This document shows, piece by piece, positions 1 through 64,000 of a stretch of DNA of 64,000 bases. The position numbers were made by a program, and so were the translations under genes. This DNA is from Haloglomus litoreum (GTDB lineage: Archaea > Halobacteriota > Halobacteria > Halobacteriales > Haloarculaceae). The stretch lies in assembly GCF_029338515.1 (NCBI RefSeq), contig NZ_CP119988.1:3410001-3474000 (forward strand), written 5' to 3'. Positions within the stretch are counted from its first letter, which is position 1. Every line of letters starts with the position of its first letter. The notes under the pieces were generated by a model, which worked only from the letters and a program-made list of their open reading frames with translations, did not search any database and had not been told where the DNA came from.

Positions 1-1271
1 TCACCGGTGCTGGCTGCGGCGGTCGTCTGCTCGACCACTCCACGTCCGTCGAGGTGGAGTCGCGTGATGAACACCAGCCCGACCAGGCAGGGACCGGCCA
101 CGACGAGCGTCGACACCTCCAGCCCGTAGACCGCCAGCGCCTCTGCCCCAGCGATGCTGCCCATGACCGATCCGAGCTGTCCCAGCGACAGCATGATTCC
201 CGACATCGTCCCGACGTGGTTCGGGTCGATGTCCGCGAGCTCGCCCGGGAGGATGTAGAACATCGCCGCGAGGCCGCCGGCGAAGAACCCCGAGACGAGT
301 AACCCGACGACGAACATCGGCAACGCCACCGCGAACCCCATGACCACGATTCCAGTGGTAATCCCGAGGATGCCCAGAATCAGCCCCAGGCGGCGTGTGT
401 AGCGGTCCGAGAGCGGTGGGAGCCCGAGCGCACCGACCGTCGCCGCCAGCGGTGACATCCCCAGCATGTACTCCGGCACGGCGAAGGCGTGTGCGTCCGC
501 GTACTCGGGGAGCACGGCGAGCGACCCCAGCACGGACCAGTAGGCGAGTGCGATGAGCGCGACGGCCCACGGGGTCGACGGTGACCGGAGCACCGCCGGG
601 AACGACTCCCGGAACGGGATGCGCTCGCCCGAGGTGAACGGCACCCCGGTCTCAACGTCGGTCGGTCGCTCCTCCTCACGTGGCGACCGGACGAGGACCA
701 ACCACACGACACCCACCGCGGCGGTGAGGCCGCCGTAGAGGAGGAACACGCTCTTCCAGCTCCCGACCGCTCCCAGTACGACGCCGCCCGACAGCCCGAG
801 CGCGACCGCGATGCCGAGCGTGTTACCGGACATGAGCACGCCCTGTGCGAGGCCGAGTTGCCCGGAAGGGAACCACTCCGTGACGACCTTGATGAGGTTC
901 GGGTTGACCACGCCCATCCCGAGGGTCGCCAGGATGCTGACCGCGACCTGTCCGGGGACCGTCGGAACCGCAAAGCGGATGCCCGTGGCGAGGCCGGCCA
1001 GCAGCGCGCCGAAGCCCACCACGTACCGGACGGGGTACTTGTCGCCGAGGGCACCTCCCGGCAACTGCGTGAACACGAGCCCGAAGGCGATGGCCGCGAG
1101 CACCACGACGACGTTCGGCCAGGGGACCCCGAGGTCGGCCGCCATCGCCTGCTTCAGCGGTGATATCGACTGCCAGATGAGCGAGATGCTGGTCAGGTGG
1201 ACGAGGAACGCGACGACGAGCACGACCCACCGGTAGCGCACGCCGCCCTCCGATTCGGCACTGGGTGACAT
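1..1271 (-). CDS. Major facilitator superfamily transporter (C-terminus cut by window edge)
   Basis: A polytopic membrane transporter; the substrate is unknown. Reading leftwards from the ATG at 1271 the protein begins MSPSAESEGGVRYRWVVLVV and gives about 12 hydrophobic segments over at least 423 residues, close to the usual 400-430 of the family. The inter-helix stretch reading GGALGDKYPVRYV resembles MFS motif A (G-x-L-x-D-x-x-x-R). The reading frame has no stop before base 1, so the end lies outside the window, probably within a few codons. It is divergent from the HTH_10 regulator that starts at 1406, and a TATA-like CCTATACAAAG lies on the minus strand around 1311-1321. The regulator is a candidate controller of this transporter, by position only. 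Confidence 0.85.
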   Translation of the reverse strand, partial: MSPSAESEGGVRYRWVVLVVAFLVHLTSISLIWQSISPLKQAMAADLGVPWPNVVVVLAAIAFGLVFTQLPGGALGDKYPVRYVVGFGALLAGLATGIRFAVPTVPGQVAVSILATLGMGVVNPNLIKVVTEWFPSGQLGLAQGVLMSGNTLGIAVALGLSGGVVLGAVGSWKSVFLLYGGLTAAVGVVWLVLVRSPREEERPTDVETGVPFTSGERIPFRESFPAVLRSPSTPWAVALIALAYWSVLGSLAVLPEYADAHAFAVPEYMLGMSPLAATVGALGLPPLSDRYTRRLGLILGILGITTGIVVMGFAVALPMFVVGLLVSGFFAGGLAAMFYILPGELADIDPNHVGTMSGIMLSLGQLGSVMGSIAGAEALAVYGLEVSTLVVAGPCLVGLVFITRLHLDGRGVVEQTTAAASTG

Positions 1272-1353
1272 ACAGGCATCCTGTCTGAGGGAGAACGGTG
1301 GGTGTGACCCTTTGTATAGGAACCGTGTTCAAGTGGGTCCTCGTTGAAGTAGG

Positions 1354-1400
1354 TGGGTACTGGTGCTCCCCAAATACTGATTATGCCGACCAGCTACCCA
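1354..1400. promoter_or_regulatory. Inverted repeat bracketing the TATA box of the HTH_10 gene
   Basis: TGGGTACTGG (1354-1363) is matched by CCAGCTACCCA (1390-1400), an inverted repeat with one bulged base and a 26-nt spacer. The spacer holds the TATA-like AAATAC at 1372-1377. The start codon is at 1406, which fits leaderless transcription. The arrangement suggests an operator, possibly autoregulatory; this is inference from position. Confidence 0.4.
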
Positions 1401-1405
1401 TTCGT

Positions 1406-2089
1406 ATGCAGTTCGCCACCATCGTCTATCGCCACCCCGATGGCTTCGTGCAGTCTTTGGGGGCGGCCTTCGGCGCGCACGCGGACGTCGAGCCGGTCGC
1501 GATACACGCCGCCCGGTCGCTCGGCGACGGCACTGCGCTCATGCTCTACGAACTGGCAGGCGACGCCGACGCCGTCCGAGAGGTCCTCGCCGAGAACGAG
1601 CAGGCCACGGAGTACCGGGTGACCCAGCTCCAGAACCGCGTCGCCGCCTACATCCACTACACGCCGAACGAGACCGTCAGAAAGCTCCTCGAACCCGTCG
1701 AGGAGTACGGAATCGTGCTCGAGACGCCCATCCCGGTCCACGAGGATGGCACGTTCGAGGTCACGATGGTCGGATTCCAACCGGACCTGAGCGAGGCGTT
1801 CGAGCAGGTCCCAGAGGAGCTCGAGACGAGTATCGAGCGCGTGGGGCAGTACACCCCGAGCAACGCGAACTACTTCGGCCGGCTGAGCGACCGGCAGCGG
1901 GAGGTGCTCCGACTCGCCTACGAGCAGGGATACTACGACGAACCGCGCGGCACGACCCACGAGGAGATCGCGTCGAACCTGGACTGCTCCCCGGCGAACG
2001 TCGGCGAGATCCTCCGTCGGATCGAGAACAAGCTCGTCAACGAACTGTTCAAGGAGCCCAGTGCGCCGACAAAGGCGCCCTCCTCCTGA
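1406..2089 (+). CDS. HTH_10 (bacterio-opsin activator-like) transcriptional regulator
   Basis: A DNA-binding regulator of the haloarchaeal Bat-like class, 227 residues. The N-terminal ~150 residues form the sensory domain typical of this class; no ligand can be inferred. Residues ~157-212 are the HTH_10 domain, starting LSDRQREVLRLAYEQGYYD and including the recognition-helix stretch HEEIASNLDCSPANVGEILR. The frame is open further upstream, but I chose the ATG at 1406 (MQFATIVYRHPDG) because a TATA-like AAATAC lies about 30 nt before it and homologues start with this type of sequence. The gene is divergent from an MFS transporter and upstream of an MBL-fold hydrolase, either of which could be its target. 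Confidence 0.85.
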   Translation: MQFATIVYRHPDGFVQSLGAAFGAHADVEPVAIHAARSLGDGTALMLYELAGDADAVREVLAENEQATEYRVTQLQNRVAAYIHYTPNETVRKLLEPVEEYGIVLETPIPVHEDGTFEVTMVGFQPDLSEAFEQVPEELETSIERVGQYTPSNANYFGRLSDRQREVLRLAYEQGYYDEPRGTTHEEIASNLDCSPANVGEILRRIENKLVNELFKEPSAPTKAPSS

Positions 2090-2229
2090 GTCCAGCGGCT
2101 GTACCCCGCCCGGCGGTCCGGGTGTGAGCGCCCACCGGTACAGCGCGGCCCTTGCTTCGGACCGGCTATCTTAAACCACCTATTCATGACAAGGAGAACC
2201 GGCTCCATCCGGGACACGGACTTCGAGGT

Positions 2230-3492
2230 ATGTCGCAGAAGGCAGCGAACGCGGTCCCGATATTCGACATCGACAACTTCGGCGCGGGCGTCGAGGTCAC
2301 AGAGGTCGCCGAGGACACCTACCAGTGCACGTCCTTCGCGAACTGTACGGCGTTCGAGACGGTCGAGGGGCTGGTCCTGGTCGACACCGGCCTGGCCGCG
2401 CTCTCGGAGCACGTGGCGTCGGAGCTCCGAGCGCACACCGACGCGCCGGTCCATACGGTCGTCTACACCCACGGGCACGCCGACCACGCCTACGGGCTCG
2501 ACGAGTTCCTCCTCGACGGACAGGCGCCGCCGACCGTCATCGCCCACGAGGCGATGGCCGACCGGTTCGACCGCTACGCGCGGACGAAGGAGTACAACCA
2601 GGTGATCAACGGCCGGCAGCTCTCTGCCGACCCTGGCGCCGCGGAGTACCACGACCTCTGGAGCGACGACATCTTCGACTGGCCGGAACACCCGCCGACG
2701 ACGTGGTACAGCGACGACCTCACCCTCACGGTCGGGGACACCACGTTCGAACTCCACCACGCCCGCGGCGAGACGGACGACGCGACGTGGCTCTACTGTC
2801 CCGACCGGGACGTGCTCTGCTCGGGCGACCTCGTCACCGCCTCCGCACCGAACGCCGGGAACCCACAGAAGGTCCAGCGCTACCCGTGGGACTGGGCCGA
2901 CGCCCTCCGCGAGATGGCCGCTCTCGGCGCCGGAACGCTCCTGCCGGGCCACGGCCAGCCGATCGCCGATGACCCCGAGGCGGTCGAACGTCGGCTCCTC
3001 GGCTGTGCGGACTACCTCGACACCATCGTCGACCGGACGCTCGAGGCACTCAACGACGGCGCGCCGCCGCACGTCGACATCGTCCGCGAGGTCGACCTGC
3101 CGGAGCCGGAGGAACCCTGGCTCCAGTCGGAGTACGACTGCGGCGAGTTCATCGCGCGGAGCGTCATCCGGTACTACGGCGGCTGGTGGACCGGCCGGCC
3201 GAGCGAACTCAAGCCGGCGCGCCGCGCCGCGCTGGCTGCGGAGGTCGCCGACCTCGCGGGCGACGCCGAGACGCTGGCGTCGCGGGCAGAGGCGCTAATG
3301 GACGAGGGCGAAGAGCGGCTGGCCTGCCACCTCGCGGACTACGCGCTGGAGGCCGCGCCGGAGGACGAGGCGGTTCAGACGGCGGTGGCCAGCGTCTACG
3401 ACGAGCGCGCGGAAGCCGCCGAGGACATGATGTCGGCCAACATCTTCGCGTCGGCGGTCCTCTACGCGAACGAGGGCCGGTTGTTCCGCTGA
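2230..3492 (+). CDS. Alkyl/aryl-sulfatase-like metallo-beta-lactamase fold hydrolase
   Basis: A predicted zinc-dependent hydrolase of 420 residues in the BDS1/SdsA1-like group. The N-terminal MBL fold has the metal-binding H-x-H-x-D-H motif in YTHGHADHAYGLDEF and a second ligand region in LLPGHGQPIADD. Residues ~320-420 resemble the alkylsulfatase dimerisation domain, with paired helices (AEVADLAGDAETLASRAEAL and DYALEAAPEDEAVQTAV). The SCP2-like third domain of SdsA1 is not evident, so a sulfatase reaction is a family guess and the true substrate is unknown. The start is the ATG of MSQKAANAVPIFDIDNF; an in-frame ATG 78 nt upstream gives a basic, poorly conserved extension. The 3' end runs directly into an enolase-superfamily remnant. 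Confidence 0.8.
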   Translation: MSQKAANAVPIFDIDNFGAGVEVTEVAEDTYQCTSFANCTAFETVEGLVLVDTGLAALSEHVASELRAHTDAPVHTVVYTHGHADHAYGLDEFLLDGQAPPTVIAHEAMADRFDRYARTKEYNQVINGRQLSADPGAAEYHDLWSDDIFDWPEHPPTTWYSDDLTLTVGDTTFELHHARGETDDATWLYCPDRDVLCSGDLVTASAPNAGNPQKVQRYPWDWADALREMAALGAGTLLPGHGQPIADDPEAVERRLLGCADYLDTIVDRTLEALNDGAPPHVDIVREVDLPEPEEPWLQSEYDCGEFIARSVIRYYGGWWTGRPSELKPARRAALAAEVADLAGDAETLASRAEALMDEGEERLACHLADYALEAAPEDEAVQTAVASVYDERAEAAEDMMSANIFASAVLYANEGRLFR

Positions 3493-3493
3493 G

Positions 3494-3898
3494 ACCTCCG
3501 GGTGGCTCTTCGGAGGCCCCACACCAGCTGAGGAGACGCGGCCGCTGTTCGAGGGCGAGGAGGCCCGCGTCACGTGGGACTACCCCATCCGCGGCGTCGA
3601 AACCGTCGAGGAGCTACCCTGGGAACCGGAGTGGCTCAACATCAAGCCCTCGCGCTTCGGTTCGGTGTGGTCGCTGTTCGACACCATCGACCACTGCCGC
3701 GAGCACGACATCCGGATGTTCGGCGGCGGACAGTTCGAACTCGACGTCGGCCGGGAACACCTCCACACCATCGCATCGCTGGTCTACCCGGACGCGCCGA
3801 ACGACGTGGCGCCGACGGCGTACAACGACCCCGACCCGAGCGGCGACCTCCCCGCGAGCCCGCTCGCCTCGCCCGCCAATCCACAGGCACTCTCTGGG
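3494..3898 (+). pseudogene. C-terminal remnant of an enolase-superfamily protein
   Basis: Directly after the stop of the hydrolase a different frame encodes GWLFGGPTPAEETRPLFEG, then PWEPEWLNIKPSRFGSVWSL, MFGGGQFELDVGREHLHTIA and YPDAPNDVAPTAYNDPDP. I read these as the C-terminal third of the haloarchaeal enolase/mandelate-racemase-like family, with the active-site loops carrying NIKPSRFG and GGGQFEL. No start codon or N-terminal barrel precedes it: upstream sequence in this frame is the shadow of the hydrolase gene. After the homologous part (about base 3860) the frame runs on into unrelated sequence and stops at 4042. I infer a deletion or recombination that removed the first ~240 codons. 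The family call is from memory of its motifs. Confidence 0.6.
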
Positions 3899-4028
3899 GG
3901 TAAGGGAATCTCCAGGGGCTACAAAACCGTACACCACCGGGGTTGTGACCGACTCGCGCACTGTATTCAGCACGGATGCTCAGAACGGTCACCGACAGAG
4001 GGCTTCAACGGAGCCTCGTTTCTGCATA

Positions 4029-4166
4029 CCGCGCGAGCGTAGCGAGCGCGGTTTCACCGCCACGAGGGCGCGCAGCGCCCGAGTGGCGGCCTTTTTTCTG
4101 AACGTTTTTTGCCGCGAGTGGTTCCGCGCCGCAGGCACGGAACCCGAGCGGGAAAAAAGCTCGATT
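4029..4166. repeat. Three-stem convergent-gene element, copy 1 (putative bidirectional terminator or structured RNA)
   Basis: A structured intergenic element ending at the stop codon of the minus-strand oxidoreductase gene. Plus-strand order: a CCGCGC..GCGCGG block with GAGCGTAGCGA inside (4029-4051); a long stem CCGCCAC-ga-GGGCGC / GCGCCC-ga-GTGGCGG with a GCA loop (4058-4089); a conserved linker containing CTGAACGTTTTTTGC (about 4098-4112); a third stem CCGC..GGTTCCG / CGGAACC..GCGG (4112-4152); and the tail GGAAAAAAGCTC. A second copy at 20204-20354 keeps the linker and the fold but changes the stem sequences. T-tracts follow stems in both directions, so a bidirectional terminator is the simplest reading. 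Confidence 0.65.
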
Positions 4167-6110
4167 TCAGTCGTCGCCAGGCGCGGCCGCACCGCTGCCC
4201 GCGGAGACGCCCGTGCCGGGGCCGATGTCGATATCCAGCTCGTCCAGCTTCTCGTCGGGGACGACGCCGTCGACCCAGCCGCGGTGCTCGTAGTACTCCT
4301 CCTTCATCTGCTCGAGTTCACAGACCTCGCCCTCGGAGGCGCCCTGTCCAGGGATGGAACCGGGGTTGTCCGGCAGGAATCGGTCCGGCAGCGAGTCGTC
4401 CTCGCCGTCGAAGCCGTTGAGGTTGTTGTAGTAGCGCTCGAGGTTGTAGACGCGCTCGCCGGCCTGCATGATCTCCTCCTCACCGACGTCGAGGCCGGTC
4501 ATCCCGTTGTACTGGAGGACGTACTCCTCGACGCCCTCCGCGAACGCGTTGAACTTGCAGATGTCGAACGAGTCCGAGATGGCGTGCATATCCTGGAAGG
4601 TCGCCGCCAGCTCGCCCTTGCCCCGCCACTCGTAGGGGTCGACCTTCTCGGGGATGCCGAGGATCTCCGCCGACGGGGTGTAGGCCCGCAGGTGGCACGC
4701 GCCGCGGTTCGAGGTGGCGTAGCCGATGCCCATCCCCTTCATGCAGCGCGGGTCGTAGGCGGCCATCGACTGGCCCTTGACGGCCAGCGAGTTGCCGTGG
4801 GCGTCGAACTCCTCGGCGAGGTGGTTCGGCCCCTCGGCGAGGTGGTCCGCGAGGTCGGTCTCGCGGGTCGCGACCTTCGTCAGCATCTCGACCATCTCCT
4901 CGGTGTCGCCCCAGTCGATGCCGTCGCCGAGGCCGTCGAGCTTGCCCTCCTCGGTCATCTCCATGGCCATCGCCATCGTGTTGCCCGCGTCGATGGTGTC
5001 GAGGCCGTGGTCGTTGCAGCGCTGGAGCATGAGCGCGATCTCGTCGCGCTCGGTGTGTCCGGAGTTCGGGCCCAGCGCCCACGCCGACTCGTACTCGTAG
5101 GACTCGGTGCGGACGTTCAGCTCCTCGCCCTTGTGCATCACGTCGACCTCGACCTCCTTCTTGCAGGCGACCGGGCAGGAGTGACAGGTCGGCTCGTCGA
5201 CGAGGATGTTCTCGCGGACGTTCTCGCCGGAGACGCGTTCGGAGTCGTAGTCGTCGCCGCCGAACCCGTCGTCGCGAGCGTCACTCGTGGACGTGTACTT
5301 CGCGTTGCGTGCCGGGAGCCCGGACATCTCCTCGGTCGCGTTCATCAGGACGTTCGTCCCGTACAGCGAGAGGCCGCCCTCGTTCGGGCCCGTCACCTCG
5401 GACTCCTGGATGAGCTGCATCGCCTGCTGGTGGCCCTTCTTGAACGTCTCCGGGTCCGCCGGCTTCGGCATCTTCGTCGTCGACTTCACGACCACCGCTT
5501 TGAGGTTCTTGTTGCCCATCACGCAGCCGGTCCCGCCCCGGCCCGAGGCGCGGTCGTCCTCGTTCATGATGCAGGCGTATTTCACCTCGTTCTCCCCGCC
5601 CTCCCCGATGGCCATCGTCGAGAGGTTCTTGCCGTAGGCACCCTCGTGGCGCTCCTCCAGGGCCTCCATCGTGTCGTGGACGCCCTTCCCCCAGAGGTCG
5701 GAGGCATCGTGGAGGCTGACCTCGCCATCCTCGACGAAGGCGTACACCGGCTCGTCGGCGCGGCCCTCGAAGAGGAGGCCGTCGAAGCCCGCCCACTTGA
5801 GTCGCGCCCCGGACCAGCCGCCGTGGTGGCTATCCGTGACGGTGCCCGTCAGCGGGGACTTCGTGCAGATGGCGATGCGCCCGGACATCGTCACCTGCGT
5901 TCCCGTGAGCGGACCGTTCATGAACGCGAGGAGGTTGTCCTCGCCCAGCGGGTCCACGTCGGGCCCCTGGTCGAAGACGTACTTCACACCGAGGCCGCGC
6001 GCGCCGATGTACTTCTTCGCGTCCTCGTCGTCGACGCTCTCATACTGTACGTCCCCACTCGTGAGGTCCACGCGGGCGACGTGGTCCTGGAATCCGCCGA
6101 GATCTGTCAT
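4167..6110 (-). CDS. aor: Aldehyde:ferredoxin oxidoreductase family protein (tungstopterin enzyme)
   Basis: Predicted to oxidise an aldehyde to a carboxylate using a tungsten bis-pterin cofactor, one 4Fe-4S cluster and ferredoxin as acceptor. It has 647 residues, a little over the usual ~600-620. The start MTDLGGFQDHVARVDLTSGD is the typical AOR beginning. The cluster ligands are visible as C-x2-C-x3-C in EPTCHSCPVACKKEV (around residue 308), with the distal cysteine in DSFDICKFNAF. Cofactor-loop sequences such as SGARLKWAGFDGLLFEGRA and RASGRGGTGCVMGNKNLKAV are present. The acidic C-terminal end (about 30 residues, ending GSGAAAPGDD) looks like a halophilic extension. Substrate cannot be read from sequence. 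It stands alone; two ferredoxin genes elsewhere in the window could serve as partners. Confidence 0.92.
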   Translation of the reverse strand: MTDLGGFQDHVARVDLTSGDVQYESVDDEDAKKYIGARGLGVKYVFDQGPDVDPLGEDNLLAFMNGPLTGTQVTMSGRIAICTKSPLTGTVTDSHHGGWSGARLKWAGFDGLLFEGRADEPVYAFVEDGEVSLHDASDLWGKGVHDTMEALEERHEGAYGKNLSTMAIGEGGENEVKYACIMNEDDRASGRGGTGCVMGNKNLKAVVVKSTTKMPKPADPETFKKGHQQAMQLIQESEVTGPNEGGLSLYGTNVLMNATEEMSGLPARNAKYTSTSDARDDGFGGDDYDSERVSGENVRENILVDEPTCHSCPVACKKEVEVDVMHKGEELNVRTESYEYESAWALGPNSGHTERDEIALMLQRCNDHGLDTIDAGNTMAMAMEMTEEGKLDGLGDGIDWGDTEEMVEMLTKVATRETDLADHLAEGPNHLAEEFDAHGNSLAVKGQSMAAYDPRCMKGMGIGYATSNRGACHLRAYTPSAEILGIPEKVDPYEWRGKGELAATFQDMHAISDSFDICKFNAFAEGVEEYVLQYNGMTGLDVGEEEIMQAGERVYNLERYYNNLNGFDGEDDSLPDRFLPDNPGSIPGQGASEGEVCELEQMKEEYYEHRGWVDGVVPDEKLDELDIDIGPGTGVSAGSGAAAPGDD

Positions 6111-6167
6111 GGTGAACCAGTATCGATATGATTGGAGCGCGAACCTGTTAGAAATTGGCACCCGCCC

Positions 6168-6185
6168 GTAACTGTATACGGTTAC
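6168..6185. promoter_or_regulatory. 18-bp palindrome upstream of the AOR gene
   Basis: GTAAC-TGTATACG-GTTAC is a near-perfect palindrome with a single mismatched pair. It is centred about 66 bp upstream of the oxidoreductase start at 6110, in the 254-bp gap shared with the divergent VanZ-like gene. It could be a dimeric regulator site; the regulator is unknown. Confidence 0.4.
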
Positions 6186-6364
6186 ATCTCCCGAGGGATG
6201 CCCGTCGATTGACGGTCTGTATATGTGCGGGTCGGTATCTACCCGACACGACCACATCCGCCGTGACGGCCGAAACCGGAACCCGTCACAGTGTGGAACG
6301 CTGACACAGGTGATGTGCCGGCCCTCGGGCCCGGCAGGCCCGGACCGTCACGGTCTTGCCGCGC

Positions 6365-6826
6365 GTGGACCTGCGGCTGTCCGTGACCGGTTCCAGCCCC
6401 GTAGCGCGCGCGGTCCGGCGGATCCGTCTGCTGTGCCCGCTGGCGTGGGCCGGGTTCGTCCTGTTCGCGAGCGTCGTGGAGCCGAGCGGTGGGCCGCCGG
6501 CCCCGTCGGTTCTCGGGCTCCCCGGCGACAAGGTGCTCCACGGGCTCACGTACGCGGCGCTCGCGGCCGCCGTCGCCGTCGGTCTCGCGACGCCGCGGAT
6601 TCGCGACGCAGCCGCGGCCCCCCTCGGTCGGCGACCGGTCCGGCGGGTGGCCGCGGTCGCCGTCCTCGTGGCGACCGCCTACGGCCTGGCCATCGAGGGC
6701 GTCCAGTACCCCATCCCCTACCGGACGTTCGACCTGCTCGACGCCGCCGCCAACGCCGTCGGGGCGGTCGTCGGTGCCGCGTGCTGGGTCGCGGGCGTAC
6801 TCGTCCGCCGTCGGGTCGGCCGCTGA
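6365..6826 (+). CDS. VanZ family membrane protein
   Basis: A small membrane protein of about 153 residues with four hydrophobic segments. The VanZ signature is visible in SVLGLPGDKVLHGLTYAALA (the conserved D-K-x-x-H) and AIEGVQYPIPYRTFDLLDAA (E-x-x-Q and D-x-x-D-x-x-A-N). The role of the family outside vancomycin resistance is poorly known. There is no good ATG; I chose GTG at 6365, but TTG at 6356 and GTG at 6380 are also possible. It precedes the RaSEA gene by 65 bp on the same strand. Confidence 0.75.
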   Translation: MDLRLSVTGSSPVARAVRRIRLLCPLAWAGFVLFASVVEPSGGPPAPSVLGLPGDKVLHGLTYAALAAAVAVGLATPRIRDAAAAPLGRRPVRRVAAVAVLVATAYGLAIEGVQYPIPYRTFDLLDAAANAVGAVVGAACWVAGVLVRRRVGR

Positions 6827-6891
6827 GTCGGGGACGCGTCGTGGGGTCCCGAGACGAAGCCGCTTTACCCGCCGCTCGGCAAGGACCGGCA

Positions 6892-7974
6892 ATGAGTACG
6901 GACGAGCCGAGCCCGGAGGTCTACGAGTCGGGCCGCGGGATGGACGCGCACAACGAGGCCATGCGCGAAATCCGCGCCCGCCGCGACGAGACCTACGACC
7001 CCCGCGAGCCGACCCGGGTCTGGCTCGACGAGGACAACACCCCAGACGGGACCCGGCAGTCCCTGACCATCATCCTCAACACGGGCGGCTGTCGCTGGGC
7101 CCGCGCCGGGGGCTGTACGATGTGTGGCTACGTCGCCGAATCCGTCGAGGGCGGCAGCGTCAGCCACGAGGACCTCATGGCCCAGGTCGAGAAGTGCCTG
7201 GAGCACGAGGCCGACAATGCCGACGACCCGGCGCCGCTCATCAAGATCTACACCTCCGGCTCCTTCCTCGACGAGCGCGAGGTGCCCGGCGAGACCCGCG
7301 CCGCCATCGCCGAGACGTTCGGTGACCGCGAGCGGATGGTCGTCGAGTCGCTCCCCGATTTCGTCGAGGCCGAGCGCCTCGCGGACTTCACCGAGCAGGG
7401 CCTGGAGACGGACGTGGCCATCGGCCTGGAGACCGCCACCGACCGCGTCCGCCACGACTGTGTGAACAAGTACTTCGACTTCGCCGACTTCGAGGCCGCG
7501 TGCGCTGAGGCGCGCGAGGCCGACGCCGGCGTGAAGGCCTACCTCCTCATGAAGCCGCCCTTCCTCTCGGAGTCGGAGGCACTGGCGGACATGAGATCGA
7601 GTGTCCGGCGCTGTGCGTCGGTCGACGGCTGCCACACCGTCTCGATGAACCCCTGCAACGTCCAGCGCTACACGATGGTCGAGGACCTCTTCCACGACGG
7701 CGGCTACCGGCCGCCGTGGCTCTGGTCGGTCGCGGATGTGCTGGAGTCGACGGCGGACGCCGACGCCATCGTCGTCTCGGACCCCGTCGGCCACGGCTCG
7801 GACCGGGGCCCGCACAACTGCGGCGAGTGCGACGACCGCGTCCAGACCGCCATCAAGGACTTCGACCTCCGGCAGGACCCCTCGGTGTTCGAGCAGGTGT
7901 CCTGCGAGTGCGAGCTGACGTGGGAGGCCGTCCTCGAGCGCGAGCGGAGCTTCGGGATGCCGCTCGCACGATAG
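6892..7974 (+). CDS. raSEA: Archaeosine synthase radical SAM subunit RaSEA
   Basis: Radical-SAM enzyme acting with ArcS to convert the lysine adduct on preQ0-modified tRNA position 15 into archaeosine. 360 residues. The atypical cluster motif C-x7-C-x2-C occurs in CRWARAGGCTMCGYV (residues ~70-82), as expected for this family. Further family blocks are IKIYTSGSFLDEREVP, GLETATDRVRHDCVNKYFDF and SMNPCNVQRYTMVEDL. A C-terminal cysteine cluster, CGECDDR and CECELTW, is also present. The ATG at 6892 follows a short purine-poor leader, and alternative upstream starts give a low-quality extension overlapping the VanZ gene. The partner ArcS is not in the window. Confidence 0.93.
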   Translation: MSTDEPSPEVYESGRGMDAHNEAMREIRARRDETYDPREPTRVWLDEDNTPDGTRQSLTIILNTGGCRWARAGGCTMCGYVAESVEGGSVSHEDLMAQVEKCLEHEADNADDPAPLIKIYTSGSFLDEREVPGETRAAIAETFGDRERMVVESLPDFVEAERLADFTEQGLETDVAIGLETATDRVRHDCVNKYFDFADFEAACAEAREADAGVKAYLLMKPPFLSESEALADMRSSVRRCASVDGCHTVSMNPCNVQRYTMVEDLFHDGGYRPPWLWSVADVLESTADADAIVVSDPVGHGSDRGPHNCGECDDRVQTAIKDFDLRQDPSVFEQVSCECELTWEAVLERERSFGMPLAR

Positions 7975-8034
7975 CATCCGCGCAAGGTCCCGGACACGCG
8001 CTCCCCGCCGGATAGCGGCTGGTCGGCCGACCGG

Positions 8035-8290
8035 TTCCGGGACCAGGAAGCGCGCTCGCGCCCCCGCTGTGGAGACGGCGAGCGAAGCGAGCGTGTCGGA
8101 ACACCACGGCGCGAGCGCGGGGAGGTGTGGGGCCACTAGCGCTCCGCTGGAACCACCACGCGCAGATGCTCTTGGATGCATCCTGGCGGAATCGAAGGGC
8201 GAGCGCGTGAGGGCTTCGTAGGCAGTCCGGCCGCCGCTGTCGCTGTCTCGAGGAAGCGCGAGGGCTTCGTCGCAGTCCCTCTGGTCGCCG
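8035..8290 (+). repeat. GAGGGCTTCG element, copy A (one-armed)
   Basis: This fills most of the 448-bp gene-free stretch 7975-8422 between convergent genes. It contains, in order, blocks shared with the elements at 43023-43582 and 53822-54428: ACCAGGAAGCGCGCTCGCG, CGCGGGGAGGTGTGGGGCC (about 8116-8134), AGCGCTCCGCTGGAACCACC, TGGCGGAATCGAAGGGCGAG, and two copies of GCGyGAGGGCTTCGT (8206-8220 and 8257-8271). The opposite inverted arm found in the other copies is missing. Bases 8291-8422 are more AT-rich and hold nothing I recognise. Confidence 0.6.
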
Positions 8291-8422
8291 CGGATCCGAA
8301 CACACGAGCGCCTCGACCCCGGCTACCGGTCTACAGAAGCCGACCCAGGTGCTGTATTTGTGCGATAAGTTCCGAATCTGCGAAGGAACAGCCGAATATG
8401 AGAGATAACGCGGAAATGCCGG

Positions 8423-9010
8423 TCAGGGCGTCTCGCCCGTCTCGAGCGAGAGGTCGTCCGTCGGGTGAGCGACGCAGGTGAGCACGTAGCCGTCGTCGAG
8501 CTCCTCCTGACCCAGCATCTCGTTGTTGGAGTGGATGACGTAGTCGTCCGCGGCGCCGTTCGTGACGTGGCCCGCACAGGAGACACACTGGCCCTCGCGG
8601 CAGGCGTAGGGGAGGTCCCAGCCCTCGTCCTCGCCGGCCTCGAGCAGGGTCTCGTTCTCCTTGACCTCGACCGTCTCGCCCTCCTTGACGTACTCGACGT
8701 CGAAGACCTCGGCCTCGTCGTCCGGGATGACCGAGGGGTCCTCAGAGGGGTCGACCTCCTCTTCCTCGTCGCCGAGTTCGCCGGCGGCCTCGCCCTCGGC
8801 GCCACCGACCGCGGCGACGGCGCCGCCGCCACCGATGGAGCGGTTCATCGGTTCCGCGAAGTCCGTCTCGGGCACCTGCGCGGCCCGCCGCTCGGTGACC
8901 TCCTGTGCGATGTCGTCGGGGATGGCCTTCTCCGTCCCCTTGGAGAAGTGGATGCCGACCACGAGCAGGGCCAGCGTCGCCCCCAGCGCGACGGCGAGTG
9001 CATCGACCAT
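8423..9010 (-). CDS. Membrane-anchored 2Fe-2S ferredoxin
   Basis: An electron carrier of 195 residues. Residues ~5-22 (LAVALGATLALLVVGIHF) form one transmembrane anchor. Next comes an acidic, low-complexity linker of about 75 residues (GGAEGEAAGELGDEEEEVDP region). The C-terminal ~90 residues are a plant-type ferredoxin domain with C-x4-C-x2-C in CREGQCVSCAGH and the fourth cysteine in VLTCVAHP. The anchor implies that it delivers electrons at the membrane; the partner is unknown. It lies just downstream of no obvious operon, with the phosphogluconate dehydrogenase gene 91 bp upstream on the same strand. Compare the soluble ferredoxin at 51783-52172, which has the halophilic insertion instead of an anchor. 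Confidence 0.85.
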   Translation of the reverse strand: MVDALAVALGATLALLVVGIHFSKGTEKAIPDDIAQEVTERRAAQVPETDFAEPMNRSIGGGGAVAAVGGAEGEAAGELGDEEEEVDPSEDPSVIPDDEAEVFDVEYVKEGETVEVKENETLLEAGEDEGWDLPYACREGQCVSCAGHVTNGAADDYVIHSNNEMLGQEELDDGYVLTCVAHPTDDLSLETGETP

Positions 9011-9101
9011 ACGCGCGGTTGGGAAAGGCGCTTCAAAGCCGTTGTGATTGCTCGCCCCGGCGTGTGTGACTTCGGGGGGTGCCGGGAGACCCGTGGCGGG
9101 C

Positions 9102-10013
9102 CTACTCCCCCTGCCGCGCGATCTCGTGGCGGCCGAAGCCGTACCGGAGCCGGTTGGCGAGCCGCCGGGAGAACCGCCCCTCGCCGTGGCCCGTCGCCCG
9201 CGAGTTGAACCGCTCGGAGAGCGCCGCGTACACCAGCGGCATCGGCACCTCCTGGGCCAGCGCCTCCTGCACCGTCCAGGTGCCGGTCGAGCCGCCCGCG
9301 ACGTGGTCGGCCACGTCTCCGAGGTCGCTCCCCTCCTCGCGGAAGGCCTCCTCGCACAGCTCGAGCAGCCACGACCGGATGACCGCGCCGTTGTTCCAGG
9401 TGCGCGCGACCGACTCCATGTCCAGGTCGTAGCGCCCCTCGTGGAGCAGTTCGAAGCCCTCGCCGTACGCCTGCATCAGCGCGTACTCGACGCCGTTGTG
9501 GACCATCTTCACGTAGTGGCCCGCGCCGGAGCGACCCATCCGGTCGTGGCCCGCCGGCCCGGTCGCGACGGCGTCGAAGACGGGCTCCAGCTCGTCGTAG
9601 GCCCACGCCGGCCCACCGACCATCAGCGAGAAGCCGAGTTCGGCCCCCGCGGGCCCGCCCGACGTGCCACAGTCCAGATACGCCGCCTCGGTCGCCTCCG
9701 CCCGTCGCACGGAGTCCTCGAAGTGAGAGTTCCCCCCGTCGACGACGACATCCTCCCCGCTCAGGTGCGGTTCGAGGTCGTCCAGCGCGGCGTCGACGGC
9801 GTCGCCCGCGGGCACCATCAGCCAGATGCGCTTCTCGTCGCCGAGTCGCTCGGCGAGGTCCGCGACCGAGTCGGCCGGCTCCGCGCCGGCGTCGGCCGCG
9901 TCCGCCACCGCCTCGGGGTCCACGTCGAACGCGACCACGTCGTGGTCCCGAGCGAGTACCCTATCGACCACGATACGCCCCATCCGACCGAGTCCGATGA
10001 CGCCAAGTTCCAT
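9102..10013 (-). CDS. gnd: 6-phosphogluconate dehydrogenase (decarboxylating), short GndA-type
   Basis: Oxidises 6-phosphogluconate to ribulose 5-phosphate and CO2. It has 303 residues, the length of the short, tetramer-type enzymes rather than the ~470-residue form. The Rossmann motif GLGRMGRIVVDRVLARDHDV is at the N-terminus. The family motifs DGGNSHFEDSVRR, DCGTSGGPAGAELGFSLMVG (substrate loop with catalytic region) and GHYVKMVHNGVEYALMQAYG (catalytic lysine K and N) are all visible. With rpiA elsewhere in the window it could supply pentoses by an oxidative route, as described for Haloferax; that link is by family knowledge. Cofactor preference is not certain from sequence. Confidence 0.92.
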   Translation of the reverse strand: MELGVIGLGRMGRIVVDRVLARDHDVVAFDVDPEAVADAADAGAEPADSVADLAERLGDEKRIWLMVPAGDAVDAALDDLEPHLSGEDVVVDGGNSHFEDSVRRAEATEAAYLDCGTSGGPAGAELGFSLMVGGPAWAYDELEPVFDAVATGPAGHDRMGRSGAGHYVKMVHNGVEYALMQAYGEGFELLHEGRYDLDMESVARTWNNGAVIRSWLLELCEEAFREEGSDLGDVADHVAGGSTGTWTVQEALAQEVPMPLVYAALSERFNSRATGHGEGRFSRRLANRLRYGFGRHEIARQGE

Positions 10014-10158
10014 GCCCCGACTGACGGGGGCGCACTACTGAGGGTTGTGGTGTGACCGCGAGCCGCCCGTGTCCCCCGCTGGGTCGACCCGACCGCGCCG
10101 ATAAACACCCCTCTCAAACCGCCAGCATCCTCAGGGGGCGACACGCGAACGACGGCGC

Positions 10159-11640
10159 ATGGACGACCACGGCGAGGCGGCCGACGGGGCGGGGCGCTCC
10201 AGACGGAGCGTCCTCCGGTCGGCGGGCGCCGCTGCGGCGGGGATGGTGACGCTGGCGGGGACCGCGAGCGCGGCCGAGGATGCCGGTCACACGGAGCCGA
10301 CCTATCCCTCCGTGGCGTGGTTCCAGCGCGAGCAACGCAACTACGCGAAGACGCAGGAAGCACCGCGCGAGCAGGCCACCGATCCGGCGTTCCAGCAGCA
10401 CTGGCAGGCACAGAGCGCCCGGAACCTCGCCGACTTCCGGACCCGCACGGTCGAAGAACCGCGCTGGAACAGCGGGGGCAACCTCTGCAAGGAGTACGCC
10501 GAACAGTGTGTCGGCGACCCCTTCAGCTACGAGGCGGGAACGACGTACGGCGACCGACACACATACGACGGTATCGAGCGCCGGCGTGTCGCGTTCCACG
10601 ATTCGGGCCTCGACAGTGACGCCGGCGGCGCCCGCCTCTCCGGGTGGGTCTGGGCCCCCGCCGACAGCGAACCGGGGGACGACCTGCCGGGCGTCGTCAT
10701 CACGAACGGCTCCGTGCAGGCCTCACAGACGCTGTACTGGTGGTTCGCCGACACGCTCGTCGCGAACGGCTACGTCGTCATGACCTACGATCCGCGCGGA
10801 CAGGGCCGCTCGGACACGACCACGCCGGATGGCACCCGTGGGACGAACGCCGACCCCACCGTGTTCGTCACGAACCAGGTCGACGCCATCGACCTGTTCC
10901 GGGCGACACCGACGAACCGGTACCCGCACAACACGGAGACGCCGACCGAGGTGCCCGCACCAATCGCCGAGTACAACCCCTTCCACGAACGGCTGGATCG
11001 GGACCGTCTCGGCATCGTCGGGCACTCGCTGGGCGCGACCGGTGTCAGCGTCGTACAGGGGATCTCGGATGCCGACTGGCCCGGCGCCATCGACGACCAC
11101 AACCCGGTCGACGCCGCGGTCGCGTGGGACAACCTGGCCGACCCGGACGAGCAGCTCGCCGGCGCGTCGGGCGACACCCTCGCGGGCTTCGGCGTGACAC
11201 CACGCGTCCCGGCGATGGGCCAGTCCGGCGACTACTACCTCACGCCACAACCGAAGACCGAACCGCCCGAAGCGGACGCGAAGACCGGCGGCCTCGAGGC
11301 CTGGCGCGACGCCGGCGTCGACAGCTACCAGGTGAACGTCCGCGGCGGCACGCATTACGAGTGGTCGCTCATCCCGACCTTCCCGGCCACGTCCTGGGAG
11401 TTCGGCAACCCGATGGCCGACCACTACTCGCTCGCGTGGCTCGACCGCTACCTCAAGCGGCCAGACGAACAGGGGTACCACTCCGCGGACGACCGGCTGC
11501 TGCAGGACGACAAGTGGCGCGACCGCCTCTCGTTCTACTACCGCTCGGCACGCGACTTCACCACCCGGAGCAAGCAGGTCCGGAACTGCCGGGACATCAG
11601 GGCCGGCTGCGACGGCGCCACGCCGCCCGGCCAGGAGTGA
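10159..11640 (+). CDS. Tat-exported alpha/beta hydrolase
   Basis: A secreted hydrolase of 493 residues; the substrate is unknown. A twin-arginine signal is present (SRRSVLRSAGAAAAGMVTLA, residues ~13-37), with a probable cleavage after TASA. The fold is shown by the oxyanion-region block YVVMTYDPRGQGRSDTTTP and the nucleophile elbow GHSLG in LGIVGHSLGATGVSV. A late H in RGGTHYEWSL is a candidate catalytic histidine. CSS-like cysteines occur near the C-terminus (NCRDIRAGC), possibly a disulfide outside the cell. It is followed convergently by a small gene downstream of mcm. Confidence 0.8.
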   Translation: MDDHGEAADGAGRSRRSVLRSAGAAAAGMVTLAGTASAAEDAGHTEPTYPSVAWFQREQRNYAKTQEAPREQATDPAFQQHWQAQSARNLADFRTRTVEEPRWNSGGNLCKEYAEQCVGDPFSYEAGTTYGDRHTYDGIERRRVAFHDSGLDSDAGGARLSGWVWAPADSEPGDDLPGVVITNGSVQASQTLYWWFADTLVANGYVVMTYDPRGQGRSDTTTPDGTRGTNADPTVFVTNQVDAIDLFRATPTNRYPHNTETPTEVPAPIAEYNPFHERLDRDRLGIVGHSLGATGVSVVQGISDADWPGAIDDHNPVDAAVAWDNLADPDEQLAGASGDTLAGFGVTPRVPAMGQSGDYYLTPQPKTEPPEADAKTGGLEAWRDAGVDSYQVNVRGGTHYEWSLIPTFPATSWEFGNPMADHYSLAWLDRYLKRPDEQGYHSADDRLLQDDKWRDRLSFYYRSARDFTTRSKQVRNCRDIRAGCDGATPPGQE

Positions 11641-11649
11641 AATCCGGGG

Positions 11650-11919
11650 TCAGTCCAACCGCTCCGTCTCGAGGTCGCCGTCGACCTCGCCCAGTCGCCG
11701 GGCGCGCTCCCGAGCATCGGCGGGGTCGCTCGCCACGACCACGACCTCGCTGCCGTCGCCAGCCACGCGGTAGGGGGCCGTCCCCTCGCCCTCGAACTCG
11801 GTCGCGTACGTCCGCACCGTTCCGCGAACGCGCCGCTCCAGCGTCGACAGGTCGCACTCGCCGTTCTCGAACTCCCGGAGCGCGTCCTCGATGTTCCGGA
11901 GCGCGGAGATGCGGTCCAC
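11650..11919 (-). CDS. Small conserved haloarchaeal protein (DUF7854-like)
   Basis: An 89-residue acidic protein of unknown function. It starts MDRISALRNIEDALREFENG with an amphipathic helix, followed by a beta-rich middle (APYRVAGDGSEVVVVASD) and a helical end. It lies 71 bp downstream of mcm on the same strand and is probably read with it. The family assignment is from memory of the haloarchaeal neighbour of mcm and is tentative. Confidence 0.7.
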   Translation of the reverse strand: MDRISALRNIEDALREFENGECDLSTLERRVRGTVRTYATEFEGEGTAPYRVAGDGSEVVVVASDPADARERARRLGEVDGDLETERLD

Positions 11920-11990
11920 GCCGCAGCCGTCTCGCCTCCGGGGTATAATCCTCCCGCTCGCCCGACCTCGTCGGGCTACCGCCCTCCGCC

Positions 11991-14900
11991 TCAGGTCGTC
12001 CGAAGGTGGCCCTGCGACGGCTCGTACACCTCGCCGCGCTGTTTGAGCTTCTCGATCTCGTGCTCGGCCTTGTCGCGGTCGGTCCCGTTCTCGACGGCCA
12101 TCTCCAGCACCTCGTCGTACGGCGCACCCTCCTCGTACTCGTCCTCCAGCTCCTGGATGATGGCCTTCAGGCCCTTGATGCGGTCGCGCTGGCTCTTCGA
12201 GTGGCCCGCCTCGATCATGTCCGCGTCGAACTCGTTGGTCTCGGGGTCCATCCCAACGTCCTCCAGGGACTTGCGGACGATGTCGATGACACGGTCGGCG
12301 TCCTCCTGTTCGACCGTATCAGAGAGCCGAACCCGGGCGCTGGCCTCCGCGAGCCGCACCAGCGCCTCCAGTTTCCGGGCCGTCACCGGCACCGGCGCGT
12401 CCTCGCCCTCGCCGTGTGAGCGCAGGTCCACGTAGAACTCCTCGATGGCGCTCCGGGCCTCGTCGGTCATCGTCGGATAGCACGAGCGCTTCGCGTGCGC
12501 GACGTACTTGCGGAGCAGGTCCGCGTCGATGGCCGGTTCGACGTCCTTCGTGGCGGTCGCGACCTCCTCCTCCGAGACGTTCGCCGTCGGCACGTTCTCG
12601 CGGTGGGTGTGCAGCTCGCCCGCGTAGTTCGTGTCGATGATGTGCCGGGCCAGCTTCCGGTCCTCCTCCTCGTTGGGCTTGTCGGTGATGGTGAAGATGA
12701 GGTCGAACCGGGAGATGAGCGCCGGCTCCAGGTCGATCTGCTCGGAGATGGACTCGTACTCGTCGAAGCGGCCGTACTTGGGGTTGGCTGCACCCAATAA
12801 TGAACATCTGGACTTAAGAGTTGCATTAATACCAGCTTTTGCCACGGAAATACTCTGTTGTTCGAGTGCTTCGTGCATAGCTGACCTGTCGCCCGCATCC
12901 ATCTTGTCAAGTTCGTCGATAGCTGCGATACCCTTGTCCGCGAGCACGAGCGCACCGGCCTCGAGCGACCACTGGTCACCTTCGCCGAAGTCGTCGCGAA
13001 CCGCCGTCGCCGTAAGCCCGGCAGCCGACGACCCCTTGCCCGATGTGTAGACCGAACGCGGGGCGATGTTCTTGACGTACTGGAGGAGTTGTGAGTTGTG
13101 GGAAACGACGCCGTTCGAGAGGTAGTTGTGTGTCCCCTCGACTTCGAGGTCGTAGACCCATTCCTCGGTTGGCTCGACAGGTTCGACCGACTCGATGCGG
13201 TCCCACGACAGGTCATCGCTTGCCAGTTCGGCTATGCCTGCCAGTTCTGTCTCGACACCGACGCCGCCATCGGCAACGGCGGCAGACTCGTTGGCAGCTT
13301 CGAGAGTGTCCAGCACGGTCCGAAGACTCTTCCGGCTCGGATTCCGGTCGCCGCGCTCGTAGTGTTGATAGGTCGAGCGCGGGAGTCCACAATCGGCCTG
13401 CGTGAGACCGAGCGCCTCACGCACGTTCCGGAGTCGTTCCCCGGCGACGGGGACGACATCGCGATTCGGATTCGACGGGCCGCCGGTCATCTTCTCGGCC
13501 GCGGCGCGCTTGCGCTCGGTGACGAATCCGATCTCGTCGACGTACCTGTCGAAATCGGCACCACTGATGCGGAGCCGATAGCTGCCGTTGTCGCGCTCGT
13601 GGAGCTGTGATTTGATGTCGAAGGAGAGCAGCAGACTCCGAACGCCAATCAGCAGCTCACGGCTCATAGAGGCCGTGACGACCGACCGCTGTTTCGGGGA
13701 GATAGTCCCTTCACCGTCGATGTACGCGCGCAGGAATGCCTGTTTCACCGGAGCGGTGGCACGCAGAATCGGCGCGGGGACGCGTTGGCCGGCCGAGTCC
13801 TCGAGTATCGCAGGCTCCAGCTCACCGAGGAAGCTCACCAGCTCGCTCGACGAGCAGACCACCTCCCTTGCAGTCTTTCCCTCGTGTGGTGACCGCTCCG
13901 TTGGGTTCAGGCCCAGGCGTTCGAGGGCGGCGGTAACGTCGTCCAGGATCTCACGGTCGTTGTTCGTCACGTAGAGGGTCCCGCTCCCCGAGTCACGGTC
14001 CTGCACGTAGCCCTCCGCGACGATGTACCCGAGGAGTCGAGCGAACCAGGGTTCCAGCGTATCGGGAGCGTCGATTCTGACGGCGTTGTTCGCACGCGAC
14101 CGTCGGTACGAGACGGGCAAGTCGTCGTGCCCACAGGGTTCCAGCGACGCGGGGGTTGCGACGAACTCACCCTCGGAAATGTCGTCGGCCACGACCGGCT
14201 CGATCTCGCCCTCACGAGCAACGAACAGCGGGTGTGAGGGTGTTACGGTCACCTCCCGGCCGCTCTCCGTCGTGACTTCATACATCTGCTCCGGCGCCTC
14301 GCGCTTCCAGACCTTCGTTGCCCGACGCATCACCAGGGAGCCGTCTTCGGCCATCGACGGCACGTCGAAATCGACCTCGTCCCACACACCATCGTCGACC
14401 GGCTTCGGGTCATCGAGGTTGGATTCGACCAGGTCACGAATCCGTGGTTCGGAGCCATCCGAAAGCGTCACCCGTGTGTCCCCGCTGACGCACTTACCCG
14501 TACCCGGGTCCCCGATGAGGAGCATATGCAGGTCCCCGCGAATCCGCGAGTTGTCCGGCAGTCGCTTCGTGACGCCGGAGAACAGCTGGAAGATGATGGC
14601 CTGCTTGTGGGTCTCGTAGCCCCAGATGGAGGGGGCCATCGAGTCAACCATCTTCTGGTAGATGCCCGGGTCGTTGGAGAGCTCGATGATCTCCTGTTTG
14701 TCCTCCTCGGTGATGTCCATCTCCTCGAACTCCTCGTCCTCGACCTCGACCGAAACGCCGTCCATGTACTTCTCGAACATGAGCGACTTCTCCTGCTGGT
14801 TGCCCTGCTGTTCCAGCCGGAGGATGCCCGTGACGCGGACGTGGTCGCCGGCGGTGACCTCGCCGGTGATGTCGTCCTCGATGTTGACGTCGATGGCCTC

Positions 14901-15482
14901 GGGGGTCTGGCCGCCGCGGAGGCCCTCGGGCGACTCCTGCACGCGGAGCGTCTGGGCGTCCACGAACTCGGACTGCTCGAAGTTGATGTTGAACGGGCCC
15001 TGGCGCTCGCAGCCCTCGCACTGGTGGGGTTCGGTGAAGCCCGAGTGCTGGGGGATGTAGGAGAGGGTGCCACAGCGCTGGCACTCGAAGGCGGCCTCCT
15101 GCAGTTTGGGGCGGACGCTGGTCGCCTTGTTGACGGTCCCCTGCACGGCGATGAGGTTGCCGTGGTGCCGTTCGCGGATGTCACGGATACCCGTCGAGTC
15201 GCCGAGGTTGGTCATCCGGACGTGGGCGTTGCCGAGTTTCACGTCCGCCGGCAGGTCGTAGAGCCGGAGCGCCTCCTCGGCGTAGTCCTGCATCTGGCCG
15301 GGCTGGGCGACGTAGTCCTCGGCCATGTCGCGGTCGAACCGGTAGAGGTCCTCCCAGTCGATGTAGAGCGACTTGCGGTCGTTCGGGTAGGCCTGGGCCA
15401 GCTGGCCGATGTCGTCGGCGCAGTAGGTCCGGTAGAACTCCAGGAACCGGTCGATGATCTCGGTGTTGTCCGGACGGTCCAT
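11991..15482 (-). CDS. mcm: Replicative helicase MCM, interrupted by an intein at Walker A
   Basis: The hexameric replicative DNA helicase. The 1163-residue precursor consists of 697 host residues plus a 466-residue intein. Host parts in order: the N-terminal domain from MDRPDNTEIIDRFLEFYRTY; the zinc-binding stretch CQRCGTLSYI..HQCEGC; Walker A GDPGTGK ending at K330; the intein (331-796); then S797 completing GDPGTGKS. Walker B (GIAAIDELDKMDAGDRSAMH), sensor 1 (LLGAANPKYGRFDEYESI), the arginine finger LISRFDLIF and a C-terminal winged helix follow. The ATG at 15482 is the usual MCM start; in-frame sequence upstream is basic and unlike MCM. Host codons at about 12790-13094 differ sharply from the rest (listed separately). 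The intein must splice for activity, because it breaks the ATP-binding loop. Confidence 0.95.
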   Translation of the reverse strand: MDRPDNTEIIDRFLEFYRTYCADDIGQLAQAYPNDRKSLYIDWEDLYRFDRDMAEDYVAQPGQMQDYAEEALRLYDLPADVKLGNAHVRMTNLGDSTGIRDIRERHHGNLIAVQGTVNKATSVRPKLQEAAFECQRCGTLSYIPQHSGFTEPHQCEGCERQGPFNINFEQSEFVDAQTLRVQESPEGLRGGQTPEAIDVNIEDDITGEVTAGDHVRVTGILRLEQQGNQQEKSLMFEKYMDGVSVEVEDEEFEEMDITEEDKQEIIELSNDPGIYQKMVDSMAPSIWGYETHKQAIIFQLFSGVTKRLPDNSRIRGDLHMLLIGDPGTGKCVSGDTRVTLSDGSEPRIRDLVESNLDDPKPVDDGVWDEVDFDVPSMAEDGSLVMRRATKVWKREAPEQMYEVTTESGREVTVTPSHPLFVAREGEIEPVVADDISEGEFVATPASLEPCGHDDLPVSYRRSRANNAVRIDAPDTLEPWFARLLGYIVAEGYVQDRDSGSGTLYVTNNDREILDDVTAALERLGLNPTERSPHEGKTAREVVCSSSELVSFLGELEPAILEDSAGQRVPAPILRATAPVKQAFLRAYIDGEGTISPKQRSVVTASMSRELLIGVRSLLLSFDIKSQLHERDNGSYRLRISGADFDRYVDEIGFVTERKRAAAEKMTGGPSNPNRDVVPVAGERLRNVREALGLTQADCGLPRSTYQHYERGDRNPSRKSLRTVLDTLEAANESAAVADGGVGVETELAGIAELASDDLSWDRIESVEPVEPTEEWVYDLEVEGTHNYLSNGVVSHNSQLLQYVKNIAPRSVYTSGKGSSAAGLTATAVRDDFGEGDQWSLEAGALVLADKGIAAIDELDKMDAGDRSAMHEALEQQSISVAKAGINATLKSRCSLLGAANPKYGRFDEYESISEQIDLEPALISRFDLIFTITDKPNEEEDRKLARHIIDTNYAGELHTHRENVPTANVSEEEVATATKDVEPAIDADLLRKYVAHAKRSCYPTMTDEARSAIEEFYVDLRSHGEGEDAPVPVTARKLEALVRLAEASARVRLSDTVEQEDADRVIDIVRKSLEDVGMDPETNEFDADMIEAGHSKSQRDRIKGLKAIIQELEDEYEEGAPYDEVLEMAVENGTDRDKAEHEIEKLKQRGEVYEPSQGHLRTT
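12790..13094 (-). other. mcm: Atypical-codon tract in mcm next to the intein (putative co-conversion tract)
   Basis: From the intein's 3' junction to about 12790 the host codons shift from the strongly C/G-ending usage of mcm to codons such as AGT ATT, GCA AAA GCT GGT ATT AAT, AGA TGT TCA TTA TTG GGT GCA. Usage becomes normal again within a codon or two at AAC CCC AAG. The encoded protein (Walker B to sensor 1) remains fully conserved. This is what repair from a divergent intein-bearing donor allele would leave. Confidence 0.6.
13095..14492 (-). mobile_element. Intein in MCM with DOD homing endonuclease and an inserted XRE-like HTH
   Basis: A 466-residue class 1 intein. It begins at C1 (CVSGDTRVTL) after GDPGTGK and ends GVVSHN before Ser+1. 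Block B is TVTPSHPLF (residues 82-90) with the conserved T-x-x-H. The LAGLIDADG endonuclease motifs are LLGYIVAEGYV (153-163) and AYIDGEGTI (256-264); both retain an acidic residue, so nuclease activity is plausible. Block F/G is WVYDLEVEGTHNYLSNGVV to HN. Residues ~350-400 (13293-13445) read AGERLRNVREALGLTQADCG and STYQHYERGDRNPSRKSL, an XRE-type helix-turn-helix between the nuclease and the C-terminal splicing block. The first and last residues needed for splicing (C1, H465, N466, S+1) are all present. Confidence 0.93.
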
Positions 15483-15727
15483 CGGATTGGGATGGGTTGT
15501 GCGCCACCGGGTAAGAAGTTTCGCGATGCAGGGTGGAACTGATTCCGCCGGCGTCCAGTCTCGCGGTTCCCGCTCTCGTCGCCGGGGGGGTCCGGACGTC
15601 TTCCAGTGGGTTCGAGCGGCCGATTTTCGGCTCCACCCGGATACTCCCGGTGGTTGGTAGTGGGAGATAAACGGCCCCGTATCGGCGGCAGAAGGTGGTT
15701 GCCGGTGGCTGTGAGCAACGCGAACGC

Positions 15728-17743
15728 ATGACCGACCTGACACGGCGGCGGCTGCTTCGGGCCGCAGGCGTCGGCGCGGGCTCGCTGGCACTGCCCGGCG
15801 CTGCGGGAGCCGAGCCGGAGGAGACCATCAGCGACGACTTCGAGGAGCGCGAGTGGGGCTACGTCCGGAAGGACTGGCTGGAGAACCACGACCTCGAGCC
15901 GGACGAGGAGATCCCGAGCGTCCTGATGATGGACGGCTACAAGGGCGCCAGCTCCGGCGAGTCGCCGACGAGCCTCCAGACCGGGCAGGCACCGACCCAC
16001 TACGTCCGGATGAGCGACGACACGCTCATCGCGGTGAGCGTCCTGACCGAGCACCCCCTCAAGCCCGCGGGGACCGCCATCGTCTGGGCGAGCGCCCGTG
16101 GGACGGGCTGTTCGGGCGGCACGTTCGACCTGTTCGACGCCCGGGGCGCGACGGACGGCCACGAACTCATCGAGTGGATCGCCGACCGGCCCTGGGCACT
16201 GGACCGGGTGGGCCTGTTCGGCGCGTCGTACTCGGCCATCCTCGCACTGACCATCGCCGCGGCGACGCCCGACGACGCCCCGCTGGAGGCGATGTGCGTC
16301 AGCGCGATGATCGGCGACCTCTATCGGGGTGCCGTCTTCCCCGGTGGCGTCCCCAACCCGGTCTTCCCGGCGTTGTGGACCCAGGCGTACCGCCGGGCAC
16401 CGGACAAGGCCGGCACGTTCCACGGCGTGAGCGAGGGCGACGAGATATGCGCACAGAACGTCGCGACCCGTGGCCGCCAGCCACCGACCGAGCGGGCGGT
16501 CTGGCTCTACACCCAGCGCGAGGACGACCGCGAGTGGCGGTCCCACTCGCCGATCTTCCGGGCGGAGAGCATCTCCGTTCCGACCTACATCAGCCAGTCG
16601 TGGCAGGACGAGCAGACCGGGCCACGGGGCGGCATCGAGATGTTCAATGCCATCGACCCGGACCCGGCCTCGCCACCGGGCTGGGAGGGGACGGACCCGA
16701 CGGGCGGCGGCCGCGGTCGCGAGCACGCCCACGAGGACCCGAAACTCCTGCGGACGACGAACGGTGTGCACAACACGGCCCACTCCGTCGTGCTGCGTGA
16801 CGCGGCGGACTTCTTCCGCTACTGGCTCGTCGGTGAGGAGAACGGCATCATGGACGAGCCGCAGGTCAAGCACCACTTCGGCGCCACCTCGACGAGCCTC
16901 GACAAGACGGTCGGCGACTCCGGCTACGTGGCGCAGGACTCGTATTACGACGGCGGCTGGGAGCGGCTCTACCTCGACGGCGGCGGCTCGCTGTCGTTCG
17001 ACCGCCCCGAGGCCGGGACGGACCAGTACGTCAGCGGGAGCCCCCGTGACGCGTGGGTGTACGGCGAGGGGCAGGTCAACTCCACCGCCGAACCCGTCAC
17101 GCAGGCGAACGGGCCGGACGTGCTGTTCTACGAGACCCCCGCGTTCGCTGAGGAACACGTCATGGCGGGCCCGACGACGGCGACGCTGTTCGTCGAGTCC
17201 ACGGCGCCGGAGTTCGACCTGTTCGTCCGTCTCTCCGACGTCGCGCCGGACGGGACCACCATCCCGCTGCAGCGCGGGCTCCTGCGGGCCTCGCACCGCG
17301 CCCTGAGCGAGGAACGGTCGGTCTACAACGACGCGGGCGACGTGGTCCGGCCGTACCACCCGCACACGAACCCGGAACAGCCCGTCCCCGGGCGGACCTA
17401 CCGCTACGACCTGGAGGTGTTCGGGGTCGCACACGTCTTCCGGCCTGGGCACCGACTGCAGGTGAGCGTGACGACGCCGCCGCTGACGGACGGCCTCTGG
17501 GGCTACGAGCCCTCTCGGGCGCCCGGCGTCAACACGGTCCACCGGGGTGGCGAGCAACGGGCCTCCCGCGTCGTCGTCCCCCTCGAACCGTGGAGCGAGG
17601 TCGACGGCGAGAAGCAGCTGCCGACCGGCGATCAGTGCGAGTACGCCGGCTACCGCTGTCTCAGCGACGAGGGAGGTTCCGGTGGGCCGGATCTCCCGAG
17701 TCCCCCGTCGGGGCTGCCCGCCAGCCCGACCGACCTGCTCTGA
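15728..17743 (+). CDS. Tat-exported CocE/NonD family (peptidase S15-type) hydrolase
   Basis: A secreted serine hydrolase of 671 residues, related to X-Pro dipeptidyl peptidase and cocaine esterase; the natural substrate is unknown. A twin-arginine signal occupies residues 1-25 (MTDLTRRRLLRAAGVGAGSL), with a likely cut after GAAGA. The alpha/beta hydrolase core carries ASARGTGCSGGTFDLFDARG and the nucleophile elbow GLFGASYSAILALTIAA. A candidate catalytic His is in RTTNGVHNTAHSVV. The C-terminal ~200 residues, from VESTAPEFDLFVRLSDVAPD to RPGHRLQVSVTTPP, match the PepX C-terminal jelly roll. The start is the ATG at 15728; an in-frame ATG 33 nt earlier would place extra charged residues ahead of the Tat signal. 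Confidence 0.83.
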   Translation: MTDLTRRRLLRAAGVGAGSLALPGAAGAEPEETISDDFEEREWGYVRKDWLENHDLEPDEEIPSVLMMDGYKGASSGESPTSLQTGQAPTHYVRMSDDTLIAVSVLTEHPLKPAGTAIVWASARGTGCSGGTFDLFDARGATDGHELIEWIADRPWALDRVGLFGASYSAILALTIAAATPDDAPLEAMCVSAMIGDLYRGAVFPGGVPNPVFPALWTQAYRRAPDKAGTFHGVSEGDEICAQNVATRGRQPPTERAVWLYTQREDDREWRSHSPIFRAESISVPTYISQSWQDEQTGPRGGIEMFNAIDPDPASPPGWEGTDPTGGGRGREHAHEDPKLLRTTNGVHNTAHSVVLRDAADFFRYWLVGEENGIMDEPQVKHHFGATSTSLDKTVGDSGYVAQDSYYDGGWERLYLDGGGSLSFDRPEAGTDQYVSGSPRDAWVYGEGQVNSTAEPVTQANGPDVLFYETPAFAEEHVMAGPTTATLFVESTAPEFDLFVRLSDVAPDGTTIPLQRGLLRASHRALSEERSVYNDAGDVVRPYHPHTNPEQPVPGRTYRYDLEVFGVAHVFRPGHRLQVSVTTPPLTDGLWGYEPSRAPGVNTVHRGGEQRASRVVVPLEPWSEVDGEKQLPTGDQCEYAGYRCLSDEGGSGGPDLPSPPSGLPASPTDLL

Positions 17744-17814
17744 GCTGGCGTCTCGCGCCGCGGACGGGCGCGTGAAAGTCGGGTTTTTGCCGGGGGCAGT
17801 TCTAGGCGCTCTCA

Positions 17815-19908
17815 ATGAGTGACGCCGCACAGGCAGCCGACGACAACCCCTACCTCCGGGAGCCGCCGACCGTGTTCGAGCCGGTCGGGGAACTCGGGGC
17901 GGAGACGGCCCGCGAGCAGGCCGAACATCTCCGCGAGGCGATCCGGTTCCACGACCAGCGCTACTACGTCGAGGCCGACCCCGTCATCGACGACCGGACC
18001 TACGACGACCTGTTCGAGCGGCTGCAGGAACTGGAGGCGGCCTTCGACCTCGATACGTCGAACTCCCCGACGAACCGCGTCGGTGGCGAGCCGCTGGACG
18101 AACTGGACACCGTCGAGCACGTCGCGCCGATGCTGTCCATCGACTCCTCGGGGGACCCGGACGAGGTCCGCGAGTTCGACCGGCGGGTGCGCGACGGGCT
18201 CGCCGACGCCGACCCGGATGCCGAGGTCGCCTACGTCCTGGAACCGAAGTTCGACGGCATCTCCGTCGAACTCGTCTACCGGGACGGCGAACTCGAACGG
18301 GCGGCGAGCCGCGGTGACGGCCACGAGGGCGACGACATCACGGCGAACGTCAGGACGGTCGGTTCCATCCCGCAACGCCTGCGCGGTGACCACCCGGAGT
18401 ACCTCGCCGTCCGCGGGGAGCTGTTCATGCCCCGTGAGCCGTTCTCGGCGTACAACTCCGAGCGGGTCGCCGAAGGGAAGGAGCCGTTCGCGAACCCGCG
18501 CAACGCGGTCGCGGGAACGGTCCGGCAGCTGGACCCGTCGACGGTGGCCGAGCGGCCGCTCGACTGCTTCTTCTTCGACGTGCTGGAGTCGAGCGCCGAC
18601 TTCGAGACGCACATCGAGCAGGTCCGACGACTCCCGGAGTGGGGGCTGAAGACGAGCGCGAAGGTCGAGCGCGTCGACGATATCGAGGCCGCGCTGGACT
18701 ACCGCGACCGGCTGCTCGCCGAGCGTGACGACCTCTCCTACGAGGTCGACGGGACCGTCATCAAGCTCGACGACCTGGCCGCGTGCGAGGCGCTCGGGGC
18801 CACCTCGCGCGCGCCGCGCTGGGCGTACGCGTACAAGTTCCCCGCCCGGAGCGAGGAGACGACCGTCCGGCAGATCGCCGTGCAGGTCGGCCGGACCGGC
18901 CGGCTGACGCCGGTCGCGATGCTCGACCCGGTCGAGGTCGGCGGCGTCACCGTCTCGCGCGCGACGCTGCACAACCCCGACCAGATTGCCGACCTCGGCG
19001 TGGACGTGGGCGACCGCGTCCGCATCCAGCGCGCGGGCGACGTCATCCCGTACGTCGAGGAGGTGACCGAATCCGCGTCGGAGGGCCACTTCGTGTTCCC
19101 CGACCACTGTCCCGCCTGTGACAGCGCGGTCGAGCGCGACGGCCCCAACGCCTTCTGCACGGGCGGCCTCGCGTGCCCGGCCCAGCTCCAGCGCGCGGTC
19201 CAGCACTACGCCGCCCGCTCGGGGCTGGACATCGAGGGGCTTGGCGAGAAGATGGTCCAGCAGCTCATCGACGAGGGGCTCGTCGCGGGTATCCCGGACC
19301 TCTACGACCTCACGGTCGAGGAGCTGGCCGAGCTCGAGGGCTGGGGCGAGACGAGTGCCGAGAACCTCGTCGCGGAGCTCGAAGCAGCCTCGGAGCCGCC
19401 GCTGGCCGACTTCCTCGCGGCCATCGGCGTCCCGGAGGTCGGCGAGACGACCGCGGCGAACCTCGCGCGCCACTTCGGCACGCTCGACGCGGTGATGGAG
19501 GCCTCGACGGAGGAACTCGAGGCCGTCGACGACGTGGGACCCATCGTCGCCGAGGAGATCTACGAGTTCTTCCGGAGCGAGCGCAACCGCGAGGTGGTCG
19601 ACGCGCTCCGCGAGCGTGGCGTCGAGCCACAGGCGGCAGAGACGGAGACGGGCGACGAACTCGAGGGGCTGACCTTCGTGTTCACGGGGTCGCTCGACGG
19701 CTACACCCGGAGCGAGGCCCAGGAGCTGGTCGAGCGACACGGGGGCAACGCCACCAGCAGCGTCTCCGGGAACACGGACTACCTCGTCGCCGGGTCGAAT
19801 CCGGGCCAGAGCAAGCAGGACGACGCCGCGGCCAACGACGTGCCCGTCGTCGACCAGGGCGAGTTCGAGGACCTCCTCGCCGAGCGCGGCGTCGAGCTGG
19901 ACGAGTGA
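17815..19908 (+). CDS. ligA: NAD-dependent DNA ligase
   Basis: Seals nicks using NAD+; 697 residues, slightly longer than the bacterial average. Domain Ia starts at about residue 28 (GAETAREQAEHLREAIRFHD) with YYVEADPVIDDRTYDDL. The adenylation motif is EPKFDGISVELVY with the catalytic lysine at K145. Next come the OB fold, a four-cysteine zinc finger (CPACDSAVERDGPNAFC to LACPAQ, residues ~433-457), helix-hairpin-helix repeats (LAELEGWGETSAENLV and following) and a C-terminal BRCT domain from LEGLTFVFTGSLDGYTRSEA. The bacterial-type ligase coexists with an ATP-dependent one in some haloarchaea and is thought to be an ancient bacterial acquisition; it is also called LigN. Confidence 0.96.
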   Translation: MSDAAQAADDNPYLREPPTVFEPVGELGAETAREQAEHLREAIRFHDQRYYVEADPVIDDRTYDDLFERLQELEAAFDLDTSNSPTNRVGGEPLDELDTVEHVAPMLSIDSSGDPDEVREFDRRVRDGLADADPDAEVAYVLEPKFDGISVELVYRDGELERAASRGDGHEGDDITANVRTVGSIPQRLRGDHPEYLAVRGELFMPREPFSAYNSERVAEGKEPFANPRNAVAGTVRQLDPSTVAERPLDCFFFDVLESSADFETHIEQVRRLPEWGLKTSAKVERVDDIEAALDYRDRLLAERDDLSYEVDGTVIKLDDLAACEALGATSRAPRWAYAYKFPARSEETTVRQIAVQVGRTGRLTPVAMLDPVEVGGVTVSRATLHNPDQIADLGVDVGDRVRIQRAGDVIPYVEEVTESASEGHFVFPDHCPACDSAVERDGPNAFCTGGLACPAQLQRAVQHYAARSGLDIEGLGEKMVQQLIDEGLVAGIPDLYDLTVEELAELEGWGETSAENLVAELEAASEPPLADFLAAIGVPEVGETTAANLARHFGTLDAVMEASTEELEAVDDVGPIVAEEIYEFFRSERNREVVDALRERGVEPQAAETETGDELEGLTFVFTGSLDGYTRSEAQELVERHGGNATSSVSGNTDYLVAGSNPGQSKQDDAAANDVPVVDQGEFEDLLAERGVELDE

Positions 19909-20203
19909 CTCGGAAGGGCGAACAGGCAGGTCCTCCAGCACGCGAGGCGACGGACCGCACGCTTCCCGTGGCTCGGTCGGTTCCGACCCACGCTCGGAGC
20001 GGGTGCTCCATCTGCCCGCCTCGCGGTGGCTCGTCAGGTCACGGGGGCGCTGGTCGCGGTCTCGTATTTCAAGCTACGTGAGGGGGAGCTGGATGGTTGA
20101 AGGCCCGGGGCGAGACGATGTTTGGCAGATATCTCAATTGAGAATTGACTTCAACTATTGGTGAGGTGATAGATGATTAATTGAGAGTTCTGAATATTAT
20201 TGT
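19909..20203. other. Gene-free stretch with a 12-bp palindrome
   Basis: No convincing coding sequence. The right half is AT-rich compared with its surroundings and contains the perfect palindrome TCTCAATTGAGA at 20132-20143, with a related AATTGAGAGTTCT about 45 nt further on. It leads into the three-stem element. I see no promoter with an obvious target. Confidence 0.4.
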
Positions 20204-20354
20204 CCGCGCGAGCGAAGCGAGCGCGGTTCTCCGCTCGGAGACCCCGAAGGGGTTGGAGAGCGGCCTTTTTCTGAACGTTTTTTGCGGAAGTGGTTCGCGA
20301 AGAGCGCCGGCCGTAGGCCGGCGCACGAGCGAACCCGCAGCGGAAAACAGCTCC
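20204..20354. repeat. Three-stem convergent-gene element, copy 2
   Basis: This has the same architecture as 4029-4166 and again abuts the 3' end of a minus-strand gene facing a plus-strand gene (ligA). The first block, CCGCGC..GCGCGG with GAGCGAAGCGA inside (20204-20226), differs by one base. Stem 2 is CCGCTC / GAGCGG with an inner ACCCC-GAA-GGGGT hairpin, so it is different in sequence but paired. The linker containing CTGAACGTTTTTTGC is identical. Stem 3 has GCGG / CCGC outside, GGTTCG / CGAACC next and a 9-bp GCGCCGGCC-gta-GGCCGGCGC inside, followed by GGAAAACAGCTC. Every stem changed on both sides. Confidence 0.65.
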
Positions 20355-20642
20355 TTAGAAGGAAACCTGCTCGTGGCCGGTCTCGCCCAGACCGGGGGCG
20401 TCGCGGTCGGAGTAGCCGACGCGGCCGACGGCCTCCTCGGAGAGCGCCGAGTAAGCGGTGAGTCGGACCTCCTCGGCGTCGGCGAACGTCTGCTCGCCCA
20501 GCAGCTCGATGAGCTCGCCGAAGGTCTCGGTCCCGTCGACCGTCTCCAGCTCCAGCTCTCCGTAGGCCTCCACCAGCTCCTCGGCTGTTGCAGGGTAGGA
20601 GTGCGCGTCGATCTTCTCGTCCACGTCGTCCATGATGCGCAT
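20355..20642 (-). CDS. DUF5789 family small haloarchaeal protein
   Basis: A 95-residue protein of unknown function, highly acidic in the middle. It contains the family stretches SYPATAEELVEAYGELELET and FADAEEVRLTAYSALSEEAV, followed by GRVGYSDRDAPGLGE. The start at 20642 is fixed by a strong Shine-Dalgarno sequence GGAGGT five to six bases before the ATG, which is unusual here since many genes in the window look leaderless. An in-frame ATG 30 nt upstream is less likely. The stop abuts the three-stem element. Confidence 0.8.
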   Translation of the reverse strand: MRIMDDVDEKIDAHSYPATAEELVEAYGELELETVDGTETFGELIELLGEQTFADAEEVRLTAYSALSEEAVGRVGYSDRDAPGLGETGHEQVSF

Positions 20643-20800
20643 CGTACCTCCACTCTGACCAGAATCCTTCATAAATGTTCTCTACAAACGGAACAGGAAT
20701 CTACAATGAAGATAATGACATACTAGGACACACTCGGCAGGGCCGTCCGGGGGCCGCCGCGTGGGGCCGGGCTTTTGCGTGCCCCCCTCGGAACGGGCGT

Positions 20801-21595
20801 ATGGTCGTCGCGGACCTCCACGCGCACACGACGAACTCGGATGGGGAGATGACGCTCGAGGAGATACCGGCGGCGGCGCGCCGGGCCGGGGTCGAGGCCG
20901 TCGCGGTCACGGACCACGACCGGCTCCATCCGGAGCTGGACGCGCCGACGACCGAGCGGGACGGTGTGACCGTCGTCCACGGCATCGAACTCCGGGTCGA
21001 GAGCCCCGCGGGCCGGGTGGACCTGCTCGGGTACGGCGTCCGCGAGACGCCCGAACTGGCCGACCTCGTCGAGCACCTCCAGCGCGACCGCGTCGAGCGC
21101 GGGCGCGCCATGGTCGAGCGGGTGGAGTCCCGCCTCGGCGTCGACCTCGACGTGACCGTCGAACCCGGGTTCGGACGGCCGGACCTCGCACGGGCGGTCG
21201 TCGCGGTCACCGACTACGAGTTCGACGAGGTGTTCGACGAACTCATCGCCGACGGTCGGCCCTGCTACGTCTCGCGGGACATCCCGTCGTTCGATGACGG
21301 CCGGGCGATCCTGGCGGAGGCCTGCGCGCTGGTCGGCCTCGCGCATCCCTTCCGGTACGAGGACCCGGAGGCGGCGCTGACGCTGACCGCCGATCTCGAC
21401 GCCGTGGAGCGGTACTACCCCTACGAGTTCGAACCGGACGTGGCGCCGGTGGCGGCCGCGGTCGAGGCGAACGATCTGCTGGTGACCGGCGGGAGCGACG
21501 CACACGACCACCGGCTGGGACGGGCGGGGCTCGACGGGGACGAGTGGGCGGCCGTCCGTCGGCGGTTGCCGGACCCACAGGACTCAAGCGGATAG
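20801..21595 (+). CDS. PHP-domain metal-dependent phosphoesterase
   Basis: A 264-residue PHP domain protein, predicted to hydrolyse phosphoester or nucleotide substrates with a di- or trinuclear metal site. Metal ligands are in ADLHAHTTNSDGEMTLEE (H-x-H), VAVTDHDRLHPE (D-H), HGIELRVESPAGRVDLLGYG, GLAHPFRYED and the late GSDAHDHRLG. The family includes RNase AM/TrpH-like enzymes that act on 5'-phosphorylated oligonucleotides or 3',5'-bisphosphates, but I cannot choose among these. A small zinc-finger gene follows by 16 bp. Confidence 0.85.
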   Translation: MVVADLHAHTTNSDGEMTLEEIPAAARRAGVEAVAVTDHDRLHPELDAPTTERDGVTVVHGIELRVESPAGRVDLLGYGVRETPELADLVEHLQRDRVERGRAMVERVESRLGVDLDVTVEPGFGRPDLARAVVAVTDYEFDEVFDELIADGRPCYVSRDIPSFDDGRAILAEACALVGLAHPFRYEDPEAALTLTADLDAVERYYPYEFEPDVAPVAAAVEANDLLVTGGSDAHDHRLGRAGLDGDEWAAVRRRLPDPQDSSG

Positions 21596-21611
21596 CCGCG
21601 TCAGTACGGGT

Positions 21612-21770
21612 ATGCAGTGCCACTACTGCGAGGAGGATGCCGCCATGGCCGTCGAGAAGGACGGCATCAAGGTCGGGCTCTGCGAGGACCACTTCCGCGA
21701 GCGGCTGGAGGAGCTCTCCGAGTCCGGCTTCCTCGAGGAGGTCCGTGAGGACCTCGATATCGACCGCTGA
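21612..21770 (+). CDS. DUF6757-type small zinc-finger protein
   Basis: A 52-residue protein beginning MQCHYCEEDAAMAVEKDGIK. C-x2-C in CHYC and C-x3-H in LCEDHF form a probable single zinc site, followed by an acidic helix (LEELSESGFLEEVREDLDID). The role is unknown. It starts 16 bp after the PHP gene on the same strand and may be cotranscribed with it. Confidence 0.75.
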   Translation: MQCHYCEEDAAMAVEKDGIKVGLCEDHFRERLEELSESGFLEEVREDLDIDR

Positions 21771-21783
21771 GCGTCTCCCGCAG

Positions 21784-22074
21784 TCAGGTCCCCCCGGGGC
21801 CGTCCCCTCCTCCGTCGAGTTCCACACCCGCCTCGCGCTCGGCGAGCGCCGCCTTCTCGTCGTGGGAGAGCTGTTTCAGTTCGTACTCCCGGGACATCGC
21901 CGCGGACCGGCTCCCGAAGGCCTCCAAGTGGACGAGTTCCACGGGCGTCCGGCCGCGCGTGTACTTCGCCCCCTCGCCGGCGTCGTGCTCGGCGACGCGC
22001 CGCTCTGGGTCGGTCGTGTAGCCGGCGTAGAACGTCCCATCGGCACAGCGCAGCAGGTACGCGTAGTGGCTCAC
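21784..22074 (-). CDS. GIY-YIG domain protein (UPF0213 type)
   Basis: A 96-residue single-domain protein of the UPF0213 group. The GIY-YIG core appears as [20 protein letters not shown], followed by the conserved R-x-x-x-H in [18 protein letters not shown] and a glutamate in [12 protein letters not shown]. The family fold is that of a nuclease, but most members of this short type have no shown function. The C-terminus is Gly-rich. Convergent with the small gene ending at 21770, with only 13 bp between stops. Confidence 0.85.
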
Positions 22075-22137
22075 GACGCCGCGACACCCGGATAAGATGA
22101 GGGCACCCTGTGGTTACTGCACGATACCACGGCCGTC

Positions 22138-22293
22138 TCAGGACCGCGTCTCGTGTGCGCGCTCCCTCGAGACCTCGGCGATGCCCGCGTTGGCCGAACA
22201 GTTCGGACACGCGTGGATATCCCCGCGTTCGTCGGCGAACACGCGCGCGAACCGGTCCGAGACGTGCGCGTCACAGTGGTCGCACCTTGGCAT
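22138..22293 (-). CDS. Small zinc-finger protein, DUF7563 type (copy 1)
   Basis: A 51-residue protein, MPRCDHCDAHVSDRFARVFA with a second C-x2-C in HACPNCSANAGI. The four cysteines make a complete zinc ribbon-like site. The paralogue at 26042-26200 shares the layout M-P-x-C-x-x-C, the FARVF/YARVF block and the distal C-P-x-C. Function is unknown. Longer in-frame starts lack similarity. Confidence 0.75.
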   Translation of the reverse strand: MPRCDHCDAHVSDRFARVFADERGDIHACPNCSANAGIAEVSRERAHETRS

Positions 22294-22410
22294 GCTGGTG
22301 ACCGACTCGGGCAGGGGCCCCTCGTCGGTACCGCAGAGTACGAGGGCGGCCCGTAAAACTCCCTCGGCGAGTGGTGACACACCACCCAATCCGCCGGCAG
22401 GGCGCGCTTC

Positions 22411-23184
22411 TCACCCCGCTTCCTCGCGGGCGGTGCTGACGGCCCGGGCGACCAGCCCGGCCTGCGCGCCGGCGGTGAACCCGGCGCCGATGTTGACGAC
22501 GGTCAGGGGGGTACAGGACTGGAGCAGCCCGGAGAGGGCGGCCTCCCCGGCGCCGCCGTGGCCGTAACCGGTCGCGACCGGCAGCCCGACGACCGGGGCG
22601 TCGACCAGTCCCGCGACGACGGTCGGGAGCGCGCCCTCGCGCCCGGCCGCGACGACCAGAACGTCCGGCTCCCGGACCGCGGGGAGTGCATCGAGCAGCC
22701 GGTCGATGCTGGCGACGCCGACGTCCTCGATCAGGCGCACCCCGGCACCCATCTCGCGGGCGACCGTCACGGCCTCGCGCGCGGGCTGAGCGTCGGAGGT
22801 GCCGGCGGTGACGACACCGACGTCCGCCGACAGCGACGGCGGTTCGTACTCCGGGCCGTGGACGACGACGGTCCGACCGCGCTCGTCCCACGCGACGGTC
22901 GCGTCGGGCACCTCCGCCGCCAGCACCCGCCGGACCGCGGTCGCGTCCGCGGGGTCGGCTCGCGTCACCAGCGCGTGACCGGTCGTCTCGACGGCGGCGG
23001 CCGCGAGCGCCGCGGTCTCGGGGGTCGTCTTCCCCGCCGCGAGGATCCCCTCGGGGACGCCGCTCCGCTGCTCGCGGGCCGCGTCGAACCGCCCGGCATC
23101 GAGGGTCGTGTACCCGCGGAGTTCGGCCTCGGCGGCCGCCGGACTCACCTCGCCACGGGCGACCCGTTCGAGTACGTCGCGCAT
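22411..23184 (-). CDS. larB: Nickel-pincer cofactor biosynthesis protein LarB
   Basis: Carboxylates and hydrolyses nicotinic acid adenine dinucleotide in the first step towards the nickel-pincer nucleotide cofactor of lactate racemase-type enzymes. 257 residues. The N-terminal helix bundle (MRDVLERVARGEVSPAAAEA) is followed by a PurE-like domain with VGVVTAGTSDAQPAREAVTV, VLVVAAGREGALPTVVAGLV and VGLPVATGYGHGGAGEAALS, ending NIGAGFTAGAQAGLVAR. The PurE-type SDxP loop is replaced by the LarB TAGTSD loop as expected. LarC and LarE are not in the window, so the enzyme that uses the cofactor is not indicated. Confidence 0.9.
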   Translation of the reverse strand: MRDVLERVARGEVSPAAAEAELRGYTTLDAGRFDAAREQRSGVPEGILAAGKTTPETAALAAAAVETTGHALVTRADPADATAVRRVLAAEVPDATVAWDERGRTVVVHGPEYEPPSLSADVGVVTAGTSDAQPAREAVTVAREMGAGVRLIEDVGVASIDRLLDALPAVREPDVLVVAAGREGALPTVVAGLVDAPVVGLPVATGYGHGGAGEAALSGLLQSCTPLTVVNIGAGFTAGAQAGLVARAVSTAREEAG

Positions 23185-23356
23185 ACCCGGTCAGTGCGCG
23201 CGCGAGCGGACGTGCCTGTCGATTCTCCCCCGTCATCGAGGGTCGACCCCCGGTCGTGGCCGCAAAGAATATATAAAACCGGATTCCACGGTAACGGTTC
23301 GGCGTGTCAGAGGGCCCAAAACGGGCGATAGAAGCGGCGAAACCCCCCGGCTTCAG

Positions 23357-23370
23357 TTATTATTATAAAG
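23357..23370 (+). promoter_or_regulatory. TATA box for the DUF1931 gene
   Basis: TTATTATTATAAAG stands out in GC-rich surroundings. Its TATAAA core is about 27 nt from the ATG at 23394, the spacing for a leaderless archaeal transcript. Confidence 0.6.
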
Positions 23371-23393
23371 GGTGGCTGTCAACGGAGATTCGT

Positions 23394-23561
23394 ATGGCAG
23401 ACCTGATCGTCAAGGCCGCTGTGAAGGACGCACTGGACGACATGAACGTGGCTTCGGACTTCTACGACGCGCTCGACGAGGAGGTCGAGGAGCTCCTCGA
23501 GGACGCCGCCCGCCGAGCCGACGCGAACGACCGGAAGACGGTCCAGCCGCGCGACCTGTAA
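23394..23561 (+). CDS. DUF1931 histone-fold protein
   Basis: A 55-residue, highly acidic, all-helical protein: MADLIVKAAVKDALDDMNVA, then EEVEELLEDAARRADANDRK and TVQPRDL. The layout (helix, long central helix, then T-V-x-P-x-D-L) matches the DUF1931 histone-fold family. Unlike DNA-packing histones it is acidic and lacks a basic DNA-binding face, so its role in haloarchaea is uncertain. It has a strong TATA box and probably no leader, suggesting high expression. Confidence 0.85.
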   Translation: MADLIVKAAVKDALDDMNVASDFYDALDEEVEELLEDAARRADANDRKTVQPRDL

Positions 23562-23636
23562 GTCGGCGAACCTCCCCGATTCTTTCGCGCTCGCATCGAC
23601 CAGCCGCGGCGCTCGTCACCGTTCCGGAGGCTCGCG

Positions 23637-24368
23637 TCAGTACTCGTGGACCGCCACGCCGTCGGGGGTCCCCACGTGCAGCTCGTCGGCGAGGTCGACG
23701 AAGAGGCCGTGCGCGACCACGCCCGGTATCGCCTCGAGTCGCCGGGCCGTCGTCCCGGCGTCCTCGATGGGTCCGAACGCGCAGTCGAGGACCAGGTTCC
23801 CGTTGTCCGTCACGACCGGGCCGTCCTTGCGTTCGGCGGCCCGGAGCGTCGGCTCCCCGCCGAGATCGGCGATCCGGGCTCGGACCGTGGGTGTCGCATC
23901 CGGGAGCACCTCGACCGGGACCGGATGGTCGGGCGTCGCGGCGAGTTTCGACTCGTCGACGACGACGAGCAGCCGGTCGGCGGCCGCGTCGACCACCTTC
24001 TCCCGGGCGTGGGCGGCACCGCCCCCCTTCACGAGGACGGTCCCCTCGGCGGTGTCGAACCCGTCGGTCGTGGCGTCTCCCGACCCCAGCGGCGCCGCCG
24101 CGTCGGCGCCGTCGATGGCCACGTCGGGCGTGGCCTCCTCCAGCGTGGTCAGGGGGATGCCGACCTCGCGGGCGAGCGCCCGTGACTGGTAGGAGGTCGG
24201 GACGCCCCGGATGTCGAGTCCGCCGTCGACGGCCCGCCCGAGCGACCGGATGGCGTGGGCAGCCGTGCTCCCCGTCCCGAGGCCGACCACCTCCCCGTCG
24301 CGGACCCGGTCGGCGGCCGATTCCCCGGCCCGGCGCTTGGCCGACTCGGTCCCGTCGTTGGACTTCAT
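23637..24368 (-). CDS. rpiA: Ribose-5-phosphate isomerase A
   Basis: Interconverts ribose 5-phosphate and ribulose 5-phosphate. 243 residues, a little above the usual 220-235. Family blocks are GEVVGLGTGSTAAHAIRSLG (phosphate loop), GVPTSYQSRALAREVGIPL, VAIDGADAAAPLGSGD and VKGGGAAHAREKVVDAAADR, with the catalytic-site K-G-G-G present and a slightly altered D-G-A-D context. The end GVVAHGLFVDLADELHVGTP also matches. The ATG at 24368 is preferred over longer in-frame starts. It could act after the 6-phosphogluconate dehydrogenase at 9102-10013. Confidence 0.93.
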   Translation of the reverse strand: MKSNDGTESAKRRAGESAADRVRDGEVVGLGTGSTAAHAIRSLGRAVDGGLDIRGVPTSYQSRALAREVGIPLTTLEEATPDVAIDGADAAAPLGSGDATTDGFDTAEGTVLVKGGGAAHAREKVVDAAADRLLVVVDESKLAATPDHPVPVEVLPDATPTVRARIADLGGEPTLRAAERKDGPVVTDNGNLVLDCAFGPIEDAGTTARRLEAIPGVVAHGLFVDLADELHVGTPDGVAVHEY

Positions 24369-24450
24369 GCCCGGGCCGTCGCGGTGGCGGATATAGAAGC
24401 CACCGACCCGCGGCGACAGGTTCGAGTCGAGCACGCCCGTAGTCCGGGCC

Positions 24451-24651
24451 ATGCCTGCCTGCACCTACTGCGACGCGCCGGTCGAGAACCACGACCCGGT
24501 CTGCGTCTGCGAGTGCGCGGACGGTACCGGCTCGACCATCGACGCGCGCTTTTGCAACTACGCCTGTCTCGTCCAGCACGTCGAGCAGGAGGGACTGACG
24601 CTGGGGAACCGCTGCGAGTGGTCCCCCGAGGCAGGGAGTGACTGCTGCTGA
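24451..24651 (+). CDS. Small cysteine-rich zinc-finger protein (DUF7576-like)
   Basis: A 66-residue protein with nine cysteines: CTYC near the start, VCVCEC, FCNYAC, NRC and a terminal CC. At least one four-cysteine zinc site is likely (CTYC with FCNYAC), a layout resembling TRASH/MYM-type fingers. Function is unknown. It lies between rpiA (divergent) and the glmM-like gene, 62 bp downstream on the same strand. Confidence 0.75.
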   Translation: MPACTYCDAPVENHDPVCVCECADGTGSTIDARFCNYACLVQHVEQEGLTLGNRCEWSPEAGSDCC

Positions 24652-24713
24652 GGGCGGCAGGGCTCGGGTGTAGGCCGAGCATATTTTTGAGGCCCCGGCC
24701 CCCGCCCACAGCC

Positions 24714-26024
24714 ATGTTCGGAACCAGTGGGGTCCGGGGGCCGGTCGGCGAGGACGTGACGGCCGAGCTCGCGCTCCGTATCGGGCGCGCGCTCGGCGAC
24801 CGCGACCGCGTCGTCGTCGGCCGCGACCCCCGCGATTCGGGACGGTTGCTCGTGGACGCACTCGCCGCCGGCTGCCGCGAGTGTGGCGTCGACGTCGTCG
24901 ACCTCGGCGTGGCCGCCACCCCGACCGTCGCCCGGGCGGTCGCGTGGGAGGGTGCCGACGTCGGCGTCTCCGTCACGGCCTCGCACAACCCCGCGCCCGA
25001 CAACGGCATCAAGCTCTGGCAACCCTCCGGCCAGGCGTTCGACGAGCCGCTGCGCGAGGAGGTCGAGGCGCGTGTCCGCGCCGACGACCCCGACCTCGCC
25101 GCGTGGGACGGCCTCGGCGACCGGCGAACGACGGACACCACGGGGCGCCACGCCGCCGCGCTGGTCGAGGCGGTCCCCCCGTGCGAGCGCTCGGTCGTCG
25201 TGGACGTGGGCAACGGCGCCGGCGGGGTGACGGTCGACGCGCTGACCGACCTGGGCTGTACGGTGGAGACGCTGAACGCCCAGCCGGACGGCTCGTTCCC
25301 GGGTCGTCCCTCCGAGCCGACGCCCGAGAACTGCGAGAGCCTCGCGGCGCTCGTCCGGGAGGGAGCGGCCGACCTCGGCATCGCCCACGACGGCGACGCC
25401 GACCGGATGCGCGCGGTGGCCGGGGACGGCGAGTTCCTGTCGGGAGACACCCTGCTGGCGGTCCTGGCGGCAGACGCAGCGGAGTCGGGCGACCGCGTGG
25501 CCGTCCCCGTCGACACCAGCCTCGCGGTCGAGGATTTCCTCGCCGAGCGTGGCGTCGAGACCGTCCGGACGCCCGTGGGCGACGTCTACGTCGCGGCCGC
25601 CGCGGCGGAGGAGGGCGTCGCGTTCGGCGGCGAGCCCTCGGGCGCGTGGATCTGGCCCGACGAGACGCTCTGTCCCGACGGCCCGCTGGCGGCCTGCCGG
25701 CTGACGGCCCTCGACGCCGAGCGCCCGCTGGCCGAGCGCGCGGCCGACGTACCGACCTACCCCATCCGGCGCGAGAGCATCGAGGCCGACGCGAAGGCGG
25801 CGGTCATGGAGCGGGTCCGCGAGGCCGTCGCCGCCGAGTACGACGCCGCCGACGTGTCGACGCTCGACGGCGTCCGCGTCGACCGCGGCGACGGCTGGTT
25901 CCTCGTCCGTGCCAGCGGGACCCAGCCGCTCGTCCGCGTGACGGCGGAGGCGCGCGACCCCGACCGGGCCGACGCGCTCCGCGAGACGGCGCTGGCGCTG
26001 GTCGAGGATTCACGTCGCGAGTAG
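24714..26024 (+). CDS. glmM: Phosphoglucosamine mutase / phosphohexomutase (GlmM-like)
   Basis: Alpha-D-phosphohexomutase of 436 residues, likely isomerising a hexose or hexosamine 1- and 6-phosphate for surface glycan synthesis. It starts MFGTSGVRGPVGEDVTAELA. The active-site phosphoserine loop is SVTASHNPAPDNGIKLWQPS, the magnesium loop is IAHDGDADRMRAVAGDGEF, the sugar-binding loop is FGGEPSGAWIWPDET and the phosphate-binding loop is VRASGTQPLVRVTAEA. GEPSG rather than GEQSG leans toward archaeal GlmM/ManB types, and the exact hexose cannot be fixed from sequence. A TATA-like ATATTTTTGAGG is 20-30 nt before the start. Confidence 0.88.
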   Translation: MFGTSGVRGPVGEDVTAELALRIGRALGDRDRVVVGRDPRDSGRLLVDALAAGCRECGVDVVDLGVAATPTVARAVAWEGADVGVSVTASHNPAPDNGIKLWQPSGQAFDEPLREEVEARVRADDPDLAAWDGLGDRRTTDTTGRHAAALVEAVPPCERSVVVDVGNGAGGVTVDALTDLGCTVETLNAQPDGSFPGRPSEPTPENCESLAALVREGAADLGIAHDGDADRMRAVAGDGEFLSGDTLLAVLAADAAESGDRVAVPVDTSLAVEDFLAERGVETVRTPVGDVYVAAAAAEEGVAFGGEPSGAWIWPDETLCPDGPLAACRLTALDAERPLAERAADVPTYPIRRESIEADAKAAVMERVREAVAAEYDAADVSTLDGVRVDRGDGWFLVRASGTQPLVRVTAEARDPDRADALRETALALVEDSRRE

Positions 26025-26041
26025 GTGGCCGCAGGAGCAGG

Positions 26042-26200
26042 TCAGGTTCGTCGGGTCGAGCGCGCCTCTCGTACGTCCGCGCCGTCGCGGATCTTGTCCT
26101 CACACCGGGGGCAGACACGGGGGTTCTCGACACCGTTCGGTGTGAAGACCCGGGCGTATGCTGCCGTTACGAACGAAGAACAGTTCTGACACTCCGGCAT
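26042..26200 (-). CDS. Small zinc-finger protein, DUF7563 type (copy 2)
   Basis: A 52-residue protein, MPECQNCSSFVTAAYARVFT with a distal CPRCEDKIRDGADVREARS. The C-x2-C pairs and the YARVF block match the gene at 22138-22293. The start chosen is the ATG giving MPEC; an in-frame ATG four codons upstream (MYRCMPEC) is possible. A palindrome with ATTTCACA arms lies 20-46 nt upstream, which suggests regulated expression. Confidence 0.75.
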   Translation of the reverse strand: MPECQNCSSFVTAAYARVFTPNGVENPRVCPRCEDKIRDGADVREARSTRRT

Positions 26201-26219
26201 ACACCTGTACATGGGCTGG

Positions 26220-26246
26220 ATTTCACATAATGATACTGTGTGAAAT
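26220..26246. promoter_or_regulatory. Inverted repeat ATTTCACA-N11-TGTGAAAT
   Basis: Perfect 8-bp arms at 26220-26227 and 26239-26246. The repeat overlaps the expected promoter of the small zinc-finger gene that starts at 26200 on the minus strand. It is likely an operator; the regulator is unknown. Confidence 0.45.
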
Positions 26247-26388
26247 GATACCATGATTCCGGACCTGACATTTGAACGTTCCGGCAACGGAAGGCAGTGC
26301 CACTTTATCGGTGGAACAGGTCGATGACACGACCGGTCGAACGGGTGGGCGGCCAAGAGCTAAGCACCGGGCGGCCCACCCTGCCACC

Positions 26389-27084
26389 GTGACACACACC
26401 ACCGTCATCGCCGGGGTCGGGCCCGGCCTCGGGGCGTCGCTCGCCCGCCGGTTCGCCGAGGAGGGTTGCCAGGTCGCGCTGCTGGCCCGCAGTGGCGACT
26501 CCCTCCACGACCTTGCGGCCGACATCGACGCGGAGACGGCGGGCGAGGCGCTCGCGGTCCCGACCGACATCAGTGACCGGGAGGCCGTCGTCGAGGCATT
26601 CGAGGCCGTCCACGAGGCGTTCGGCGACGTGGACGTGCTCGTGAACCACGCCTCCGCGGCCGCGTGGGACGGCCTCCTCGATGCCGACCCGGAGAACTTC
26701 CGGCGCGCGCTCGCGGTCAACGTCGAGGGCGCCTTCCACTGCTCGCAGGAGGCCGTTCCGGACATGGTCGAGGGCGACGGCGGGACGGTCATCTTCACCG
26801 GTGCGACGACCTCGGTCCGGGGGCGCGAGAACGCGGTGGGCTTCTCGGCCGCGAAGTTCGGCGCCCGCGGCCTCGCGGAGTCGATGGCCCGCGAACTCGG
26901 GCCCGAGGGCGTCCACGTCGCCCACGTCGTGCTGGACGGCATGATCCGGCCGCCCGGGGCCGAGCCGGACGAGCAGTACCTCGACCCGGACGCCATCGCC
27001 GAGGAGTACTGGAAGCTCGTCCAGCAGGACCGCTCGGCCTGGACGCTGGAACTGGACCTGCGGCCGCACGTCGAGGAGTTCTGA
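26389..27084 (+). CDS. SDR-fold NAD(P)-binding protein lacking the catalytic tyrosine
   Basis: A 231-residue short-chain dehydrogenase/reductase fold protein. The dinucleotide motif is VIAGVGPGLGASLARRFAEE (G-x3-G-x-G) and the NAG-like block is VDVLVNHASAAAWDGLL. The catalytic Y-x-x-x-K is F-S-A-A-K in NAVGFSAAKFGARGLAESMA, so the usual tyrosine is phenylalanine. The following ARELGPEGVHVAHVVLDGMI is typical of a known Tyr-less SDR subgroup. It may therefore not be a classical alcohol dehydrogenase. No ATG is well placed; GTG at 26389 begins right at the first beta strand, with a TATA-like CTTTATCG at about 26298. Confidence 0.8.
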   Translation: MTHTTVIAGVGPGLGASLARRFAEEGCQVALLARSGDSLHDLAADIDAETAGEALAVPTDISDREAVVEAFEAVHEAFGDVDVLVNHASAAAWDGLLDADPENFRRALAVNVEGAFHCSQEAVPDMVEGDGGTVIFTGATTSVRGRENAVGFSAAKFGARGLAESMARELGPEGVHVAHVVLDGMIRPPGAEPDEQYLDPDAIAEEYWKLVQQDRSAWTLELDLRPHVEEF

Positions 27085-27229
27085 ACCCCCGCCTCGGAGC
27101 AGCCCCTCCTGGGCGAGGCCGATGTTTATGCATTATGCCCGAGACATAGTCCAGGAGGGATGCATATCTGCATTATTGGCGGAGGAGATACCCTGAGGGG
27201 GACATCTATGTATCCACGCTCGCCCGTGC

Positions 27230-28393
27230 TCACTCCGTCGCGCGCTCGAACGTGAGGACGAACACGGCGCCCCGAGGGTTGGCGTCCTCGATGCGGACGG
27301 TGCCGTCGTAGGCGTCCATCATGGTCCGGACGAAGAACAGTCCGAACCCGTGTCCGCCGTCGGCCTGTTCGGAGTAGCCCTCCTCGAGGACGGCCCGTTT
27401 CTGTTCGTCCGGGATGCCGGGACCGTTGTCCGCGATGCGGCAGACGACGCCCTCCGGGGTGGCCTCGGCGGAGACGTCTATCTGTGGCGTCTCCCGGTCG
27501 TTGTGCGTGACGGCGTTCGAGAGGACGTTGCCGACGACGTCGGGCAGGAGGTCGTCGGCCTGGACCCGGAGGTCGGCGGGCGTATCCAGCGAGACGGCCG
27601 CCTCGGGGTGGCTCGTCTCGAGCGCGTCGGCCTCCTCCTGGAGGACGGTCGACAGCGACATCGGCTCCAGGAACCGCTCGCCGTCGTCGCTCACGGCATC
27701 GAGGATGCCGCGGGTCCGTTCCAGCTGGTCCTCGATGCGACCGACCTGCTCGAGCACCGTCTCGGCGTGGGCCGCCAGTTCGGTCCCCGCGCGGTCGGCG
27801 ATGGTGCCCGCCCGCGCCCGGATGATCATGATGTCGTTGGCGATGTCGTGCCGGAGGATGCTGTTGACGAGTTCGATGCGGTCGCGGGTGCGCCGGACCT
27901 CCTCGAGGGCGGCTTCGGTCTCGTTGCGGGCCCGTTCGGCCTCGTGAGCGTCCCTGCGTGCCTGTGCGTAGAGGTAGCCGACGAGCGACCCGAGGACCGC
28001 CCCTGCCCCGGCGGCGGTGTACAGCGCGAACTGCGGCTCGGCGATGGCGCGGCCCTCCAGCATCCGGACCAGGATGGTGACCGTGAACACGAGCAGGAGG
28101 ACGACGGCCCCGGCGACGGCCCCGCCGGTCATCCGCCATCGCGACGGGACCGCGAGGTCGTCGGCGACCTGGCGGTAGCTGGCGTAGCAGATGGTCGCGG
28201 CCAGCCCGGTCCCGAGCGAGGCCGCGACGAGCGGCGGGGCGGCCGTCCCGAGGGTCTCCAGCTCCTGGAGCAGGTTCCACACCACGACCGTCTCGAGCAC
28301 CAACCCCAGCGTGGCCAGCACCGCTACCGGAACCAGCCCCGACGCGTCCGGATCGGTCCCCGTCGGGGCGGTTCCACGGATGTAGTTCGACAT
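27230..28393 (-). CDS. Membrane sensor histidine kinase
   Basis: A 387-residue kinase. The first ~150 residues hold four hydrophobic segments (for example VPVAVLATLGLVLETVVVWN and GGAVAGAVVLLLVFTVTILV), followed by a coiled-coil linker (ERARNETEAALEEVRRTRDR). The phosphoacceptor site is IELVNSILRHDIANDIMIIR. ATPase boxes are N (DVVGNVLSNAVTHND), G1 (IADNGPGIPDEQKRAV) and G2 (GHGFGLFFVRTMMDAYDG). There is no receiver or PAS domain and no response regulator next to it, so it is an orphan kinase of the type common in haloarchaea. Signal unknown. Confidence 0.87.
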   Translation of the reverse strand: MSNYIRGTAPTGTDPDASGLVPVAVLATLGLVLETVVVWNLLQELETLGTAAPPLVAASLGTGLAATICYASYRQVADDLAVPSRWRMTGGAVAGAVVLLLVFTVTILVRMLEGRAIAEPQFALYTAAGAGAVLGSLVGYLYAQARRDAHEAERARNETEAALEEVRRTRDRIELVNSILRHDIANDIMIIRARAGTIADRAGTELAAHAETVLEQVGRIEDQLERTRGILDAVSDDGERFLEPMSLSTVLQEEADALETSHPEAAVSLDTPADLRVQADDLLPDVVGNVLSNAVTHNDRETPQIDVSAEATPEGVVCRIADNGPGIPDEQKRAVLEEGYSEQADGGHGFGLFFVRTMMDAYDGTVRIEDANPRGAVFVLTFERATE

Positions 28394-28526
28394 ACCGAAT
28401 ACGGAGACGGCTGCCACTTCACCCTTGGCTCCAGTGCCGTGGTCGCTGCCTCCGGCCCCGGGCCGTCCTCGGTGTCGGCCGGCCATAGTCGGTCCATTCA
28501 ATAGCACGCCACCCACGACACCACCC

Positions 28527-29834
28527 GTGCAACTCCTCCGGGACCCCGAACGGCGCCGGTGGCTCGTGTTCGCCGTGCTCGCCGGAGCCTTCCTGCTCGT
28601 CAACGTCCACCGCCTCTCCACTGCGGTCCTCGCCGACCCGCTCGCGCGCTCGTTCGACGCCACCGCAGCGGAACTGGGCACCCTCCACGCCGCGTTCTTC
28701 TACGTCTACGCGCCGCTCCAGATCATCGCCGGGGTCCTGGCCGACCGGGCGGGCATCCGGTGGACCGCCGCCGCGGGTACCGTCGTGATGAGCGTCGGTG
28801 GCGTCGCCTTCGCCGTCGCCGACACGTTCGCGCTCGCGTTCGCCGCGCGCCTGCTCGTCGGGCTCGGTGGGAGCGTCGTCTTCATCGCGACGCTCCGCTT
28901 CTGCGCCAACTGGTTCCGCCCCGACGAGTTCGCCACGATGTCCGGCGTCACCATCGCCATCGCGGGGCTGGGTGGCATCATCGCCACCACGCCGCTCGCG
29001 CTGCTGGTCGAACGGACCGGCTGGCGACCCGCGACGCTGGGCCTGGGCCTGGTCGGCCTCGTCGCCGGCGCCGTCGTCGCGGTCGCCGCACGGGACTCCC
29101 CGGCGGACGCCGGCCTGTCGGCCATCGAGGGGGTCCCGTCGGCCGAGACGCTCTCGCTGTCCGGCGTCGTGGCGAACGCGAGACGCGTGCTGGGTGGGGC
29201 CGACACCTGGCTCGTCGGCGTCATCCTGTTCTGCGAGCTCGGTGTCAACCTCACCGTCATCGGGCTGTGGGGCGTCCCGTACATGGTCCAGACCTACCCA
29301 GGCGTGGGCGTCACGGAGGCCTCGACCTACGCGCTCGCGGGGAGCCTCGGCCTCCTGCTGGGGCCGCCGCTCATCGGCCGCCTCTCCGACCGCCTGGAGC
29401 GCCGGACGGCGCTGATGGTCGGCGGGGGCGTCATCTACACCGCCGCGTTCGCGGTCCTCGCGCTGGGCACGCCGCCGAAGTTCGTCGTCGGTCTCGTCCT
29501 GTTCGCCGCGGGCGCGCTCGGCGGCGCGTTCGCGCTGGGCTACGCCGTGGTCAAGGAACAGCACAGCGCCGCGGCATCGGGCGTCGCCACCGGGACCGTC
29601 AACGCCATCGGCTTCTCCGGCGCCGCGGTCTTCCCGGTCGCGATGGGCGTCATCCTCGACACCTACTGGACCGGCGAGACGGTGGCCGGCGCACGCGTCT
29701 ACACCGAGTTCGGCTACCAGGTCGCGTTCGGGCTGGCGACGCTGGCGGGACTGGTTGCGCTCGCGTGTTCGCTCGCGCTGCACCGCCGCATGGGCGCGCC
29801 CACGTCGGCGAGTGCGGCGGCGAGCGACGACTGA
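28527..29834 (+). CDS. Major facilitator superfamily transporter
   Basis: A 435-residue membrane transporter with 12 predicted helices. MFS signatures are PLQIIAGVLADRAGIRWTAA (motif A-like, D-R-x-G) in the first half and LIGRLSDRLERRTALMVGGG in the second. The pattern resembles the NarK/oxalate-formate-like branch, but the substrate is unknown. The start is GTG at 28527, giving MQLLRDPERRRWLVFAVLAG. It is divergent from the histidine kinase and convergent, with a 4-bp gap, with the exported FG-GAP protein. Confidence 0.85.
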   Translation: MQLLRDPERRRWLVFAVLAGAFLLVNVHRLSTAVLADPLARSFDATAAELGTLHAAFFYVYAPLQIIAGVLADRAGIRWTAAAGTVVMSVGGVAFAVADTFALAFAARLLVGLGGSVVFIATLRFCANWFRPDEFATMSGVTIAIAGLGGIIATTPLALLVERTGWRPATLGLGLVGLVAGAVVAVAARDSPADAGLSAIEGVPSAETLSLSGVVANARRVLGGADTWLVGVILFCELGVNLTVIGLWGVPYMVQTYPGVGVTEASTYALAGSLGLLLGPPLIGRLSDRLERRTALMVGGGVIYTAAFAVLALGTPPKFVVGLVLFAAGALGGAFALGYAVVKEQHSAAASGVATGTVNAIGFSGAAVFPVAMGVILDTYWTGETVAGARVYTEFGYQVAFGLATLAGLVALACSLALHRRMGAPTSASAAASDD

Positions 29835-29838
29835 CGCC

Positions 29839-31815
29839 CTACGGAACGAACACGTACGCCGAACCGCTGTTGAACCCGTTGGGGTCCCCATCGAGGTAGG
29901 CACCGAAGACGGCCGTGTCGCCGCTCAACGCGACCGAGTGCCCGAACTGGTCATTGAAATCGCCGTCGCTGGCGACGAGTTTGGCCTGCTCGGTCCACGT
30001 GCTTCCCGACCGCGTGAACACGTACGCAGAACCGCTGAAGGTCCCGTTCGGGTCCTCGTCGGTCTTCGCGCTGACGACAGCCGTCTCCCCGTCCAGCGCG
30101 ACCGCGTAGCCGAACTGGTCGCTACCGTCACCGTCGCTGGCGGCGAGTTTGGCCTCCTCGCTCCAGGTCGTTCCCGAGCGCGTGAAGACGTACGCCGAGC
30201 CAGCACTGCCACCGTTGGGGTCCTCGTCGTTGAGTGCGCCGACCAGGACCGTGTCACCCGCCACCGCGACCGACCGGCCGAAGTAGTCGTACGTGTCCCC
30301 GTCGCTGGCGAACAGCTTCACCTGCTGGGTCCAGGTCGTCCCCGACCGGACGAACACGTACGCCGAGCCGGATCCGGGTCCGTTGGGGTCCCCGTCGTTC
30401 GAGGTGCCGACGACGGCCGTGTCACCGTCGACCGCGACCGCGAAGCCGAACCGGTCGTTGGTCTCGCCGTCGGTGGGGAGCAGTTTCGCCTGCTGGCTCC
30501 ACGTCGTCCCCGACCGGACGAACACGTACGCCGAGCCGGCGCCACCACCGTTGGGGTCCTCGTCGAGGTACGCACCGACGACGGCGGTGTCACCGTCGAG
30601 AGCGACAGTGTACCCGAACCGGTCGCTATCGTCACCGTCGGTGGGGAGCAGTTTCGCCTGCTGGCTCCACGTCGTCCCCGACCGCGTGAACACGTACGCC
30701 GAACCGCTGTTGCTCCCGTTGGGGTCCTCGTCCTGGTACGCGCCGACGAGGGCCGTATCGCCGCTCAGCGCGACCGACCAGCCGAAGCGATCCTGTGCGT
30801 CACCGTCGGTGGGGAGCAGTTTCGCCTGCTGGCTCCACGTGCTTCCCGACCGCGTGAACACGTACGCCGAACCGGCACCGCTGCCGTTCGGGTCCTCGTC
30901 GCCCCAGGCGCCGGCGAGCGCCGTGTCACCGTCCACCGCGACCGCGTGGCCGAAGCCGTCGTCGCTGTCGCCGTCGCTGGCGAACAGCTTCGCCTGCTGG
31001 ATGGTCGGGAACAGCTGGGGCGCCGGCCCGGAGCCGCCGCCGCTCGTACCCCACGGGTTGTCCGTTCCGTCGGTGTTGCGGGCCTGGATGGCCCCGAACT
31101 CGACGTCGAACGCCACGCTGTCGGACTGGACCTCGTTGCCGACCGCGAGCGGCAGTTCCCACTCGATGCAGAGGCACGGCCCCGTCGTCTCGCCGGGCGC
31201 GCTGCTCGGCTGATAGGCGGCCTGTGAGCCCGCGGGGGCGTCGCTCCCGGCGGCGTTCAGCGGCGTGCCGCCCGCGAGCAGGGCCAGCAGCGACGCCAGC
31301 GAGACGTCGGTGGCAATCTCGCCGCCCGGGACGGGGTCGCCGTTCGCGTCGCAGTAGAACGCGCTCGCGACGATGGCGTCGTCGAGTTCGCCCAGGCCGT
31401 CGGTATCGACGCCCTCGGCGTCGATCTCGGGGTCGTTCTGCCCGTTCTCGGCGTCCTCGGTGCCCGTCGTCCGGACCCAGAGGTAGGCGGGATTCGTGTG
31501 CAGCTCGAAGCAGAACGTCACGGCGCCGCTGTCGCCGGGTTTCACGTCCTCGAGCGTGTAGAACAGGCCCGCCTCACCGTCGACAACACCTGACGGAGTC
31601 GCGAGGTTGGTCGCGGGCGAACCCTGGTAGGTGGCGTCGTAGTGGACCAGCAGGTCCAGCGTGCCCGCGACGAGGCTGTTGCCGTCGAAGGACTCGCGGT
31701 CGCTGAACAGGGCGCTGGTGCCGAGGCCGGCGCCCGCCGAGGCGAGGCCGATGGCGCCGGCGCCGACCAGTATCCGGCGCCGAGTGAGGTCGACGAGTAC
31801 CTGATCGCCGCTCAT
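29839..31815 (-). CDS. Exported FG-GAP beta-propeller protein with SipW-type signal
   Basis: A 658-residue secreted or surface protein. Residues 9-50 (LTRRRILVGAGAIGLASAGA, then GTSALFSDRESFDGNSLVAG) match the haloarchaeal SipW-dependent signal type with its F-S-D-x-E..N-x-x-x-A-G-x-L mark. The next ~220 residues form the SipW-cognate domain (PGDSGAVTFCFELHTNPAYL). Residues ~273-658 are seven tandem FG-GAP-like repeats of 56 residues, each reading about AKLxxxDGDxxDxFG, GDTAVVGAYxDEDPNG and GSAYVFxRSGTTW. Seven repeats would close one seven-bladed propeller. D-x-D-x-D-G-like loops could bind calcium. The target outside the cell is unknown; adhesion is a guess. Confidence 0.85.
   Translation of the reverse strand: MSGDQVLVDLTRRRILVGAGAIGLASAGAGLGTSALFSDRESFDGNSLVAGTLDLLVHYDATYQGSPATNLATPSGVVDGEAGLFYTLEDVKPGDSGAVTFCFELHTNPAYLWVRTTGTEDAENGQNDPEIDAEGVDTDGLGELDDAIVASAFYCDANGDPVPGGEIATDVSLASLLALLAGGTPLNAAGSDAPAGSQAAYQPSSAPGETTGPCLCIEWELPLAVGNEVQSDSVAFDVEFGAIQARNTDGTDNPWGTSGGGSGPAPQLFPTIQQAKLFASDGDSDDGFGHAVAVDGDTALAGAWGDEDPNGSGAGSAYVFTRSGSTWSQQAKLLPTDGDAQDRFGWSVALSGDTALVGAYQDEDPNGSNSGSAYVFTRSGTTWSQQAKLLPTDGDDSDRFGYTVALDGDTAVVGAYLDEDPNGGGAGSAYVFVRSGTTWSQQAKLLPTDGETNDRFGFAVAVDGDTAVVGTSNDGDPNGPGSGSAYVFVRSGTTWTQQVKLFASDGDTYDYFGRSVAVAGDTVLVGALNDEDPNGGSAGSAYVFTRSGTTWSEEAKLAASDGDGSDQFGYAVALDGETAVVSAKTDEDPNGTFSGSAYVFTRSGSTWTEQAKLVASDGDFNDQFGHSVALSGDTAVFGAYLDGDPNGFNSGSAYVFVP
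29842..30999 (-). repeat. Seven tandem 168-bp coding repeats (FG-GAP blades)
   Basis: Seven in-frame units, the last shortened to about 50 codons, with period 168 bp. Conserved DNA words recur in each, for example the code for GSAYVF and DEDPNG. Units 2-4 are the most alike (all with AKLLPTDG), which points to recent internal duplication or gene conversion. Confidence 0.85.
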
Positions 31816-32155
31816 CGCGACCCTCCGGTCGTGGCGGCGGGCTGTGGGCCGAGGGGCGGCTCGGGTCGGGCTGTTCGGACGTGTCGGGCGGTTCCCGCTG
31901 ACTGGTCGGTTGCTGCTGCTGGCATGATTGCTCCCCCGGTCGGCGAACGGTCGCGTCCGAAGAGTACCTGTCAGGACGCTAGAAGGGGAGATAGGTATGG
32001 AGGCCCTGTCGGGCAATAACGAGCGCTACAGGGCCAGATGTGCCACTCTGGTTGGAATACCCTGTCCGGCAACGCGGCCCCGCTCGGGGTCCCGGTGATG
32101 CCGGTACACACCCCCCGAGCGCACCCCTCAAGTGCGCGCGCGCCCTGCCACGTGT
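31816..32155. other. Gene-free divergent promoter region
   Basis: A 340-bp region between the divergent FG-GAP gene and uvrB. The minus strand remains open in frame upstream of the FG-GAP start but encodes only a basic, proline- and serine-rich sequence, so I do not extend the gene. Repeats of GGCCC/CTGTC give weak stem potential near 31998-32085. I see no clear TATA box for either gene. Confidence 0.4.
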
Positions 32156-34228
32156 ATGAGCGATTCAGCGGGCGGCGCGCTCTCGCCCGACGAGCCCGAG
32201 GCCGAACGCCCCTTCCGGGTCGACGCCCCCTTCGATCCCACCGGCGACCAGCCCGACGCCATCGAGGAACTGGTCGCGGGCTACGAATCCGGCATGACGA
32301 AGCAGACCCTGCTCGGCGTGACGGGCTCGGGCAAGACCAACACCGTCTCCTGGGTGGTCGAGGAGCTCCAGCAGCCCACGCTGGTCATCGCGCACAACAA
32401 GACGCTCGCCGCGCAGCTCTACGAGGAGTTCCGCAACCTGTTCCCGGACAACGCCGTCGAGTACTTCGTCAGCTACTACGACTACTACCAGCCCGAGGCG
32501 TACGTCGAGGGGACGGACACGTACATCGACAAGGACGCCTCCATCAACGACGAGATCGACCGCCTGCGCCACTCCGCGACGCGCTCGCTCCTCACCCGGG
32601 ACGACGTCATCGTCGTCGCGTCCGTCTCGGCCATCTACGGGCTGGGCGACCCGGCCAACTACGTCGACATGGCGATGCGCCTGGCGGTGGGCGACGAGAT
32701 CGACCGCGACGAGTTGCTGGGGCGGCTGGTCGACCTCAACTACGAGCGCAACGACGTGGACTTCACGAACGGCACCTTCCGCGTGCGTGGGGACACGGTC
32801 GAGGTGTTCCCGATGTACGGCCGGTACGCGGTCCGCGTGGAGTTCTGGGGCGACGAGGTCGACCGGCTCCAGAAGCTCGACCCGCTCGAAGGGGAGATCA
32901 AGAGCCAGGAGCCCGCCGTGCTGTTCCACCCGGCCGAGCACTACTCCATCCCCGAACAGCGCCTGGAGCGGGCCATCGGCGAGATCGAGGACCTCATGGA
33001 GGACCGGGTGCGCTACTTCGAGCGCCAGGGCGACCTCGTCGCGGCCCAGCGCATCGAGGAGCGCACCACCTTCGACCTGGAGATGATGCGCGAGACGGGC
33101 TACTGCTCGGGCATCGAGAACTACTCCGTCCACCTGAGCGACCGCGAGCCCGGCGAGGCGCCCTACACCCTGCTGGACTACTTCCCCGACGACTTCCTCA
33201 CCGTCGTCGACGAGTCCCACCAGACGCTCCCGCAGATCCGCGGCCAGCTGGCGGGCGACAAGGCGCGCAAGGAGTCACTCGTCGACAACGGCTTCCGCCT
33301 CCCGACGGCCTATGACAACCGGCCGCTGTCGTTCGAGGAGTTCGAGGAGCGCACCGACCGCACGCTGTACGTCAGCGCGACGCCGGGCGACTACGAGCGC
33401 GAGCACTCCGAGCAGGTGGTCGAGCAGATCGTCCGGCCCACCCATCTCGTCGACCCGAAGGTGACCGTCGAACCCGCCGAGGGCCAGGTCGAGAACCTGA
33501 TGGACCGCATCGCCGACGTGCCAGAGGACGAGCGTGTCCTCGTCACGACGCTCACCAAACGGATGGCCGAGGACCTCACGGAGTACCTCGAAGAAGCGGG
33601 CGTCGACGTGGCGTACATGCACGACGAGACGGACACCCTGGAGCGCCACGAACTCGTGCGCTCGCTGCGCCTGGGCGAGATCCAGGTGCTCGTCGGCATC
33701 AACCTCCTCCGCGAGGGACTGGACATCCCCGAGGTGTCGCTGGTGGCGATCCTCGACGCCGACCAGGAGGGGTTCCTCCGCTCGGAGACGACACTCGTGC
33801 AGACGATGGGCCGGGCCGCCCGCAACGTCAACGGCGAGGTCGTCCTCTATGCGGACGAGACGACGGATTCGATGGCCTCGGCCATCGAGGAGACCCAGCG
33901 CCGCCGCGAGATCCAGCAGGAGTTCAACGAGGAGCACGGCCACACGCCCACGACCATCGAGAAGGCAGTCGGGGAGACGAACCTGCCCGGCGCGAAGACC
34001 GAGACGGGTGGCGTCAGCGGCTACGAGGCCGACGACCCCGACGAGGCACGCGAACTGATCGAGACCCTGGAGCGCCGGATGCGCGAGGCCGCCGACAACC
34101 TCGAGTTCGAACTCGCGGCGGACATCCGCGACCGCATCCGCGAGTTGCGCGAGGCGTTCGAACTCGACGGCGACGACGGCGTCCCACCAGAGGAGGAGGG
34201 TATCCCGACGCCGGACGAGGAGTTCTGA
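32156..34228 (+). CDS. uvrB: Excinuclease ABC subunit B
   Basis: The damage-verification helicase of bacterial-type nucleotide excision repair, 690 residues. Walker A is [16 protein letters not shown] (residues ~52-67) and the beta-hairpin region is [20 protein letters not shown]. Walker B region [13 protein letters not shown], helicase motifs V/VI ([20 protein letters not shown] and [19 protein letters not shown]) and the C-terminal UVR coiled coil that binds UvrC ([20 protein letters not shown]) are present. The N-terminal ~20 residues are a halophilic acidic extension. The ATG at 32156 follows a short leader; another in-frame ATG eight codons upstream is less likely. UvrA and UvrC are not in the window. 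Confidence 0.97.
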
Positions 34229-34277
34229 GCGCCGCGACACCGCGCGCTTTTCATCCCCGCCGCGGGAACGGCCGTAT

Positions 34278-34718
34278 ATGCCGGACCTCGTCGAGACGCG
34301 CATCCAGAACCGGTGGATGGTCCAGCCCAACCACGCCAACAACCTCGGCGCCGCCCACGGGGGGAACGTTCTGAAGTGGATGGACGAGGCCGGCGCGATG
34401 AGCGCGGTGCGGTTCTCCGGTGAGATCTGCGTCACCGCCCACATGGACGAGGTGAACTTCAAACAGCCCGTTCCGGTGGGCGAGACGGCGTTCATCGACG
34501 CGTACGTCTACGACGCCGGTCGGACGAGCGTGAAGGTCCGGGCCCAGGTCTACCGCGAGGACCTCAGGAGCGGCCGTCGCGAGTTGACCACCAACTGCTA
34601 CATGGTGTTCGTCGCCATCAACGAGGACAACGAGCCGGTTCCCGTCCCGGACCTGACCGTCTCGACCGAGGAGGGCGACCGGCTGCACGCGGAGGCGCTC
34701 GACGGCGCGCCGGAGTGA
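34278..34718 (+). CDS. Acyl-CoA thioesterase, hotdog fold
   Basis: A 146-residue single hotdog domain protein of the YciA/acyl-CoA hydrolase type, predicted to cleave acyl-CoA to free acid and CoA. Family marks are NHANNLGAAHGGNVLKWMDE (with the catalytic-region N and D/E), CVTAHMDEVNFKQPVPVGET and AYVYDAGRTSVKVRAQVYRE. The order matches a hexameric thioesterase. It follows uvrB by 49 bp on the same strand; the genes are not obviously related in function. Confidence 0.88.
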   Translation: MPDLVETRIQNRWMVQPNHANNLGAAHGGNVLKWMDEAGAMSAVRFSGEICVTAHMDEVNFKQPVPVGETAFIDAYVYDAGRTSVKVRAQVYREDLRSGRRELTTNCYMVFVAINEDNEPVPVPDLTVSTEEGDRLHAEALDGAPE

Positions 34719-34842
34719 CGCCCGGCTGCGGTGCCGTCGCTGGCCGGGCGACCGCGGCGGCGTCACCGGCCAGCGGCGGGTAGATATACCACCGGGCACG
34801 GTCGGCCACAGAGCTATCCGTGACGGCACCGACCGCGGGCGT

Positions 34843-34977
34843 ATGGCCGAGACGCGATACGTCGACACCCGCACGACCCACACCGCGCGCCCCAGGCCGT
34901 GGAAGTACTGGTTCCTGCTCGGGGCGCTCGCCCTCGGACCGCTGTACGTCCTGTTGCTCCCGGTACTGGTCGGCTGA
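34843..34977 (+). CDS. Small single-span membrane protein
   Basis: A 44-residue protein, MAETRYVDTRTTHTARPRPW then KYWFLLGALALGPLYVLLLP. It has a basic, Thr-rich N-terminus and one transmembrane segment near the C-terminus. Codon use is like its neighbours and the start follows a TATA-like AGATATACC by about 55 nt. No function can be given. Confidence 0.6.
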   Translation: MAETRYVDTRTTHTARPRPWKYWFLLGALALGPLYVLLLPVLVG

Positions 34978-35082
34978 GCGGGGACCCACGACCGCCGGCA
35001 CCGCCGTAACCCCCGTCACCAGGACCGGAGCCCCTGTCACCGGACCGGAGCCGACCACCAACCGAGCCCTGCGCCGGAGGAA

Positions 35083-35952
35083 CTACCGACCGAGCAGCCG
35101 GTCCACGTGGCGTTTCCCGAGCGCGATGGTCTCCAGGTCGCGCGTCCCGACCTCCAGCGTGGCGGTCCCCGACCAGCCGTCCAGCGACGCGAACAACCCC
35201 CGGAAGTCGAGTTCCCCCATCCCCGCCGGGAGGTGCTCGTCGCCGCCGCCACGGGTATCCGAGAGGTGGAGGTGGTCGATGCGGCCGGCGTTGGCGGCGG
35301 CGTACTCGCCGATGTCGACCGGCGGGTCACCCAGCACGGCGTGGGCGGTGTCGAAGGTCGTCCCGAGGCCGTCGCCCGCGCTCCCGAGCGCGGCGAACAG
35401 GTCGTCGAACTCGGCAGCGACGAAGGGTCCGTGGATGATGTTCTCCGGGACGGGCCTCACCCCGCGCTCCCGTGCCGCCCGGACGACGCGCCGGGTGCCG
35501 TCGACGACGAACTCCCGTCGCTCGGCATCCGTCCAGCCCTTCCCCCAGGCCTCCGACGACGGGTGGAAGACGGCCTTCCGGGCGTCGAGTCCCGCTGCGA
35601 GGTCGAGACAGGCCCGGCACTCCCGGACCGCGCCGTCGCGCACGGGGCCGAAGGGCGAGCCCAGGTCCACGGTGAACGGGAGGTGGACGAGGAGGTCGAG
35701 GCCGGTGTCGTCGAGCGCGTCCGCGAGCGGGTCGCGCCACGCGTCGGCGCGCGAGCGGGCGTGCGGCCCGTCGAGGAGCACCTCCACGTGGTCGAACCCC
35801 TCGGATGCGGCCCACTCGACACCCCGACGGACATCGCGCAGCGGGAGGGTGAACCCCAGGTCGAGGTCGAGCGTGGCATCGACCGGCTCCGGGTCGGGAT
35901 CCGGGTCGGGACGGGTGAACACGTCCTCGCGGACGGTACCCGTCGTGTTCAA
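35083..35952 (-). CDS. Sugar phosphate isomerase/epimerase family TIM-barrel protein
   Basis: A 289-residue protein of the xylose isomerase-like/AP endonuclease 2 TIM-barrel fold. Metal-ligand candidates lie in LLVHLPFTVDLGSPFG, KAVFHPSSEAWGKGW, VRPVPENIIHGPFVAAEF (E and H), TTFDTAHAVLGDPPVD (D-x-x-H) and IDHLHLSDTRGGGDEHLPAG (H-x-H-x-x-D). Such proteins may be sugar isomerases or endonucleases, and sequence alone does not decide. The first ~25 residues (DPDPDPEP) are a low-complexity acidic lead-in, so a later start cannot be excluded. Confidence 0.8.
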   Translation of the reverse strand: MNTTGTVREDVFTRPDPDPDPEPVDATLDLDLGFTLPLRDVRRGVEWAASEGFDHVEVLLDGPHARSRADAWRDPLADALDDTGLDLLVHLPFTVDLGSPFGPVRDGAVRECRACLDLAAGLDARKAVFHPSSEAWGKGWTDAERREFVVDGTRRVVRAARERGVRPVPENIIHGPFVAAEFDDLFAALGSAGDGLGTTFDTAHAVLGDPPVDIGEYAAANAGRIDHLHLSDTRGGGDEHLPAGMGELDFRGLFASLDGWSGTATLEVGTRDLETIALGKRHVDRLLGR

Positions 35953-36069
35953 CCCCAGGGACCGTCCTGTCCGGGGCCGTCCTGCCGAGGGCCGAGTCGT
36001 CGGCCGGTCGTCATCGGCCCGTCCGACGCCGCCGACACCCCTATGGGCGGCACGCCCTCATCCCGTCCC

Positions 36070-36813
36070 ATGAGTGACGAGGCCGACGGACGACCGGATG
36101 GGGAGCCGGACGCCGAGGGGGGCGCCGACGGGTCGGACCAGACGGAGCGCACGCCCACGCCCCGCGAGCCGGGGCTGGAGAGTTCGGAGCCGGCGGTCCG
36201 GGAGGTCGAGGAGGGCGACGACCCCACCACGCCGATGGCACCGGACCTGCCCGAGGACGTCCGGAAGTACGACCGGTTCAAGAAGATGGACGGCGCGACC
36301 TACGACCGCGCCAACGACTTCCTCCGGGACCGGACCTACATCACGGCCCGCGAGTGGGCCATCGCACGCCTCTGTGCCGACTTCCGGACCGAGACGGGCG
36401 TCGAGATGACGAAGATCGGCGAGAACCTGCCCCACCTCGTCCCGTTCATGACCGACACCTACACGCCACAGGCCGTGAACCAGGCGCGGGCCTCGTTCAA
36501 GGAGAAGGTCCGCAAGTCCGGCGCGACCTTCCTCTACGGCGCGATGTGCGACTTCTACACCGCCGAGGAGCTGGACGAGCTGATGTACGAGGTGACGGAG
36601 GTCGCGAAGTTCCTCCTCGAAGTGGAGGGCGTCGAACTGACCGTCGAGGAGGAGCTCGCCGCGGAGGACCGCATCGGCGACGTGATGCGCGAGGTGCGGG
36701 AGTCCTCGGCCGCGCTGCGGCACGACCACGTCACCTGCCCGGAGTGCGGTCACGAGATCGAATCCGGGACCGGCGGCCACTCGGAGCACGAGCCGGCCAG
36801 CGCCGACGACTGA
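36070..36813 (+). CDS. DUF5806 family haloarchaeal protein
   Basis: A 247-residue protein of unknown function. An acidic, disordered N-terminus of ~75 residues precedes a conserved helical domain: PEDVRKYDRFKKMDGATYDR, LRDRTYITAREWAIARLCAD, ENLPHLVPFMTDTYTPQAVN and LYGAMCDFYTAEELDELMYE. A possible zinc pair, C-x2-C, occurs near the C-terminus in TCPECGHEIESGTGGHSEH, with nearby histidines that could complete the site. The domain pattern suggests a DNA- or RNA-binding helical protein, but this is speculation. Divergent from the TIM-barrel gene. Confidence 0.78.
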   Translation: MSDEADGRPDGEPDAEGGADGSDQTERTPTPREPGLESSEPAVREVEEGDDPTTPMAPDLPEDVRKYDRFKKMDGATYDRANDFLRDRTYITAREWAIARLCADFRTETGVEMTKIGENLPHLVPFMTDTYTPQAVNQARASFKEKVRKSGATFLYGAMCDFYTAEELDELMYEVTEVAKFLLEVEGVELTVEEELAAEDRIGDVMREVRESSAALRHDHVTCPECGHEIESGTGGHSEHEPASADD

Positions 36814-36868
36814 CGGCGCGGCACCTCGGGGGCACACTGGACCGCTCGGGCGCCCCGCGAGCGTCCGC

Positions 36869-37498
36869 CTACGACTCCTCCTCGTCCGGGTCGACGGCCG
36901 ACTGGTCGGACGTCCCCGGCGTCCCCTCGCGCGTCTGTGCGGTGCGGGGCCGTTCGACCCCGGGGAAGAACAGCGTCGGGTCGTCGTGGGTGAAGGTGAT
37001 GGTGTCGTCGTCCTCCGGCGGCGTGACGTGGGTGTAGAACGTCCCGTCGACCGCCGCGCGGAGCCCCTCCAATCGGTCGGCGTCGACGGCCGACGGGACG
37101 AAGACCGCCGCGTCGCCGTCCGCGCTGTAGAGGATGGTGAGGAGCTGGATCTCTCCCGGGAGGTCCGCCCGGAGGACCTCGTACTCGTCGATATCGCGCA
37201 CGCTGACGATCTCGTCGAGGCCGTCGAACTCCTCGCGTCTGACCACCACGCCGATCCCCGGCTCCCCCTCGTCGAGGACGCCGCTGGCCGTCGGGTGGAG
37301 CACGGCGGTCCGCCAGCCGGCCTTCCGGTGCTCCTCGGCGGACTGCTCCATCTCGACGATGAGCTGTTTCCAGTGGTTCTCCGTCGCCCCGTCGGGGACC
37401 GCCCCGGGGTCGATTCCGGCGTCGTCTCCCGGGTCCTCGCCCCCATCCGCCGGAGCCTCGACCGGGTCGGCGGCGGCGTCCGCGGTCTCGTCGTCCAT
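36869..37498 (-). CDS. Conserved haloarchaeal protein (DUF7529-like)
   Basis: A 209-residue acidic protein of unknown function. After an Asp/Glu/Ala-rich N-terminus (~40 residues) a conserved core begins NHWKQLIVEMEQSAEEHRKA and continues GWRTAVLHPTASGVLDEGEP, SVRDIDEYEVLRADLPGEIQ and THVTPPEDDDTITFTHDDPT. The C-terminal tail is again low-complexity. No motif indicates a reaction. It lies 85 bp downstream of pyrC on the same strand. The DUF number is recalled, not checked. Confidence 0.7.
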   Translation of the reverse strand: MDDETADAAADPVEAPADGGEDPGDDAGIDPGAVPDGATENHWKQLIVEMEQSAEEHRKAGWRTAVLHPTASGVLDEGEPGIGVVVRREEFDGLDEIVSVRDIDEYEVLRADLPGEIQLLTILYSADGDAAVFVPSAVDADRLEGLRAAVDGTFYTHVTPPEDDDTITFTHDDPTLFFPGVERPRTAQTREGTPGTSDQSAVDPDEEES

Positions 37499-37583
37499 GC
37501 CTCCACTCCGGAACGGGAACGGGAAAACCTGTTCGCCGCGCCCCTGGTGTTCAGCGGTCGTCCGCGGGAGCGGCGTCCGACGT

Positions 37584-38879
37584 TCAGGGCTCGTCGGAAG
37601 CGACGCGAACGTTGCGGCCCCGCGTCTCCGCGAAGGCGTCCTCGGCGCCGTCGTAGACCACCTCGCCGCGGAGCATCGTCCACTCGGGGAAGACGCCCTC
37701 GTGGCCCTCGAACGGCGTCCAGCCACACTTCGAGTGCAGCTCCAGCCCCCGGATGGGCCGGGTCTCGGTCGGGTCGACGAGGACGAGGTCGGCATCGCAG
37801 CCCGGCTCGATGCGGCCCTTCCGCGGCAGGCCGAATATCGCGGCGGGGTTCGCCGCGGTCACGTCACGGACGCGCTCGTACGAGAGCTCCCCCTCGCCAG
37901 CGGCGGCGAGCAACAGCGGGAGGGCGGTCTCGACGCCCGGCACGCCGGAGGGGGCGTCCCAGATGCCGGCATCCTTCTCCTCGCGGGTGTGGGGCGCGTG
38001 GTCGGTCGCGACCACGTCGACGGTGCCGTCGGCGAGCCGCTCGAACAGCGCCTCGCGCCGTTCCTCGCTCCGGAGCGGCGGGTTCATCCGCCCGAACGTC
38101 CCCAGGTCGTCGAGATCCTCGCGCGACAGGAACAGGTGGTGGGGTGTCACCTCGCAGGTCATGCCCGCCTCGACCGCCGCGTCGACGCCCTCCGGCGTGG
38201 AGGTGTGGGCGATGTGGACCGTGGCGTCGTGGTCGGCCGCGACCTCGCCCGCGCGCTCGACCGCGGCGGCCTCGGCCTCGGGCGTGCGGTAGGCGCTCCA
38301 CGCATCCGCGTCGTCGTCCGGGCGCTCCAGCACGCTCTCGTCGAACAGGTCGGCGTCCTCGGCGTGGACCGTGACGGCCACGTCCGCCCCGGCGGCGCGT
38401 GCGACCGCCTCGTCGAACAGGTCGGCGTCGATACCCATGTCGCCCGTCGAGTCCGCGAGGAACACCTCGCCGAGCGCGAACAGCGGCCGGTCGAACAGCG
38501 ACTCCGGGTCCCAGTCCGCGGTGACGCCGCCGTTCAGCCCGTAATCGACGGCCGAGGCACGGGCGAACGCCGCCTTCTCGTCGAACGCGGCGCCCGTCGT
38601 GGTCGGCGGGTCGGTGTTGGGCTGGTCCACGACGGTCGTCACCCCGCCCGCAGCGGCCGCCTTCGAGCCCGTGGTCCAGTCCTCCTTGTGGCCGAACCCG
38701 GGCTGGCGGAAGTGGACGTGGACGTCGATCATCCCGGGCAGGAGCCGCTTCCCGGTCGCGACCAGCACGTCCTCGTCGTCGGCCACGGTCAGATCCTCGG
38801 CGACGGCGGCGATGGTCTCGCCCTCGATGCGCACGTCGCGGACGCGCCCGTCGGCGAGCGTGGCGTTCCGGATGAGCAT
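37584..38879 (-). CDS. pyrC: Dihydroorotase
   Basis: Cyclises N-carbamoyl-L-aspartate to dihydroorotate in pyrimidine synthesis. 431 residues, class I/amidohydrolase type. Metal-binding residues: H-x-H in MIDVHVHFRQPGFGHKEDWT; a carboxylated-Lys position replaced by the D/H set of this group in VTVHAEDADLFDE; VHIAHTSTPEG; and the late aspartate in VATDHAPHTREEKDAG. ITPHH-type block CEVTPHHLFLSREDL is present. The start is the ATG giving MLIRNATLADGRVRDVRIEG. No other pyr genes are near. Confidence 0.93.
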   Translation of the reverse strand: MLIRNATLADGRVRDVRIEGETIAAVAEDLTVADDEDVLVATGKRLLPGMIDVHVHFRQPGFGHKEDWTTGSKAAAAGGVTTVVDQPNTDPPTTTGAAFDEKAAFARASAVDYGLNGGVTADWDPESLFDRPLFALGEVFLADSTGDMGIDADLFDEAVARAAGADVAVTVHAEDADLFDESVLERPDDDADAWSAYRTPEAEAAAVERAGEVAADHDATVHIAHTSTPEGVDAAVEAGMTCEVTPHHLFLSREDLDDLGTFGRMNPPLRSEERREALFERLADGTVDVVATDHAPHTREEKDAGIWDAPSGVPGVETALPLLLAAAGEGELSYERVRDVTAANPAAIFGLPRKGRIEPGCDADLVLVDPTETRPIRGLELHSKCGWTPFEGHEGVFPEWTMLRGEVVYDGAEDAFAETRGRNVRVASDEP

Positions 38880-38962
38880 ACCCGTGGGTCGCAGGGAGGT
38901 CGCTTCGGTCTTCCGGAGCAGCCGCGGAAGCACTTATCATTCCAGTCTCCGTGGCGCCCGGT

Positions 38963-39433
38963 GTGCCCTCCAACACAGACGACAGACGGTTCACGCGACG
39001 ACAGCTGCTCGCCGCGAGCGGTGCGACCGCGCTGGCCGGCCTCGCGGGCTGTACCCTGACCGACTCCCCGCAGGTCCGCTGTGCCAGTACCGGCGAGGGG
39101 GGCGGCGACACCATCCTGACGTTCCGGGTCACGCCGGGCGACCGCTACGCCTACCTCCTCGTCGGCGTGCCGGCCTCCGAGGTCCCCGACGGGCTGGAGG
39201 CGATCCGCGTCTCCGACGGCGCCGACCGGCTCCTGTACGAGATCCCCGTCCAGGACAACGCGGACATGAACCGGTGGCGCCCACCCGGCATCGACGAGGA
39301 GGAGGTCCCGTACACGGTCAACCTCGGCGAGCCACCGGTCCACGGCAGCTACCGCGTCCAGGCGGTCTCCGACGGGACGGTGGTCGCGACGGCGACCCTC
39401 GAGTTCAACTGCTTCGTCGACGCACCGCGCTGA
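38963..39433 (+). CDS. Tat-exported lipoprotein of unknown function
   Basis: A 156-residue protein. The N-terminus RRFTRRQLLAASGATALAGL followed by AGC is a twin-arginine signal with a lipobox, so the mature protein should be anchored through C31 to an outer-face lipid. The rest is a beta-rich domain with no catalytic motif (FRVTPGDRYAYLLVGVPASE, NLGEPPVHGSYRVQAVSDGT). The start is uncertain: GTG at 38963 or GTG at 38951, twelve bases earlier. The TetR gene follows by 39 bp and may be cotranscribed. Confidence 0.72.
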   Translation: MPSNTDDRRFTRRQLLAASGATALAGLAGCTLTDSPQVRCASTGEGGGDTILTFRVTPGDRYAYLLVGVPASEVPDGLEAIRVSDGADRLLYEIPVQDNADMNRWRPPGIDEEEVPYTVNLGEPPVHGSYRVQAVSDGTVVATATLEFNCFVDAPR

Positions 39434-39472
39434 GGGGACAGCGCTTTGTGACCCGCTCGTGCAGAGGGAGCC

Positions 39473-40114
39473 ATGTCCGGCGACGACGCCGCGGACGACG
39501 CCGCGGACGAGGTGCCACCGGCAGCCCGCGAGGAGGCGGTCGGGGCCGTCCGGCGGGCGCTCGCGAAGCACGGCTACGCCGGCCTCACGACGAAGCGCAT
39601 CGCCGCCGAGTCCGCGAAGAGCGAGGCCTTCCTCTTCTACCACTACGACAGCAAGGAGGACCTCGTCCTCGCGTTCATGGACTGGGCGACCGGCCGCGTG
39701 ACCGACCGCCTCGAGGACGCCGCGGGGACCCCGGCCCAGCGACTGTACGGCCTCTGTGACGCCCTGGTCGGCGACCCCGGCGACGACATCGAGCGCGGGA
39801 CGAACGTCGCGATGATGGAACTGCTGGCGCACGCCCGGCACAACGAGACGTTCCGCGAGCGCCTCGAGACCTACGAGCGGACCATCGTCGCGGACACGGC
39901 CGACCTCATCCGGGAGGGCATCAAGGCGGGGGAGTTCCGCGACGTGGACCCGGAGTCGACGGCCGCGTTCGTCCTGACCCTCGCGGACGGGACCGTCGGC
40001 GCCGTCCAGGCGCTCGGGATGAGCGACGTGGGCGAGGGCGTCAGAGCGGTGCTGTTCGACTATCTCGAGGGGCAGGTGCTGGCACCGGGGGTCGACCCGC
40101 CGGCTCACCGGTAG
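39473..40114 (+). CDS. TetR/AcrR family transcriptional regulator
   Basis: A 213-residue repressor-type regulator. The N-terminal HTH is HGYAGLTTKRIAAESAKSEA then FLFYHYDSKEDLVLAFMDWA, and the C-terminal helical domain is for ligand and dimer contacts. The first 15 codons contain a short GACGACGCCGCG repeat. It converges on a three-gene operon (41229 to 40116) with a 1-bp gap between stops. That operon's promoter carries a 24-bp palindrome of TetR-operator type, so this regulator is its likely repressor. The ligand is unknown. Confidence 0.87.
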   Translation: MSGDDAADDAADEVPPAAREEAVGAVRRALAKHGYAGLTTKRIAAESAKSEAFLFYHYDSKEDLVLAFMDWATGRVTDRLEDAAGTPAQRLYGLCDALVGDPGDDIERGTNVAMMELLAHARHNETFRERLETYERTIVADTADLIREGIKAGEFRDVDPESTAAFVLTLADGTVGAVQALGMSDVGEGVRAVLFDYLEGQVLAPGVDPPAHR

Positions 40115-40115
40115 C

Positions 40116-40247
40116 TCAGTCGACGCCGAACCGGGCCTCGTACCGCCGCTGGAGGTGGACCAGCGCGGGCGTTCCCACCAGTGTCGGCCACAGCCACCGC
40201 GGGACCGCCGGGAGGAAGCCGAAGTTGACGGCCGAGAAGGCGCTCAT
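40116..40247 (-). CDS. Small hydrophobic protein, last gene of the TetR-linked operon
   Basis: A 43-residue protein, MSAFSAVNFGFLPAVPRWLW then PTLVGTPALVHLQRRYEARF. Its ATG overlaps the stop of the preceding SHOCT gene (ATGA), a sign of coupled translation. It is weakly hydrophobic with a basic tail. Function is unknown. Confidence 0.6.
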   Translation of the reverse strand: MSAFSAVNFGFLPAVPRWLWPTLVGTPALVHLQRRYEARFGVD

Positions 40248-40714
40248 CGGTCGTTCCATCCCGAGTCCGCGGACGCCTCGGTTTCCCGGTCCCCTCGTCG
40301 CTCGCGGGCGTACTCGCGGGCCGTGTCCGTATCCTCGGTCAGCAGCAGGCGCTCCAGCCGCGCCTCGAACGCCGCCTCGTCCAGGTCACCGTTCGCGTAC
40401 CGCTCGCGGAGTCGTGCCAGTGCCGCGTCCTCGTCGGCTGCCCGTGGGGAACGGTCGGTGCGGCTCTCGTGTCGGCGGTCGCTCCGCTCGCATCGTCGGC
40501 TCCCCGACGTGCGTCCGCGGCCGCGCCGCTTCGCGGCCCCGACCGCGACCGGCATGACGCCGCCGAAACCGACCGGGAAGACGACCCAGAACCAGCTCAC
40601 CCCCAGCGCCGCCAGCCCGAACGCGGTCCCGAGGGTCAGCATCGTCACGAGCCCCGCGACGGCGCCCGGGTCCGTGTCGACCGGGAACGGGACCGAGTGG
40701 AGATGGCGGGTCAC
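40244..40714 (-). CDS. SHOCT-domain membrane protein
   Basis: A 156-residue protein with two membrane segments in the first ~60 residues (GAVAGLVTMLTLGTAFGLAA and SWFWVVFPVGFGGVMPVAVG), a basic Arg/Ser-rich linker, and the C-terminal SHOCT motif ALARLRERYANGDLDEAAFE followed by ARLERLL. SHOCT domains occur at the ends of many membrane and exported proteins and probably mediate oligomer contacts. The start GTG overlaps the preceding gene's stop (GTGA), and the stop overlaps the next gene's ATG (ATGA). Confidence 0.8.
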   Translation of the reverse strand: MTRHLHSVPFPVDTDPGAVAGLVTMLTLGTAFGLAALGVSWFWVVFPVGFGGVMPVAVGAAKRRGRGRTSGSRRCERSDRRHESRTDRSPRAADEDAALARLRERYANGDLDEAAFEARLERLLLTEDTDTAREYARERRGDRETEASADSGWNDR

Positions 40715-41229
40715 CGTCGATCACCCCCGTCGGCCGCGACCGGCGCGTCCGACCCGTCGGTCACCCCGAGTCGTCCACCGGCGGTCTCGCGCTGACCTGC
40801 CGCCGGGACCTGGTCGGTTCCGGGGGCGGCCCCGAGCCCCGTCGGGGGCATGTTCCGGTAGACCGTCTCGTACTCGCCCTCGCGGACGAGGTAGGTCTCG
40901 TGCCAGATGCCGACCGCGCCATCGGCCAGCTCGCCGTTGAAGCGCGACCACATCGAGCGGTGTTCCCCGCCCTCGCGGGCGTAGTCGCGGAGCGCCGCGA
41001 ACGACTCCCAGTACTGGACGAACTGGAACTCCCGGGGGCTCACCAGCATCGAGCGCGATTCCAGCAACCCCACCGGCTCGCGCTCCTGCTCGCGGATCAT
41101 CCGCGGCGCGCTCAGGAACACCGGCAGCCACCGGTGGACGGCCCGGAGCCGGTTGATGCGCATGCCGACGAGGAAGACGACGAAGTCCCCCTCGCGTTCC
41201 GCGTGGAGTCGTTCGTGGTTGATGCTCAT
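40711..41229 (-). CDS. DUF4188 family protein (monooxygenase-like fold)
   Basis: A 172-residue protein. The core, VVFLVGMRINRLRAVHRWLP to FQFVQYWESFAALRDYAREG and GIWHETYLVREGEYETVYRN then MPPTGLG, matches DUF4188, related to dimeric alpha-beta barrel monooxygenases. The C-terminal ~35 residues are disordered. The ATG at 41229 (MSINHERLHAEREGDF) is chosen over one nine codons upstream, because that one would lie inside the palindromic operator. First gene of a three-gene operon with 4-nt overlaps, opposite a TetR gene. A detoxification role is plausible for a TetR-controlled gene of this fold but unproven. Confidence 0.78.
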   Translation of the reverse strand: MSINHERLHAEREGDFVVFLVGMRINRLRAVHRWLPVFLSAPRMIREQEREPVGLLESRSMLVSPREFQFVQYWESFAALRDYAREGGEHRSMWSRFNGELADGAVGIWHETYLVREGEYETVYRNMPPTGLGAAPGTDQVPAAGQRETAGGRLGVTDGSDAPVAADGGDRR

Positions 41230-41231
41230 GT

Positions 41232-41255
41232 TGCTGAGTAAGTACTCACTCAGCA
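41232..41255. promoter_or_regulatory. 24-bp palindrome, probable TetR operator
   Basis: TGCTGAGT-AAGTACTC-ACTCAGCA is palindromic except for one mismatched pair and is centred on GTAC. It begins 3 bp upstream of the DUF4188 start codon and is next to a TATA-like TTTATG on the minus strand (about 41254-41259). A bound TetR dimer would block initiation. The TetR gene at 39473-40114 is the obvious candidate. Confidence 0.65.
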
Positions 41256-41347
41256 TAAACCTAGGTGAGCACTCGGTAGCACGCGTACCCGGAGCGATCG
41301 CTACGGGACCGATCGACGGAGAAGCAGGAACCCGGTCGGCGGACCGC

Positions 41348-42652
41348 CTACGGGCTCAGCCGCTGTCGGTCTCGCGGGAACAGCACGGCCTCACGGATGT
41401 TGGCGAGACCGAGCATCGTCATGACGAGGCGCTCGACACCGTACGCCCAGCCTGCGTGGGGCGGCATGCCGTACTTGAACATCTTCGTGTAGTACTCGAA
41501 CTGGTCGGGGTCGAGACCCTGCTGCTCGAAGCCCTCCACCAGGGCGTCGTAGCGGTGCTCACGCTGGCCGCCCGAGACCAGTTCCATCCGCGGATGCATC
41601 AGGTCGAAGCCCTTCGAGTACTCGGGGTCGTCGTCGTAGTCCTGGATGTAGAACGGCTTGATCTCGGAGGGCCAGTCCTTGATGAAGTAGTGGCCGCCGA
41701 TCTCGTCGCCGAGGGCCTTCTCGCCCTCCGTGGGGAGGTCGTCGCCCCACACCAGGTGCTCGTCGAGTTCGCCGGTCGCGTTGATGCGCTCGATGGCCTC
41801 CTCGTAGGTCAGCCGCGGGAAACCCTCCTCGGGCACCTCGAACGCCTCCGTCATGTCCAGGGTCTCCAGCTCGTCCCCGCAGTTCTCCGCGACGGCCTCG
41901 TACGCGGCCATCAGCGTGCCCTCGCAGACGTCCATCGCCTCCTCGTGGTCGATGAACGCGGACTCGAAGTCGATCATCGTCGCCTCGTTCAGGTGGCGCG
42001 GGGTGTTGTGCTCCTCCGCGCGGAAGATGGGGCCGACCTCGAAGACCCGTTCGAGTCCGGAGCCGACCATCAGCTGCTTGAACAGCTGCGGGCTCTGGTT
42101 CATGAACGCCTCGCGCCCGAAGTACGTCACCGGGAACAGCTCCGTCCCGCCCTCGGTGCCCGTGGCGACGATCTTCGGCGTGTTGATCTCCGTGCAGCCC
42201 TCGCCGCGGAAGTAGTCACGGACCGCGCGGAGGACCTCGGCGCGGATCTCGAAGATGGCCTGGGCCTCCGGCCGGCGCACGTCCAGCGTGCGGTTGTCCA
42301 GGCGCGTGGAGAGTTCGGCGTCGACCTTCCCGGACGGGTCGAGCGGCAGTTCCGGCTCGGCCGGGGCGATGACCTCGACGGATTCGGGGACGACCTCGAC
42401 ACCCGTGGGCGCACGCTCCTCCTCCTCGACGGCACCGGTGACCTGCACGACGGACTCACGCGTGACCTCGGTGCCCGTCTCGACGAGGTCGTCGTCCATC
42501 TCGTCCTTCTCGAACTTGACCTGGATCTTCCCGGTCGTGTCCCGGACGATGAGGAAGGCGATGCCGCCGAGGTCGCGGATCTCGTGGGCCCAGCCCGCGA
42601 CCGTCACGTGGTCGCCCGGCTCGGCCTCCGCGGTGTACGTTCTATCTTCCAT
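41348..42652 (-). CDS. aspS: Aspartate-tRNA(Asp/Asn) ligase
   Basis: Class IIb aminoacyl-tRNA synthetase charging tRNA(Asp), 434 residues as for archaeal-type AspRS. The N-terminal OB anticodon-binding domain includes [20 protein letters not shown]. Motif 2 lies in [20 protein letters not shown], the flipping-loop/aspartate-binding region is [18 protein letters not shown], and motif 3 is [20 protein letters not shown] followed by REAVLFPRD. Archaeal AspRS may be non-discriminating and mischarge tRNA(Asn) for GatCAB; sequence here does not settle that. Confidence 0.95.
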
Positions 42653-43022
42653 ATCCGTGATTCTCGTACCGGGGCCGAAAACGTGTCGTTACCGTGTGAA
42701 CGGTTCCGCGGGCGTGAAAATCGGCTTTGAACCCACTACTCCGCACCCAACTCCGATATTACGACCATTCATCTCGAAATCAGTCCATATCTCGATAATC
42801 CACACGTCGCGCACTCCCCGAGATTCAAATGCGATACCGGGGCCAGACACCCCGTGACCTGACGCATCGAGCGGGTCGGGCCATCCGGGCGCGGTTATCG
42901 TACCGCGTGACGGTTCGGCCAGCGCGACACGACCGACCCGTCGCCGGTGGGAGTTCGTGGGCTCCCGCAGTGTCGCCTGTTCGCTAGGCTGAGATGTCAG
43001 TCGCGATGCTGGGAACAGGGCA
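42653..43022. other. Gene-free stretch upstream of aspS
   Basis: No convincing gene. The first ~200 bases are less GC-rich and probably hold the aspS promoter; the rest leads into the inverted-repeat element. I see no tRNA or other RNA gene here. Confidence 0.4.
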
Positions 43023-43582
43023 GCCTCCGAAGCCCTCGCCCTTCGAATCCGCCAGGAGACGCTTGTTCGACCGAGCGTTCGGACGTGAGGGTTCCACCGG
43101 AGCGCTAGTGGCCCCACACCTCCCCGCGCGAGCGCTGTGGCGGCTCCGCACGGCGCTGACGCGCCGGCTCCGCCAGCGGTGGCGCTCGCGCGCTTCCTGT
43201 TCTCGGAACCAGCCGGCCGGCCAGCCGCTCGGCTGGTGCGTGCTCCCCCGTCAGTCCAGTGGGCGCGCGCTGGCGGCTGTGCCGCAGGCCAGCCGTCGCC
43301 AGCGCGCGAGGGCCGAGCACCAGAGCGACCGGAGGGAGCGAGGAGCGCAGGCGGATGGGGAGGTGTGAGGCCTACGACCCGACTGACGAATCCACGGCCT
43401 GGCGGACTCGAAGGGCGAGCGCTCTCGACCCTGCCCGGAGGAAGCAAGCACCGCAGGGAGCGAGCATCGCGAGCGACCGAGGAGCGCAGCGACTCCCGGC
43501 AGGTCGAGAGCGCGAGGGCTTCGGGAGCAGTCCCACCTCCGGAGTCGATGCCGTCCCGAGAGAGCGCGAGGGCTTCGGAGGC
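43023..43582. mobile_element. GAGGGCTTCG element, copy B (560 bp, MITE-like)
   Basis: It is bounded by 17-bp perfect terminal inverted repeats, GCCTCCGAAGCCCTCGC (43023-43039) and GCGAGGGCTTCGGAGGC (43566-43582). The left arm, read on the minus strand, carries GGCGGATTCGAAGGGCGAG, GGTGGAACC and GCGCGGGGAGGTGTGGGGCC. The right arm, on the plus strand, carries GGGGAGGTGTG, TGGCGGACTCGAAGGGCGAG, GCACCGCAGGGAGCGAG and a second GAGCGCGAGGGCTTCGG. The same blocks occur in the same order at 8035-8290 and 53822-54428. No transposase is encoded; open frames here are arginine- and serine-rich shadows. I see no clear target duplication. Confidence 0.65.
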
Positions 43583-43666
43583 AGGCCACCTGTCGTCAGC
43601 GACACCAGACACCACTGCGCCTAGCCCTTCCGACACGGTTTAGTCGCGCGGTAGCCACGCCCGCGT

Positions 43667-44386
43667 ATGAGCGGCACGCCGTGGTCCGACTGGACCCACA
43701 TCACCAAGCTCGACCCCGACAAGGAGCTGGTCGCGGGCGAGACGTTCGGTGACGTCTGCGAGACCGGCACGGACGCCATCGAGATCGGCGGCACGACCGG
43801 GATGACCGAGGAGAAGATGGAGCGGGTCGTCGAGGCCTGCGTGGCTCACGACGTGCCCGTCTACATCGAGCCCTCCCACTCCGCGACCGTCGTCCACGAC
43901 GAGGGGCTGGACGGCTACCTCATCCCCATCGTGTTCAACGCCGGCGACATCGCGTGGGTCACCGGCGCCCACAAGGAGTGGGTCCGCTCGGACCCGGACA
44001 TCGACTGGGAGCGGACCCACACGGAGGCGTACATCGTCCTCAACCCCGAGTCGTCGGTCGCGGAGTACACGCAGGCCGACTGCGACCTCGACGCCGAGGA
44101 GGTCGCGGCCTACGCCACCGCCGCCGAGCGGATGTTCGGCCAGGAGATCATCTACATCGAGTACTCGGGCACGCTCGGCGACACCGACAAGGTCGGTGCC
44201 GCCCGCGACGCGCTGGACGAGGCCACGCTCTTCTACGGCGGCGGCATCCACGACTACGACTCCGCCCGGACGATGGGCGAACACGCGGACACGGTCATCG
44301 TCGGCGACCTCGTCCACGACGAGGGCGTCGATGCAGTCCGGGAGACGGTCGAGGGCGCGCGCGACGCCCAGACCGCGACCCGATAG
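43667..44386 (+). CDS. Geranylgeranylglyceryl phosphate synthase (phosphoglycerol geranylgeranyltransferase)
   Basis: Forms the first ether bond of archaeal membrane lipids from sn-glycerol 1-phosphate and geranylgeranyl diphosphate. 239 residues, TIM barrel. Family marks: [60 protein letters not shown] and [18 protein letters not shown]. The phosphate-binding ends are [34 protein letters not shown] and [13 protein letters not shown]. The YIEYSG stretch is characteristic of this enzyme. The gene begins 84 bp after the MITE-like element, whose right end may influence its promoter. Confidence 0.93.
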
Positions 44387-44529
44387 CGGCGTGGCACCGC
44401 CCCTCTCCGGCAGCTCACTCCCCCTCACAGTCTCCCGACGCCGAGCAACCACCCGCACCACCGACAGCGGTTTACGTCTCCCATCGAACCCTCGGGCATG
44501 CGCGCGGTCGAGCGAGTCGGGGGCCAGCC

Positions 44530-45162
44530 GTGAGCGTCATCGCGGAGTACCGGCTCTCCGCCGACCGGCTCGTCCTGGCACCGACCTTCGAGGCCGTCCC
44601 CGACGTCGAGCTGGAGCTGGAGCGCTCGTTCGCCACCGACCCCGACTGCCCGATCCTCTTCGCGTGGGCCCGGGGGCCCCTGGAGGCGTTCGAACGCGCC
44701 GTCGCCGACGACCCGACGGTCGCCGACCTGACCGTACTGGACACGGTCGGGGAGAAGCGGCTCTACCGCATCGCCGTCGGTGAGGCCGACGTCGTCCTCT
44801 ATCCACGGTGGGTCGAACTCGGCGCCGAGCGGCTCGAGGCCTGGTACGCCGACGGCTGGTGGCACTCCCGGACGCGGTTCCCCGACCGCGGCACGCTCGC
44901 CGACTACCGGAGCTACCTCGACGAGAACGAGATCAGCTTCCAGCTCAAGCGGCTGTACGACGCCGCACAGGCCAGAGGGGACGATATCGGGCTGACCGAG
45001 GAGCAGCGCGAGACGCTCGTCCTGGCCTACGAGATGGGCTACTTCGACATCCCTCGCGGCACCACCACCACCGGGCTGGCCGAGGAGCTCGACATCTCGA
45101 ACCAGGCCGTCTCGGAGCGGCTCCGGCGCGGCTACGGCCGACTGGTCGAGCAGCTGCTCTGA
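44530..45162 (+). CDS. HTH_10 (Bat-like) transcriptional regulator
   Basis: A 210-residue regulator of the bacterio-opsin-activator HTH type. The N-terminal ~150 residues (VSVIAEYRLSADRLVLAPTF to ISFQLKRLYDA) form the class-specific sensor region. The C-terminal HTH_10 reads LTEEQRETLVLAYEMGYFDI followed by PRGTTTTGLAEELDISNQAV and SERLRRGYGRLVEQLL. The start is GTG at 44530. A paralogue in layout, not in sequence detail, lies at 1406-2089. The target genes are unknown; it is convergent with topA. Confidence 0.85.
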   Translation: MSVIAEYRLSADRLVLAPTFEAVPDVELELERSFATDPDCPILFAWARGPLEAFERAVADDPTVADLTVLDTVGEKRLYRIAVGEADVVLYPRWVELGAERLEAWYADGWWHSRTRFPDRGTLADYRSYLDENEISFQLKRLYDAAQARGDDIGLTEEQRETLVLAYEMGYFDIPRGTTTTGLAEELDISNQAVSERLRRGYGRLVEQLL

Positions 45163-45195
45163 GCGACGCGGCCGGGAGTGACGCGGCCCGTCCTC

Positions 45196-47694
45196 TCAGC
45201 TGGCACTCTCGACCTGCTCCTGCCAGTCCCGGACACGGTCGGCGCTCACGCCCGAGACACGGCTGGCCACGTCGTCCGGGTCCGCAGCCTGCAGGTCCGA
45301 CAGCGACTCGATCTCCGCGTCGGCCAGCTTCGCGGCCGTCTTCTCGCCCACCCCGTCCAGGTCATCGAGGTCGCGCGTCGCCCGCCGGGCCTGGAACTCC
45401 TCGAAGTTGCAGATGGGACAGCCCAGCTCCCACGGGTCGCCGTCGCCGTCGTGGACCACGAGTTCGGGCAGGTCGTGCTCCGGACAGCGCTCGTCGGTCA
45501 CCTCGATATCGCCACGCCGGGGGAGCGGCAGCGAGTAGTCGCAGTCGGGGTAACGCGTACACCCGACGAGCCGGCTCCCGCTCTGGAGGTGCTTGATCGC
45601 CAGTTCGCCGCCGTGCTCCTCGCCACACTCGGGGCAAGCGCCGATGACCTCGTCCTCCTGGGCGTCGGCCTCCTCGGCCTTGCAGATGGGGCAGCCGTGG
45701 ACGAACGTGCTTCGTCCGGCCAGCATCTTCACGTGGTTGAGGTCGTGCTCGTCGCAGGACTCCTCCATCACCGTGGGCTCGCCCGAGGAGGGGAGCTGGT
45801 AGGTGTTCTCGCAGTCCGGAAACCCCTCGCAGCCGACGAAGTACGACCCACGGCGCGACCGCCGGACGATGAGCGTCTCGCCGCACTCGGGGCAGGGGCC
45901 GAGCCGCTTGTCGTCCTTCAGCGCCTCGCGAAGGTGCTCGCCGATGGCCTCGCGCGAGTCGTGGAGTTCGTCGAACACCCGCCCTAACATCTCGCGCGAC
46001 TCGTCGGTCACGTCGTCCAGCGTCGCCTCCCCGTTGGCGATGGCCGTCATGTCCTGCTCGAGTTGCTGGGTCATCTCCTCGTCGACGACGAGGTCGGCGA
46101 ACTCCTCGGCCGCTTCGACGACCGCCATCGCCAGGCGCGTCGGCCGCGGCGGGTCGTCCTCGATGTAGCCGCGGTCGTACAGTTTCTCGATGGTGTTGTG
46201 TCTGGTACTCTTTGTGCCGATACCGAGACCTTCCATGGTCTCGATGAGCCGAGACTGGCCGCGCCGGCGCGGGGGCTGGGTCTGCTTCGCTTCGAGTCGC
46301 GCGTCCGTCAGATCGAGGGCCTCGCCCTCGTCCACATCGGGGACGAGGTTCTCGTCCGACGACGCGTACGGATAGACGTCCAGATAGCCCGGCTCCAGCA
46401 GGCGCTTCCCGTTGGCCTTCAGCTGGCAGCCGTTCGCCTCGGCCGTGACGCGGAGGTGCTCCCACTCGGCGGGGTCGGCACAGGTCGCGAGGAACCGCCG
46501 GACGACGAGTTCGTACACCTCCCACTCGTCGTCGCCGATGTCGGCCTTCCCCGGGACCTCGCCGGTTGGGTGGACGGGCGGGTGATCGGTCGTCTCCGTC
46601 TCCCCGCGCGTGGGCTCGATGTCGTCACCGTCGAGCAGCGAGGCGGCGTCCTCGCCGAACGCGCCCGTGTCCGCGAACGTTGCGACCAGGTCCTCGGGGT
46701 CGAGGTCCTCCGGGTAGACGGTGTTGTCGGTGCGGGGGTAGGTGATGTAGCCGGCGGTGTACAGGTCCTCGGCGATGCTCATGGCGCGGCCGGCCCCGTA
46801 GCCCAGCGAACTCGCCGCGCGGATGAACTGGGTCGTGTTGAACGGCGCCGGCGGCTCGTCGGTTCGGGTCCGGCGCCGGACGCCGGTGACCGTCGCGCTC
46901 GTCGCCTGCGAGAGCGCCGCGTACGCGTCGTCGGCGTCGGCCTCGTTCCAGACGCGCTCCTCCTCGGTCCCGCCCTCGCCCTCGAAGAAGTACTGCGCCT
47001 CGAACTCCACGCTGTCCTTGTGGAGGTCGGCGAACAGCTCCCAGTAGTCCTCCGGGTCGAACGCCTCGATCTCGCGCTCGCGGTCGACGATGAGCTTGAG
47101 CGTCGGACTCTGGACCCGCCCGACGGAGATGAAGTCCTCGCCGAGCTGCCCGGCCGACAGCGAGAGGAAGCGTGTGAGGGCAGCGCCCCACAGCAGGTCG
47201 ATGATCTGGCGCGCCTCGCCGGCGGCGGCGAGGTCGAAGTCCAGTTCGTCCGGGTTCTCGAAGGCGTTCTTCACCTCGCGTTCGGTGATCGAGGAGAACC
47301 GTACGCGCTCGATGGGCATCGAGGCGACCTCCGTGACGAGCTCGTAGGCCTCCTTCCCGATGAGTTCGCCCTCGCGGTCGTAGTCGGTCGCGATGACCGC
47401 CTCGTCGGCCTCCCGGGCCAGCTCCTGGAGGGTACGGACGATGTTCTCCTGGGTCGGGCGCTTCTCGATGTCCGCCCGAAGCAGCTCGACCGGCCGCACG
47501 TCGCGCCAGTCATCGTACTCCGGGGGGAAGTCGACGGCGACGACGTGACCCGACAGGCCGACACAGACCGTCTGGCCGCCGTCCCACTGATAGACGTTGA
47601 CGCCGTTGCGACGGTCGGTCCCCGCCGATCCGTCGCTGAGGATGTCCGCGATGCGGCGCGCGGCGTTGTCCTTCTCGGTGATGATCAGTTCCAC
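45196..47694 (-). CDS. topA: DNA topoisomerase I (type IA)
   Basis: Relaxes negative supercoils by passing strands through a transient nick; 832 residues. The Toprim domain starts MELIITEKDNAARRIADILS, with acidic metal residues in AVIATDYDREGELIGKEAYE. The catalytic tyrosine is Y319 in AGYITYPRTDNTVYPEDL. The IA core is followed by three C-terminal four-cysteine zinc ribbons (CPECGETLIVRRSRRGSYFV, CPECGEEHGGELAIKHLQSG and CPICNFEEF with CPEHDL), then a helix-hairpin-helix tail (LDDLDGVGEKTAAKLADAEI). The start is GTG at 47694, immediately before MELIITEKDN-type sequence. The upstream gap is unusually rich in alternating GC/GT steps. Confidence 0.95.
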   Translation of the reverse strand: MELIITEKDNAARRIADILSDGSAGTDRRNGVNVYQWDGGQTVCVGLSGHVVAVDFPPEYDDWRDVRPVELLRADIEKRPTQENIVRTLQELAREADEAVIATDYDREGELIGKEAYELVTEVASMPIERVRFSSITEREVKNAFENPDELDFDLAAAGEARQIIDLLWGAALTRFLSLSAGQLGEDFISVGRVQSPTLKLIVDREREIEAFDPEDYWELFADLHKDSVEFEAQYFFEGEGGTEEERVWNEADADDAYAALSQATSATVTGVRRRTRTDEPPAPFNTTQFIRAASSLGYGAGRAMSIAEDLYTAGYITYPRTDNTVYPEDLDPEDLVATFADTGAFGEDAASLLDGDDIEPTRGETETTDHPPVHPTGEVPGKADIGDDEWEVYELVVRRFLATCADPAEWEHLRVTAEANGCQLKANGKRLLEPGYLDVYPYASSDENLVPDVDEGEALDLTDARLEAKQTQPPRRRGQSRLIETMEGLGIGTKSTRHNTIEKLYDRGYIEDDPPRPTRLAMAVVEAAEEFADLVVDEEMTQQLEQDMTAIANGEATLDDVTDESREMLGRVFDELHDSREAIGEHLREALKDDKRLGPCPECGETLIVRRSRRGSYFVGCEGFPDCENTYQLPSSGEPTVMEESCDEHDLNHVKMLAGRSTFVHGCPICKAEEADAQEDEVIGACPECGEEHGGELAIKHLQSGSRLVGCTRYPDCDYSLPLPRRGDIEVTDERCPEHDLPELVVHDGDGDPWELGCPICNFEEFQARRATRDLDDLDGVGEKTAAKLADAEIESLSDLQAADPDDVASRVSGVSADRVRDWQEQVESAS

Positions 47695-47799
47695 GCGCGC
47701 TCACCCCGCGTGGGGCGCGGGCGCGCCCCGAGATCGGCTGCAGTCATTACCGGCCCGTAGCCCCCAGCGGTTGCTAAACGTTTCGGGCGAAATCGCCGG

Positions 47800-47951
47800 A
47801 CAGCGCGGGTGTGCGTGCGGACGGGCGTCCGAGCGCGTGTCGGACGGGCGTGAGAGCGGGCGCCGGGGCGCGCGCACGGCGCGCCGGACGCGAGCGTGTG
47901 GGCGGTGTGAGTGTGCGCCCGGGCCCGCGCGGCCCGCGCGAGAGAACTACG
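47800..47951. other. Extremely GC-rich, purine-pyrimidine alternating spacer upstream of topA
   Basis: Within the gap 47695-47951 this part is dominated by GCGC, GTGTG and CGCG steps, such as GGGCGCGCGCACGGCGCGCC-like stretches, and has a direct repeat GGACGGGCGT about 24 bp apart. Alternating G-C/G-T tracts favour Z-DNA under negative supercoiling. It encodes nothing convincing. Confidence 0.35.
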
Positions 47952-48230
47952 CTACTCCGACTCGGCGAACAGCTCGTCGACGGCGTCCTGCGCGGCGAGC
48001 GCGGCGTCGTCGGCGACCTGCTCGGGGTCGAGGTCGGCGTCCGCGTCCGGCGCGTTGAGGTAGACGTCCACCTCCAGCACGCCGTCCTCGAAGGTGACGG
48101 TCACGTCCAGGTCACGGACGTCGGACTGCTTGAACCGCGAGAGGACGAGCCCCTCGGCGGCCTCCGAGGCGGTGTTCACGACGGCCTCGTCGCTGGGGCC
48201 GTCTGCCTCGTCGGTCGAGGAATCGGCCAT
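47952..48230 (-). CDS. DUF3194 family protein
   Basis: A 92-residue acidic protein of unknown function, the usual last gene of the archaeal prefoldin-beta neighbourhood. The core reads GLVLSRFKQSDVRDLDVTVT then FEDGVLEVDVYLNAPDADAD and QVADDAALAAQDAVDELF, an alpha-beta layout. It starts 4 bp after the prefoldin stop, so translational coupling is likely. The start is ATG at 48230 (MADSSTDEAD). Confidence 0.82.
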   Translation of the reverse strand: MADSSTDEADGPSDEAVVNTASEAAEGLVLSRFKQSDVRDLDVTVTFEDGVLEVDVYLNAPDADADLDPEQVADDAALAAQDAVDELFAESE

Positions 48231-48234
48231 CGCG

Positions 48235-48645
48235 TCAGTCGCCGCCGGCGCCCGGGCCGCCCGGTCCCATCGGGCCGCCACCGCCGCCGGGGCCGCCGGC
48301 GCCGCCCTGGAGCAGCTGCTGGAGCTCCTCCTGGAGGTCCTCGAACTGCTCGCGGACCCGCTCCTCCTGCTTCTCGAGGGTCTCGACACGGATCTCCAGC
48401 GAGTCGACCTTCTCCTCCAGCTCGTCGTAGGCCTCGTCGTACTCGCTCTTCACGAGCAGCTCGCCGACCTCGCGGTAGATCTCGGTGTCGTCGTCGACGT
48501 CGTCGAGCGCGTCGAGCGCGTTCTCGGACTCCCGGAGGGAGGTCTCGGCCTGCTGCTTCTGGGCTGCGACCTGCTGTGCGGTCTCCTGGAGGTCCTGTAG
48601 CTCCTCGAGCTTCTCCTGGGCCTCCGGCGGAAGGTTACCCTGCAT
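48235..48645 (-). CDS. pfdB: Prefoldin subunit beta
   Basis: One of the two subunits of the archaeal prefoldin hexamer (alpha2 beta4), which captures unfolded proteins and hands them to the thermosome. 136 residues: an N-terminal coiled-coil helix ([20 protein letters not shown]), a beta-hairpin region with [20 protein letters not shown], and a C-terminal coiled coil ([20 protein letters not shown]). A Gly- and Pro-rich tail of ~23 residues ([14 protein letters not shown]) is typical of halophilic versions. The operon context with pcc1 and rpoP is conserved. Confidence 0.93.
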
Positions 48646-48726
48646 ACCTGTCGGCTCGGGTTCGCCCGTGAAAAACCCCCGCTTCTCGGGCTCACGAAGA
48701 GCCCGACCGTCCGTCGCCGGGTCGCG

Positions 48727-49014
48727 TCACGCCAGCGCCGCCTCCCTCGTCCGGTCCGCCACGTCGACCAGTGAGGTCCAGGTGTTCAGCCCAGCTCTGA
48801 GCGCCGTCAGATCGGCCGCCCGGATCGTGACGCGGACGACGTCGTCCTCGTGAGCCACGGCCGCGGTACTCCGGTCACCGTCGATGCGGTCGACGTCCTG
48901 CCGGAGGCTGGTCGCGACCAGCGCCGCCGCTTCGGGGTCGTCGTAGGACAGGTCGAGAACGGTCTCGTGCGGGAAGTAGGTCGTCGCGTCGCCACGGTCG
49001 CCGTCGTCGGACAC
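48727..49014 (-). CDS. pcc1: KEOPS complex subunit Pcc1
   Basis: The dimerisation subunit of KEOPS, which makes N6-threonylcarbamoyladenosine in tRNA. 95 residues, with the Pcc1/CTAG fold seen in TVLDLSYDDPEAAALVATSL, VAHEDDVVRVTIRAADLTAL and RAGLNTWTSLVDVADRTREA (R-x-x-x-N-x-W is characteristic). The start is GTG at 49014, 11 bp after the rpoP stop; no ATG fits. It is usually found with rpoP and L37Ae in archaea, as here. Confidence 0.9.
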   Translation of the reverse strand: MSDDGDRGDATTYFPHETVLDLSYDDPEAAALVATSLRQDVDRIDGDRSTAAVAHEDDVVRVTIRAADLTALRAGLNTWTSLVDVADRTREAALA

Positions 49015-49025
49015 GGGTGCCGGCG

Positions 49026-49160
49026 TCAGTGGACGTCGATCTCCTTGACGTCGCGGCTCCGCTCCTTCAGCAGGACGCGGTGGCCACAGTACGGACAGCG
49101 GACGCCGCCGTACTCGTCCAGTTCGACGTCGCGCTTGCAGCGGGAGCACTTGTAGCTCAT
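49026..49160 (-). CDS. rpoP: DNA-directed RNA polymerase subunit P (Rpo12)
   Basis: The small zinc-ribbon subunit of archaeal RNA polymerase, 44 residues. The four zinc cysteines are in [19 protein letters not shown] and PYCGHRVLL, and the C-terminal tail [13 protein letters not shown] contacts the Rpo3/Rpo10 platform in family structures. The stop of L37Ae is 3 bp upstream, so the two are translationally linked. Confidence 0.93.
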
Positions 49161-49163
49161 GCG

Positions 49164-49439
49164 TTACTCGTCGTCGGTGGCCTCGTCGCCACCGGAGAGG
49201 GCCGCCCGGATGGAGCGCCGGACCGTCTTGCCCGCGGGGGTCTGAGCGCGGTAGGCGCCGCCGGTGAACTTCTCGCCGGTCTCCTCGTCGACCCAGACGC
49301 CGGTTCCGACGCGCTTGACGTCGTTGCCGTCGCGCGTGGAGTTGTGCATGTCGTCCTCGATCTCGGCGACACGGCGGCGCGAGACACGCCCGTAGCGGGC
49401 GCCGAAGCGGCCCGCACTGCCCGTCTTGCTCTTGGCCAT
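49164..49439 (-). CDS. rpl37ae: Large-subunit ribosomal protein L37Ae, zinc-less variant
   Basis: A 91-residue ribosomal protein. The N-terminus [20 protein letters not shown] is typical, as is the end [20 protein letters not shown]. The central zinc ribbon, normally two C-x2-C pairs (Haloarcula has such a finger), is here [20 protein letters not shown] followed by [14 protein letters not shown], with no cysteine at all. The loop length and flanking G-T-G-x-W and F-T-G-G-A-Y are kept. So the fold is probably retained, with salt bridges or packing in place of zinc. It is first in the operon L37Ae-rpoP-pcc1-pfdB-DUF3194. Confidence 0.92.
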
Positions 49440-49645
49440 AGTACCCGACGGTGCGGCCCTCACCCGTATAAGCCCTGCGAGTTCCGGTACGACGGTCGGG
49501 GGGAACGACCGGACCGCGCGTCACTCGACTGCCCTCGTGTCGCGCCGGTCGAGGTGGTCGTTCGGGAGGCTGGGCCGGAGCACACGGGGCAGATCCCCGG
49601 AGTCCGGCGGGTCCGCTTTGTGCCACGGGGGCCAAGGAGCCGGCA

Positions 49646-50299
49646 GTGACCGATACACCCGGGGACCCGACGGCGACCGACCCGCCCGTCCGGCCCCCCT
49701 TGCCGACACTTGGAGTCGTCTCCGGGCGGGCGTTCCTGGCACTGGGTGCCGTCGTCGGGGCGCTCGGCTGGGGCGTGACCAGCCTGCTCACGGCGCGGCC
49801 GGGCCTCGCGGGCGCGACCGACCCCGCGTTGCTGGCCGCGCTCGTGTGGGCACCGCTCGTCGTCCTGATGGTCGGCGGCGGCGTGTTCGCGACCCCCGAC
49901 GCGGTCCGGTTCGCCCGGCCGTTCCTGGTGTGGGGCCCCGTCAACGCTGCGGCGTCGATGGCGACCCTCGGGGCGCTCCTGGGATGGCTGCCCGCGGCCA
50001 CCTACTGGGTCGCGTGGGCGCTGGCGGGTGCCGCGGGCTTTCTCGCTACGGGCGCCGCGGTCCGTCGAACCGGCGACGACGGGGCGCTCTGGCTCGCCAC
50101 GGCGGCCTGCGAGGCCGGTGTCGTCGTCGCGGGCCTGGTCCTGGGTGGTCCCTGGCCGTTCGCCGTGCTGGGGGTCCTCCACGCGGTACCGCTGGCCCTG
50201 TGGGCGAGCGGCCTCGCGCGTCGGCTCGGTGCCGGTGTCGCGCTGGTGCCGGTGCTGTCGACGGCCGCGGTGCTCGGCACGGGGCTGTACCTGGCGTGA
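49646..50299 (+). CDS. Polytopic membrane protein of unknown function
   Basis: A 217-residue protein with six or seven hydrophobic segments (for example AFLALGAVVGALGWGVTSLL and LVWAPLVVLMVGGGVFATPD). After a short polar N-terminus (MTDTPGDPTATDPPVRPP) it is almost all membrane-embedded, with no conserved charged motif that would suggest a transporter. The start is GTG at 49646. It is divergent from the L37Ae operon, with ~200 bp between. Confidence 0.68.
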   Translation: MTDTPGDPTATDPPVRPPLPTLGVVSGRAFLALGAVVGALGWGVTSLLTARPGLAGATDPALLAALVWAPLVVLMVGGGVFATPDAVRFARPFLVWGPVNAAASMATLGALLGWLPAATYWVAWALAGAAGFLATGAAVRRTGDDGALWLATAACEAGVVVAGLVLGGPWPFAVLGVLHAVPLALWASGLARRLGAGVALVPVLSTAAVLGTGLYLA

Positions 50300-50445
50300 C
50301 CGGACCGGCCCAGCACCACTCGTATCTATCGTAATCGCCACATTATCGAATATCGCGGTCTTTCTGGATGGAAAACCGGCAGCATCTGGAGAGATCGGCA
50401 GAAGGCTGGGAAGCAGACGGTCGACGTCGACCACAAGGGACACCG

Positions 50446-50451
50446 TTTAAC
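50446..50451 (+). promoter_or_regulatory. TATA-like box for the PiT transporter
   Basis: TTTAAC at 50446-50451 is 27 nt before the GTG at 50476, the spacing for a leaderless transcript. The region before it (50300-50440) is lower in GC and otherwise featureless. Confidence 0.5.
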
Positions 50452-50475
50452 TGCAGCCACACCGAATCCTGCCCC

Positions 50476-51678
50476 GTGATAGCGCCGCTCCTCGTCGTCG
50501 GGCTGCTGGTCGCGGCGTTCGTCGGATTCAACATCGGCGGCTCCTCGACCGGCGTCGCCTTCGGGCCGGCCGTCGGGAGCGACACGGTCTCGAAGACGGC
50601 CGCTGCCGGACTGATGACCACGTTCGCCCTGCTCGGTGGCTACACCGTCGGGAAGAACGTCATCGAGACGATGGGCGGCGAGATCGTCCCGCCCTCGCAG
50701 TTCTCGCTGGCCGCCAGCGTGGCCGTCCTGTTCTTCGTGGGGCTGGCGCTGCTGGTGTCGAACCTGTTCGGCGTCCCCGCCTCCACGTCGATGACCGCCG
50801 TCGGTGCCATCGCCGGCCTGGGCGTCGCCACCGACTCCATCGTCTGGCCGGTGATGGGTCGCATCGTCTCCTGGTGGCTGGTCGCCCCCATCGCCGCGTT
50901 CTGGGTCTGTGCGGTCATCGGGCGCTACCTCTACCCGTACCTCGACGCGAAGGTTCCGCTCGACTCGGCCGGCGGCGTCATCGAGCGCCGGTACGCCGGG
51001 CCGATTCCGTACCCGGCCCGCGCGCCCGGGGCGGCGCTGAGGGATGTCGTCGGCGTCGTCCTCGTGGTCGGTATCGCCTGCTACATGGCCTTCTCCGCGG
51101 GCGCATCGAACGTCGCGAACGCGGTCGCACCGCTGGTCGGAAGCGAGGCCATCAGGCCGAACACGGGCGTCCTCCTTGCGGGCGGCGCCATCGGCGTCGG
51201 CGCGTTCACCATCGCCCGCCGGACGCTGGACACCGTCGGCAACGACCTGACGGACCTGCCGCTGCTGGCCGCGCTCATCGTGGAGACGGTTGCGGCCTCG
51301 CTGATCACCTTCCTCTCGGTCATCGGCATCCCGGCCTCGCTCGCGGTGTCGGCGACGATGTCCATCGTCGGGCTGGGCTGGGGCCGGGCGACCCGGACGA
51401 CGACGCTCTCGGAGGCCGCGGGCGCCGCGATGGCCGGCGAGGAGCCGACCGCGAAGGCTCGCGTGGACGCACTGGCCGCGGACGGCAAGGGTGCCGGCGG
51501 AGACAGCGCCGAGGCGAGGAGCGTGCCCCGCATCGGCGAGGAGGACCCGGACGACCTCGCGGCGACGGAACTGTTCGACCCCGCCACCACCGGCCGCGTC
51601 ATCGTCCTGTGGATCATGACGCCCTCCATCTCCGCAGCCGCGTCGTTCCTCCTCTTCGAGTACGCGCCCGTTTTCTAG
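50476..51678 (+). CDS. PiT family inorganic phosphate transporter
   Basis: A low-affinity, proton- or sodium-driven phosphate carrier of 400 residues. The duplicated PiT motif is visible: G-F-N-I-G-G-S-S-T near the start (VGFNIGGSSTGVAFGPAVGS) and GASNVANAVAPLVGSEAI in the second half, each followed by a T-x-G-x-N/T region. A soluble loop of ~70 residues before the last helices (TAKARVDALAADGKGAGGDS) is polar and halophile-like. The GTG start and no leader fit the TATA-like box. No phoU-like gene is adjacent. Confidence 0.9.
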   Translation: MIAPLLVVGLLVAAFVGFNIGGSSTGVAFGPAVGSDTVSKTAAAGLMTTFALLGGYTVGKNVIETMGGEIVPPSQFSLAASVAVLFFVGLALLVSNLFGVPASTSMTAVGAIAGLGVATDSIVWPVMGRIVSWWLVAPIAAFWVCAVIGRYLYPYLDAKVPLDSAGGVIERRYAGPIPYPARAPGAALRDVVGVVLVVGIACYMAFSAGASNVANAVAPLVGSEAIRPNTGVLLAGGAIGVGAFTIARRTLDTVGNDLTDLPLLAALIVETVAASLITFLSVIGIPASLAVSATMSIVGLGWGRATRTTTLSEAAGAAMAGEEPTAKARVDALAADGKGAGGDSAEARSVPRIGEEDPDDLAATELFDPATTGRVIVLWIMTPSISAAASFLLFEYAPVF

Positions 51679-51729
51679 GAACGGGCGAGTCCTCCGACGG
51701 CGCGCTCGACGTGCGTCCAGAAAATCGGT

Positions 51730-51743
51730 TTAGGGGCGCCTAA
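51730..51743. promoter_or_regulatory. TTAGG-N4-CCTAA palindrome, DtxR/Idr-like operator
   Basis: TTAGGGGCGCCTAA lies 40 bp upstream of the ferredoxin ATG. The TTAGG/CCTAA arms resemble operators of haloarchaeal iron-responsive DtxR-type regulators (Idr/SirR). It overlaps the only TATA-like sequence (GGTTTAG) of this promoter. Iron-dependent control of an iron-sulfur protein would make sense but is inference. Confidence 0.5.
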
Positions 51744-51782
51744 CAGTAGCTTTGAAGGTAGGGGCGGGCGTACCGCCGTGCG

Positions 51783-52172
51783 ATGCCTACAGTAGAATAC
51801 CTCAACTACGAGGTCGTCGAGGACAACGGCTGGGACATGTACGACGACCCCGTCTTCGACGAGGCCGCGGACATGGACCTCGATGGCGAGGACTACGGCG
51901 AGCTGGATGTCAACGAGGGCGAGTACATCCTCGAGGCCGCAGAAGCGCAGGGCTACGACTGGCCCTTCTCGTGCCGTGCCGGCGCGTGTGCGAACTGCGC
52001 CGCCATCGTCCTCGAGGGCGACATCGACATGGACATGCAGCAGATCCTCTCCGACGAGGAGGTCGACGAGAAGAACGTCCGCCTGACCTGCATCGGGTCG
52101 CCCGCGGCCGATACGGTCCAGATCGTCTACAACGCGAAGCACCTCGACTACCTCCAGAACCGCGTCATCTGA
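51783..52172 (+). CDS. fdx: Halophilic 2Fe-2S ferredoxin
   Basis: A soluble plant-type ferredoxin of 129 residues, the main electron carrier of haloarchaea, used by pyruvate and 2-oxoglutarate oxidoreductases among others. The N-terminal insertion ([20 protein letters not shown]), an acidic domain typical of halophilic ferredoxins, precedes the cluster motif C-x4-C-x2-C in [18 protein letters not shown] and the fourth cysteine in [14 protein letters not shown] likely partner for the AOR at 4167-6110. The DtxR-like palindrome sits at its promoter. Confidence 0.95.
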
Positions 52173-52261
52173 GACGCCACCGTCGTTTCTCCCGCTTTCG
52201 ACCCGCCAGCAGCCGTGCCGACGCCGACCCACTTATTCGCCTCCCCGCACCCAGTCGGCGT

Positions 52262-52360
52262 ATGGACTGGGCCGACCTGTTCGACCGGGGCGAGGAGCAC
52301 GAGGTGACCGTCACGGCCGTCCGCGAGGCGCTCGCGGGACGCCGGGAGGACCGTGCGTGA
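52262..52360 (+). CDS. Small protein translationally coupled to the PIN-like gene
   Basis: A 32-residue protein, MDWADLFDRGEEHEVTVTAV then REALAGRREDRA. Its stop overlaps the GTG start of the next gene (GTGA). Its size and position are like those of antitoxin-type partners, but it has no DNA-binding motif and could just be a leader peptide. Too short to say more. Confidence 0.5.
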   Translation: MDWADLFDRGEEHEVTVTAVREALAGRREDRA

Positions 52361-52887
52361 CCGACCGTCCCAGCCCCGCCAGCGTCGTCGCCGACGCCGA
52401 CGTGCTCGCGGCGGACCTGCTGTGTGGCGGGCCGGCAGCGAGCACGCCCGACGCTGACGAGGTGGATGATGACGGCGCGGCGGCCCGCGCCGCACTGGAC
52501 GCGCTCCGTGCGCACTCCTGGACCACACTCGTCGCGACCGGGCCCCTTCTCGACGACGCCGAGGCCATCGTCGCCGACCTCGCGGACCCGGACCTGGCGG
52601 CGGCCTGGCGCGACCGCGTCGAGGGGTGGGCCACGGTCGTCGAGCCGGCCGCCGGCGGGCACCCCGCACTGGTGGCGGCCCACGCCGGTCCCGCGGCACA
52701 CGTGCTCACGTTCGAGCAGTCACTCGCGAGCGCCGGCGCGGGCGCGAACCTGCGCCAGCGCATCGACGTGTCGGTGCGCCACCCGCGGGCCTTCGTCCGG
52801 GTCTTCGACGCCGCGGCGTTGTGGGCCGCTGTCCACGACGACAACCCGGGCGAGTACCCCGGGCCGGACCGCGACCCGCGGGTGTGA
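52357..52887 (+). CDS. PIN-like haloarchaeal protein (DUF7384-like)
   Basis: A 176-residue protein of a haloarchaeal family. Early acidic residues in SVVADADVLAADLLCGGPAA, the middle stretch LRAHSWTTLVATGPLLDDAE and the late VLTFEQSLASAGAGANLRQR with VRHPRAFVRVFDAAALW resemble a degenerate PIN nuclease fold. Several of the classical acidic active-site residues cannot be placed, so catalytic activity is uncertain. GTG start at 52357 overlapping the stop of the short upstream gene. It is convergent with an SDR gene. Confidence 0.62.
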   Translation: MTDRPSPASVVADADVLAADLLCGGPAASTPDADEVDDDGAAARAALDALRAHSWTTLVATGPLLDDAEAIVADLADPDLAAAWRDRVEGWATVVEPAAGGHPALVAAHAGPAAHVLTFEQSLASAGAGANLRQRIDVSVRHPRAFVRVFDAAALWAAVHDDNPGEYPGPDRDPRV

Positions 52888-52900
52888 TTCTCCGTCGAAG

Positions 52901-53701
52901 TCAGGCTTCGTTCAGGCTCCGCGACAGCTTCCGCACCGTCGACCGCGGCAGCAGCGGGACCACCCGCGAGAGCACCTTCAGGTCCGTGCCCGTGACGACG
53001 ACCGCCTCGCCGTCGTGGACGCCGTCGTAGCCCGCCTCGGCCACGTCGTCGGCGTCCTGCCAGTTGACGCTCAGCAGGCCGTCGTGCTCGCCACCGCCGA
53101 TGGGCGCGTCCTCGTTCTCGGCGCGCGCCTGGAACTCCGTCTCCACGGGGCCGGGGCAGAGCGCCGTCACCGTCACGCCGTCCGCTGCGAGTTCCTCGTG
53201 GAGGGCCTCGGAGAAGGAGAGGAGGTAGGCCTTGCTCGCGTAGTAGACCGCCATGAAGGGTCCGGGCTGGAACGCCGCCGAGGACGCGACGTTGAGGACC
53301 CGCCCGTCACCGCGCTCGACCATGTCCGCGCCGAACAGTTTGGTCAGGTGCGAGGGCGTGGTGATGTTGAGTTCGATCTGTAGCAGGTCCCGGTCGACGG
53401 GGATGTCCGTGTACTTGCCCTGCGTTCCGATGCCGACGTTGTTGACGAGCGTGTCGACCTCGATGTCACGCTCCTCCGTGACCTCCCCGTACAGTTCTTC
53501 GCGGTTTGCCCGGCTCCCGAGGTCCGTCGGGACGACGTGGGCGTCGATGCCGTACTGCTCGAACTCGTCGGCCGCCTCCCGGAGTTTCTCCTCCCGACGC
53601 GCGACGAGGACGAGGTCGTAACCGTTGCGGGCGAACTCCTCGGCGAGCGCCCGGCCGATTCCCGCGGATGCACCCGTGACGAGCGCGGTTCCGTGTGGCA
53701 T
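52901..53701 (-). CDS. Short-chain dehydrogenase/reductase
   Basis: A 266-residue classical SDR. The cofactor motif is TALVTGASAGIGRALAEEFA, followed by LVNNVGIGTQGKYTDIPVDR (N-N-x-G), the catalytic S in RVLNVASSAAFQPGPF and Y-x-x-x-K in MAVYYASKAYLLSFSEALHE. The block ADGVTVTALCPGPVETEFQA is also typical of the DltE/YqjQ-like subgroup. NADP(H) is likely from the basic residue after beta 2 (LVLVARREEKLREA). The start at 53701 (MPHGTALVTG) is preferred; longer in-frame sequence lies in the divergent spacer. Substrate unknown. Confidence 0.87.
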   Translation of the reverse strand: MPHGTALVTGASAGIGRALAEEFARNGYDLVLVARREEKLREAADEFEQYGIDAHVVPTDLGSRANREELYGEVTEERDIEVDTLVNNVGIGTQGKYTDIPVDRDLLQIELNITTPSHLTKLFGADMVERGDGRVLNVASSAAFQPGPFMAVYYASKAYLLSFSEALHEELAADGVTVTALCPGPVETEFQARAENEDAPIGGGEHDGLLSVNWQDADDVAEAGYDGVHDGEAVVVTGTDLKVLSRVVPLLPRSTVRKLSRSLNEA

Positions 53702-53821
53702 GTGTGGTTCGTGGGGTGGCTGGTGGGCGTATAGTTCTGGCTCTCGCGTGCAGGACGGCGAGGTAATCGGGTCGATGAGACTGCGATTCGTGGAGGATAT
53801 AATGACGACGACGGGAACGCC

Positions 53822-54428
53822 CACGAAGCCCTCGCGCGCTCAACCGGCCGCGGCTCGCTGCGCTCCTCGCTCCGGTCGCGTTGCTCCCTCCGCTGCGGTG
53901 CTTGCGTCACCGGGGCCGGATTGAGCCCGCTCGCCCTTCGAGTCCGCCAGGATTCGGCTGTTCCCCGGCCGCTGTGGCCCTGCCCTTCCCCAGGTCGCGC
54001 GGGCTCGCTTGCGCTCGCGGCTTCGCCGCTCGCTCGGGGCGCGGAACGCCCCGCTGCTCGCCACGCGCTCCCGGCCGGGGAGCGGTTGGTCGGTCGGTTC
54101 CGAGAAAAGGAAGCGCGCGAGCGCGCTCCGGCCGAGTCACCCGAGCGGAGCGAGGGGTGGCGAGGCAACACGCCGCGCTCGCGCGGGGAGGTGTGGGGAT
54201 ACGAGCACTTCGCTGGAACCAGCACGCCCGAACGCTCGACCGAGACGGTACGCCCTGGCGGACTCGAAGGGCGAGCGCTCTCGAACCCTCCCGGACGACG
54301 GTGAGCGCCGAAGGCGCGAACGACGGAAGACGAGCAACGCGAGTCTTCCGGAACAAGCACCGCAGCCGAGCGGAGCGAGGCAAGGAGCGCAGCGAGTCCC
54401 GGAGTGGTCGAGAGCGCGAGGGCTTCGT
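53822..54428. mobile_element. GAGGGCTTCG element, copy C (607 bp, MITE-like)
   Basis: It fills most of the 830-bp gene-free gap 53702-54531. 15-bp terminal inverted repeats bound it: ACGAAGCCCTCGCGC (53822-53836) and GCGCGAGGGCTTCGT (54414-54428). The left arm on the minus strand has TGGCGGACTCGAAGGGCGAG and GAGCGAGGAGCGCAGCGAGC. The right arm on the plus strand has GGTTCCGAGAAAAGGAAGCG, GCGCGGGGAGGTGTGGGG, CGCTGGAACCAGCACGC, TGGCGGACTCGAAGGGCGAG and GAGTGGTCGAGAGCGCGAG. No protein is encoded; an open frame here fused to serS is basic and without similarity. 54429-54531 holds the serS promoter. Confidence 0.65.
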
Positions 54429-54531
54429 AGCTGTTCCTTCAGGCATCACCGACAGTATAGACACCGTATGCCACCCAGTCCCGCGACACCGACACGACTT
54501 TTCCGACCACCCGAGAACCCCACATCAACAG

Positions 54532-55914
54532 ATGATTCCCCGGCAGTACCTCCGCGAGCACCCCGACGAGGTGCGCGCGGCACTCGACGCGCGCGGGTAC
54601 GACGACGTTGACGTGGACGCGCTCCTCGAGATCGACGCGGAGTGGCGCGACCTGAAGGCCGAGGGCGACGGCCTCCGCCACGAGCGCAACGAGGTCTCGA
54701 GCAAGATCGGCCAGCTCAAACAGGAGGGCAAGGAAGAGGAGGCCCAGGCAGCCATCGAGGAGTCACAGGAACTCAAGGACGAGATCGAGCGCGTCGAGGA
54801 CCGCGCCGACGAACTGGAGGCGAAGCTCGAACAGGGCCTGCTCGAACTCCCGCAGATTCCCCACGAGGACGTGCCCGTCGGCGAGGACGAGGCCGACAAC
54901 GTCGAGCGCGACCGCGTGGGCTTCGACGATCTGCGCGACCTGCCCGACGAGGTGACACCGCACTACGACCTCGGCGAGGAACTCCAGATCATCGACGAGG
55001 CCCGCGGCGCGAAGACGACCGGCGGCGGCTTCTACTTCCTGAAGGGGGACGGCGCACGCCTCGAGCACGCGCTCATCCAGTTCATGCTCGACGTCCACCG
55101 CGAGCAGGGCTACCACGATATCTTCCCGCCCGTCCCGGTGACGAGCGCGTCGATGCGGGGGACCGGCCAGCTCCCGAAGTTCAACCACGACGCCTACCGC
55201 ATCGGCGGCGCCGAGCACGACGAGTACACCGACGACGACCTCTGGCTCTGTCCCACCGCCGAGGTGCCGGTGACGAACATGCACCGCGAGGAGATCATGC
55301 TCGACGACGACCTCCCGCTGAAGTACCAGGCGTACACGCCGAACTTCCGGCGCGAGGCCGGCGAGCACGGCACCGAGACGCGGGGCATCGTCCGGGTCCA
55401 CCAGTTCAACAAGGTCGAACTCGTCAACTTCGTCCGGCCCGACGAGAGCTACGACCGCCTCTGGAGCCTCATCGACGAGGCCTGCGAGGTCATCGACCGG
55501 CTCGGCCTCCCCTACCGCACGCTGGACCTCTGCACGGGCGACCTGACGTTCGCCTCGGCCCGCACCGTCGACATCGAGGTGTGGGCGCCCGGCACCGACA
55601 GCGAGGACGGTCCCGAGGAGGGCGGCCGCTGGCTGGAGGTCTCGTCGGCGTCGAACTTCGAGGAGTTCCAGGCCCGGCGCGCCGGCATCCAGTACCGCCC
55701 CGAGCGCCACGAGTCGGCCGAGTACCTCCACACGCTCAACGCGTCGGGGACCGCCGTCGGCCGCGTGATGGTCGCCATCCTGGAGTACTACCAGAACGAG
55801 GACGGCACCGTCGACGTGCCCGAGGCACTTCAGCCCTACATGGGCGGCACGGAGGTCATCGAGGGCCACGACCCCGTCGGGGAGTCGGCCGTCGGCGCCG
55901 GCGAGAAGGAGTAA
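54532..55914 (+). CDS. serS: Serine-tRNA ligase
   Basis: Class IIa synthetase charging tRNA(Ser) and starting selenocysteine-type charging; 460 residues. The N-terminal coiled-coil arm that binds the long variable arm of tRNA(Ser) is RDLKAEGDGLRHERNEVSSK to SQELKDEIERVEDRADELEA. The catalytic core has motif 1 (around ALIQFMLDVHREQGYHDIFP), the serine site TAEVPVTNMHREEIM, motif 2 YTPNFRREAGEHGTETRGIV and motif 3 LHTLNASGTAVGRVMVAILE. It is the bacterial-like SerRS type that haloarchaea use, not the rare methanogen type. The start is ATG at 54532; the open frame upstream runs through the repeat element and is not part of the gene. Confidence 0.95.
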   Translation: MIPRQYLREHPDEVRAALDARGYDDVDVDALLEIDAEWRDLKAEGDGLRHERNEVSSKIGQLKQEGKEEEAQAAIEESQELKDEIERVEDRADELEAKLEQGLLELPQIPHEDVPVGEDEADNVERDRVGFDDLRDLPDEVTPHYDLGEELQIIDEARGAKTTGGGFYFLKGDGARLEHALIQFMLDVHREQGYHDIFPPVPVTSASMRGTGQLPKFNHDAYRIGGAEHDEYTDDDLWLCPTAEVPVTNMHREEIMLDDDLPLKYQAYTPNFRREAGEHGTETRGIVRVHQFNKVELVNFVRPDESYDRLWSLIDEACEVIDRLGLPYRTLDLCTGDLTFASARTVDIEVWAPGTDSEDGPEEGGRWLEVSSASNFEEFQARRAGIQYRPERHESAEYLHTLNASGTAVGRVMVAILEYYQNEDGTVDVPEALQPYMGGTEVIEGHDPVGESAVGAGEKE

Positions 55915-55963
55915 CGGTCGACGCGGGGCGGTCGACCAGAAATATTCGACATACTTTCCGAAC

Positions 55964-55985
55964 CCTTCGCTGATCGAAGGCTTTT
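55964..55985 (+). terminator. Stem-loop plus T-run after serS
   Basis: CCTTCG-ctgat-CGAAGG (55964-55980) is a 6-bp stem with a 5-base loop, directly followed by CTTTT. It lies 50 bp after the serS stop and resembles a factor-independent terminator. The AT-rich stretch beyond it (to ~56120) probably holds the promoter of the next gene, with ATCATATATAC at 56111-56121. Confidence 0.5.
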
Positions 55986-56193
55986 GGTATTTATCCCATA
56001 CTTTATAGTATTGTTCAGAGTATTACCCAATAATTTCTCGTCAGACGGATACTCCGGATTCAGGAGAGTGCAGGCCGCGGCGGCAGATTCGATATCGTGG
56101 TGAGCGGTTTATCATATATACTACCCCTCGACATCGCACCACCCTCCGCCTGTCCGAGACACCGTTATCAGGCCTCCGTGCCACCCGCCGGAC

Positions 56194-57549
56194 GTGATTC
56201 GCAACCGCGACGCCCTGCTCGACGGCGCGCAGGCCCCCGCGCTCGCCGAGCTCGCGCTGGACTGCGTCGAGGCGGGCATCCGCGCGGCCGACCCCGAGCG
56301 CGCGACCCGGGAACGCGTCCGTCTCGAGGGCGGGCAGCTCACCGTCGGCGGCGACACCTACGACCTCGCGGAGTACGACCGGATCCTCGTCCTCGGGGGC
56401 GGCAAGGCCGCGGCCGGCGTCGCGCGCGGCCTCGAAGCCACCCTCGGCGACCGACTCTCGGGGGGCGTCGTCGGCGTGCCGTCGGATGCCGACACCTCTG
56501 GCCTCGACCGCGCCGAGGCCGTCACGGCCGGCCATCCCACCCCGACCGAAGGGAGCGTCACGGCGGGCCAGCGCGTCCTCGCCGCCGCCCGGGACGCCGA
56601 CGCTCGCACCCTCGTTCTCACCGTCGTCACGGGCGGGGGTTCGGCCTGTCTCGCCGCGCCGGCGGGCGACCTCGCACTCGCCGACCTCCGCGACGTGACT
56701 GAGGCCCTGCTCGCCGCCGGTGCCGACATCGACGAGACGAACGCCGTCCGCAAGCACCTCTCCGCGCTGAAGGGCGGCCACCTCGCACGCGTGGCGGCCC
56801 CAGCGACGGTCGTCGGACTGCTCGTCAGCGATGTCGTCGGGGACGACCCGGCCGTCGTCGGCAGCGGCCCCACCGCGCCGGACCGGACGACCTACGGAGA
56901 CGCGCTGGACGTGCTGTACCGGTATGCCATCGACCCGCCGGCCGTCCGGGCGCATCTCGAGGCCGGCGCACGGGGGGACCACCCGGAGACACCGGATGCC
57001 GAGGACGGCGCGTTCGACCGCGTGACGAACCACGTCCTCGCCGGGGCTCGCACCGCACTGGATGCGGCCCGCGACCGTGCGGCAGCGGCCGGCTACGACC
57101 CGCTCGTCCTCTCCTCGCGCGTGCGCGGCGAGGCGCAGGAGGCGGCGCTCACGGGCGTCGCCGTCGCGGAGGAGGCGCTCGCGACCGGCGACCCGGTCGA
57201 CCCGCCGGCGGTCGTTCTCTCGGGGGGCGAGACGACCGTCACCGTCCGGGGCGACGGCACGGGCGGCCCGAACGGCGAGTACGCGCTCCGGGTGGCGCTG
57301 GAATTCGGGGGCACGGACGCGCCGGTCGCGCTCGCGTGCGTCGACACGGACGGGCGTGACGGGAGCGCCGAGGCAGCCGGCGCGCTGGTCGACCCCGGGA
57401 CCATCGAGGACCCGGCGGCCGCCCGGGACGCGCTCGCGCGCAGCGATTCGCACGGCCACCTCGGCGACCGTGGTGCGCTGGTCCGAACCGGCGCGACCGG
57501 AACGAACGTGAACGACCTCCGGGTGCTCGTGGTCGGGCGCGACGGGTGA
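56194..57549 (+). CDS. Glycerate 2-kinase, MOFRL/type II
   Basis: Phosphorylates D-glycerate to 2-phosphoglycerate, the last step of semi-phosphorylative Entner-Doudoroff-type sugar oxidation in archaea, or of serine and glycolate pathways. 451 residues. N-terminal domain: ILVLGGGKAAAGVARGLEAT and AVTAGHPTPTEGSVTAGQRV, then TLVLTVVTGGGSACLAAPAG with DETNAVRKHLSALKGGHLAR. C-terminal MOFRL domain: VVLSGGETTVTVRGDGTGGP, NGEYALRVALEF, VDTDGRDGSAEAAGALVDPG and ATGTNVNDLRVL. The start is GTG at 56194. The family is often labelled hydroxypyruvate reductase by old annotation. Confidence 0.92.
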   Translation: MIRNRDALLDGAQAPALAELALDCVEAGIRAADPERATRERVRLEGGQLTVGGDTYDLAEYDRILVLGGGKAAAGVARGLEATLGDRLSGGVVGVPSDADTSGLDRAEAVTAGHPTPTEGSVTAGQRVLAAARDADARTLVLTVVTGGGSACLAAPAGDLALADLRDVTEALLAAGADIDETNAVRKHLSALKGGHLARVAAPATVVGLLVSDVVGDDPAVVGSGPTAPDRTTYGDALDVLYRYAIDPPAVRAHLEAGARGDHPETPDAEDGAFDRVTNHVLAGARTALDAARDRAAAAGYDPLVLSSRVRGEAQEAALTGVAVAEEALATGDPVDPPAVVLSGGETTVTVRGDGTGGPNGEYALRVALEFGGTDAPVALACVDTDGRDGSAEAAGALVDPGTIEDPAAARDALARSDSHGHLGDRGALVRTGATGTNVNDLRVLVVGRDG

Positions 57550-57591
57550 GGACGCGGCGGCTTTTTGCTGGACGACGACGTAGCTACCGAC

Positions 57592-57804
57592 GTGCTGGAG
57601 TTCTTCCCCTCGCCGCTGACGTTCGACCGGCTCCAGTGGGCCACCTTCGGCCTCCACTGCCTGGTGGCCTCGCTGTTCATCGCGGGCGCCGTCGGGTTCG
57701 TCCGCCAGGGCGAGCCGACGGGCGCCGTCCTGCAGTCGCTCCTCGCGCTCATGTTCGTCGGCCTGGGGCTCGTGGTCGCGCGCATCGTCGGGCGCCGTAC
57801 CTGA
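57592..57804 (+). CDS. Small membrane protein with two spans
   Basis: A 70-residue protein, MLEFFPSPLTFDRLQWATFG with two hydrophobic stretches (LHCLVASLFIAGAVGFV and LQSLLALMFVGLGLVVARIV). GTG at 57592 is the best start. It follows the glycerate kinase by 42 bp and converges with the ArsA-type gene, 19 bp from stop to stop. Function unknown. Confidence 0.62.
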   Translation: MLEFFPSPLTFDRLQWATFGLHCLVASLFIAGAVGFVRQGEPTGAVLQSLLALMFVGLGLVVARIVGRRT

Positions 57805-57823
57805 GCCGTCGAGACCCCGGCGC

Positions 57824-58864
57824 TCAGGCGAGACAGGCCGCGACCACGCGCAGCATCCGCTCCCCCCGGACCTCGTCGGCGAACAGCGGCACACGCTTCA
57901 CGTCGTGGCCCCGGAACACGTCCTGGGCCCGCGAGAGCGCCGAGCGCTGGACCTGCCAGCGGCGCTGGCAGAACTCGCAGTTCTCGAGATCGGGTGCGAC
58001 GAACCAGTCGGCCTCCATGTCGGTCACGTCGGCCAGGTCCTGCATCACGCGATTGACGACCACCGTGCCGACGGGGATCTCGAACGCGCGCAGCCGTTCG
58101 AGGAGGTGCTCGGACTCGACGACGCTCATCTCCTCGGGTACCATCACGACACGGAAATCGGTGCGTGCGGGGTCGCGCAGGCGCTCGCGGAGCCGCTCGA
58201 CGCGGTCGGCCAGCACCCGCAGGTCGTCCATCCCCTGCTCTATGGATTCCTCGTCCGCGCCGGCGCCGAACAATCCCTTCACGCTGCCCATCATCCCGGA
58301 CAGTCGCTCGCGGAAGGCGAGCAGGCGGCCGGTCAGCGACTCCATCAGCTCGGGGAGCTCCAGCAGCCGCAGCGTGTGGCCCGTCGGCGCCGTGTCCACG
58401 ACCACGCGGTCGAACCGTTCGTCGTCCATGTACTGCAGGAGCAACTGCATCGCGGCGGCCTCGTCGGCGCCGGGCATCGTCCCCGCGGCGAACGGATTGA
58501 GTCCCTCGTCCTGCATCAGCGCGTCCAGCCCGCCGAGCATCCCGCCGCCCTCGCCACCCTCGGCGAACGGGCCACTCGTCATCGCGTCCGGGTCGATCTC
58601 CGCGGCGTACAGTGGCACGTCCTCGCGGATGCGCGTCGGCTCCGCCGGAATGTCGGTGCCCAGCGAGTCCGACAGCGAGTGCGCGGGGTCCGTCGAGACG
58701 GCGAGCGTGGCGACGCCGTCACGGGCCGACGCGAGCGCAGTCGCGGCCGCCATCGTCGTCTTGCCGACGCCGCCCTTCCCGCCGTAGAGGACGTACTCCG
58801 GTGCGTCGACCGCGAGTGCCTCGTCCTCGACCGACTCCACGGCCTCCACGTCGATACTGCTCAT
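57824..58864 (-). CDS. ArsA/Get3 family ATPase
   Basis: A P-loop ATPase of 346 residues related to Get3/TRC40 (tail-anchored protein targeting) and ArsA (arsenite pump). The deviant Walker A is YGGKGGVGKTTMAAATALAS (residues ~28-40). Switch I region: LAVSTDPAHSLSDSLGTDIP. Switch II: VVVDTAPTGHTLRLLELPEL. A C-x2-C in ENCEFCQRRWQVQRS near residue 293 would bridge the dimer with zinc, as in Get3. A Gly/Met-rich helical insert (GGEGGGMLGGLDALMQDEGL and GMMGSVKGLFGAG) is where Get3 has its hydrophobic groove. Single ATPase domain, so Get3-like rather than ArsA pump. No ars genes are near. Confidence 0.88.
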   Translation of the reverse strand: MSSIDVEAVESVEDEALAVDAPEYVLYGGKGGVGKTTMAAATALASARDGVATLAVSTDPAHSLSDSLGTDIPAEPTRIREDVPLYAAEIDPDAMTSGPFAEGGEGGGMLGGLDALMQDEGLNPFAAGTMPGADEAAAMQLLLQYMDDERFDRVVVDTAPTGHTLRLLELPELMESLTGRLLAFRERLSGMMGSVKGLFGAGADEESIEQGMDDLRVLADRVERLRERLRDPARTDFRVVMVPEEMSVVESEHLLERLRAFEIPVGTVVVNRVMQDLADVTDMEADWFVAPDLENCEFCQRRWQVQRSALSRAQDVFRGHDVKRVPLFADEVRGERMLRVVAACLA

Positions 58865-59060
58865 ATGCCGCGGTACTCCGTCGGGACGGGAGTACCCGTC
58901 GGTATCGCGTCCGGCTCGGCGAAGGTTCAAACCGGAGGCCGCACCACCGAACGCGGACGTGCCCCCAGCACGGGGGCCCGGTTCGAGGGGTGACCGGGAG
59001 TCCGGATAGACCGCACGCGGGCGGTCGCGAGGACCGAGAGCCACGGCCACGTCGTGGCCG

Positions 59061-60161
59061 TCAGGCGAAGAAATCGCGGAGCCGCTCGGCCGCCTCCTCG
59101 ACCAGTGGCGTCACCAGCGCGAACCGGAGCCAGTCCGCGCGCGAGGTGCCGAAAGCGTCGCCCGGCATCCCCGCGACGCCGGCCTCGTCGATGAGCCGCT
59201 CGACGTTCGCGAGCGTTCCCGGATAGTCCTCGAACCGCGCGAGGACGTAGAAGGCGCCCTCGGGCGTGACGTAATCAGCGCCGGCTGCGTCCAGCGCGGC
59301 CGTGAATGTCTCGATGCGGTCGGCGACGAGGTCGCGGTTCCCCTCGTAGTACGACTCTGGCGTCTCCCGGAGTGCCTTCAGAACGGCGTACTGCGCGGGC
59401 CGCGAGCAGGTCACGTTCGTCAGCATGTGCCGTGTCCGGACCGCCGGCCGAAGGGGTTCGGGGGCGATGCAGTACCCGACTCGCAGCCCGGTGATGGCCA
59501 TCGACTTCGAGAAGGCGTTCGTCACGAAGCGATGGTCCGAGTCGAATTCGAGCGCCGAGCAGAACCGGCCAGAGTGGTCGAACCGCTCGTACACCTCGTC
59601 GCTCACGAGCAGCGCGTCGTGTTCCTCCGCGACCTCGACCAGCGCCCGCTTCGTCTCGCGCCCGTACACCGCGCCCGTCGGGTTGTTCGGCGAGTTGACG
59701 ACGATGACGGCCGTCTCGTCGCTGGCTGCCCGGCGTACGTCCTCGGGGTCGAGACGGCCCTGCTCGTCGGCAGCCACGTAGGTCGAATCGGCACCCAGCA
59801 GCTCCGTCCGACCGGCGTAGTAGGGGTAGACGGGGTCGGTCAGCAGTACCTCGTTTCCAGGATACTCATCCAGTCCGATGGCGGTCCCGAGGTGGTTGGC
59901 CTCGCCGGTGCCGTTCGTGACGAACACGCTCTCGGTCGGCACGTCGTGGTGGGCGGCGATGCCCGCCCGGAGTTCGTCCAGCCCCTCGCTCGGGGGGTAC
60001 TGGTAGTGCTCGACCGGCAGGTCCGCGAACTCGCGGATACCCTCGCGGAGCGCCTCGGGGGGCTCCCAGTCCGGGTTCCCGCTGACCATATCTACCACGT
60101 CCCGCTCGGCGGCCGCGGCGTACTGCATCACCCGGAAGAACAGTGGCCGCTCGTAGTCCAT
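59061..60161 (-). CDS. Class I/II pyridoxal-phosphate aminotransferase
   Basis: A 366-residue fold-type I aminotransferase. Family motifs: VDMVSGNPDWEPPEALREGI near the N-terminus, FVTNGTGEANHLGTAIGLDE, VIVVNSPNNPTGAVYGRETK (N-P-T-G), LLVSDEVYERFDHSGRFCSA (D-E-x-Y) and the PLP lysine in VTNAFSKSMAITGLRVGYCI (S-K-S-M). An arginine for the substrate carboxylate is in RADWLRFALVTP. The amino donor and acceptor cannot be told. The start is ATG at 60161 (MDYERPLFFRVMQYAAAAER). Divergent from cinA. Confidence 0.88.
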   Translation of the reverse strand: MDYERPLFFRVMQYAAAAERDVVDMVSGNPDWEPPEALREGIREFADLPVEHYQYPPSEGLDELRAGIAAHHDVPTESVFVTNGTGEANHLGTAIGLDEYPGNEVLLTDPVYPYYAGRTELLGADSTYVAADEQGRLDPEDVRRAASDETAVIVVNSPNNPTGAVYGRETKRALVEVAEEHDALLVSDEVYERFDHSGRFCSALEFDSDHRFVTNAFSKSMAITGLRVGYCIAPEPLRPAVRTRHMLTNVTCSRPAQYAVLKALRETPESYYEGNRDLVADRIETFTAALDAAGADYVTPEGAFYVLARFEDYPGTLANVERLIDEAGVAGMPGDAFGTSRADWLRFALVTPLVEEAAERLRDFFA

Positions 60162-60326
60162 ACCCGCCCTCGCGGAGCGTTCGACGTGGTTCTTGCCTTT
60201 CGGAGTCGGATTCCGACCGCTCCCAGGCGACAGAAGATGCGGCGGATGCCCGACTCGTAAACCAGTCACCGCGATACGAAATCCGCCCTGCACTGCCAGC
60301 GACAGGTCACGAGAGCGCCCGGTTTC

Positions 60327-60869
60327 ATGGGCGAGAAGCTCCTGCTGGCGGACATGCACGAGTTCGCCGAGGACCCGCCGGTCGAGGAACGCATCGGGGA
60401 CGCGCTCCGGGAGACGAACGCGACCATCGCGGCCGCCGAATCCGCGACCGGCGGGCTCATCGGCTCGCTGCTGACCGACGTTCCGGGGTCGAGCGACTAC
60501 TTCGACCGCTCGGTCGTCACCTACTCCTACGACGCCAAACGCGACGTGCTTGCCGTCCCGCGCGAGGACCTCGACGAGCACGGCGCCGTCAGCGAGCCCG
60601 TCGCCCGCGCGATGGCCCGCGGGGTGCGGGACACCGCGGACACGACGTGGGGTGTCGCCACGACCGGCATCGCCGGGCCGACGGGCGGCGACGACGCGGA
60701 TCCGGTCGGAACGGTGTACGTTGGTGTCGCGTACGCGGGCGCGTGGGGCTCCGGCGAGTCGACGAGCAGCGTCGAGCGGTACGTCTTCGACGGCGACCGG
60801 CTCGCGGTCAAGGAGCAGTTCGCCCGGCAGGCGCTCCGGGACGCGCTCGCAGCTATCGAGGCCCGCTAG
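60327..60869 (+). CDS. CinA C-terminal domain protein (nicotinamide-nucleotide amidohydrolase type)
   Basis: A 180-residue stand-alone CinA C domain, predicted to deamidate NMN to nicotinate mononucleotide for pyridine-nucleotide recycling. The family blocks are TIAAAESATGGLIGSLLTDV (catalytic A-E-S-x-T-G-G), SDYFDRSVVTYSYDAKRDVL, VARAMARGVRDTADTTWGVA and TTGIAGPTGGDDADPVGTVY. The N-terminal competence domain found in bacterial CinA is absent, as in other archaeal versions. It has a 68-bp gap to the next gene on the same strand. Confidence 0.85.
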   Translation: MGEKLLLADMHEFAEDPPVEERIGDALRETNATIAAAESATGGLIGSLLTDVPGSSDYFDRSVVTYSYDAKRDVLAVPREDLDEHGAVSEPVARAMARGVRDTADTTWGVATTGIAGPTGGDDADPVGTVYVGVAYAGAWGSGESTSSVERYVFDGDRLAVKEQFARQALRDALAAIEAR

Positions 60870-60938
60870 GAGTAGCCCGGCAGCGGACGGCGGCACCGGA
60901 CCGACGCGTTTTCGACCACCCGGAGCCGACCGCCACCC

Positions 60939-62312
60939 GTGCTAGCCATCGTCGTCAGCCGCGCCGACAGCGCGTCCGTCCACATCGGCGAGCAGTTGCG
61001 CGCCCGCGCGTCGTGGACCGAGCACACCGACGGGACGCGGACGGACGCCGACGGCGGCGGCACCGTCTACCGGACCGAGGGCGCCGAACTCCGCGAGTTC
61101 GACGACCTCCACCTCCACCTCGACGGTGTCGCGTCGGCGTTCGGCACGGTCGACGAGGGGCCCGAACGCGAAGCCGGGCTGCTCGCGTTCGCGTCGCGCC
61201 ACGCCGGCGAGACGGGCCCGCTCCTGACGGCCCACCACACCGGGAACTTCGGGCCGGCGGACCACGGCGGCGCGGACGGTGAACTGGCCGCTGCGGCGCC
61301 GAACGCGACGGCTGAGGCGCTCGACGCCCTGACCCGGCACGCGCCCGATGGCTACGAGACCGGCCTGGAGTGTACCCACCACGGCCCGACGGACGTGGGC
61401 TGTCCGTCGCTGTTCGTCGAGGTGGGGAGCGACGAGCCCCAGTGGGACGACCCCGACGCCGCGCGGGCCGTGGCCCGGACGATCCTCGACCTCCGCGGCG
61501 TGTCCCCCGACGCCGAGCGGTCCGTCGTCTGCTTCGGCGGCGGCCACTACGCGGCCCGTCCGGAGCGGGTCGTCCGCGAGACTGACTGGGCCGTCGGCCA
61601 CATCGCCGCCGACTGGTGCCTGGACGACCTCGGTGACCCGGACACGCCGACGGCGCGAGCGACCCTGGACGCCGCCTTCACCGAGAGCGGCGCCAGCCAC
61701 GCGCTCGTCGAGGGTGACCACCCGGACCTCGTCGCCGTTCTCGAGGACCTGCGCCACCGCGTCGTCGGGGAGACGTACCTCCGGGAGACGACCGGCGTCC
61801 CGCAGGCGACCGTCGAGCGCGCCGAGGCCGAACTCTGCCGGGTCGGGGAGGGCCTCCGCTTCGGGGACCGGGCGCCCGGGTACGCCGGTCCCCTGACCGC
61901 TGTCGAGCTCCCGGCCGGACTCGTGACCGAGTGCGAGGGGATCGACCGCGAGCGGACACGGGAGGCGGTCGACAGCCGCACGGTCGCGGTGACGACCACC
62001 GAGAACGGGACGCTGGTCGACGACCGGGCGCTGTTCCCGGCCACCGACGCCGAGGCCGCCGCCGAGATCCGGGCCGAACTGGTGGGTGAGCTGGTGGCCG
62101 TCCTCCGGGAGCGCTACGACGGCGTGAGCGTCCACGCCGATGCGGTCGTGGCGCGCCGGACGGCGTTCGACCCGGAGAAGGCACGCACCCTCGGCGTTCC
62201 GGAGGGCCCGGCCTTCGGGAAGCTGTCGGCCGGGGAGACGGTCGAGGTGAACGGGCGCGTCATCGAGCCCGGGGCGGTCCGCTCCGAGGAGGAGTTGCGG
62301 TTCCCGCTCTGA
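60939..62312 (+). CDS. dtdA: D-aminoacyl-tRNA deacylase (DTD2), with C-terminal extension
   Basis: Removes D-amino acids from mischarged tRNAs; 457 residues against ~270 for the core family. The N-terminal part has the archaeal DTD2 marks: MLAIVVSRADSASVHIGEQL, LAFASRHAGETGPLLTAHHT then GNFGPADHGG, LECTHHGPTDVGCPSLFVEV and VCFGGGHYAARPERVVRETD. The final ~190 residues (from YLRETTGVPQATVERAEAEL) are an extension common in haloarchaea, whose job is unknown. GTG start at 60939. Confidence 0.9.
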   Translation: MLAIVVSRADSASVHIGEQLRARASWTEHTDGTRTDADGGGTVYRTEGAELREFDDLHLHLDGVASAFGTVDEGPEREAGLLAFASRHAGETGPLLTAHHTGNFGPADHGGADGELAAAAPNATAEALDALTRHAPDGYETGLECTHHGPTDVGCPSLFVEVGSDEPQWDDPDAARAVARTILDLRGVSPDAERSVVCFGGGHYAARPERVVRETDWAVGHIAADWCLDDLGDPDTPTARATLDAAFTESGASHALVEGDHPDLVAVLEDLRHRVVGETYLRETTGVPQATVERAEAELCRVGEGLRFGDRAPGYAGPLTAVELPAGLVTECEGIDRERTREAVDSRTVAVTTTENGTLVDDRALFPATDAEAAAEIRAELVGELVAVLRERYDGVSVHADAVVARRTAFDPEKARTLGVPEGPAFGKLSAGETVEVNGRVIEPGAVRSEEELRFPL

Positions 62313-62522
62313 CCAGACGGCGGGCCGGAGAGCCGCGCGGGCGCGTCAGACATCACCCCGAGAGCGGCGCGCACGCCGGCGGCCGGGACCGGATTCCGTA
62401 TCGTCGCTGACGGTTTATCCCCATCACCCACTCGAGAACCGGCAAAAGCGCGCATCGGCGTCAGACACGCGTGCGACGGCGGAGAAAGCTACTTACGGGA
62501 CGTAGGCATCCGACCGGACAGA

Positions 62523-63740
62523 ATGGACTCGCTGATCGAGGACGCCATCGACGAGGCCGAGAATAGGGAGGAGGAGGGCCCGGCTGGGGACGGGCCGGCG
62601 AACTCGAACGACCACTCACCGAACACGTCGGGCACCATGACCGACGAGGAGCTGGCGAGTGTCGTCGAGGACCTCGAGACGAAGATCACCGTCGTCGGCT
62701 GCGGCGGTGCCGGCGGCAACACCGTCACCCGGATGGACCGCGAGGGCATCCACGGTGCGAAGCTGGTCGCGGCCAACACCGACGCCCAGCACCTCGCCAC
62801 CGAGGTCGAGGCCGACACGAAGATCCTCATCGGCCGCCAGCGGACCGGCGGCCGCGGCGCGGGCTCGGTCCCGAAGATCGGGGAGGAGGCCGCCCAGGAG
62901 AACATCGACGACATCAACGCCGCCATCGACGGCTCGGACATGGTGTTCGTCACCGCCGGGCTGGGCGGCGGGACGGGGACGGGCTCTGCCCCCGTCGTCG
63001 CACAGGCCGCCCAGGAGCAGGGCGCCCTGACCATCGCGGTCGTCACGGTCCCGTTCACCGCGGAGGGTGAGCGCCGGCGGGCCAACGCCGATGCCGGCCT
63101 GGAGCGCCTACGGGCCGTCGCGGACACCGTCATCGTCATCCCGAACGACCGGCTGCTGGACTACGCGCCGAACCTGCCGCTCCAGGACGCCTTCAAGATC
63201 TGCGACCGCGTCCTGATGCGCTCGGTGAAGGGGATGACCGAGCTGATCACGAAGCCCGGCCTCGTCAACGTCGACTTCGCCGACGTGAAGACGATCATGG
63301 AGAACGGCGGCGTCGCGATGATCGGCCTCGGCGAGTCCGACTCCGAGAACAAGGCCCAGGATTCGATCCGCTCGGCGCTGCGCTCGCCGTTGCTCGACGT
63401 GGAGTTCGACGGCGCCAACTCCGCGCTCGTCAACGTGGTCGGCGGCCCGGACATGAGCATCGAGGAGGCCGAGGGCGTCGTCGAGCAGATCTACGACCGC
63501 ATCGACCCGGACGCGCGCATCATCTGGGGCGCCTCCGTCAACCAGGACTTCGACGGCAAGATGGAGACGATGATCGTCGTCACCGGCGTCGAGAGCCCGC
63601 AGATCTACGGCAAGAACGAGGCCGCCGAGGGACAGGGTGGCCAGGCCGGACAGGTCGGCAACCTCGACGGGCAGGCCACCGACGGCGCCGGCGGCCAACA
63701 GCCCGCCTCCTCCGACGGCGGCATCGACTTCGTGGAGTAA
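62523..63740 (+). CDS. ftsZ1: Cell division protein FtsZ, FtsZ1 type
   Basis: Tubulin-like GTPase forming the division ring; 405 residues. An acidic N-terminal extension of ~45 residues ([20 protein letters not shown]) precedes the GTPase domain [20 protein letters not shown]. The tubulin signature is [20 protein letters not shown], followed by [20 protein letters not shown] and the T7 loop with catalytic Asp in [20 protein letters not shown]. The C-terminal tail ([20 protein letters not shown] to [12 protein letters not shown]) is Gly/Gln-rich and could link to membrane partners. [12 protein letters not shown] is typical of haloarchaeal FtsZ1, which organises the ring rather than constricting it. 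A possible TATA (CTACTTACG) is at about 62486. Confidence 0.95.
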
Positions 63741-63883
63741 CGGCGACCCGGCACGGCCGCACTCTCTCGACTCTACCGCCCAGCACCAGGTATCGAGCAC
63801 CTCCCAGTCGCTGGAACGGGTCCCCGACGGACAGCACGCTCGGCCGCTCGTTACACCAAATACCGTGGTAATCATGATGCTAA

Positions 63884-63891
63884 TTTAAATA
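63884..63891 (+). promoter_or_regulatory. TATA box TTTAAATA downstream of ftsZ1
   Basis: An AT-rich box in a GC-rich spacer, about 22-26 nt before a GTG at 63910. This suits a leaderless transcript entering the next gene. The spacer 63741-63880 shows nothing else. Confidence 0.5.
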
Positions 63892-63909
63892 CCCGAATTG
63901 CCTACGAAA

Positions 63910-64000
63910 GTGCAGAGCAGCGGTGACCAACAGAACCACCCCACAGAGGCGGGTATCGAAATCGGAACGGCATCACCCGGCGGTGTCCCGACAGCGAGTG
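63910..64000 (+). CDS. Possible start of a gene running off the window (unknown)
   Basis: From GTG at 63910 the frame stays open to the window end and reads MQSSGDQQNHPTEAGIEIGT then ASPGGVPTAS, an acidic, halophile-like beginning. It follows the TATA box by the right distance for leaderless transcription. Thirty residues are too few to identify a family. Confidence 0.4.
   Translation, partial: MQSSGDQQNHPTEAGIEIGTASPGGVPTAS

Follow-up and report, generated by a model that had tools for sequence, protein, structure and literature searches.

Hairpin and T-tract elements set against stop codons form a previously undescribed family in Halobacteriales

What is the structured sequence that occurs twice, each time directly against a stop codon, in a 64,000-nt stretch (hereafter the window) of the 4.70-Mb Haloglomus genome? 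The original prediction, made from the letters alone, described a three-stem intergenic element in two copies and offered a bidirectional terminator or a structured 3' UTR RNA as possible functions. Both copies (4029-4166 and 20204-20354) were found where it had placed them, carrying the shared blocks that it had listed, and both lie at convergent junctions, ending 1-4 nt from the minus-strand stop codons at 4167 and 20355. In this study, we found that these copies are two members of a previously undescribed family of hairpin and T-tract elements at stop codons, whose parts are given in Table 1. Rfam 15 yielded no match in the window, and a search of eight element loci with E up to 1 brought up a tRNA and, besides it, just two chance matches below threshold; full-text literature searches, whose coverage leaves out most subscription papers, returned no description of the element. 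The gene whose stop codon adjoins copy 1 (hereafter, for any copy, the stop-flush gene) encodes a product of 647 aa by codon scoring, or of 696 aa if read from an upstream ATG at 6257, and the product of the stop-flush gene of copy 2 is without an NCBIfam match.

Table 1. Parts of the two element copies and their stop-flush genes (positions are those of the window)
Feature	Position	Strand	Basis or remark
Copy 1, left-end motif GCATAC	4024..4029	+	sequence
Copy 1, hairpin h1, CCGCGC-GA-GC-GTA-GC-GA-GCGCGG	4029..4051	+	sequence
Copy 1, hairpin h2, tandem GA/GA internal loop	4057..4089	+	sequence; model helices 1 and 2
Copy 1, T-tract 1, T6 then C	4092..4097	+	sequence
Copy 1, linker CTGAACG, Haloglomus type	4098..4104	+	
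Copy 1, T-tract 2, pairing partner of the A-tract	4105..4110	+	model helix 3
Copy 1, hairpin h3: stem a, GA/GA loop, bulged base, stem b	4112..4151	+	folding; model helices 4-6
Copy 1, right end A6-GCTC	4153..4162	+	minus strand: GAGC-TTTTTT directly after the stop codon
Copy 1, stop-flush gene, aldehyde ferredoxin oxidoreductase-like protein	4167..6110	-	gap to element 4 nt
Copy 2, hairpin h1	20204..20226	+	sequence
Copy 2, hairpin h2	20231..20263	+	sequence; model match 20226-20353
Copy 2, T5 - CTGAACG - T6	20266..20283	+	sequence
Copy 2, hairpin h3, AAG/GCA subclass	20284..20343	+	folding
Copy 2, A-rich tract and GCTC right end	20344..20353	+	sequence
Copy 2, stop-flush gene, 95-105 aa protein	20355..20642	-	gap to element 1 nt

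The 15-nt core CTGAACGTTTTTTGC occurs twice in the window against 0.25 expected (up to three mismatches), and in the whole genome it has 17 exact matches and 30 with up to two mismatches, whereas the reversed control has none; two of the 30 (L026 and L028) are not elements. The core is present in all four Haloglomus genomes examined, and in 142 other genomes of the same taxonomic family its exact form is at background, with 0-1 matches per genome. As a family marker the exact core is therefore useless beyond Haloglomus, where the family is visible only through structure. A covariance model of 25 pairs, R1, was built from 18 aligned Haloglomus copies only. In the window it matches 4052-4162 (E 1e-25) and 20226-20353 (E 1e-23), and besides these two known copies no further match was found at E up to 1 in 96 kb. 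R1 has 44 matches in this genome and 50, 42 and 30 in the other three Haloglomus genomes, and across Halobacteriales it matches 193 of 243 genomes and 62 of 78 genera, with E to about 1e-16 over the full length; since this order-wide search scored 14 candidates per genome, the copy numbers are lower bounds. The covariance search of haloarchaeal genomes that had been proposed along with the two copies thus reveals a family much larger than that pair. A phylum-wide sample of 148 genomes gave matches in 17, all 17 within Halobacteriales, albeit as an imperfectly matched control in which most non-members offer fewer G+C-rich candidates. Better matched are the window itself and three named haloarchaeal plasmids, pNRC200, pNG700 and pHTUR01 (1.47 Mb together), the plasmids being without a model match. 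Among the named carriers, Haloglomus halophilum ZY41 has 45-50 copies, and Halovenus salina and species of Natrinema and Natronobeatus have the element on plasmids. On Natrinema versiforme plasmid pNVE500 (L344:1971-3146), two copies in the same orientation flank an 825-nt gene for a hypothetical protein, and the pair resembles a small duplicated or composite unit.

Read on the reported strand, the element consists of GCATAC, h1, TTTCA, h2, T5-6, a linker of 7-8 nt, a second T5-6, GC, h3, A5-6 and a right end that is a short complement of the linker, followed by the stop codon of the opposing gene. The left motif, GCATAC or GCATCC, is commonest in Haloglomus (40 of 57 parseable copies), and a looser GCRTHC motif lies at most 60 nt upstream in 44 of 88 copies from other genera. 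Hairpin h1 is found in most copies, with differing stem sequences, and the second T-tract pairs with the A-tract. In hairpin h3, two variable stems, the first of them short, are separated by a tandem GA/GA mismatch, a G-C pair and a single bulged base. The plus-strand GA/GA loop of h3 is present in 81 of the 88 copies from other genera, where the other strand would show TC/TC instead. Because purine-rich loops are conserved on the plus strand alone, it is this strand that the sequences suggest to be recognised when folded, either as RNA or as single-stranded DNA. The h3 loop was also considered as a K-turn and rejected, for although the tandem GA is present, the bulge is too short and on the wrong side. 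With 22 of its 23 genomic matches inside elements, the right end, GAGCTTTTTT, is rejected as a native terminator of general use. A subset of copies contains extra hairpin modules: a module pair (CGTCATCAGAACGC..GCGTTCTGATTGCCCGTGGAATCGC..GCGATTCCACGAC) lies between T-tract 2 and h3 in at least 12 copies, including L019, L021, L022, L023, L029, L104, L108, L121 and L125, and other nested modules sit inside h2 and h3.

The idea that selection acts on the fold arose from differences between copies 1 and 2 in stems 2 and 3, which do preserve pairing as claimed; the further swap of an outer CCGC/GCGG for GCGG/CCGC is doubtful, because copy 2 belongs to a subclass in which the base of h3 folds differently. 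Selection on the fold is strongly supported by the family as a whole. Among 86 distinct sequences from other genera, in an alignment that was itself fitted to R1, so that an independent test matters, 96.5% of cells are paired and both partners change in 19 of the 25 pairs. Covariation scores 0.358 in this alignment, as compared to 0.082 (sd 0.006) for shuffled sequences and at most 0.055 with partners slid, and none of 500 shuffles reached the observed value. Over the order sample, R1 helices 1 and 2, which form h2, are paired at 97.8% and 99.4%, and helix 3, the T/A tract, at 96.5%. Furthermore, the linker and the right end, which are unpaired in R1, are complementary by genus (TCGAC/GTCG, CGTA/TACG, CCCA/TGGG, TGAAC/GTTC and others). 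Over 35 types, 2.63 of 4 positions of this linker/right-end helix are paired, as compared to 2.06 (sd 0.14) with shuffled right ends, and none of 1000 shuffles was as high. The linker type is constant within Haloglomus and different between genera, and the Haloglomus type fits the helix less well.

In 75 of 82 Haloglomus copies, GAGC and the T-tract lie -2 to +5 nt from the stop codon of the right gene, a count that allows two mismatches in GAGCTTTTT; the run of at least about five T just downstream of a gene that marks archaeal T-tract terminators is represented in these copies by T5-6 a few nt from the stop. Among 84 Haloglomus core matches, with genes called by codon usage as learned from the window and not taken from curated annotation, 48 have a left neighbour that faces the element and 31 have one that points away. 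Further copies at convergent junctions, as anticipated from the first two, do therefore exist (about 60%), but the 31 copies between tandem genes indicate that the anchor is the stop codon of one gene and not the convergent junction. Among 88 sampled copies from other genera, 48 are stop-flush, another 27 come after a plus-strand gene and 13 fit neither description, and the plasmid copies in Natrinema and Halovenus are not stop-flush. One copy (L300) adjoins the 3' end of a tRNA-Leu gene. At loci L268 and L313, model matches are close to tRNA-Arg genes and are themselves adjoined by sequence resembling a tRNA 3' end, and these sites are possibly attachment sites of integrated elements.

The genes against which the element lies recur. 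At sites shared between Haloglomus genomes the right genes are orthologous and the left genes often differ, and of 48 stop-flush genes sampled in other genera, 21 are homologous to Haloglomus element genes, whereas the left-neighbour control gives 4-5 of 48. Among the shared or flush genes are those for aCPSF1, EF-2, proteasome-activating nucleotidase (PAN), CDC48, PhoU and L15e, as well as EngB, glutamine synthetase, transcription factor S and FtsZ. Copies are nevertheless gained, lost and remodelled between species. In two collinear Haloglomus species, the hairpins of the elements at many orthologous sites differ widely in sequence, and at several sites one of the two species has no element. 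Where filled and empty sites are compared, homology ends at the stop codon and the remaining intergenic region differs too, so that a target-site duplication, which together with terminal inverted repeats would mark a MITE, is not readable. For example, a junction of about 41 bp in genome G002 corresponds to about 540 bp in G001 (L107:1890-2480), where two facing elements, one per stop codon, occupy a convergent junction. At L092, a TGA within the element closes the reading frame before it reaches the stop codon that the relative with the empty site uses. This turnover, together with the recurrence, suggests a useful element that spreads to, or is regained at, preferred genes.

The best reading of these features, and one that we consider somewhat probable, is that the element acts as a portable bidirectional transcription terminator/insulator fixed to the stop codon of one gene. 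T-tracts of five or more are scarce in the window, with nine over both strands, and five of the nine lie within the two elements. Termination between genes in Haloferax volcanii takes place at T-stretches that end at C, and 95% of transcripts were halted in vivo by an inserted T5C (PMC7237163). The scarcity of T-tracts, taken with T-stretch termination in H. volcanii, argues for the terminator/insulator reading. In its favour are also the anchoring at stop codons, the covariation, and the recurrence at homologous genes, which points to functional constraint. Haloglomus T-tract 1 is T6 followed by C and resembles the T5C terminator in being a short T-tract after genes. The H. volcanii motif consists of a T-stretch with TC alone, and a three-hairpin element, a fixed distance from the stop and a covarying linker do not figure in the passages drawn on here (PMC7237163). 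RNA polymerase leaving the stop-flush gene would reach T5-6 about 4-10 nt past the stop, and its release at that point would probably involve aCPSF1/FttA, the archaeal termination factor. In Methanococcus, aCPSF1 and the U-tracts of terminators act together (PMC8716108). Release so close to the stop would leave the stop-flush mRNA almost without a 3' UTR. As the median 3' UTR in H. volcanii is given as 97 nt (PMC7237163), a T-tract at most about 10 nt past the stop would make an unusually short one. Transcription on the opposite strand would cross h1 and h2, then T-tract 1 and T-tract 2, with h3 as the last barrier. Termination itself, the factor involved and the nucleic acid that folds are what we infer from this arrangement.

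The original prediction had T-tracts following stems in both directions, and this holds for the plus strand only, where h2 is directly followed by T5-6; on the minus strand the T-tract comes ahead of the hairpin, separating the stop codon from stem 3. The likeness to bacterial intrinsic terminators, including their bidirectional form, accordingly extends to the plus direction with its GC-rich h2. In the minus direction the T-tract precedes h3, so that h3 is not an intrinsic-terminator hairpin for the stop-flush gene, for which a bare T-tract could be enough. Moreover, bidirectional intrinsic terminators have an A...T layout, whereas h3 is flanked T...A, in reverse, and the element has an extra linker and conserved loops that the bacterial terminators do not. 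Also counting against a terminator are the 31 tandem Haloglomus copies, at which no gene faces the plus side, the 13 of 88 copies from other genera that have no gene end on either side, and the Natrinema and Halovenus plasmid copies away from stop codons. A terminator alone leaves the one-strand purine loops and the co-variation of linker and right end unexplained, as well as the role of h3. More tentatively, it is possible to speculate on a separate haloarchaeal 3'-end system, in which a putative factor would read the structured stop-codon element as folded plus-strand RNA or single-stranded DNA, the variable linker/right-end helix would be a recognition tag specific to each lineage, and one machinery would serve both for termination and for copying the element to new stops.

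Alternatively, the element may be a non-autonomous mobile element of the REP or palindrome-associated (IS200/IS605-derived) kind, which we regard as unlikely. The plus strand would fold as single-stranded DNA, a HuH/TnpA-like enzyme would act on h3 and the short complement flanking it, and copies would persist mainly where they are harmless, directly after genes. Dispersed, lineage-specific families with different linkers are what such elements would leave, and so are orthologous sites filled in one species and empty in another, as at the G001/G002 junction described above. The hairpins are asymmetric, with purine loops on one strand, and the right end has a guide-like pairing partner in a short stretch 5' of the h3 foot; in IS605 elements, guide and cleavage sequences pair. 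The Natrinema and Halovenus plasmid copies, not being stop-flush, also keep this alternative alive. However, R1 has no match within about 1.5 kb of any of the six TnpA (Y1) loci of the four Haloglomus genomes (the best score there, 10 bits, is not above noise) or of any of the ten TnpB loci of this genome, and a TnpA- or TnpB-linked mobile element was rejected for Haloglomus on these grounds. Viral carriage was rejected as well, since neither the exact core nor the h3 pattern has a match in viral contigs and one query was without a match in phage records. The three plasmids named above have no copies, although mobile elements accumulate on such plasmids; sites stay at the same housekeeping genes across genera, and a transposition target does not explain the tight spacing to the stop. 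The comparison with known elements of this kind runs the same way. The family is like REP/REPIN sequences with their RAYT transposases in being dispersed intergenic hairpin repeats of lineage-specific sequence and modular hairpins, but no companion TnpA-like gene was found at the six Haloglomus Y1 loci and the element is fixed to the stops of conserved genes. Like PATE of Haloquadratum (PMC3119063), it is short, transposase-free, palindromic, haloarchaeal and without terminal inverted repeats. PATE has near-terminal palindromes related to IS605-type elements and a targeting oligonucleotide (PMC3119063), whereas the present element is order-wide, with defined T-tracts, anchoring at stop codons and no IS605 link at the Haloglomus Y1 and TnpB loci.

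A structured 3' UTR of the stop-flush mRNA, the other function first proposed, seems improbable. Termination would then fail or lie past the element, and the hairpins would protect the mRNA end or bind a regulator. A long stable hairpin does begin on the sense strand a few nt past the stop, and the H. volcanii median cited above (PMC7237163) is close to the length of the element. On that strand, however, the conserved loops turn into pyrimidine mismatches (TC/TC), and T5-6 precedes the structure, such tracts being strong terminators in H. volcanii (PMC7237163). We give still less credence to action as DNA, in which a cruciform or protein-binding site would block polymerase or organise the chromosome at gene borders: the long palindromes, the chromosome-biased distribution and a linker type that is constant in Haloglomus and differs between genera would suit it, but no protein partner is known and the loop asymmetry between strands is unexpected for a plain cruciform. 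Least credible is a small RNA from the plus strand, antisense to the stop-flush gene at its 3' end, which would act as guide much as in TnpB omega RNA. Such an RNA would agree with a plus-strand fold having conserved purine loops and running directly into sequence antisense to the gene, but two strong T-tracts would halt its transcript before h3, and there is no TnpB link at the ten TnpB loci of this genome. In addition, 57 copies have no TATA-like or A+T peak at a fixed distance upstream of h1, and an independent small RNA gene is unlikely given this lack of a positioned TATA box.

In the usual picture of archaeal termination, a U-tract acts with aCPSF1/FttA and structure is at most helpful, and haloarchaea were thought to depend mainly on plain T runs. 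The present family places an order-wide structured element after the stop codons of housekeeping genes, the gene of the termination factor itself included. The element thus provides a defined substrate for asking whether RNA or DNA structure ends haloarchaeal transcription and insulates neighbouring genes, and natural species pairs with filled and empty sites are usable for functional tests. R1 could serve to annotate 3' ends and insulators across the group.

Other repeats were seen beside the element. The left flanks of L004, L009, L013, L014, L023, L088 and L089 have short repeats such as CAACAGNACCGCGMCCGTGACACAGA in common, which form a second dispersed family. Within the window, 8014-8245, 43018-43604 and 53813-54454 share a common dispersed repeat of about 56-69 nt with about 84% identity, in direct and inverted orientation, and 29876-31015 contains at least six head-to-tail repeats of a 168-bp unit with 72-77% identity.
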